Shown: positions 1 to 24,386 of the stretch, one piece after another
Position numbering within the stretch: the stretch's first letter is position 1
Layout: each line of letters opens with the position of its first letter
IMG/VR virus record: IMGVR_UViG_3300001715_000010
Coordinates: 1-24,386 of that record
Direction: 5' to 3' (one strand)
From: a virus
DNA length: 24,386 nucleotides
Notes under the pieces: generated by a model
Told to the model about the DNA's origin: nothing
The model's database searches: none
Seen by the model: the letters and a program-made list of their open reading frames with translations, nothing else
Position numbers and translations under genes: made by a program

Positions 1-125
1 CGTCTCGACCCCGAACCGACGCAACGCAACAGCCAGTGGGCGCGTGATGGCGAGATCCAGCGTATTGGCCTGTCGCCCTACGCCGGCTGGGAGATTATCG
101 GCGAGACGCGCGCCAACGACTGGGA
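1..125 (+). repeat. 125-bp direct repeat, copy 1
   Basis: Bases 1-125 match 397-521 with only two mismatches (98 T/C and 120 C/T). The offset is 396 bases, which is 132 codons, so both copies are in frame. The copy may extend to the left beyond the window. Confidence 0.95.
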
Positions 126-753
126 CCGGCAGCAGACCGACATCAGTGCAACGGTCAGTGAGCAGGCCGTCGTCATCGATCCGCGCCGCACCGGTGCAGC
201 GCACCGCGACGGCGCATTTGTGCGCGGCGAGGGCCTGCCCAGCGCCTACGACGATGGGACGCTGAGCGTGCACCCCCGCCTGGCCGACACGATCGCCGTC
301 GAGGAGCAGCACCACACCACGGTCGAGCCCTGCTTCACTGATATGCGCCCCGCCGGCCGCCGGCGTGATGGCAGCCTCTCCCGCGATAACGCCATTCGTC
401 TCGACCCCGAACCGACGCAACGCAACAGCCAGTGGGCGCGTGATGGCGAGATCCAGCGTATTGGCCTGTCGCCCTACGCCGGCTGGGAGATTACCGGCGA
501 GACGCGCGCCAACGATTGGGAGGGCTTCGGTATCACTGCCAACAGCCAGGTCGCCGAACGTGCCGAAGCCCGTCGACCAACCCGCAATGGCCTGCCGCGC
601 CGCGACGGCGCCCAGTCGCGCGGCGCTTCCATGCCCAGCGCCTTCGACGCTGCGACGCTGCAGATTCGCATCCGGCAGCGGCGCAATGCCCGCATCGCCA
701 GGAATGGCTCTATTCGCCACGTCGCTGTCGCGGCGAGCACATTAACCCTGTGA
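1..753 (+). CDS. Phage tail-associated protein with tandem modules, C-terminal part (5' end outside window)
   Basis: The frame is open from base 1 to the TGA at 751-753, so about 250 residues of a longer protein are visible. I do not recognise a named family. Two copies of a roughly 132-residue module are seen: the first 125 bases recur at 397-521 with two mismatches. The second halves of the modules match more loosely, sharing an RDGA-x2-RG-x3-PSA[YF]D-like segment. The protein is rich in Arg, Asp and Gly, with recurring RDG/RNG turns and no membrane segment. By position, directly before the tail-fibre genes of a P2-like prophage, it could be the extended C-terminus of the gpI baseplate protein or a separate fibre-associated protein; that is inference. 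The next gene starts 8 bases after its stop, so they are co-transcribed. Confidence 0.7.
   Translation, partial: RLDPEPTQRNSQWARDGEIQRIGLSPYAGWEIIGETRANDWDRQQTDISATVSEQAVVIDPRRTGAAHRDGAFVRGEGLPSAYDDGTLSVHPRLADTIAVEEQHHTTVEPCFTDMRPAGRRRDGSLSRDNAIRLDPEPTQRNSQWARDGEIQRIGLSPYAGWEITGETRANDWEGFGITANSQVAERAEARRPTRNGLPRRDGAQSRGASMPSAFDAATLQIRIRQRRNARIARNGSIRHVAVAASTLTL
397..521 (+). repeat. 125-bp direct repeat, copy 2
   Basis: Second copy of the repeat that begins at base 1. Similarity drops sharply after 521, although the protein sequence downstream is still weakly related to that after copy 1. The near identity of this block beside a diverged block suggests recent exchange between modules or selection on this segment. 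Confidence 0.95.
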
Positions 754-761
754 GGAAACGC

Positions 762-1199
762 ATGAACATCACCGAGCTGCAGTCCGTGAAAGGTGTTCTC
801 GAAATCGAGGTGAGGCGACGCGACCAGGTCATCGAGACCTGGCGCGACGCCAACCTGATCGTCAGCGGCGCCCGCGATATTCAGGCGCGCCTGATCGCCG
901 GCGACGGCGCGGGACGCCACATCAAGCGCATCGCCTTCGGCACCGGCGCGAGCCCGGCCAGCCCCGACGACACCGCGCTGACCAGCGCCTACGTGCGTGA
1001 CCTGACCGGCCATGACTACCCCGAGACCGGCCAGGTGCGCTTCTCATTCGACCTGGCCAACAGCGAGGCCAATGGCAAGGCGATCCGCGAGTTCGGCCTG
1101 ATCACCGCCGACGGCACGCTGTTCTCGCGCAAGGTTCGCGGCGTCATCGAGAAAAACGACGACATCAGCCTGTCCGGCACCTGGACGATCATCTACTAA
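762..1199 (+). CDS. Phage tail fibre-associated protein
   Basis: A 145-residue protein. I chose the ATG at 762 because it follows the previous stop by 8 bases and has a GAGGAAA ribosome-binding site; the frame stays open further upstream, but that part only overlaps the preceding gene. The C-terminal pattern of an 'EFGLI.ADGTLFSRK' segment, then a 'GVIEKNDD' segment, and a final 'SGTWTI' strand is common in small tail proteins upstream of the fibre gene in P2-like and Mu-like phages (family knowledge from memory). No signal peptide or membrane helix is seen. It probably belongs to the baseplate-fibre junction in the virion. The exact role is not known. Confidence 0.8.
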   Translation: MNITELQSVKGVLEIEVRRRDQVIETWRDANLIVSGARDIQARLIAGDGAGRHIKRIAFGTGASPASPDDTALTSAYVRDLTGHDYPETGQVRFSFDLANSEANGKAIREFGLITADGTLFSRKVRGVIEKNDDISLSGTWTIIY

Positions 1200-1211
1200 G
1201 GAGACCGCCCC

Positions 1212-2090
1212 ATGGCGACACTACCCGAATCGGAAAACTGGGAAGCCGGGGTCTATCAGTTCGAAACCACCGACCCCGTGCAGGGCGGCCCCGACGGCAT
1301 CGACAACCTGCCCAACAAGCAACTGGCCAACCGTACCGCCTATCTCAAGGCACACCTCGAGGATCTGCGCACCTCGGTCGAGGCCGTAGGAGTCGAAGGC
1401 CAGAACGCGCTATGGATTGCCGTCGAGCAGGCGCTGGCATTCGCCGGCCTGCTCGAGCAAGAACTGCAGCGCAATCAGACCGTGCGCCATCAGGAAGGCG
1501 TCATCACGCTGCAGAATCGCGGCATCATCCGTGGCTGCGGTCTGAGCGCATCCACCACTGCCAACCGCAACCTCAACATCGCCCCCGGCGCAGTATTCAT
1601 GCGCGGCCGCGAGTGGGGGAGCGGCGCCGAAGAGAATGCCGCATCCGTGCCCAGCAACTCGGGCGACGAGACCGGCAGCGCTCAGGCCTACCTGGTCGAG
1701 ATCGGCGGCACGCTGCGCTTGGCAGTCACCGGGCTCAACGAAGACGCGCCTACCGACGCGCTGGTGATCGCCACGCTGACCATCCCGGCCGGCAGCACCG
1801 GTTCGAGCGACCCCAACCTGGGCAACGTCAACGTCACCACCACCGCCCGTACCGAGCCCGACTGGCCCTGGGTGCAGTCCAGCCCGGTCTATGCCCAGCA
1901 GGATTTCGCCAACGTCATGGGCGGCAGCGACTATCACCTCGATTTCGACGTGATCGGCTATGACGGCGGCCAGCCGCCTACGTTGGTGGTCGCCGAAGAG
2001 GATCGTGCTGCCAACACCTTCCGCGCCTACCTCACGGGCACCGCCGACAACGTGCGCTGCCGCTACGTCGCGCACCTGATGAATCAGTAA
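1212..2090 (+). CDS. Phage tail fibre protein
   Basis: A 292-residue protein whose N-terminus (about residues 1-50) carries the motif D-PVQGGPDGIDN-x4-KQLANRT-x-YLK. That motif is typical of the virion-attachment end of tail fibre proteins in P2-like and Mu-like phages. The rest is a beta-rich shaft or head domain rich in Thr, Asn and Gly, with no trimeric collagen-like repeats. The ATG follows an AAGGAGA site. It lies in the position of P2 gene H but is much shorter than P2 gpH, so the receptor-binding role may have been taken over by the DGR-diversified protein two genes downstream. That division of labour is inference. Confidence 0.85.
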   Translation: MATLPESENWEAGVYQFETTDPVQGGPDGIDNLPNKQLANRTAYLKAHLEDLRTSVEAVGVEGQNALWIAVEQALAFAGLLEQELQRNQTVRHQEGVITLQNRGIIRGCGLSASTTANRNLNIAPGAVFMRGREWGSGAEENAASVPSNSGDETGSAQAYLVEIGGTLRLAVTGLNEDAPTDALVIATLTIPAGSTGSSDPNLGNVNVTTTARTEPDWPWVQSSPVYAQQDFANVMGGSDYHLDFDVIGYDGGQPPTLVVAEEDRAANTFRAYLTGTADNVRCRYVAHLMNQ

Positions 2091-2119
2091 CACAGAATCA
2101 GCAACCCAAGGAGATCGCC

Positions 2120-2437
2120 ATGCAAGTTCGCACCGTAGGCCCCGGCCCGCACCCTGATTTCGGCATCAGTGCCGGCATCGTCACCGTCGCCGGCGTCACG
2201 ATCGACACCGCCGCGCGTCAGGCCGACGCCCAGCAGGTCATCGATATTCGCACCGCCGCCGGCATCGCCCAGGAGGGCGGCAGCGGTTATCAGCTCGCCA
2301 GCATCCAGATCCCCCCGCGCCGCTACGTCGTCACCGAAGATGCTGCCGCTGACGAGGAGGAGGCGGACGGCGGCAGCCGCGAGGCCACGCCGCTCGACAC
2401 CCAGCAAGTCAAAGTCACCATCTGGTCCGCCGTTTAA
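2120..2437 (+). CDS. Small phage tail protein, function unknown
   Basis: A 105-residue protein with a strong AAGGAGA site before the ATG. It has no recognised domain. It is Ala/Gly/Asp-rich with a highly acidic stretch around residues 73-92 (DAAADEEEADGG-like) and ends in a predicted beta strand (VKVTIWSAV). It sits between the fibre gene and the DGR target, 29 bases after the former and 12 bases before the latter, so all are probably translated from one late mRNA. A linker between the fibre and the variable protein, or a fibre-assembly chaperone, would suit this position, but nothing in the sequence proves either. Confidence 0.75.
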   Translation: MQVRTVGPGPHPDFGISAGIVTVAGVTIDTAARQADAQQVIDIRTAAGIAQEGGSGYQLASIQIPPRRYVVTEDAAADEEEADGGSREATPLDTQQVKVTIWSAV

Positions 2438-2449
2438 GGAGCCGCCGAC

Positions 2450-3454
2450 ATGTCAGTCATCATCGCCTCACCCGATACCCTGCGCACCCAGGTCGAGGCC
2501 GCCACCGGCGGCAAGGTCACCGTGCTCTACGACGACAAGGGCTTTCCCAGCTTGATGCACGTCGTTCCCAAGTTCCGCTATGAGGATCTCGGCCTCGACG
2601 CTACCTTCGGCACCGGTGTGGCCACTGCCTTCATAAAAGGCAATACCGAGCTGCCCGAGATCTTCATCGGCCAGTACCAGGCTCAGGTATATGAAGGTCG
2701 CGCGGTCAGCATGCCCGGCCGCGACCCGCGCACCTCTATCAACTATGACGACGCCCGCGACGCCTGCACCGCCAAGGGCGCCGGCTGGCACTTGATGACC
2801 ATGCACGAATGGGCGGCCGTCGCGCTGTGGTGCCACGCCAGCGGCTTCATCCCGCGCGGCAATACCGATTACGGCCGCGCCCACGACGCCCATCACGAAT
2901 TGGGCCGCCGCCAGGATGGTGGTACCGCCGGCAACGGCGAAGGCGCGGCACGCATCCTCACTGGATCCGGGCCGGCCTCCTGGCGCCACGACAACGCCAT
3001 GGGCGGCATCGCCGACCTGGTCGGCAACGTCTGGGAATGGCAGCACGGCTTCAAGCTCGTCGATGGACAGATCCATCTGATCGAGGACAACAGCTTCGAT
3101 CTGCCGGAAGCCGACTGGACCGCGCTGAGCCATTACCTCAGCAATGAAGATGGCGCGCCCACGCTGAAGAACAGCGACCCGGTGGTCGAAGACAGCAGCA
3201 TTAGCGTCGATTGGAATGCTACGGCCAAGGCGGCCGGGTATAGCGAGTCCGAGCTGCTGCAGCGGCTGCTGGTCAGCCCGGCTGACGTGGCCATGCAGGG
3301 CCGTCTATACGTCAACACCGCCGGCGAGCGGATCCCGTATCGCGGCGGCTACTGGAACAACGCTGGCGGTGCCGGCCTGGCTGCTCTGCTTCTGTACAAC
3401 TCGCGTTCGGACACGAACAGCGGTCGGGGGTTCCGCCCCGCTTTTGCACTCTGA
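2450..3454 (+). CDS. DGR target: variable receptor-binding protein with FGE/C-type-lectin fold
   Basis: A 334-residue protein. Residues about 75-334 carry the hallmarks of the formylglycine-generating-enzyme/sulfatase-modifying fold (a C-type lectin variant) used by many DGR targets: a 'YDDARDAC' segment, 'GWHLMT..EW' (112-121), and 'DLVGNVWEWQ' (189-198). The C-terminus (RGG-x-WNN ... NSGRGFRPAF) is the ligand-binding loop and is encoded by the variable repeat at 3327-3446. Residues that differ from the template are Y301, G307, L314, Y316, D321 and G325; the template encodes Asn at all six. FGE catalytic activity is not expected; this fold serves here as a scaffold for variable binding. By position it is displayed on the tail fibre or tip and binds the host receptor. 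ATG follows AAGGAG. Confidence 0.93.
   Translation: MSVIIASPDTLRTQVEAATGGKVTVLYDDKGFPSLMHVVPKFRYEDLGLDATFGTGVATAFIKGNTELPEIFIGQYQAQVYEGRAVSMPGRDPRTSINYDDARDACTAKGAGWHLMTMHEWAAVALWCHASGFIPRGNTDYGRAHDAHHELGRRQDGGTAGNGEGAARILTGSGPASWRHDNAMGGIADLVGNVWEWQHGFKLVDGQIHLIEDNSFDLPEADWTALSHYLSNEDGAPTLKNSDPVVEDSSISVDWNATAKAAGYSESELLQRLLVSPADVAMQGRLYVNTAGERIPYRGGYWNNAGGAGLAALLLYNSRSDTNSGRGFRPAFAL
3327..3446 (+). repeat. DGR variable repeat (VR)
   Basis: This 120-bp segment at the 3' end of the target gene aligns without gaps to the template repeat 856 bases downstream. Ten positions differ. Nine are at template adenines: A to T at 4206, 4246 and 4251; A to G at 4224, 4225, 4266, 4278 and 4279; A to C at 4245. 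The tenth is T3443 against template C4299, inside the GC-rich 3' end that acts as the initiation-of-mutagenic-homing (IMH) segment in known DGRs (about 3425-3446). The substitutions hit six codons, all Asn codons in the template. Confidence 0.97.
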
Positions 3455-3476
3455 AATCTGACACCTGACCTCTGGA

Positions 3477-3498
3477 AGACCCCGCGATAGCGGGGTCT
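3477..3498 (+). other. Hairpin/cruciform downstream of VR
   Basis: A perfect 9-bp inverted repeat (AGACCCCGC / GCGGGGTCT) closes a GATA tetraloop and lies 30 bases after the VR end and 22 bases after the target gene stop. Bordetella phage and other DGRs have a short GC-rich stem with a 4-base loop just after the IMH segment that helps direct homing to the VR. Stem length and loop fit that class. No T-run follows, so it is unlikely to be an efficient intrinsic terminator. Confidence 0.8.
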
Positions 3499-3513
3499 AT
3501 AGGAAATGACGCC

Positions 3514-3816
3514 ATGAACCGAACGCATCTCGAGCACGCCCTGATCGCACTGGGCGTGCAGCTGATTCTCTGGCCGATGCTGGGGATCGTCGCCACCGGC
3601 ATCGTCGCCTGCGCCGTGTTTTTCGGCCGCGAGGTCGCCCAGCACGAGTACAAGCTCGGCATGGATCGCGGCTGGGTCTGGGGCGAAACACTGCCAGTCA
3701 AATGGTGGGAGGGAATCGCGAAAGGCTGGTCGCGGGATTCCGTCCTCGATGTCGTCACCCCGGCGCTGCTCTGCGCACTACTGGCCGTGGTGATCACGGC
3801 GCTGGGCGTAGCCTGA
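3514..3816 (+). CDS. Small two-helix membrane protein inside the DGR cassette
   Basis: A 100-residue protein with two hydrophobic segments, about residues 9-37 and 79-98. The loop between them holds a 'GREVAQHEYKLG' motif and several Trp residues. Similar small membrane proteins occur in tail/lysis regions of phages in my recollection, but I cannot name a family. It begins 15 bases after the VR hairpin with an AGGAAA site, and its TGA overlaps the ATG of the Avd gene by one base, so the two are translationally coupled. A holin-like role or a DGR accessory role are both possible and both unproven. Confidence 0.7.
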   Translation: MNRTHLEHALIALGVQLILWPMLGIVATGIVACAVFFGREVAQHEYKLGMDRGWVWGETLPVKWWEGIAKGWSRDSVLDVVTPALLCALLAVVITALGVA

Positions 3817-4157
3817 TGGCGGACGATTTGAAGATCCGTCGCCGTACCGAAGACATGATCGCCTATGCCTACGTGGCGGTGCGCCAGTTTCCCAAGGCCG
3901 AGCGACACGTGCTGAGCGCCGAAGTGCGCGAGAGCTGCTGGCGTCTGCTGCGCCTGATCGTGGTGTGCAACAAGCGTTACCACAAAAAGACCACGCTGCA
4001 GGATCTCGACGCCGAACTCGACCTGCTGCGCTCCCTGGTTCGCATGTCGCATGAACTGGGCTTTCTCGCCTTCGCCAAGTACGAAACCTGGTCACGCCAA
4101 ATCGACGAGATCGGACGCATGACCGGCGGCTGGATCAAGGCCATGAGCATGAAGTGA
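3816..4157 (+). CDS. avd: DGR accessory protein, Avd family
   Basis: A 113-residue, basic, all-helical protein, matching the size and position of the accessory variability determinant of DGRs. In the Bordetella phage, Avd forms a pentameric barrel of four-helix bundles that binds the reverse transcriptase and the template RNA. The visible signature is an N-terminal helix with a 'R.TEDMIAYAY' segment, the 'PKAERHVLSAEVRES' segment, and a 'LDLLRSLVRMSHELGFL' helix, as in bAvd proteins. The frame is open upstream of 3816, but the ATG at 3816 gives the family's normal N-terminus and overlaps the upstream stop. The template repeat begins 26 bases after its stop, which is the usual order avd-TR-RT. 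Confidence 0.92.
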   Translation: MADDLKIRRRTEDMIAYAYVAVRQFPKAERHVLSAEVRESCWRLLRLIVVCNKRYHKKTTLQDLDAELDLLRSLVRMSHELGFLAFAKYETWSRQIDEIGRMTGGWIKAMSMK

Positions 4158-4182
4158 CACGTAGTAGGGGCTGGGAGTTGAA

Positions 4183-4302
4183 AGCGGATCCCGTATCGCG
4201 GCGGCAACTGGAACAACGCTGGCAATGCCGGCCTGGCTGCTCTGAATCTGAACAACTCGCGTTCGAACACGAACAGCAATCGGGGGTTCCGCCCCGCTCT
4301 TG
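4183..4302 (+). repeat. DGR template repeat (TR)
   Basis: A 120-bp non-coding copy of the VR. It holds 25 adenines, 20 of them in ten Asn codons (AAC/AAT) when read in the target frame, a composition that lets adenine mutagenesis reach many amino acids while avoiding stop codons. It is expected to be transcribed into the template RNA that the reverse transcriptase copies with errors at adenines. The template-encoded residues at the six changed codons are all Asn. Both directions of transfer are possible in principle, but the adenine pattern fixes this copy as the donor. Confidence 0.97.
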
Positions 4303-4458
4303 AGATGAACCGGCCCGAAGCCGGGCGCTTACGGGCGCTCGGACAGCGCCATTCAAAAGGACTGCCAGCCCTCGGCACTTGCCGAAAAACGCCATCGGCG
4401 CGGTGATGAGTATTTAGGAAAGTCGCCGCGCCCACTCCTACCGACGTCAGGGATTCCG
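4303..4458 (+). ncRNA. TR-RT spacer, probable structured part of the DGR template RNA
   Basis: These 156 bases between the template and the reverse transcriptase start hold no gene. Self-complementary blocks are seen, such as GGCGCT / AGCGCC around 4334-4350 and a GGCCCG-AAG-CCGGGC-like stem around 4312-4325. In the Bordetella DGR the spacer RNA directly 3' of the template primes cDNA synthesis and binds Avd and the polymerase. The same role here is inference from position and fold potential. Confidence 0.55.
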
Positions 4459-5524
4459 ATGAAGCGGCATTTTGACCTGTTCGAGCAATTCACTACCTTC
4501 GAATCACTCCACCGCGCTCACCTGCTTGCACGCCGCGGCAAGCGCGACCGCGCGGAGGTACTGCGTTTCACCCAGCACCTGGAAGAAAACCTGCTCATGC
4601 TGCAGCGCGAGCTGCTCGAAGGCACCTATCGCACCGGCGACTATCGCTATTTCAAGGTCTACGAGCCCAAGGAGCGCGTTGTCGCGTCGCTGCCGTATCG
4701 TGACCGCGTGGTGCAGCACGCCCTGATCAGCGCCGTCGAGCCGCTGTTCGAGCGTACCTTCCACCATGACAGCTACGCCTGCCGCCCCGGCAAGGGCATG
4801 CACGCCGGCGCCGACCGCGCCCAGCAGTTTCTGCGCCAGGTCGAGCGCAGCCACGGCCAGGTGTACGTGCTCAAGGCGGACATCAGCAAGTATTTCAATT
4901 CCATCGATCACGGCGTGCTCAAACGCCTGTTGCGCCGGCGGATCGGCTGCGAGCGAACGCTCGCCGTGCTCGAAGGGATCATCGACTCGAACGCCGTTAT
5001 TGGCGACCTGACCCCCAAGGGCCTGCCGATCGGCAACCTGACCAGCCAGCTCGCCGCCAATATCTACCTGCACGAGCTCGACGACTTCGTGAAGCACGGC
5101 CTGCGCGAACGCCGCTACCTGCGCTACATGGACGATTTCTGTGTCGTTCATCACGACAAGGCCCAGCTGCACCGGCTGCGCCATGACGTCGAGGCCTTTC
5201 TGTGGGATCAGCTGCGCCTGACCACCAACCACAAGACCCAGGTCTTCCCGATTAGCAGCCACCGGGGGGCGCGGCCTCGACTTCCTCGGCTACAAGATCT
5301 GGCCGCACCGCCGCCGGGTCCGCAAAGACTGCGTGCTGCGCATGCGCAAAAAGATGAAGCGCCTGCAGCGCCACTACGCCGAGGGTCGCATCGAGCTCGA
5401 CGAGGTGCGCCCCGTCGTCGCCAGCTGGGTCGGCCACGTCTCACACGCCGACAGCGAGCGCCTGCGCGAAGAGTTGCTCAGCCGGTATAGGTTCAGTCGC
5501 GTGGGAGGCGCGGGAGACCAATAG
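4459..5524 (+). CDS. DGR reverse transcriptase, interrupted by a +1 frameshift in a G6 run
   Basis: DGR-class reverse transcriptase. Visible motifs: catalytic Asp in KADISKYF (D141), the DGR-diagnostic IGNLTSQ (191-197, where group II intron enzymes have a QG-type motif), and the active-site YMDD (223-226). The ATG at 4459 has a CAGGGA site. As written, the frame continues past residue 270 into unrelated Arg/Pro/Ala-rich sequence and stops at 5490. The true C-terminus lies in the +1 frame: a GLDFLGYKIW thumb motif (5273-5302), then a basic helix, and 'SWVGHVSHADS' up to the stop at 5522-5524. Removing one G from the run at 5264-5269 restores a 354-residue protein, a normal length for the family. 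Whether the shift is real, programmed, or a sequencing error cannot be told here. Confidence 0.92.
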
Positions 5525-5536
5525 ACAGCGCTCGCC

Positions 5537-5563
5537 AAAGCCCGCCAAGCGCGGGCTTTTCTG
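5537..5563 (+). terminator. Rho-independent terminator after the DGR
   Basis: AAAGCCCGC pairs with GCGGGCTTT around a 5-base loop, followed by T residues (to 5560) and a pyrimidine-rich tract. It lies 13 bases after the reverse transcriptase stop and would end the fibre-DGR transcript before the sheath operon. Confidence 0.85.
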
Positions 5564-5568
5564 TCTCT

Positions 5569-5595
5569 GCGTTGTAGATCGAGAATCTACAACGC
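5569..5595. promoter_or_regulatory. 27-bp dyad upstream of the sheath operon, candidate Ogr-type activator site
   Basis: A perfect 11-bp inverted repeat (GCGTTGTAGAT / ATCTACAACGC) around a 5-base centre. It contains TGT and ACA half sites 13 bases apart. P2 late promoters carry a TGT/ACA dyad bound by the Ogr/Delta zinc-finger activator upstream of the start site, and the F operon promoter lies exactly in front of the sheath gene. An Ogr-like gene is present at 17189. A hairpin role is the alternative. Confidence 0.5.
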
Positions 5596-5681
5596 CCGGT
5601 GCTAGAGCCTGAGCGCCGCGCGGGAAACCATGAGCCCCTGCATGCATTGCATATCCGCTTACCTGCGCAGGAGCCCGCCAC

Positions 5682-6854
5682 ATGGCGACCGATTACAACC
5701 ACGGCGTTCGCGTCGTCGAAATCAACGAAGGCACGCGGACCATCCGCGTCGTCTCGACTGCCGTCATCGGCTTGGTCGCGACTGCCGCCGATGCCGACGA
5801 GGCAACCTTTCCGCTCAATACCCCGGTGCTGATCTCGAACGGCACCGCCGCACTGGGTAAAGCCGGCACGTCTGGCACGCTAGCCCGCTCGCTCGATGCG
5901 ATCTTCGATCAGACAACCCCAGTCATGGTCGTGGTGCGTGTCGCCGAAGGCGAGACGGCCGACGAGACCAAGGCCAACGTCATCGGCGGCGTCGATGAGA
6001 ATGGTCGAAAGACCGGCATCCAAGCGCTGCTCGCCGCCCAAGCGCGGTTCGGCGTCAAACCGCGCATTCTCGGCGCGCCCGAGCTCGACGACGAAGACGT
6101 CGGCGCCGAGCTGATCAGCGTGGCGCAGAAGCTACGCGCCTTCGCCTACCTCTCCGCCTACGAGTGCAAGAACGTCGAAGAAGCGGTGATGTATCGCCAG
6201 ACCTACGGCGCCCGCGAAGCGATGGTGATCTGGCCGGAATTCACCGGATTCGATACCGCATCCGAAACCACGCGCAACCTCTCCGCCGTCGCCCGCGCGA
6301 TGGGCCTGCGCGCGAAAATTGACGAAGAGACCGGCTGGCACAAGACCCTTTCCAATGTCGCCGTCAACGGCGTGACGGGTATCAGCGCGGACGTCTACTG
6401 GGATCTCCAGGATCCGGACACCGATGCCGGCGTACTCAACGCCGCCGACGTCACCACGTTGATCAACCGCGACGGCTTCCGCTTCTGGGGCTCACGTACC
6501 TGCACCGATGATCCGCTGTTCGCGTTCGAGTCATACACCCGCACCGCGCAGGTGCTCGCTGACACGATGGCAGAGGCGCATCTCTGGGCGGTCGACAAGC
6601 CCATGAGCCCCAGCCTCGCGCGGGACATCATCGAAGGCATCAACCGCAAGTTCCGCGAACTGACGCGCCAGGGTTACCTCCTCGGTGGCAATGCCTGGTT
6701 CGACGCCGAAGTGAACACGGTCGACGTTCTCAAGAGCGGCAAGCTCTACATCGACTACGACTACACCCCGGTTCCCCCGCTCGAAAACCTCATGCTGCAG
6801 CAACGCATCGTCGATCAGTACCTGGTCGATTTCGCGTCGCGCGTCGCCGCCTGA
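5682..6854 (+). CDS. FI: Contractile tail sheath protein (P2 gpFI-like)
   Basis: A 390-residue sheath protein, close to the 396 residues of P2 FI. The N-terminus ([11 protein letters not shown], then '[11 protein letters not shown]' and 'TPVLISN') is the classic start of Myoviridae sheath subunits. The C-terminus has the '[21 protein letters not shown]' type segment used in the P2 subgroup to join adjacent subunits. It polymerises around the tail tube and contracts on host binding. The ATG follows a CAGGAG site. First gene of the F operon: sheath, tube, chaperones, tape measure, U, D. Confidence 0.96.
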
Positions 6855-6869
6855 TAGGAGATATACCGA

Positions 6870-7382
6870 ATGGCACTTCCCAGCATCCTCAAGGACTTCA
6901 ACGCCTTTGGCGACGGCAACAACTGGCAAGGGCTGATCCCCTCGCTGACGATGCCCGAGATGGCCCGGCGCATGGTCGAGTACGAAGCCGGCGGCATGGA
7001 CGGTCCCATCGAAGTCGACCAGGGCCAGGAACTGATGACAATGGAATGGACCGCCGGCGGCATGATCGTCGACGGACTGTACGACTCGTTCGGCTCTCCG
7101 GTTCACGACGCCGCCATGCTGCGCATGACCGGCAGCTACGAAAGCGACGAGACCGGCGAAGTCATCCCCGTCGAGATCGTCGTGCGCGGCCGTCACAAGA
7201 CGATCGGCATGGGCGAAGCGACCAAAGGCGACAACAACACCATCTCCGTCACCACGACGCTGAGTTACTACAAGCTCACCGTTGATGGCGAGGAAGTGAT
7301 CGAGCGCGACGTCCCCGGCTACGTGTTCAAAGTGCGCGGCGAGGATCGACTCGCCGACCGCCGAGCGGCCCTCGGCCTGTAA
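6870..7382 (+). CDS. FII: Major tail tube protein (P2 gpFII-like)
   Basis: A 170-residue protein that matches P2 FII (172 residues) in size, place and pattern: N-terminal 'ALPSILKDFNAFGDG' and 'GLIPSLTMPEMARRM', central 'AGGMDGPIEVDQGQ', and C-terminal 'YYKLTVDGEEVIERD'. It forms the inner tube through which DNA passes. It starts 15 bases after the sheath stop with an AGGAGATATA site. A terminator-like hairpin follows, which probably lowers transcription of the genes downstream relative to sheath and tube. Confidence 0.96.
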   Translation: MALPSILKDFNAFGDGNNWQGLIPSLTMPEMARRMVEYEAGGMDGPIEVDQGQELMTMEWTAGGMIVDGLYDSFGSPVHDAAMLRMTGSYESDETGEVIPVEIVVRGRHKTIGMGEATKGDNNTISVTTTLSYYKLTVDGEEVIERDVPGYVFKVRGEDRLADRRAALGL

Positions 7383-7406
7383 TTCAAACAGCCCAACTCA
7401 CCCGAT

Positions 7407-7434
7407 GCCCGGCCGGTTGCCGGGCCTCTTTTCC
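7407..7434 (+). terminator. Intercistronic terminator-like hairpin after the tube gene
   Basis: GCCCGGC pairs with GCCGGGC around CGGTT, followed by CTCTTTT. It lies between the tube gene and gene E. Partial termination here would favour the two abundant structural proteins over the tail chaperones. Confidence 0.75.
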
Positions 7435-7452
7435 TGATTCTGGAGCGACACC

Positions 7453-7800
7453 ATGACCGAACAGACCGCAGCCGTCGAAAGCACCGAAGCCACCACCGTC
7501 GACTCGGCAAAGTCCGATAACGAAACCATCGTCACCCTGGACTACCCGCTAAAGCGCGGCAGCAAGAGCATCAGTGAAATCACCGTGCGGAAACCGCGTT
7601 CCGGCGCCCTGCGTGGCGTCTCGCTAACCGAAGTGCTACAGATGGAAGTGACGGCATTGACCAAGGTGCTGCCGCGTATCACCGAGCCCTCGCTCTCCGA
7701 AGCCGAGCTGCGTGACATCGATCCCGCTGACCTATTCCAGCTGGGCGGTGCCCTCACGGGTTTTTTGCTCCCCCGGAAGTTCCGCGAAACGAACGACTGA
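7453..7800 (+). CDS. E: Tail assembly chaperone (P2 gpE-like)
   Basis: A 115-residue protein of the P2 gpE / phage tail assembly chaperone family (P2 E is 91 residues). After an acidic, Ser/Thr-rich N-terminus it shows the typical 'VTLDYPLKRGSKSISEITVRKPRSGALRGV' region and 'LPRITEPSLSE.ELRDIDPADL'. It should bind the tape measure during tail assembly and is not part of the mature virion. The ATG at 7453 follows CTGGAG. The 3' end holds a slippery heptamer that fuses it to E' in a share of translation events. The N-terminal extension is longer than in P2. Confidence 0.92.
   Translation: MTEQTAAVESTEATTVDSAKSDNETIVTLDYPLKRGSKSISEITVRKPRSGALRGVSLTEVLQMEVTALTKVLPRITEPSLSEAELRDIDPADLFQLGGALTGFLLPRKFRETND
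7761..7767 (+). promoter_or_regulatory. -1 programmed frameshift slippery site T TTT TTG (E to E')
   Basis: In the E frame the bases read T|TTT|TTG, the same heptamer known for the -1 frameshift in P2 gene E. After slippage the -1 frame is open through 7958 and includes all of E', giving a fused product of 168 residues. Confidence 0.88.
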
Positions 7801-7826
7801 CGCTACCCAACCACGTCGACGACGCC

Positions 7827-7958
7827 ATGGCGGACATCGCCATGGTGTTTCACTGGACCCCGAACGACATGGATGACATGTCGCTCGAGGAACTGACGGA
7901 GTGGCGCGAGCGCGCCCGCGTCCGTCACGAGCCTCCCAAGAAAACCCCGCAACCGTAG
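7827..7958 (+). CDS. E': GpE' tail chaperone extension (P2 E'-like)
   Basis: A 43-codon frame with the GpE family pattern: 'ADIAMVFHW' followed by 'MSLEELTEWRERARVR'. P2 makes this only as the C-terminal part of an E-E' fusion by -1 frameshifting. Here the frame opens upstream through the end of E without a stop back to the slippery site at 7761-7767. The ATG at 7827 has no clear ribosome-binding site, so the fusion (7453 to 7958, 168 residues) is probably the main product. It ends 10 bases before the tape-measure start. Confidence 0.9.
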   Translation: MADIAMVFHWTPNDMDDMSLEELTEWRERARVRHEPPKKTPQP

Positions 7959-7968
7959 GACGTCATCG

Positions 7969-10854
7969 ATGGCCGGAGATCTCAAACTCGACGTTATGCT
8001 CCGCGCCATCGACAAGGCGACCGGACCTCTTAAAAAGATCATGAAGGGCAGCGGTGAAACATCCGAAGCCCTAAAAGCCAATCGCGATCAGCTCAAACAG
8101 CTGGAACGCGCGCAGAAAGACATGCGCGGGTTTCGCCAGCTAAAGGAACAGTCGCGGGATAGCGCTCGCGCACTACAGCAGCAACAGGACGAGATCCGCG
8201 ACCTGTCGCGCCGAATGAACGAAGCCGGCGCGGACACTCAGGCGCTGGGCCGCAAACGCAAGGACGCGATAAAGCAGGCGCGCAAGCTCACCGAGCGATA
8301 CGAGGACGAGCAACGTAAGCTCCACGATCTGCGCTCGAGCATGACTCGCGTGGAAGGCGTGACCGGCAGTTACGCCGATCGGCAGCGCGAACTACAGCGC
8401 CGGATCCGCAGCACCAACGAACAGATCGAACAACAGCAGCACGGGTTGCGCGAAGTCGCGCGCCGCCAGAAAGCCGCCGCGGATGCCGCCAAGAAATATC
8501 ACCGTACAATCGGCCGCGCCAACAACATGACCGGCGCGGGGATGACCGGGCTCGCCGCCGGTGGCGCCGGCCTTTACGCCGGTGCCCGTGTGCTAGCCCC
8601 AGGCGTCGAATACGGCGAGACCATGAGCCGCGTGCAGGCACTGACGAGGCTCGACAAGGAAGATCCACGCCTCACCGCACTCAAGAAACAGTCTCGCGAT
8701 CTGGGCGCCAGTACTGCGTTCAGCGCCTCCGATGTCGGCCGTGGTCAGGCATTTCTCGCCATGGCCGGGTTTACCCCGGAATCTGTTGGCAAGGCGATTC
8801 CGGACATGCTCAATCTGGCGTTAGCCAACGGTATGGATTTAGGGCGAACGTCCGATATTAGCTCCAACCTGCTGAGCAGTTTCGGACTTGCTCCCGACCA
8901 GATGGGTCGCCTTGCCGATGTACTCACCGCAACGACCACCCGCGCCAACGTCGATCTTGAAATGCTTGGCGACTCGATGAAGTACGTCGCGCCGCAGGCC
9001 CGAGCAATGGGCGTATCGCTAGAGCAGGCAGCCGCAATGGCCGGTTTGCTGGGTAACGTGGGGATCCAGGGCAGCCAAGCCGGTACCACGCTGCGCGCGA
9101 TGTTGACTCGTCTCGCCGCCCCCACTGGCGCCGCCGCCGGCGCACTCAAGGAACTCGGCGTCAACGCCAAGGATACTCAAGGCGATCTGCGTGACGTGCC
9201 CCGCATTCTCTCGGATGTGGCCAAGGCTACCGAGAACATGGGCAATGCCGACCGCGCCATGTATCTCAAACAGATCTTCGGCGAGGAACCCGGCGCCGGC
9301 ATGGCCGAACTGATAGCGCAGCAAGGTGCGGCCGGAATCGAGAAGTTCACCGAGATACTCACCCAAGCAGGCGGCGAAAATGCCCGCGTTGCCAAAATAA
9401 TGACCGACAACATCGGCGGCGATCTCAAAGGGCTCCGCTCGGCATGGGAAGAGGTCGGTATCTCGATCACCGATACCAACGAAGGCGCGCTGCGTGACCT
9501 GATCCAGAACATCACAGCAGCGACGCGTGCGGTCGGCGACTGGATCAAGGCCAACCCGGAACTCGCCGGCACCATCGCCAAAGTCGCCGCCGCGCTGGCT
9601 GTCATCGTCGCGGCCGGTGGATCGTTGCTTATTCTGTTGTCGTCCATCGTCGGCCCCATCGCGCTAGTCAATCTGGCACTGGGCTTCCTGGCCGCTAATC
9701 CCGTAGTGCTGACGATCATGGCTATCGTCGCCGCCGTGGCCCTGCTCGCCGGCGCCGCGTACCTCATCTACAAGAACTGGGACAGCATCGCCGGCTGGTT
9801 CGGCGATCGTTGGGAAGACATCAAGGCCGCTTTCAGTGGCGGGCTCGGCAGCATCATGACACTGCTGCTCGACTGGAATCCCATTGGCCTAATCTATAAA
9901 GGCATCGTCGCCGGCCTCGAAATGCTCGGCATCGATGTGCCGGAGAAATTCAGCACGCTGGGCAGCGCCGTTGTCGATGGTCTTATCGGTGGTATCACCG
10001 GTGGGCTCGGCGCGCTTTGGGATACCATCACCGGCATGGGCGGAAGCATCATGGATTGGTTCGGGGAGAAGCTGGGCATCCACTCCCCGTCCCGGGTCTT
10101 CGCCGGCTTCGGCGCCAACCTGCTCGAGGGGCTGATCAACGGCATCGACGAAAAGTGGCAGATGCTCAAGGACAAGATCAGTAACGTCGCCGGCGGCGTG
10201 ATGAGCTGGTTCAAGGACAAGCTCGGCATCCATTCCCCGTCGCGCGTCTTCGCCCAGTTTGGCGGCTATACCATCGACGGCTTCAATCAGGGCCTCGATC
10301 GCCAGCGCGACGAACCGGCCCGACGCGTCGCCGAGATCGCCAAGCGCCTGCGTAAAGCCGGCGCGGGGCTCGCTCTCGGCGCGACCATGTCGCTCCCCGC
10401 CGCCGCCATGCCGGTGGAGCCGAGCGTAGCAAACGTGCCGGACCTTCCCGCGCAGCGCCTCGAGATTCAGACGAGCGCGCTGCCGGACCTGGGCGAGCTC
10501 AACGCGCCACGCATCCAGCTCCCCAAGATGCCGACCCTGGGCGCGTTGGCAGCGCCGAAGATCGAGACGCCGGAACTACCGGAGCTGCCCGCGCTGCGTC
10601 TCGAGATTCAGAAACTCGATCTGCCTGAGCTGCCGGAGATCGGGGACGCGCGCTCGGTACCGATCGACTCGCGACCGCCGCTTGCCACGCCGGAACGAAG
10701 CATCACCGTCGAAGGGGACACCATCACGCTGAACGTCTACCCCAGCGAAGGCATGGACGAGCGGGCGCTGGCGCAGCTGGTCGGCCAGATGCTCGAAGAG
10801 CGCGAACGCCAGAAGGCGGCCCGCACGCGCCGCAATCTCTACGATAACGACTAA
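7969..10854 (+). CDS. T: Tail tape measure protein (P2 gpT-like)
   Basis: A 961-residue protein (P2 T is 815). In order: N-terminal coiled coil, about residues 30-175, rich in Gln/Arg/Glu heptads; the phage_tail_TP901-type core about 180-500 ('YGETMSRVQALTR', 'LGASTAFSASDVGRGQ'); strongly hydrophobic segments about 525-600 that are used for host membrane insertion in this family; two copies of a 'LGIHSPSRVF' module (about 701 and 753); and a C-terminal Pro/Leu-rich tail with repeated 'RLEIQ' and 'LPELPE' elements. Its length sets tail length. The start has a TAGGACG site and follows E' by 10 bases. Confidence 0.95.
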   Translation: MAGDLKLDVMLRAIDKATGPLKKIMKGSGETSEALKANRDQLKQLERAQKDMRGFRQLKEQSRDSARALQQQQDEIRDLSRRMNEAGADTQALGRKRKDAIKQARKLTERYEDEQRKLHDLRSSMTRVEGVTGSYADRQRELQRRIRSTNEQIEQQQHGLREVARRQKAAADAAKKYHRTIGRANNMTGAGMTGLAAGGAGLYAGARVLAPGVEYGETMSRVQALTRLDKEDPRLTALKKQSRDLGASTAFSASDVGRGQAFLAMAGFTPESVGKAIPDMLNLALANGMDLGRTSDISSNLLSSFGLAPDQMGRLADVLTATTTRANVDLEMLGDSMKYVAPQARAMGVSLEQAAAMAGLLGNVGIQGSQAGTTLRAMLTRLAAPTGAAAGALKELGVNAKDTQGDLRDVPRILSDVAKATENMGNADRAMYLKQIFGEEPGAGMAELIAQQGAAGIEKFTEILTQAGGENARVAKIMTDNIGGDLKGLRSAWEEVGISITDTNEGALRDLIQNITAATRAVGDWIKANPELAGTIAKVAAALAVIVAAGGSLLILLSSIVGPIALVNLALGFLAANPVVLTIMAIVAAVALLAGAAYLIYKNWDSIAGWFGDRWEDIKAAFSGGLGSIMTLLLDWNPIGLIYKGIVAGLEMLGIDVPEKFSTLGSAVVDGLIGGITGGLGALWDTITGMGGSIMDWFGEKLGIHSPSRVFAGFGANLLEGLINGIDEKWQMLKDKISNVAGGVMSWFKDKLGIHSPSRVFAQFGGYTIDGFNQGLDRQRDEPARRVAEIAKRLRKAGAGLALGATMSLPAAAMPVEPSVANVPDLPAQRLEIQTSALPDLGELNAPRIQLPKMPTLGALAAPKIETPELPELPALRLEIQKLDLPELPEIGDARSVPIDSRPPLATPERSITVEGDTITLNVYPSEGMDERALAQLVGQMLEERERQKAARTRRNLYDND

Positions 10855-10865
10855 GGATCCAGCCG

Positions 10866-11309
10866 ATGATGATGGTTTACGGCATGTTCGTGTTCTCGCT
10901 GGGCACCGCCGCCTACCAAGACTTCAAACGCCAAACCCAATGGCGCCAGTCGAGCCTGTCGCGCATCGGCAAGCGCCCCGCCGTTCAGTTCCTCGGCCCG
11001 GGTAGCGATACCATCACGCTGACCGGCGAGCTATACCCCGAGTTCACCGGTGGCCAGTCGAATCTCGACCAGCTGCGCGCGATGGGCGACCAGGGCGCGG
11101 CGTGGCCGCTGATCGAGGGAACCGGCCGCATGTATGGGCTCTACACCATCGACTCGATGGACGAAGGCAGCGACCGCCATTTCCGCGACGGTGCTGCCCA
11201 GCACATCACCTTTTCGCTGTCGCTCTCGCGCATCGACGATGACCGCCGCGAGCTGCTCGGCACCATCAGCGAGACCGCACTCCGCGCCGTGACGCAGGCG
11301 CTGGCATGA
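10866..11309 (+). CDS. U: Tail terminator / completion protein (P2 gpU-like)
   Basis: A 147-residue protein matching P2 gpU (159 residues): N-terminal 'MMMVYGMFVFSLGTAAYQ', then a 'RIGKRPAVQFLGPG' segment and 'TLTGELYPEFTGGQ'. It caps the tail tube at the head-proximal end after the tape measure stops elongation. It starts 11 bases after the tape-measure stop, and its TGA overlaps the gpD ATG, so the two are coupled. The MMM start could be at any of three adjacent ATGs; I took the first, downstream of AAGGAT. Confidence 0.94.
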   Translation: MMMVYGMFVFSLGTAAYQDFKRQTQWRQSSLSRIGKRPAVQFLGPGSDTITLTGELYPEFTGGQSNLDQLRAMGDQGAAWPLIEGTGRMYGLYTIDSMDEGSDRHFRDGAAQHITFSLSLSRIDDDRRELLGTISETALRAVTQALA

Positions 11310-12307
11310 GCAGCGTCGGCAGACCGGCACGCTCGCCGGACTACCGTCTCGCGATCAACGGCCAGCAGATCACCCCGCGCGTTCGCGGCCGCCTGCAGCG
11401 ACTCACGCTGACGGATCGGCGCGGCCTCGAGGCGGATCAACTGGATCTGATACTGACTGATGATGACGGACAACTTGCCCTGCCCCGCCGCGGCGTCGAG
11501 ATCCACGTCGCCATCGGCTGGAGCGGCGAGCCGCTGACCCAGCGCGGGACTTTTATCGTCGACGAGGTCGAGCACTCGGGCGCACCGGATACGCTATCGA
11601 TCCGTGCCTCGAGCGCCAACCTTCGCGGCCAGTTCCCGGTGAAGCGCACGCAGAGCTGGCACCGCACCACCATCGGCGACATCGTCACCACCATCGCCAA
11701 ACGCCACGACCTCAACCCCAGCGTTGGCCAGCAGCTGCGCATCGTCGGCGTCGCGCATATCGACCAGACCGACGAGAGCGATATCAACTTCCTCACCCGC
11801 CTGGCCGAGCGCTACGACGCCGTCACCACCGTAAAGGCGGGCAACCTGCTGTTCATCCCCGCCGGACAGGCCACCACCGCCAATGGGCTCGAGATTCCCC
11901 CGATCATCATTCGCCGGCAGGATGGCGACCAGCACCGCTACAGCGTGACCGACCGCGACAGTTACTCGGGCGTCATCGCCGCCTGGCACGATACCGACGG
12001 CGCCCAGCGCCGCGACGTTGTCGCCGGTACCGACGACAACGCCAAGCGGCTGCGGCCTATCTACGCCAACGAAGCCGATGCGCTCGCCGCTGCCCAGGGT
12101 GAATGGCAGCGGCTGCAACGCGGCCTTGCAGAATTCAGCCTCACGCTGGCCGAAGGCCGACCGGACATCTACCCCGAAACGCCCGCGCGTTGCTACGGCT
12201 GGAAGCGAGAGATCTCGGAAACCGAGTGGCTACTGGTCGAGGTACGCCACGACATCAACGACAGCGGCTACACCAACAGCCTGCAGTTCGAGACGAGGCC
12301 CCTCTAA
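11306..12307 (+). CDS. D: Baseplate hub protein, late control gene D family (P2 gpD-like)
   Basis: A 333-residue protein of the phage late control D / VgrG-gp27-like hub family (P2 D is 387). Visible: 'YRLAINGQQITPRVRGRL' at the N-terminus; 'ADQLDLILTDDDGQLALPRRG'-like strands; 'TQRGTFIVDEVEHSG'; and 'DINFLTRLAERYDA' (about 152-165), the classic hub motif. It forms a trimeric hub joining tube and spike. The ATGA overlap with gene U shows coupling. Last gene of the F operon; the stop is followed directly by the hicAB promoter. Confidence 0.95.
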   Translation: MSSVGRPARSPDYRLAINGQQITPRVRGRLQRLTLTDRRGLEADQLDLILTDDDGQLALPRRGVEIHVAIGWSGEPLTQRGTFIVDEVEHSGAPDTLSIRASSANLRGQFPVKRTQSWHRTTIGDIVTTIAKRHDLNPSVGQQLRIVGVAHIDQTDESDINFLTRLAERYDAVTTVKAGNLLFIPAGQATTANGLEIPPIIIRRQDGDQHRYSVTDRDSYSGVIAAWHDTDGAQRRDVVAGTDDNAKRLRPIYANEADALAAAQGEWQRLQRGLAEFSLTLAEGRPDIYPETPARCYGWKREISETEWLLVEVRHDINDSGYTNSLQFETRPL

Positions 12308-12309
12308 GT

Positions 12310-12366
12310 GGTAAACGCCAGTCAATAATGTGTTGACCCGTGTTTACCGGGGGTTATAATAACCCC
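12310..12366 (+). promoter_or_regulatory. Sigma70 promoter and operator of hicAB
   Basis: A -35 TTGACC (12333-12338) and a perfect -10 TATAAT (12355-12360) are spaced by 16 bases. The -10 box sits within a perfect 17-bp dyad, GGGGTTAT-A-ATAACCCC (12350-12366). A second wider dyad, GGTAAAC (12310-12316) and GTTTACC (12342-12348), flanks the -35. This is the arrangement expected for autorepression by a HicB-type antitoxin or the XRE protein that follows. Confidence 0.85.
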
Positions 12367-12391
12367 AACATAAAGCAGCAAGGGGCAGGAG

Positions 12392-12574
12392 GTGGATAGC
12401 AGAGCGCTGATCAAGGAACTGAAGCGGGATGGTTGGGAGCTGGTCAGAGTCAACGGCAGCCATCACCACTTCAGACATCCCGCCAAACCCGGCACCGTCA
12501 CGGTGCCTCATCCCAAAAAGGATCTGAAAACGGGTTTGGTGCGGGGAATCAGAAAAAGCGCCGGTCTCCTTTGA
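12392..12574 (+). CDS. hicA: HicA mRNA interferase toxin
   Basis: A 60-residue HicA (type II toxin, dsRBD-like fold). It shows the family core: 'LIKELKRDGWELVRVNGSHHHF', with the catalytic His in GSHHHF, then 'VTVPHPKKDL' and 'GLVRGIRKSAGLL'. It cleaves translated mRNA and stalls growth until neutralised by HicB. The GTG at 12392 gives the usual short N-terminus and follows AAGGGG; an AGGAGG overlaps the start itself. Length and key residues are intact. The pair has its own promoter, so it is expressed in the lysogen and is independent of the late operon. Confidence 0.94.
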   Translation: MDSRALIKELKRDGWELVRVNGSHHHFRHPAKPGTVTVPHPKKDLKTGLVRGIRKSAGLL

Positions 12575-12612
12575 GGCCGGAACCTGCTGCCCCCGACAGG
12601 AGGAATCGAACC

Positions 12613-13032
12613 ATGTTATTTCCCATTGCGATCGAACGCGGCGATGAAGACCACGCCTACGGCGTCATCGTTCCCGATCTGCCTGGATGCTTCTCGGCTG
12701 GCGATACATTCGAGGAAGCGCTGGCCAACGTCCACGAAGCTATCGAGGGTTGGCTCGAGGTCCAGGTCGAGCATGACGAACCGATCCCCGAGGCCAAGAC
12801 CATCGAGCATCACGTCGATAAACCGGACTTCGAAGGTTGGATCTGGGCGGTCGTCGATATCGACTTGACGCCATATCTCGGCAAAAGCCATAAAATCAAT
12901 GTCACCCTGCCGGATTTGCTGGTGAAACAGATCGACGACTACGTGGCCGGCAATCCGAGCGACAAGACTCGCTCCGGCTTCCTCTCGCGTGTTGCCATGC
13001 AAGAGCTCGCTCGGACGCGGAAGAGCGCTTGA
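12613..13032 (+). CDS. hicB: HicB antitoxin
   Basis: A 139-residue HicB. Residues about 1-65 are the partial RNase H-fold HicB domain ('YGVIVPDLPGCFSAGDTFEEAL..VHEAIE'), which inhibits HicA; residues about 93-138 are a ribbon-helix-helix DNA-binding domain ('KINVTLPDLLVKQIDDYV', 'RSGFLSRVAMQEL') for autorepression. The frame is open far upstream, but the ATG at 12613 has an AGGAGGAA site and gives the family N-terminus. It lies 38 bases after hicA. Confidence 0.94.
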   Translation: MLFPIAIERGDEDHAYGVIVPDLPGCFSAGDTFEEALANVHEAIEGWLEVQVEHDEPIPEAKTIEHHVDKPDFEGWIWAVVDIDLTPYLGKSHKINVTLPDLLVKQIDDYVAGNPSDKTRSGFLSRVAMQELARTRKSA

Positions 13033-13035
13033 GCC

Positions 13036-13290
13036 ATGGGCCTAACCAGCCACACCGAACCCGACCTGATCCCCAATGAAGTCGTCGGCATGGTCGTGAA
13101 CGAAGACACCACCATGGTCGCGGCATGGCGGCGATACCTGGGGCTGACGCAAGCCCAGGTTGCCGAACGCATCGGCATTTCCCAGTCGGCTTATGCGCAG
13201 CAAGAAGCCGCACGGAAACCGCGCCAGACGACGCTTCACAAAATCGCCACGGCGCTTGGCATCACGGTGGAGCAACTGTCGGAAGATTGA
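13036..13290 (+). CDS. XRE-family helix-turn-helix regulator
   Basis: An 84-residue protein with a single helix-turn-helix of the Cro/CI type at about residues 28-80 ('WRRYLGLTQAQVAERIGISQSAYAQQE', ending 'ALGITVEQLSED'). It starts 3 bases after the hicB stop, so it is the third gene of the toxin-antitoxin operon. The N-terminal 25 residues contain a 'DLIPNEVVGMVVNED' stretch that may contact a partner protein. It could be an extra regulator of hicAB or the orphan antitoxin of another system. A terminator follows at once. Confidence 0.88.
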   Translation: MGLTSHTEPDLIPNEVVGMVVNEDTTMVAAWRRYLGLTQAQVAERIGISQSAYAQQEAARKPRQTTLHKIATALGITVEQLSED

Positions 13291-13315
13291 CGGTACAAGC
13301 TCGCCGCCCAACGCA

Positions 13316-13341
13316 AAACGCCAGCCCGAAGGCTGGCGTTT
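13316..13341. terminator. Bidirectional rho-independent terminator
   Basis: A perfect 11-bp stem (AAACGCCAGCC / GGCTGGCGTTT) closes a CGAA tetraloop, with A residues on the left and T residues on the right. It lies between the converging hicAB operon and the minus-strand cassette and can serve both. Confidence 0.92.
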
Positions 13342-13369
13342 GTCATGGGGTGCAAGACGGTTAAGCGGG

Positions 13370-13546
13370 TTAGGAAAACTTCACGATGGCTGAAAAGATC
13401 CCGGTCATTACCGCCATTGAGGCGATCAGCGCGGTGATCATCTTCCAGGTCTGAGCATTGAGAGCTTGATGCAGCTCACTACTGGTCGCCATCGTCTCCT
13501 TGATGATCGCCATATCGGTTTCCAGGTGCCGTAGGCTGTCGTTCAT
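13370..13546 (-). CDS. Small coiled-coil, tail-anchored membrane protein
   Basis: A 58-residue protein from the ATG at 13546 (a GTG nine bases upstream is an alternative start). The N-terminal half is a predicted coiled coil with the motif RHLETDMAIIKETM; residues about 36-57 are one hydrophobic helix ending four residues before the C-terminus. It is a short relative of the next gene upstream (12 of 14 residues identical in that motif). The overall plan recalls XhlA-type small phage proteins, but I do not claim that family. Role unknown; membrane-located. Confidence 0.75.
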   Translation of the reverse strand: MNDSLRHLETDMAIIKETMATSSELHQALNAQTWKMITALIASMAVMTGIFSAIVKFS

Positions 13547-13547
13547 G

Positions 13548-13844
13548 CTATGCACCCGTAGTGAACCGCATGATGCCGAAAATCAGGCCAGCGACAGCAA
13601 TGACCGTGCCCACACTCCACATCGTCTGCTGACGCAGAAGCGAATGCATCTCAGAGCGCAGAGCGCCAAACTCGCGATGCATATCGGAGCGAATCGAACC
13701 GGTTTCACCAAGAAACTCTTCACGCTTGACCATCGTCTCCTTAATGATGGCCACATCCTGCTCCAGATGCCGCAAGCGCTGTTCCATGTCCGGTGGCTCC
13801 CCGCTGCCGTCGATTGATCGCAGTTTGCGAACGTCACTCGGCAT
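13548..13844 (-). CDS. Coiled-coil, tail-anchored membrane protein
   Basis: A 98-residue protein from the ATG at 13844, preceded by an AGAGGG site. It has a long coiled coil from about residue 20 to 70, beginning with RHLEQDVAIIKETM, and a single C-terminal membrane helix (about 76-93). It overlaps the stop of the upstream zinc-ribbon gene by 11 bases, so it is coupled to it. It is followed within two bases by its smaller paralogue, which suggests local duplication. XhlA-like haemolysin/holin accessory proteins have a similar layout; superinfection exclusion is another option. Both are guesses from topology. Confidence 0.78.
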   Translation of the reverse strand: MPSDVRKLRSIDGSGEPPDMEQRLRHLEQDVAIIKETMVKREEFLGETGSIRSDMHREFGALRSEMHSLLRQQTMWSVGTVIAVAGLIFGIMRFTTGA

Positions 13845-14136
13845 GATTGTCGCCCTCTTCTTCCAGGAATGCCAACACCTCCATATCACGGAAGTAACGT
13901 AGATAGCCGCAGTGCAGGCACGCCTGCACGAACTGGCCGTACCCAAGGCGAGGATTGCTCGCCAATACCTGGTTGATCAGGATCGCCGGGGCGTTGCCAT
14001 CGCTGTCACGCTCATAGTCGTTGACAGCAATACTCATCGAATCGACGGTCGAGCAGGCGGGGCAGTCGCCGCCCACGCCCTGGCTATCGAGAAAGCGCTT
14101 GAGATCTGCCCCCGTGACGAGGCGGTTATCGCTCAT
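13834..14136 (-). CDS. Zinc-ribbon-like phage protein, function unknown
   Basis: A 100-residue protein from the ATG at 14136. Two Cys pairs, CPAC (about residue 25) and CLHC (about residue 74), separated by about 48 residues, suggest a zinc ribbon. Between them is a predicted beta strand and helix ('APAILINQVLASNP'). The C-terminus is acidic. The start overlaps the stop of the upstream membrane/BRCT gene by 4 bases. I do not recognise a characterised family. The frame continues upstream of 14136 but that part overlaps another gene and looks non-coding. Confidence 0.8.
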   Translation of the reverse strand: MSDNRLVTGADLKRFLDSQGVGGDCPACSTVDSMSIAVNDYERDSDGNAPAILINQVLASNPRLGYGQFVQACLHCGYLRYFRDMEVLAFLEEEGDNHAE

Positions 14137-14966
14137 GCCGGGAGCTCTCCGGTCGCCAGCATCGCCTGAAATTCGTCTTCGGTCAGAATGGTGCAGCCTT
14201 GCGCCCTCGCCTGGGAGAGCTTTGTTGCCCCGGCTCTTGGCCCGGCGCAAACGAAGGTGAGCTTCTTGGTGACCGTCTTTCTCACCAACAGGCCATGATC
14301 CTCGGCATCGGATTCCAAATCATCACGCTCCTCTGAAGAGAAACCGGTGAAAAGGATCTCCATGGCTCGTTCAGAAGACTTCGGGGCTTTCGCGGTTCTC
14401 TCTTCTGTCGGTTTAGCTGGGCCGAGTAATTCCTCTCCCAGTAGAAACTCAACAATTCTGTCACGCCGGAAAGTGCGTATATCTTCGACCTCATGGCAAA
14501 AGCCCTCGATATATACGCCATCTTCCATCCAGTCGGAGACTTCCCGAGTGGTGACATTGCCCCGAGTGTCTCGATAAGTAAAAATCAGTCGTTCTTCAAG
14601 TTCTGCCGAATCCAGCCGGTCACGCTCTTCAATTACCTCGCTGATAATCCCTGTCAGGGCCGATTTAATCCGCGTTACTCGAGCCTTCCGACTGGCTTTG
14701 AGTGACACATAAAGTGCAATGCCAAGCGGCCCAACCAGCAGCATTCCGGCGATGATGCCGGTAGCACCCAGCGACTCTGTCTCGCCAAGGGCGAAGCCCA
14801 TGCCGTCGAGCATCAGCAACAAGCCGCCAAGCGCGAACCAGCCCAATGTAAGTCCGGCTAGATGGCGTGCCCACCATGGGCGGCCATTGATCCGCATGGA
14901 TTTCGCTAGCGCGCGCCAACCGTAGATCGCGCCACCAAACGACAACAAAACAGCAACCAGGTCCAT
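14133..14966 (-). CDS. Membrane-anchored protein with WYL-like and BRCT domains
   Basis: A 277-residue protein. Three hydrophobic helices lie at about residues 2-18, 37-54 and 67-88. Next comes a small beta domain, about 125-173, with the pattern 'LIFTYRDTRGNVTTREV', 'YIEGFC' and 'RTFRRDRI', typical of WYL-like ligand-sensing domains. Last is a BRCT domain, about 203-270: 'ILFTGFSSEERDDLE', then a 'VTKKLTFVCAG' strand, 'GATKLSQARAQGCTI' and 'TEDEFQAML'. BRCT domains bind DNA ends or phosphoproteins. An AAGGGGAAGGGG tract precedes the ATG at 14966. The start overlaps the upstream XRE gene by 61 bases. It looks like a lysogenic-conversion or defence gene; that is inference. Confidence 0.82.
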   Translation of the reverse strand: MDLVAVLLSFGGAIYGWRALAKSMRINGRPWWARHLAGLTLGWFALGGLLLMLDGMGFALGETESLGATGIIAGMLLVGPLGIALYVSLKASRKARVTRIKSALTGIISEVIEERDRLDSAELEERLIFTYRDTRGNVTTREVSDWMEDGVYIEGFCHEVEDIRTFRRDRIVEFLLGEELLGPAKPTEERTAKAPKSSERAMEILFTGFSSEERDDLESDAEDHGLLVRKTVTKKLTFVCAGPRAGATKLSQARAQGCTILTEDEFQAMLATGELPA

Positions 14967-15331
14967 CCCCTTCCCCTTACGTCCCCTGCCGCTGAGCGGC
15001 TATTCGTTATCGTCGATTCCGCAACCGCATCCCTAGCCGGCGCACCGCTCGTCTTGTCACTGTCGGTCGCCGCCCGGTAGTCCTCGACTAGCTCGCTTTC
15101 TTTCTGTTTCAGCGCCTGCTGGCCGGTTAGCACGAACAGGAGGTCGATCCCCACTGTGGCTAGCCTGCCCAGTTCCATGGCATCAGGCCCAGCCTCATCC
15201 TCTCCGTTCTCAAGCTGGTCGATTCGGCTGGGTGGTATACCTGCTGCGTCGCCCAGCTCATTGATCGTCAGCGCCAGGCGTGCTCGCTCCTGGCGCAGCC
15301 GCTGCGCTATCTCGTGTGCCAATCCCGTCAA
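14906..15331 (-). CDS. XRE-family regulator, second repressor-like protein
   Basis: A helix-turn-helix protein. I prefer the TTG at 15331 (141 residues), which has a GGAG seven bases upstream and puts the 'AHEIAQRLRQERARLALTINELG' domain at the N-terminus; a GTG at 15418 would give 170 residues. The end of the domain, 'VGIDLLFVLTGQ', matches the 'AGVDVQYVLTGV' of the repressor encoded 250 bases upstream, so they are related. Helix 3 is 'PPSRIDQLENG'. The C-terminal 40 residues are Ala/Arg/Ser-rich and hydrophobic at the end, unlike typical repressors, perhaps because of a past frameshift. It probably regulates the moron cassette that follows. Confidence 0.75.
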   Translation of the reverse strand: MTGLAHEIAQRLRQERARLALTINELGDAAGIPPSRIDQLENGEDEAGPDAMELGRLATVGIDLLFVLTGQQALKQKESELVEDYRAATDSDKTSGAPARDAVAESTITNSRSAAGDVRGRGWTWLLFCCRLVARSTVGAR

Positions 15332-15585
15332 GCATGCTCCGCGCTCCTGGTGTGTTCTTCCTGCCGCACCGGTTTTCTCATCCCGGATGACCACCAATAG
15401 CCACGAATGTTGAAACACCCTATGCCGAGAAAATTAAGCCGGTACCGCGCAGGCATGTCTTAGCAAAACCGCACCAGCACTGAGCTAGAGCGGTACAAGC
15501 GTCGCTCATAAGAGACGCTAAAAAACGCGAAGTTACCGAGCTTAACGATACCCAACACAAAACACGAGCAAACACCTAAAAAGAC

Positions 15586-15939
15586 TCATTCACCCCCCGC
15601 TTTTTCTCCCTTCTCCCGCTTGGACTTGGCGGCAAGGAGGCGGCTCATCATCTTCAAGCTCTCTTGCTCTTCGCCAGAAACTTGGCGGTAGTGATCCACT
15701 ATCGCCGCCTCGTCGGGCGCCAGGCTGTCCTCAGTGATGCCTCTCACACCAGTCAATACGTACTGCACATCCACGCCCGCCGCCGCCATGGCGGACAGAT
15801 AGCGCGCATCGGGTACGCGTTTGCCCGTTTCGTAGTTCGATTGAGCAATTTTTTTCACGCCTCCGATCTCGCCGAAAGCCTCTTGGGACAAGCCCAAACG
15901 CTGACGCTCTTCTCGAAGGCGCAGCCCAAAGTTATCCAA
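15586..15939 (-). CDS. Probable immunity repressor (XRE family, P2 C-like role)
   Basis: A 117-residue helix-turn-helix protein: residues about 5-60 are the Cro/CI-type domain ('LREERQRLGLSQEAFGEIGGVKKIAQSNYETGKRVP', cut here only for description), followed by 'DVQYVLTG' and a helical C-terminus rich in Glu/Lys for dimerisation. The only start in frame is TTG at 15939, with AGGGA ten bases upstream. The start codon sits inside an operator-like dyad, and the divergent early promoter overlaps a second dyad, as expected for an autoregulated lysogeny switch. It has no peptidase domain, so it would not be cleaved like lambda CI. Confidence 0.85.
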   Translation of the reverse strand: MDNFGLRLREERQRLGLSQEAFGEIGGVKKIAQSNYETGKRVPDARYLSAMAAAGVDVQYVLTGVRGITEDSLAPDEAAIVDHYRQVSGEEQESLKMMSRLLAAKSKREKGEKAGGE

Positions 15940-15983
15940 ATCGATAATTCCCTATTGACTGTTATCCAACTAGATAACAGAAT
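15932..15983 (+). promoter_or_regulatory. Early promoter and paired operators of the lysogeny switch
   Basis: Two dyads of the same kind are seen: TTATC-N6-GATAA at 15932-15947 and CTGTTATC-N6-GATAACAG at 15959-15980. Their centres are 30 bases apart, about three helical turns. A rightward promoter overlaps the second: -35 TTGACT (15955-15960), 17-base spacer, -10 CAGAAT (15978-15983). It would drive the early gene at 16021 and be blocked by the repressor encoded leftward. Confidence 0.85.
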
Positions 15984-16020
15984 CGCCATTACACAGACAC
16001 TCGCAGACACGAACACGACT

Positions 16021-16497
16021 ATGCACAAGCTCCTGACGCGCGAGCAAGCCCGCGAAGCACTCAATGAGAGAGGCGTCACCATCGCCGAGTTCTGCCGCGT
16101 TCACGGCTTGAACCGGCAAATGGTCAGCGACCTGCTCGGTGGTAGGAAGAAAGGACTACGCGGCGAAGCCCACCGCGCCGCAGTCCTGCTCGGCCTCAAG
16201 AAAGGCGTGATCATCGATCACACCGCCCGCACCACGCGTCTTCAATCTCCGCCCAAGAGGCGCGTTCCGGAACGCCGCGTCTCCCAAGACGTTCGCGGTA
16301 CCAGCGTCATCGAAGACGACGAGACCTTCGCGGCACTCAAGGCAGCGGTGATCAATCCCCGGCAAAAGTTCAATGAGCCGCTGACGGGTTTCATGGTCAT
16401 CCCGATCGGTGCAGGCCCCGAGTACACGAAACGCGAGAACCGCGAACTGCTCGCCAGCCCCATCATCCTGACCACGATGCGCCACGAGCCTCGTTGA
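16021..16497 (+). CDS. DNA-binding early protein, BcepMu gp16 family
   Basis: A 158-residue protein. Residues about 5-65 ('TREQAREALNERGVTIAEFCRVHGLN', 'MVSDLLGGRKKGLRGEAHRAAVLLGLK') match the gp16 family of phage DNA-binding proteins, which sit just right of the repressor in many Mu/P2-like prophages and probably act as the anti-repressor or Cox-like regulator. The C-terminal 70 residues form a separate region with no recognised family. It is the first gene under the early promoter. The ATG at 16021 has no strong ribosome-binding site; there is no better start before the family motif. Confidence 0.82.
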   Translation: MHKLLTREQAREALNERGVTIAEFCRVHGLNRQMVSDLLGGRKKGLRGEAHRAAVLLGLKKGVIIDHTARTTRLQSPPKRRVPERRVSQDVRGTSVIEDDETFAALKAAVINPRQKFNEPLTGFMVIPIGAGPEYTKRENRELLASPIILTTMRHEPR

Positions 16498-16545
16498 TCG
16501 ACCCAAAGAATCCCGACCCCCGGCTAACCAGATGAGGAATACCCC

Positions 16546-16857
16546 ATGAATCAACAACGCAGAGACCCCACCGCGCCCATCGTGGTGCTCGATATTGCCA
16601 GCACGGGGCTGCCGGCCCGCCATCCGAGCGTGGGCGAGCAGCAATCGCGCGGTTATCTCTCCAAGGCTGCCACCAAGCTCAAGTCCACCGGCGACCTGCT
16701 GCACGTCGCCGAGGACATATTCAGCTGCGGCTGGCCCGATGTGACCATCAGCTTTCGGCGGGCGGGTGCATCAGCCAGTGATATCCATTCCTGGACCCTT
16801 CGAGCTCCCCAACCTGGTTGCGCAGTCCCAGGTCGTGAAGATGGCTATGCAGGGTAA
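16546..16857 (+). CDS. Hypothetical early phage protein, possibly truncated
   Basis: A 103-codon frame with a good GAGGAA site seven bases before the ATG. Residues 1-70 look like coding sequence ('IVVLDIASTGLPARHPSVGEQQSRGYLSKAATKLKS' type composition), while the last 35 residues overlap the minus-strand gene at 16748-17053 and read like non-coding. The simplest view is that an original gene was cut by arrival of the minus-strand gene. No family recognised. Confidence 0.5.
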   Translation: MNQQRRDPTAPIVVLDIASTGLPARHPSVGEQQSRGYLSKAATKLKSTGDLLHVAEDIFSCGWPDVTISFRRAGASASDIHSWTLRAPQPGCAVPGREDGYAG

Positions 16858-17053
16858 AGCCCTCGTTCAGGCTCACGCCGAACACCCTGTAGATCTGACC
16901 GTCGCGGTTCTCGATGCCTATCCGGTAATCGTCAAGGCCACCCGACAACCAGTTCTCAGGGCCGTCATTGTCGGGAAACGTGGTTTCGAGCAGGGCCGTG
17001 ATGGCCTCGTCGTAGTCGGGGATTTCAATGCCGGTGATGTAGCGGTTATCCAT
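16748..17053 (-). CDS. Hypothetical protein on the opposite strand
   Basis: A 101-residue acidic protein from the ATG at 17053, which has a GGAG seven bases upstream. The frame is open further upstream, but the chosen start gives a sound N-terminus ('MDNRYITGIEIPDYDEAI'). It has a compact alpha/beta look with 'DDYRIGIENRDGQIYRVFGV' strands and no membrane helix. It lies alone on the minus strand within the plus-strand early operon, which suggests a separately acquired gene. No family recognised. Confidence 0.75.
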   Translation of the reverse strand: MDNRYITGIEIPDYDEAITALLETTFPDNDGPENWLSGGLDDYRIGIENRDGQIYRVFGVSLNEGFTLHSHLHDLGLRNQVGELEGSRNGYHWLMHPPAES

Positions 17054-17144
17054 TGAATAGCTCCAGTTAACGAAAAAAGAATCAGTGATTGGCGGCGCCG
17101 CTGTCACGACGCCGCACCAAGAATACGGGAAACGGGAAGCCGCC

Positions 17145-17192
17145 ATGAAACGCCGCCGCGCGCTTTACCCCATTAAAGGAGGTCCTCGGTGA
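17145..17192 (+). CDS. 15-residue leader ORF overlapping the Ogr start
   Basis: A short frame (MKRRRALYPIKGGPR) with GGGAAG before its ATG. It reads through the ribosome-binding site of the Ogr-like gene and its TGA overlaps the Ogr GTG (GTGA). It may couple or limit translation of the late activator. Too short to judge by coding signal. Confidence 0.35.
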   Translation: MKRRRALYPIKGGPR

Positions 17193-17434
17193 GGATTTGT
17201 TGTCCGCACTGTTCCGAGCCGGCGATCACCCGGACCAGCCGACGCCCGTCGCCGGTGTTCTACGAAATCTACGCCCAGTGCACCAACCCGCGCTGCGGCT
17301 GGGGCGGAAAGATCTACGTCGAATTTGCGCTGACGCTGGCACCCAGCCGCGAGCCGAATCCCGACATTCGTATTCCCATGGAGCCCGGCCGCCGCCGCGC
17401 CTACATGGACCAACTGGCCGCCATGCCCGGCTGA
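17189..17434 (+). CDS. ogr: Ogr/Delta-type zinc-finger late gene activator
   Basis: An 81-residue protein with the Ogr/Delta pattern: C5-x2-C8 near the N-terminus ('CPHCSEPAITRTS'), then an aromatic segment, then C31-x4-C36 ('QCTNPRCGW'). These Cys bind one zinc. P2 Ogr (72 residues) activates the late tail and capsid promoters by contacting the RNA polymerase alpha subunit. The GTG at 17189 follows AAAGGAGG, a very strong site. In P2, ogr lies just after gene D; here it has moved into the early region, past the repressor. Its likely targets include the dyad at 5569-5595. Confidence 0.92.
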   Translation: MRICCPHCSEPAITRTSRRPSPVFYEIYAQCTNPRCGWGGKIYVEFALTLAPSREPNPDIRIPMEPGRRRAYMDQLAAMPG

Positions 17435-17495
17435 TCGAGCAGCACCACGACCACAGGCTCCTGAGAGAGCCGACCACTACTAGGAAACCAGAACC

Positions 17496-17909
17496 ATGCA
17501 AACCGCTACCGCTATCGCTGCCCCCTTCGACGCCACTCCGGCTCGCGTTCTGCAACTGGACCCGAGCAATGCCGCCATTGGCTGGATGTTCCGCCACGGC
17601 CTGCATCAGGACCGCGTCACCGCGATCGAGGAACTGACGCTCTACCTGATGGACGAGTGCGCCATGACCGAGCGCGCCGCCGAAATCGCCGCGATTCAGG
17701 CTTACGCCGAGACCACCTGCATCGGGCAAGTCGGCCGCATCGATGTCGAGGCATGCACCCCGCATGTCGTGGTGCTGAGGACGATGGGCGGCCGCGCCGT
17801 CGCCTTCACCGCGGATGATCTGGTGCACGTTCTCGAGCGCGCTCGCGACGAAGGCAAGGCTCGCGTCGTCAACAGCGATACCCGCACGCCCGTCGTCATC
17901 ACGCAGTAA
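17496..17909 (+). CDS. Hypothetical early phage protein
   Basis: A 137-residue soluble protein with mixed helix and strand. The middle ('TAIEELTLYLMDECAMTERAAEIAAIQAYAET') is amphipathic helix, and the C-terminal part looks like a small beta domain. The ATG follows a CTAGGAAA site. Not recognised. It belongs to the block of small genes between ogr and the replication gene, a place where P2-like phages carry genes of unknown early function. A GC-rich palindrome after its stop may separate it from the next gene. Confidence 0.75.
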   Translation: MQTATAIAAPFDATPARVLQLDPSNAAIGWMFRHGLHQDRVTAIEELTLYLMDECAMTERAAEIAAIQAYAETTCIGQVGRIDVEACTPHVVVLRTMGGRAVAFTADDLVHVLERARDEGKARVVNSDTRTPVVITQ

Positions 17910-17916
17910 CGCCAGG

Positions 17917-17940
17917 GCGCCGCCCCGGGGCGGCGCTTTC
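17917..17940 (+). terminator. GC-rich palindrome, possible weak terminator or mRNA-stabilising hairpin
   Basis: GCGCCGCCCC is followed directly by its complement GGGGCGGCGC and then TTTC. The fold must open the central bases to form a loop. The T-run is short, so full termination is doubtful; an mRNA-end hairpin within the operon is as likely. Confidence 0.5.
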
Positions 17941-17963
17941 CATCGAGGATCGAGGACACCGCC

Positions 17964-18389
17964 ATGCTGCCCAGTCAACGCGCGGCCACCACCGCGACGC
18001 CTGCAAACCACCTGCACCTCGTCCAATCAGACGGCCGGGCCGGTTTCGGCGCCCTGCGTGCCGAGCTGCACGCCCGTTGTGAAGACGAGGACCTCGCCAC
18101 CCTGTGGCGCGAGTTGATGACCAACGAGCGCAAGACGCTGTTGGCCAGTGCGCAAATGGAACCCCGCGATGCGCTGCGCAGCATCGGCGAGATGAGCAAG
18201 GTCGAGCGCAACGCGATTCGCGCCGCGATTGGCCGCATGAGCCAGTACGCTTTGCGCCTGAGGGACCGTCTCGAAACTGCCGAGCGCCCGTCTCGCCAGA
18301 TGGCACGACAGGCACGCCAGGCGCTGATCGACGGAGATCGTCAGGCCGCATTGCACTGGCTCAACCTGATCGAGCAAGGGGCGCAGTGA
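17964..18389 (+). CDS. Hypothetical early phage protein, helical
   Basis: A 141-residue protein, mostly predicted helix and rich in Arg/Ala/Leu, with 'LATLWRELMTNERKTLLASAQM' and 'RQARQALIDGDRQAALHWLNLIE' segments. The ATG follows GAGGA. Its TGA overlaps the ATG of the next gene by one base. No family recognised; the arginine-rich helices would suit a nucleic-acid-binding protein, which is only a suggestion. Confidence 0.78.
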   Translation: MLPSQRAATTATPANHLHLVQSDGRAGFGALRAELHARCEDEDLATLWRELMTNERKTLLASAQMEPRDALRSIGEMSKVERNAIRAAIGRMSQYALRLRDRLETAERPSRQMARQARQALIDGDRQAALHWLNLIEQGAQ

Positions 18390-18667
18390 TGAGAAACCCG
18401 ACCACCAACGACATCGCCCAGGCAGTCTCCCGCGAGGTGGAAAACCATTTCTGGCTGCTCCTCGAGGCGCTGTTTTCGCAGATCAAGCAACTCGCCGGCC
18501 AGCACGCCAAGGTCGAAGCGCTCAAGGCGCCGCAGAAGTCGCGAAACCGGTGCTGGCAATCGCTGGACCGACGGGCGGCCAGTCTCGAACACCAGGTCAG
18601 CGGATTGGTCGAGGCGATTTGCACGGTGGACAAAGCGCATCGTAAGGCCGTGGGTGGGGAGTCGTGA
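18389..18667 (+). CDS. Hypothetical early phage protein, coiled coil
   Basis: A 92-residue helical protein from the ATG at 18389 (the open frame extends upstream, overlapping the previous gene). Long amphipathic helices ('FWLLLEALFSQIKQLAGQ', 'SLEHQVSGLVEAICTV') suggest an oligomeric coiled coil. It overlaps its neighbours by one base on both sides, so it is part of a tightly coupled run. No family recognised. Confidence 0.75.
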   Translation: MRNPTTNDIAQAVSREVENHFWLLLEALFSQIKQLAGQHAKVEALKAPQKSRNRCWQSLDRRAASLEHQVSGLVEAICTVDKAHRKAVGGES

Positions 18668-18960
18668 TGGATTTCTTCGATCCCGAAACCACCACCGCTG
18701 CCAAGGCTAACGCCGCCGACTTTCTGGCGCGGATCTTTGCCCAGTTCGAGTACGGCGGGCCGCTGGTCGATTTCGGCATGGTGTTTCTCCTGATCAACAC
18801 CGATCTCGGCGAGTGCGCCGTCGGCTGCTATCCGGTTGAAGGCGTCATTACGCGGGTCTCGGTCACGGCTCCTCGGTCAGGGACTCGGCACATGACAACG
18901 GCAGACGCCATCCAATTTCTGCGCGCCAACGGCGCCAAGAGTGATTGGGTGAAACGATGA
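18667..18960 (+). CDS. Hypothetical early phage protein preceding the replication gene
   Basis: A 97-residue alpha/beta protein from the ATG at 18667. A central hydrophobic segment ('VDFGMVFLLINTDLGECAVGCYPVEGVI') looks like buried beta strands and not a membrane helix. The C-terminus ('TTADAIQFLRANGAKSDWVKR') is helical. It overlaps the replication gene by 4 bases (ATGA), so it should be made together with the initiator. No family recognised. Confidence 0.75.
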   Translation: MDFFDPETTTAAKANAADFLARIFAQFEYGGPLVDFGMVFLLINTDLGECAVGCYPVEGVITRVSVTAPRSGTRHMTTADAIQFLRANGAKSDWVKR

Positions 18961-21371
18961 CCACGACAGCGCTGGAGCGTCAAAAAGCCTACGGTGGCCC
19001 GGGCTCCGGTTACGGCGACAACAGAAAGCTCAGCTGTGCCGAATGGCGCCAGAAGTCTTTCTTCACACCATTCCCCTCGCTGGCCGAAGATCTGGCCGCC
19101 GGTTTCCTTCACGTCGCCAAGCAACACGGCAACGCCGCCGGTAACCGCTGGCTGGTCCGCCGTACCGAGGGCCTGGTCGAGCCTGAAAAGATCTACCGTC
19201 GCTTTCCGGTGATCGCCAACGATCTGAGGCGTGCGTTCATCGCCCAGCGCAACAGCCAGCCGACCACCATCGAGGGCATCACGGCGGGCTGTCAGTGGCT
19301 CGCCGATGTGGAGAAGCGCCTCACCATCGGCTCGTTCAACTCAGCTCATGACGATGACGCCCTGGTCAACTACGCCCAGGGGCAGGCCCGCGCCGTCGAA
19401 GATGAGCGCAACGTGCTGATCAGTAATATCGCCAAGCACAACCGACTGTTGCGTCTGGGGCTACTGCCACCGCCCCGCCGCCTGTCCCGCGTGAAGGGTG
19501 CAACGACCTCGGCGCGAGCGCGCCATGTGGCGCAAATGATCGCCGAGTCACGCAACCCGCTGACGCCGCCGAGTATCGGCGTGCCACTGCTCGCAGTTTT
19601 CACCTGGGAGCGCGCGCCGGTCATGAGCTTGGCCGTGGCCGACGAGATGGCCGCGGCCTCGGCACGCAAGCGCGCCACGCTCCACGGCATCGTACCCCCG
19701 CCGGTCAAGAGCAAGGCAAGCGTGCAGCTCGCCCGCTTGAGCTGCGCGCGATGGTGGCGCCGAAAGCTGCGCCGCATGGCGGGCCGGCGTCTCGAGCAGG
19801 TCCAGCGGGAGGCCCACCGCGTTCATGCTCAATCGGGCATCTACTGCAGCGACATGACCATCGAGCGCCGGCGTAGCCAGAAGGTCCGCAACCGCGCGCT
19901 GTTGGAAAACCTCGAAGCGGTCAATCAGGAAGGCCAGGTCTACACCCTTGCCGAACTGGCCGAGCTGGGGCTCTCCAACCCGGACCATCGACGCGCCGAA
20001 CTGATGCTGCGCATTCGTGATACCGAAGTCGAAGCCCGCCGCAACGGCCACGTTGGGCTGTTTTTCACGATCACCGCGCCCAGCCGTTTTCATCCGGTTA
20101 ACGCCAACCGCTACGTAGACCGCAAGGGTCGAGAGCGCTACCGGTGCCGACGAAACCCGAAATACGACGGGTCGACCCCGCGTGAAGCGCAACAGCATAT
20201 CCAGCAGGTATGGGCCAAGGCTCGCGCCAAGCTCGCCCGTGATGAGCGGGCGATCTATGGCATCCGCGTCGTCGAGCCACACCACGACGGCACGCCGCAT
20301 TGGCACCTGCTGGTGTGGATGGCCGCCGAAGATCAGGAGGCCGTCACCGACACGCTGCGCGGCTACGCGGAGGAAGAGTCGCCCCAAGAGCTGTTCAACC
20401 GTTTGGGCAAGACCACCGCGCGCTTCGATGCCAAGCGCATCGACTACAGCAAAGGCACCGCCGCCGGTTACGTCGCGAAGTACATCTCGAAGAACATCAA
20501 CGGCGAACAGTTCACCCGTGCCGGTATCGACGGTGACGAGCTGGATAGCTACGGCCACGACCTCAACAGCGTCGCGCCGCGCATAGAGGCGTGGGCGGCG
20601 TGCTGGGGCATTCGTCAGTTCCAGTTCGTGGGTCTTCCGAGCGTCACAGTCTGGCGCGAGATCCGGCGTCTGACCGAGAAGCAGGAAGACGAACTTCGCA
20701 AGTGGGAAGAGGCGACCCAGCCGCACCCTCGTGCCGCCGCCGTCTTCCATCAGATCCGGGAAGCTGCCAATGCCGGCCAATGGGACCAGTTCCTTCGCCT
20801 GATGGGTGGCCCCAATACGCCCCGCAAACTCCAGCCCATCAAGCCGTGGTCAATCCCGGCGTTCCGCACTGGCAAAGGCGAGGACGATTTCAGCCACGCC
20901 ACCGGCGAAGAGAACCGGAGCTTCATCGAGCGCGGCCGCTATGGCGATGAAATCGAAGTGCCGAAAGGCCTATCGGTGAAGGACGGCAAGGGCCGCGAAT
21001 CCGAGTATCTGACACGCCTGTATCGCTGGAACGTTCGGCCCAAGCACGCCGCTTCGGGTTTGGGGGTTTCCGATCTCGGCGAAGCCGGATCGGCTTGGAC
21101 TTGTGTCACTAACTGTACGGTGCCGGGTTTCAGCGACGGACAGAGCCTCATTCCTCGGGGGCTTTTAACCCCGAAAGAACTCACCCAGGAGGAGCTCGAC
21201 GAGCAACTCCAGCGGTATCGAGAGTGGCGCGCCAGCGAAGAGGTCCGCCAAGAGATGGAATCCCTCGAGCTCGAGGAACGCATGGTGCGCGCCATGGCTC
21301 GCCGACACGCCAAACCCGAAGCGCTGCCCGAGTGGCAGGGCGTCGAAGAGTACTTCCCCGAAGGGATCTAA
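18957..21371 (+). CDS. A: Rolling-circle replication initiator endonuclease (P2 gpA-like)
   Basis: An 804-residue protein (P2 A is 761). It has the HUH endonuclease motif in 'HHDGTPHWHLLVW' (H448 and H450) that binds the metal ion, and the paired catalytic Tyr in 'GYVAKYISKN' (Y505 and Y509), the P2 A arrangement. It nicks the phage origin in cis and starts rolling-circle replication with host Rep helicase. In P2 the origin lies inside the A coding region; I could not locate it here. The ATG at 18957 was chosen for its overlap with the upstream stop. The N-terminal half is Arg-rich and the C-terminus is a long acidic helix. Confidence 0.95.
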   Translation: MTTTALERQKAYGGPGSGYGDNRKLSCAEWRQKSFFTPFPSLAEDLAAGFLHVAKQHGNAAGNRWLVRRTEGLVEPEKIYRRFPVIANDLRRAFIAQRNSQPTTIEGITAGCQWLADVEKRLTIGSFNSAHDDDALVNYAQGQARAVEDERNVLISNIAKHNRLLRLGLLPPPRRLSRVKGATTSARARHVAQMIAESRNPLTPPSIGVPLLAVFTWERAPVMSLAVADEMAAASARKRATLHGIVPPPVKSKASVQLARLSCARWWRRKLRRMAGRRLEQVQREAHRVHAQSGIYCSDMTIERRRSQKVRNRALLENLEAVNQEGQVYTLAELAELGLSNPDHRRAELMLRIRDTEVEARRNGHVGLFFTITAPSRFHPVNANRYVDRKGRERYRCRRNPKYDGSTPREAQQHIQQVWAKARAKLARDERAIYGIRVVEPHHDGTPHWHLLVWMAAEDQEAVTDTLRGYAEEESPQELFNRLGKTTARFDAKRIDYSKGTAAGYVAKYISKNINGEQFTRAGIDGDELDSYGHDLNSVAPRIEAWAACWGIRQFQFVGLPSVTVWREIRRLTEKQEDELRKWEEATQPHPRAAAVFHQIREAANAGQWDQFLRLMGGPNTPRKLQPIKPWSIPAFRTGKGEDDFSHATGEENRSFIERGRYGDEIEVPKGLSVKDGKGRESEYLTRLYRWNVRPKHAASGLGVSDLGEAGSAWTCVTNCTVPGFSDGQSLIPRGLLTPKELTQEELDEQLQRYREWRASEEVRQEMESLELEERMVRAMARRHAKPEALPEWQGVEEYFPEGI

Positions 21372-21421
21372 ACACCACAACAACCGCGCCACGCAGGGCG
21401 CCGAGAAGAAGGAACCAGCCA

Positions 21422-21643
21422 ATGGCTGATCGTGCCGACATTGCTGACGAGATCATCCAGAACCGCATCGAGGGCCACCTCGCCGCGCACCGCCTGCCGA
21501 CCGCGATCCGCGGCGCCATGGACATCGATTGCGAGGACTGCGGATGCGAGATCCCCGCGCCTCGTCGTGCCGCCGCACCCTGGGCGACGACGTGCATCGA
21601 GTGCCAGTCGATCCGAGAGGAGAAACGCCGCCATGTCCGATAA
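21422..21643 (+). CDS. TraR/DksA-type zinc-finger protein
   Basis: A 73-residue protein from the ATG at 21422 (AAGGAA site). It has the family's C4 zinc motif: C37-x2-C40 ('CEDCGCEIPAPRR') and C58-x2-C61 ('CIECQ'), and the N-terminal helix with 'ADIADEIIQ'. TraR-like proteins bind the RNA polymerase secondary channel and mimic DksA with ppGpp, shifting host promoter use. Phage versions of this size are common in P2-like early regions. It overlaps the next gene by 11 bases. Confidence 0.92.
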   Translation: MADRADIADEIIQNRIEGHLAAHRLPTAIRGAMDIDCEDCGCEIPAPRRAAAPWATTCIECQSIREEKRRHVR

Positions 21644-21809
21644 AGCCCACATGACAGGCACCGTCGACGCCGTCTATCTCGCCTGGCGAATCAGCTACCA
21701 ATCGTCGGAACAGGCCGCGAGAGCCGCGTATCGAGCAGCGCAGGAGCGAGCGATCGAGAACTACCGACTCCAGCAGGAAAACGAACGTCTGCGCCGAGGT
21801 GATGCATGA
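21633..21809 (+). CDS. Hypothetical small early phage protein
   Basis: A 58-residue protein from the ATG at 21633, preceded by a GAGAGGAGAAA site inside the TraR-like gene. The C-terminal half is a predicted coiled coil ('AIENYRLQQENERLRRGD'). It overlaps the next gene by 4 bases (ATGA). No family recognised. Confidence 0.7.
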   Translation: MSDKAHMTGTVDAVYLAWRISYQSSEQAARAAYRAAQERAIENYRLQQENERLRRGDA

Positions 21810-21855
21810 ACAAAACACACGACGAGCTGTGCCAGGAAGTTGCCACCTTGCGCGA
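21806..21855 (+). repeat. 50-bp direct repeat at the 5' end of two adjacent genes, copy 1
   Basis: These 50 bases match 22162-22211 with six mismatches, mostly at third codon positions. Both copies begin at the start codon of their gene. Confidence 0.92.
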
Positions 21856-22165
21856 GAAGAACCGCGCCCAACAGGCCGAGCTCAAAGAGCGCGGGCTCCC
21901 CGCCTTGCTGCGCCTGGTCGATGTAGCCGAGCAGCACAGCGGCCAGAGCCACCATTGCCGACGGATCTTGCTCGCCATCTACAACGGCTACGAGTGGCCG
22001 CTCGAGCTGCTTCGCCTGCGCAACCTAGACGAGGACCTTCAGCGCGCCGCGCTCACCGTCATCGAGTGGGGCGCCTACACCGACCGCGAGCTGCATGGCT
22101 TTCTGCCGGACGGCGACGGCACGATGCAGCTCTTCTGGAAGATCGAGCGGGAGGGCGACCAGTGA
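21806..22165 (+). CDS. Hypothetical early phage protein (first of two with a shared N-terminus)
   Basis: A 119-residue protein. The N-terminal 17 residues (MNKTHDELCQEVATLRE) recur at the start of the next gene; the rest differs. The C-terminal part ('LLRLVDVAEQHSGQSHHCRRILLAIYNG', 'ALTVIEWGAYTDRELHGFLPDG') is probably globular and helical. The stop overlaps the GTG of the next gene. No family recognised. Confidence 0.75.
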   Translation: MNKTHDELCQEVATLREKNRAQQAELKERGLPALLRLVDVAEQHSGQSHHCRRILLAIYNGYEWPLELLRLRNLDEDLQRAALTVIEWGAYTDRELHGFLPDGDGTMQLFWKIEREGDQ

Positions 22166-22211
22166 ACAAGACACATGACGAGCTGTGCCAGGAGCTCGCC
22201 ACCTTGCGCGA
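22162..22211 (+). repeat. 50-bp direct repeat at the 5' end of two adjacent genes, copy 2
   Basis: Second copy of the repeat starting at 21806. The start codon differs: GTG here, ATG in copy 1. The silent pattern of the mismatches suggests that both N-termini are under selection. Confidence 0.92.
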
Positions 22212-22581
22212 CCAGCTGGAAGACGCGAATCAGGTGGTAGCGATGGCTCGCGATCAGGGCAAACGCCTCGAGGCACAGTTACGCGATAACCAGGCGATGC
22301 TCGGGGAAGCGCTGGCACTGGGAGAGGAAGCGTCGAACCGGTACCAGGAGCTGAAAGCGAGCCGCCCGGTCGAGATCCAGCAAGCCGTAATGCGCGCCCG
22401 CCGCGAATGGGCGGCGCAGGCCGATCCCGAACATCTGCGCGAGCGCGATGCGCGAGTGGCGGCCGAGGCGTTAGAAGAGGCGGCAAAAGATACGGTGCCC
22501 GCAATGCATCAAATGACCCATTGGCTCAAAGAAAGAGCTGAAGGGCTGCGCCGCGAAGCTGAGCGAGGTGCCGGGGCATGA
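22162..22581 (+). CDS. Hypothetical coiled-coil protein (second with the shared N-terminus)
   Basis: A 139-residue protein from the GTG at 22162, overlapping the previous stop (GTGA). Residues 1-16 repeat the start of the previous gene. The remainder is one long, charged, helical coiled coil rich in Glu, Arg and Ala. The open frame extends upstream over the neighbouring gene, but the repeat fixes this start. Its TGA overlaps the next ATG (ATGA). No family recognised. Confidence 0.75.
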   Translation: MNKTHDELCQELATLRDQLEDANQVVAMARDQGKRLEAQLRDNQAMLGEALALGEEASNRYQELKASRPVEIQQAVMRARREWAAQADPEHLRERDARVAAEALEEAAKDTVPAMHQMTHWLKERAEGLRREAERGAGA

Positions 22582-22859
22582 GCCAGCACCACGCCCGCGC
22601 CGCGGGCATTCTCTGCCGTGACCCGGCGTTCAGGCTCTACCTCGACCGCCGCGCCCGCGCAAAATTCAGCGCGGACGTGCCAGATGGAACGCATAGTGAA
22701 GAAGACGCCGGCGATTGGCTGCGTAAAGCGTGCCAGGTCAGCAGCCGATCGGAACTCGACACCAATCCCCAGGCCGGGGCCACGTTTAGACTGATCCGGA
22801 ATCGGTTCAACCGTTGGCGCGCCAAGAACCGAAACACCACAGCGAGGGAAACCACATGA
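22578..22859 (+). CDS. Hypothetical early phage protein
   Basis: A 93-residue basic protein. The N-terminal part ('ARAAGILCRDPAFRLYLDRRARAKF', 'EEDAGDWLRKACQVSSRSELDTNP') resembles a small helical protein often found left of the integrase in Pseudomonas-type prophages in my recollection, but I cannot name it. The C-terminus is Arg/Asn-rich. It overlaps both neighbours by 4 bases. Confidence 0.75.
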   Translation: MSQHHARAAGILCRDPAFRLYLDRRARAKFSADVPDGTHSEEDAGDWLRKACQVSSRSELDTNPQAGATFRLIRNRFNRWRAKNRNTTARETT

Positions 22860-23077
22860 AGACCGAGTTCATGTTGCTGGCCATCTACGAGAAGCCTTTG
22901 TTGCCGCTGGAAGTGTTCGCCAACGACATCATGGGCATCGCGCTGCAGACCGCGCGAAACCGGATCGCCGCGGGAACGTTCCCGGTACCGCTGACACGAA
23001 CCGCGAACCAGCCGATGATCCACGTCTCTGACGCGGCAAAGTACATCGACGACAATCGCGAGGCGCCTAAGAGCTAG
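22856..23077 (+). CDS. PrtN-like small regulator in the excisionase position
   Basis: A 73-residue protein from the ATG at 22856. The N-terminus ('EFMLLAIYEKPLLPLEVFAND') and the rest ('ALQTARNRIAAGTFPVPLTR', then 'VSDAAKYIDDNREA') match the pyocin activator PrtN family, which has an AlpA/excisionase-like winged helix. In P2-like prophages such genes lie next to the integrase and may act as recombination directionality factor or transcription activator. It is the last gene of the early run and converges on the integrase, overlapping its stop by 4 bases. Confidence 0.82.
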   Translation: MKTEFMLLAIYEKPLLPLEVFANDIMGIALQTARNRIAAGTFPVPLTRTANQPMIHVSDAAKYIDDNREAPKS

Positions 23078-24096
23078 GCGCCGCGCTCACGCTTGACCAG
23101 CTCCCCCGGTTTTAGATTGACGTAACGCTTCAGGCTCTTCCAATCTTTGTGACCCGAAACCATCGCCACTTCCTGGATCTGATAGCCGCGCTCGAACAGG
23201 CGGCTGATTCCCTCATGACGAAGGTCGTGATAGTGCAGATTCTCGATCTTGAGGTACTGGCAGATTCGGCGAAACCCGTTCGATACTGACTCAGTATTGA
23301 ACGGAAAAATCAGCTCCCCTTCGCGCGGCTGCTTCTGGATGATCGCTAAGCTATCCCCCATCAGCGGCACCACTTCGTCGGTTTTCTTCGTTGGATGCTT
23401 TCGCAACCTGACGATGATGGTCCCTTTCGCCTCTTCGAGGTCAGCCCACCGCAGAGTGCATATCTCGTCCAGCCGCATGCAAGATGCCACGGCGAACTGA
23501 ATCATGGCGTGGTATCCGATTCGCCGAAGCGCGCGATTATGGCGCGTATGTGCCAGCAGTTCCTCGAGCTCTTCATTGGTTGGTCGCCTGTCCCGGTCTT
23601 CGGGGTTGCCTATCAGACCCGAACGCTGCAGACCCGTGCGCCAATTGCTCATGCTGACCTGAACCGTAACCGGCAATACCTGCTCGACGACGCATGTCGT
23701 GATCGCGCCGGATAGATGCATGATGTCGGTTTTAACCGTGGACGGCGCCACCTTGTCGACGGCCAGCCGCGTCTCGCAAAACGTGGAGAGGTGAGAGTAC
23801 TGCAGCTGAGAGATGAGCATCTCGGTGTCGATGCCTTTCCGCAGGTTATTGGCTGCAGTCTTGTTCTTGCGGCCACGCGAGGAGATACGCTCGAGGTGGG
23901 CAGCGTGCCGAGTAAGCGCGTCCTCGATCGTGAGCCCGGGCAGGATCCCGGCGGCGCGATCCTCGATTTCCCCTTCGACCTGCTTCGCCCACGCCTGGGC
24001 GCGAGCCTTAGTGCTGAAAGTCCGGCTCTGTGACGGATGCCCTTTCTTCCGTACAATGGCGCGCCATCGCGTGCCGCGCTTCTGAAACGTCGCCAT
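23074..24096 (-). CDS. int: Tyrosine recombinase, dusA-type integrase
   Basis: A 340-residue integrase from the ATG at 24096; the frame is open a further 49 codons upstream but those lie in the regulatory/attachment region. N-terminal arm-binding 'MATFQKRGTRWRAIVRKKG' is typical of integrases that insert in dusA. SAM-like core-binding domain about 60-155. Catalytic residues: R208 ('CMRLDEICTLRW'), H290 and R293 ('YHDLRHEG'), H316 ('GHKDWKSL') and the nucleophile Y325 ('KRYVNL'). All are present, so it should be active. It lies between the PrtN-like gene and dusA, on the opposite strand to both. Confidence 0.95.
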   Translation of the reverse strand: MATFQKRGTRWRAIVRKKGHPSQSRTFSTKARAQAWAKQVEGEIEDRAAGILPGLTIEDALTRHAAHLERISSRGRKNKTAANNLRKGIDTEMLISQLQYSHLSTFCETRLAVDKVAPSTVKTDIMHLSGAITTCVVEQVLPVTVQVSMSNWRTGLQRSGLIGNPEDRDRRPTNEELEELLAHTRHNRALRRIGYHAMIQFAVASCMRLDEICTLRWADLEEAKGTIIVRLRKHPTKKTDEVVPLMGDSLAIIQKQPREGELIFPFNTESVSNGFRRICQYLKIENLHYHDLRHEGISRLFERGYQIQEVAMVSGHKDWKSLKRYVNLKPGELVKRERGA

Positions 24097-24159
24097 GGTG
24101 TACCACCCACTCTTGAAATTCGGCCAGCGCCAAAAATTTGGTGCACTGATGGTACACCA
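24096..24159. promoter_or_regulatory. Inverted repeat over the integrase start
   Basis: TGGTGTACCA (24096-24105) and its exact complement TGGTACACCA (24150-24159) flank 44 bases just upstream of the integrase. A further TTGGTGCAC half site lies at 24138-24146. These fit arm-type integrase or excisionase sites, or an operator of the integrase promoter. Confidence 0.65.
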
Positions 24160-24225
24160 AAGGCGGTTTTGAACGGTATTAGACGGTAACGAACGGGATA
24201 TACGAGCAACGCCCGGAGACGATAA

Positions 24226-24386
24226 GTGACTGATAAATCGCACAACATACCGATTTCAGAGGCCCGCCGGTTTTCTGTCGCGCCCATGATGGAATGGACG
24301 ACGAGAGATTATCGCGCCCTCGCCCGTTGCCTGACGCGGCATGCGCTGCTGTATACCGAAATGGTCACGACCGGCGCGATTCTGCA
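24226..24386 (+). CDS. dusA: tRNA-dihydrouridine synthase A, N-terminal part (runs off the window)
   Basis: Fifty-three codons of DusA are visible. The GTG at 24226 follows GGAG by eight bases. The FMN-binding start of the family, 'FSVAPMMEWTTRDYR' and 'TEMVTTGAIL', is clear. DusA reduces uridine to dihydrouridine in the D-loop of tRNA. The 5' end of dusA is a known target of a family of integrases that rebuild the gene start on insertion, so the first codons may be supplied by the prophage and the attachment core should lie around 24270-24305. The left attachment site is outside the window, so the core cannot be fixed here. Confidence 0.93.
   Translation, partial: MTDKSHNIPISEARRFSVAPMMEWTTRDYRALARCLTRHALLYTEMVTTGAIL

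Follow-up and report, generated by a model that had tools for sequence, protein, structure and literature searches.

The stretch at 2450–5524 of the virus record IMGVR_UViG_3300001715_000010 is, with high confidence, a phage diversity-generating retroelement (DGR) of the VHML/BPP-1 type, which worked recently and whose present copy is predicted to be inactive through a break in its reverse transcriptase (RT) frame. The DNA analysed, referred to here as the window, comprises 24,386 bases and is the entire virus contig. Positions 2450–5524 harbor a target gene of C-type-lectin type with a variable repeat (VR) at its 3' end, a hairpin with a GATA loop, the accessory gene avd, a template repeat (TR) and an RT of the DGR class (Table 1). 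A preliminary description of this DNA had listed target with VR, avd, TR and RT in that order; the parts are indeed present, but the RT is frameshifted and not intact. The repeat, the protein families, the hairpin, the RT tree and the relatives give good support to the general proposal that, in a phage with a P2-type tail module, a DGR diversifies a tail protein of receptor-binding type.

Table 1. Features of the DGR locus, in window coordinates
Feature	Position	Strand	Basis
DGR target gene, 334-aa antireceptor-type tail protein, C-type-lectin/FGE-sulfatase-like fold	2450..3454	+	PF03781, phrog_2889, 5vf4
Variable repeat (VR), 3' end of target gene	3324..3442	+	11/11 TR differences at TR adenines
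Target-site hairpin/cruciform AGACCCCGC-GATA-GCGGGGTCT	3477..3498	+	9-bp stem, 34 nt past VR
Small hydrophobic protein, phrog_1443	3514..3816	+	phrog_1443; phiHAP-1 gp19 match
avd, accessory variability determinant, 113 aa	3816..4157	+	NF033474, PF22296, phrog_3206
Template repeat (TR), non-coding here	4180..4298	+	repeat comparison; stops short of CTTGA, the boundary in most relatives
Spacer RNA, TR to RT start, with two small stem-loops	4299..4458	+	alignment of 8 relatives
RT, intact N-terminal portion of 270 aa (fingers/palm; motifs IGNLTSQ and YMDD)	4459..5268	+	PF00078, phrog_1423, 8ub7, tree
G6 run, RT frame shift relative to intact relatives	5264..5269	+	alignment with L003, L004
RT, C-terminal portion (thumb region), in a different frame from 4459	5270..5524	+	phrog_1423 positions 388–441; L003/L004 identity

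The two copies of the direct repeat, 3327–3446 and 4183–4302, are 92% identical, and together with a tandem repeat at the 5' end they are the only strong long repeats in the record. Nine of the 10 mismatches over 3327–3446 fall at TR adenines. When the repeat is set by an extension that tolerates changes at adenines, its limits move to 3324–3442 and 4180–4298, and all 11 mismatches lie at TR adenines, in a TR where A makes up 27 of 119 bases; by our own arithmetic, the chance of such an outcome is about 0.227^11 = 8e-8. The tenth mismatch of the first comparison (3443/4299, C in the TR and T in the VR) lies just past a GCT and is read as the boundary of the repeat, since the VR/TR pairs of the relatives L003, L004 and L005 also diverge past GCT. 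The reading of this repeat as a VR/TR pair is thereby confirmed, with adenine-only differences within 3324–3442. Six AAY (Asn) codons of the TR are replaced in the VR by Tyr, Gly, Leu, Tyr, Asp and Gly. At the non-adenine columns the VR follows its own TR: it agrees with it at all 16 columns that distinguish this TR from the TR of L003 and at all 15 that distinguish it from the TR of L004, and carries the L003 or L004 TR base at none of them. This concerted behavior at every non-adenine column points to mutagenic homing having acted, and acted recently, in this lineage.

No second VR was found elsewhere in the 24,386-base record, and no near-identical copies of the VR/TR were found in IMG/VR, so that VR variation was not seen directly for this phage. 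It was seen in homologous elements, when the comparison of related genomes proposed in the preliminary description was carried out. The VRs of the sister elements L092 and L093 differ at 17 positions, 15 of them at TR adenines, while the remaining two mirror a change that the TR has undergone. Between VHML and VP58.5 the TRs are the same, and the 11 positions at which the VRs differ are all adenines. A single TR is common to the Pseudoalteromonas phages ACA1 and ACA2 and the prophage proACA1-A, whose VRs vary at 24 columns, 22 of them corresponding to adenines.

The target ORF was confirmed at 2450–3454. Its product matches PF03781 above the cut-off and phrog_2889 at 411 bits, and its homology to PDB 5vf4 (E=1.2e-70) extends over both the core and the VR end; 5vf4 is TaqVP, the variable protein of the Thermus aquaticus prophage DGR (PMC6328139). 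It is through this sequence homology that a C-type-lectin fold with the VR at the 3' end of its gene is assigned. TaqVP is the closest solved target; T. aquaticus is a distant host, and the comparison with its DGR was made at the level of the target protein.

DGR target hairpins have been described as GC-rich stems of 7–10 bp with a GRNA loop, located 4–34 bp from the VR (Guo 2011, PMC3240598), and the hairpin of the window agrees with that description in its stem, its loop and its distance. When the bases of the 110-nt stretch were shuffled 20,000 times, a GRNA hairpin whose stem reaches 8 or more arose once. The stems differ yet remain paired in L003, L004, L005, ZX4290, ACA1, VHML and VP58.5, and the loops in these relatives are GATA or GGTA, at a similar distance from the VR. 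Between TR and RT, the alignment of eight relatives reveals two conserved blocks in the spacer, TCAAAAGGA and CGGC-NNNN-GCCG-AAAA; 5 of the 14 pairs predicted for its stem-loops are changed on both sides among these relatives, which makes a weak covariation term. The cassette has no match in Rfam, and no sigma-70-type promoter was found near it. The earlier assignment of avd, which the ORF tool lists from 3702, was borne out by NF033474 (122.5 bits, cut-off 80), by the bAvd family PF22296 (112 bits) and by phrog_3206, 'Avd protein of DGR'.

The RT matches PF00078 and phrog_1423, and its translation contains the IGNLTSQ motif of DGR type. It reads LAAN where both close relatives, L003 and L004, read LWAN. 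A search for close relatives in isolate genomes gave only 32–47% identity; the RT is 46–52% identical to those of VHML/VP58.5 and 40% identical to that of BPP-1. An RT of a group II intron or a retron, lying by chance beside a repeated gene end, would be an alternative for its class, and the group II RT model TIGR04416 does match it at 134 bits; this score is far under the cut-off of that model, 300, and among solved structures the top match is 8ub7 ('Reverse transcriptase', E=3.7e-50), far ahead of every group II RT in the PDB, the best of which reaches 2.7e-21. The tree groups the RT of the window with those of L003 and L004 (support 100/99) and sets three group II RTs apart as a separate clade (98/100); a single retron-like row sits on a very long branch, and no placement was drawn from it. 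Moreover, adenine-specific differences between VR and TR and the presence of Avd are foreign to group II introns and retrons. A group II or retron identity is therefore refuted as far as sequence can do so, by the 8ub7 scores, the adenine-only differences and the tree, and we give it next to no credence. The preliminary description had suggested a search against DGR-RT profiles, and phrog_1423, 8ub7 and the tree with its group II outgroup place the enzyme in the DGR clade.

That the RT is intact, as first assumed, was not borne out, and the end given for it, 5524, spans two frames, which had gone unremarked. The ORF 4459–5490 is out of frame from about 5265, and the true C-terminus lies in frame +1 and extends to 5524, while the RTs of L003 and L004 are single continuous ORFs. 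The continuous RT frame needed for activity is absent here, owing to the shift at 5264–5269. The break falls within a homopolymer and could stem from an error of sequencing or assembly; no near-identical copies of the G6 stretch were found in IMG/VR. The part of the RT past the break is 82–84% identical to L003 and L004, and the differences are distributed over codon positions 1, 2 and 3 as 11/6/21 and 9/8/22, respectively; as they fall mostly at third positions, this part appears to have been under selection until recently. The frame break lowers the claim of present activity, not that of descent from a DGR.

Two readings are possible: a very recent loss of activity in this copy, or a one-base error in the record. 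The RT is the only split sense-strand gene in the region compared with the relatives, the other multi-frame signals in the window being antisense shadow frames. A general error-richness of the record was accordingly rejected as the cause, and, from this comparison of reading frames, a real and recent break seems slightly more likely than a sequence error. It is nevertheless quite possible, if on balance doubtful, that the same DGR is fully active now, the extra base of the G6 run being either a mistake of assembly or sequencing or a state found in a minority. The RT otherwise looks maintained, both in the third-position bias past the break and in its identity to L003 and L004, and the record of VHML, with about twenty scattered indels in this region relative to VP58.5, indicates that such RT records can hold errors. 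The record studied here is not generally error-rich, given that the RT alone is split, and loss is plausible in itself: the RT of proACA1-A is frameshifted and was presumed non-functional by its authors (PMC10612066), a break that we confirmed as the loss of one A from an A-run, and the loci L085 and L086 are without the cassette. The RT of VHML is also split in its record, probably from errors, and was not used as a parallel of the break in the window, on account of the many indels that separate that record from VP58.5.

It could also be argued that the break is a programmed or slippery site giving rise to a truncated and a full-length RT, perhaps as an on/off switch of the DGR. Its position in a G6 run with a conserved downstream frame would suit such a mechanism, as would the independent break of proACA1-A, likewise in a homopolymer. 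However, both the G run and the break are missing at that site in L003 and L004, the RT is continuous at the other loci checked except VHML, proACA1-A, L024 (in-frame stop) and L033 (tangled signal), and the two frames are +1 apart, so this explanation is considered very unlikely. The preferred reading is still a real, recent break.

The small membrane gene that the preliminary description had counted among the parts of the element exists, but does not belong to it. Its stop overlaps the start of avd by ATGA, and its product has its best match in gp19 of the Halomonas phage phiHAP-1 (58%), which directly precedes the sheath gene in an annotated stretch without avd or RT. The 14 further loci compared, the nearest relatives among them, gave no match to it. 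In view of this absence and of the context of phiHAP-1 gp19, a role as a DGR part was rejected, and the gene is probably a passenger at the boundary between fibre and sheath genes.

The phage itself was described as P2-like, and this is supported by its genes. The tail region runs from the fibre genes through 2450–5524 to the sheath (5682–6854), tube, gpE, tape measure, gpU and gpD; the P2-type tail module FI-FII-E-T-U-D is represented, in that order, by phrog_23, 55, 103, 28, 76 and 52, and the sheath protein is up to 69% identical to those of P2-group phages. Beyond the tail module lie a gpA-type replication gene (PF05840, 261 bits) and an integrase gene (PF00589), as is expected of a P2-like temperate phage. 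In a nucleotide comparison of the whole window with named phages, only short pieces matched. Ahead of the sheath gene, a GTTGTA...TACAAC dyad is found at 5571–5593, with a similar dyad in the same place in L003, and it would fit a possible site for an activator of the sheath operon. The two arms are spaced one base further apart than in the P2 Ogr consensus, and no weight is put on the dyad.

Among the closest parallels are VHML and VP58.5 (Vhmlvirus). Their gene order matches that of the window: fibre, SUMF1/FGE-type target, (avd), TR, RT, FI sheath, FII and tape measure. The target is 44–45% identical to that of the window (44.7% for VHML ORF35), and both phages have a GRNA-loop hairpin; VHML is listed among the DGRs with a hairpin (Guo 2011, PMC3240598). 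The placement between fibre and sheath genes was thus already known, as it is common to these two phages. The window differs from them in the additional membrane gene between target and avd and in the frameshifted RT, and it is without the small gene that follows the RT in VHML. ACA1, ACA2 and proACA1-A (Peduoviridae) are of the P2 family and have target, avd, TR and RT as in the window, but their tail genes are in HP1-type order, so that the cassette is not beside the sheath gene, and their TR is part of the coding sequence, extending the RT (PMC10612066), whereas that of the window is non-coding. One of these three has a frameshifted RT, like the window. BPP-1 of Bordetella, the prototype, shares the order of target, avd, TR and RT, the adenine mutagenesis and the hairpin after the VR, but is a different phage with a different target (Mtd). 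Related P2-like phages in IMG/VR (L003, L004, L083, L087 and L088) carry the same locus with the RT in one frame, and without the membrane gene between target and avd.

The mechanism proposed for this element follows that of BPP-1. The TR transcript would be copied by the RT together with Avd, template adenines would be miscopied in the process, and the resulting cDNA would replace the VR with the hairpin as a guide, whereby the tip of the receptor-binding protein would be varied. By analogy, a varied tail tip may change the host range of this phage. As the RT frame is broken at G6, this copy is predicted to be inactive and its present VR frozen, except if the extra base is an error or if part of the population is without it.

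Taken singly, the element of the window is ordinary. In L085 and L086, target and sheath genes are kept, and avd, TR and RT are absent between them. L086, whose backbone matches that of the cassette-bearing L087, keeps a VR-like end with a GATA hairpin, and its gap holds an unrelated minus-strand frame. The window, proACA1-A, L085 and L086 are few cases, but they suggest, as a lead, that phages lose the machinery again and again and retain the target. A scenario in which P2-like phages vary the tail tip by means of the DGR, fix a good variant and then lose or break avd-TR-RT while keeping the target is conceivable, though we regard it as rather improbable. The related P2-like group joins the few known to have a DGR at the tail-fibre locus, and the cassette intact, broken and absent beside the same target constitutes a natural series, useful for studying how long a DGR persists in phages and what its loss leaves behind.

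Two relatives, L085 and L086, retain the target gene and lack the avd–TR–RT cassette; its place is taken by a 99-aa hydrophobic ORF in the former and by an unrelated minus-strand ORF in the latter. In the deposited record of Vibrio phage VHML (NC_004456) the RT is split, and, because its RT region differs from that of the related phage VP58.5 by about 20 scattered small indels, this split is probably caused by sequencing errors.

The window sheath protein is about 112 residues shorter than those of the relatives L003, L085, L087 and L088, and these four sheaths carry an insert following residue ~32. At the 5' end of the contig there is an in-frame tandem repeat (unit ~396 bp), within a gene that resembles a 329-aa ORF of L003 holding a single copy. 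The two copies are nearly identical over the first ~100 bases and beyond that fall in places to chance-level identity, and the repeat could be either a genuine duplication or a contig-end artefact.

Features of the window and its relatives
Feature	Record	Position	Remark
Tandem repeat	window	1-792	
Stem-loop	window	5537-5559	
Dyad	window	5571-5593	
Dyad	L003	9057	
Sheath gene	window	5682-6854	
HicB-like antitoxin domain	window	12433-13032	shortly beyond gpD; PF15919, 168 bits
WYL + BRCT domain protein	window	14133-14966	minus strand
Cassette-free locus	L085	5879-6470	
Cassette-free locus	L086	5807-6864	

Immediately 3' of the RT, a stem-loop, AAAGCCCGC-CAAGC-GCGGGCTTT, followed by T, was read by eye, and it was not among the results of the terminator scan. 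Shortly upstream of the sheath gene, both the window and L003 have a GTTGTA-N-TACAAC-type dyad, whose spacing differs by one base from the P2 consensus. This dyad is a possible candidate for a late-activator site.
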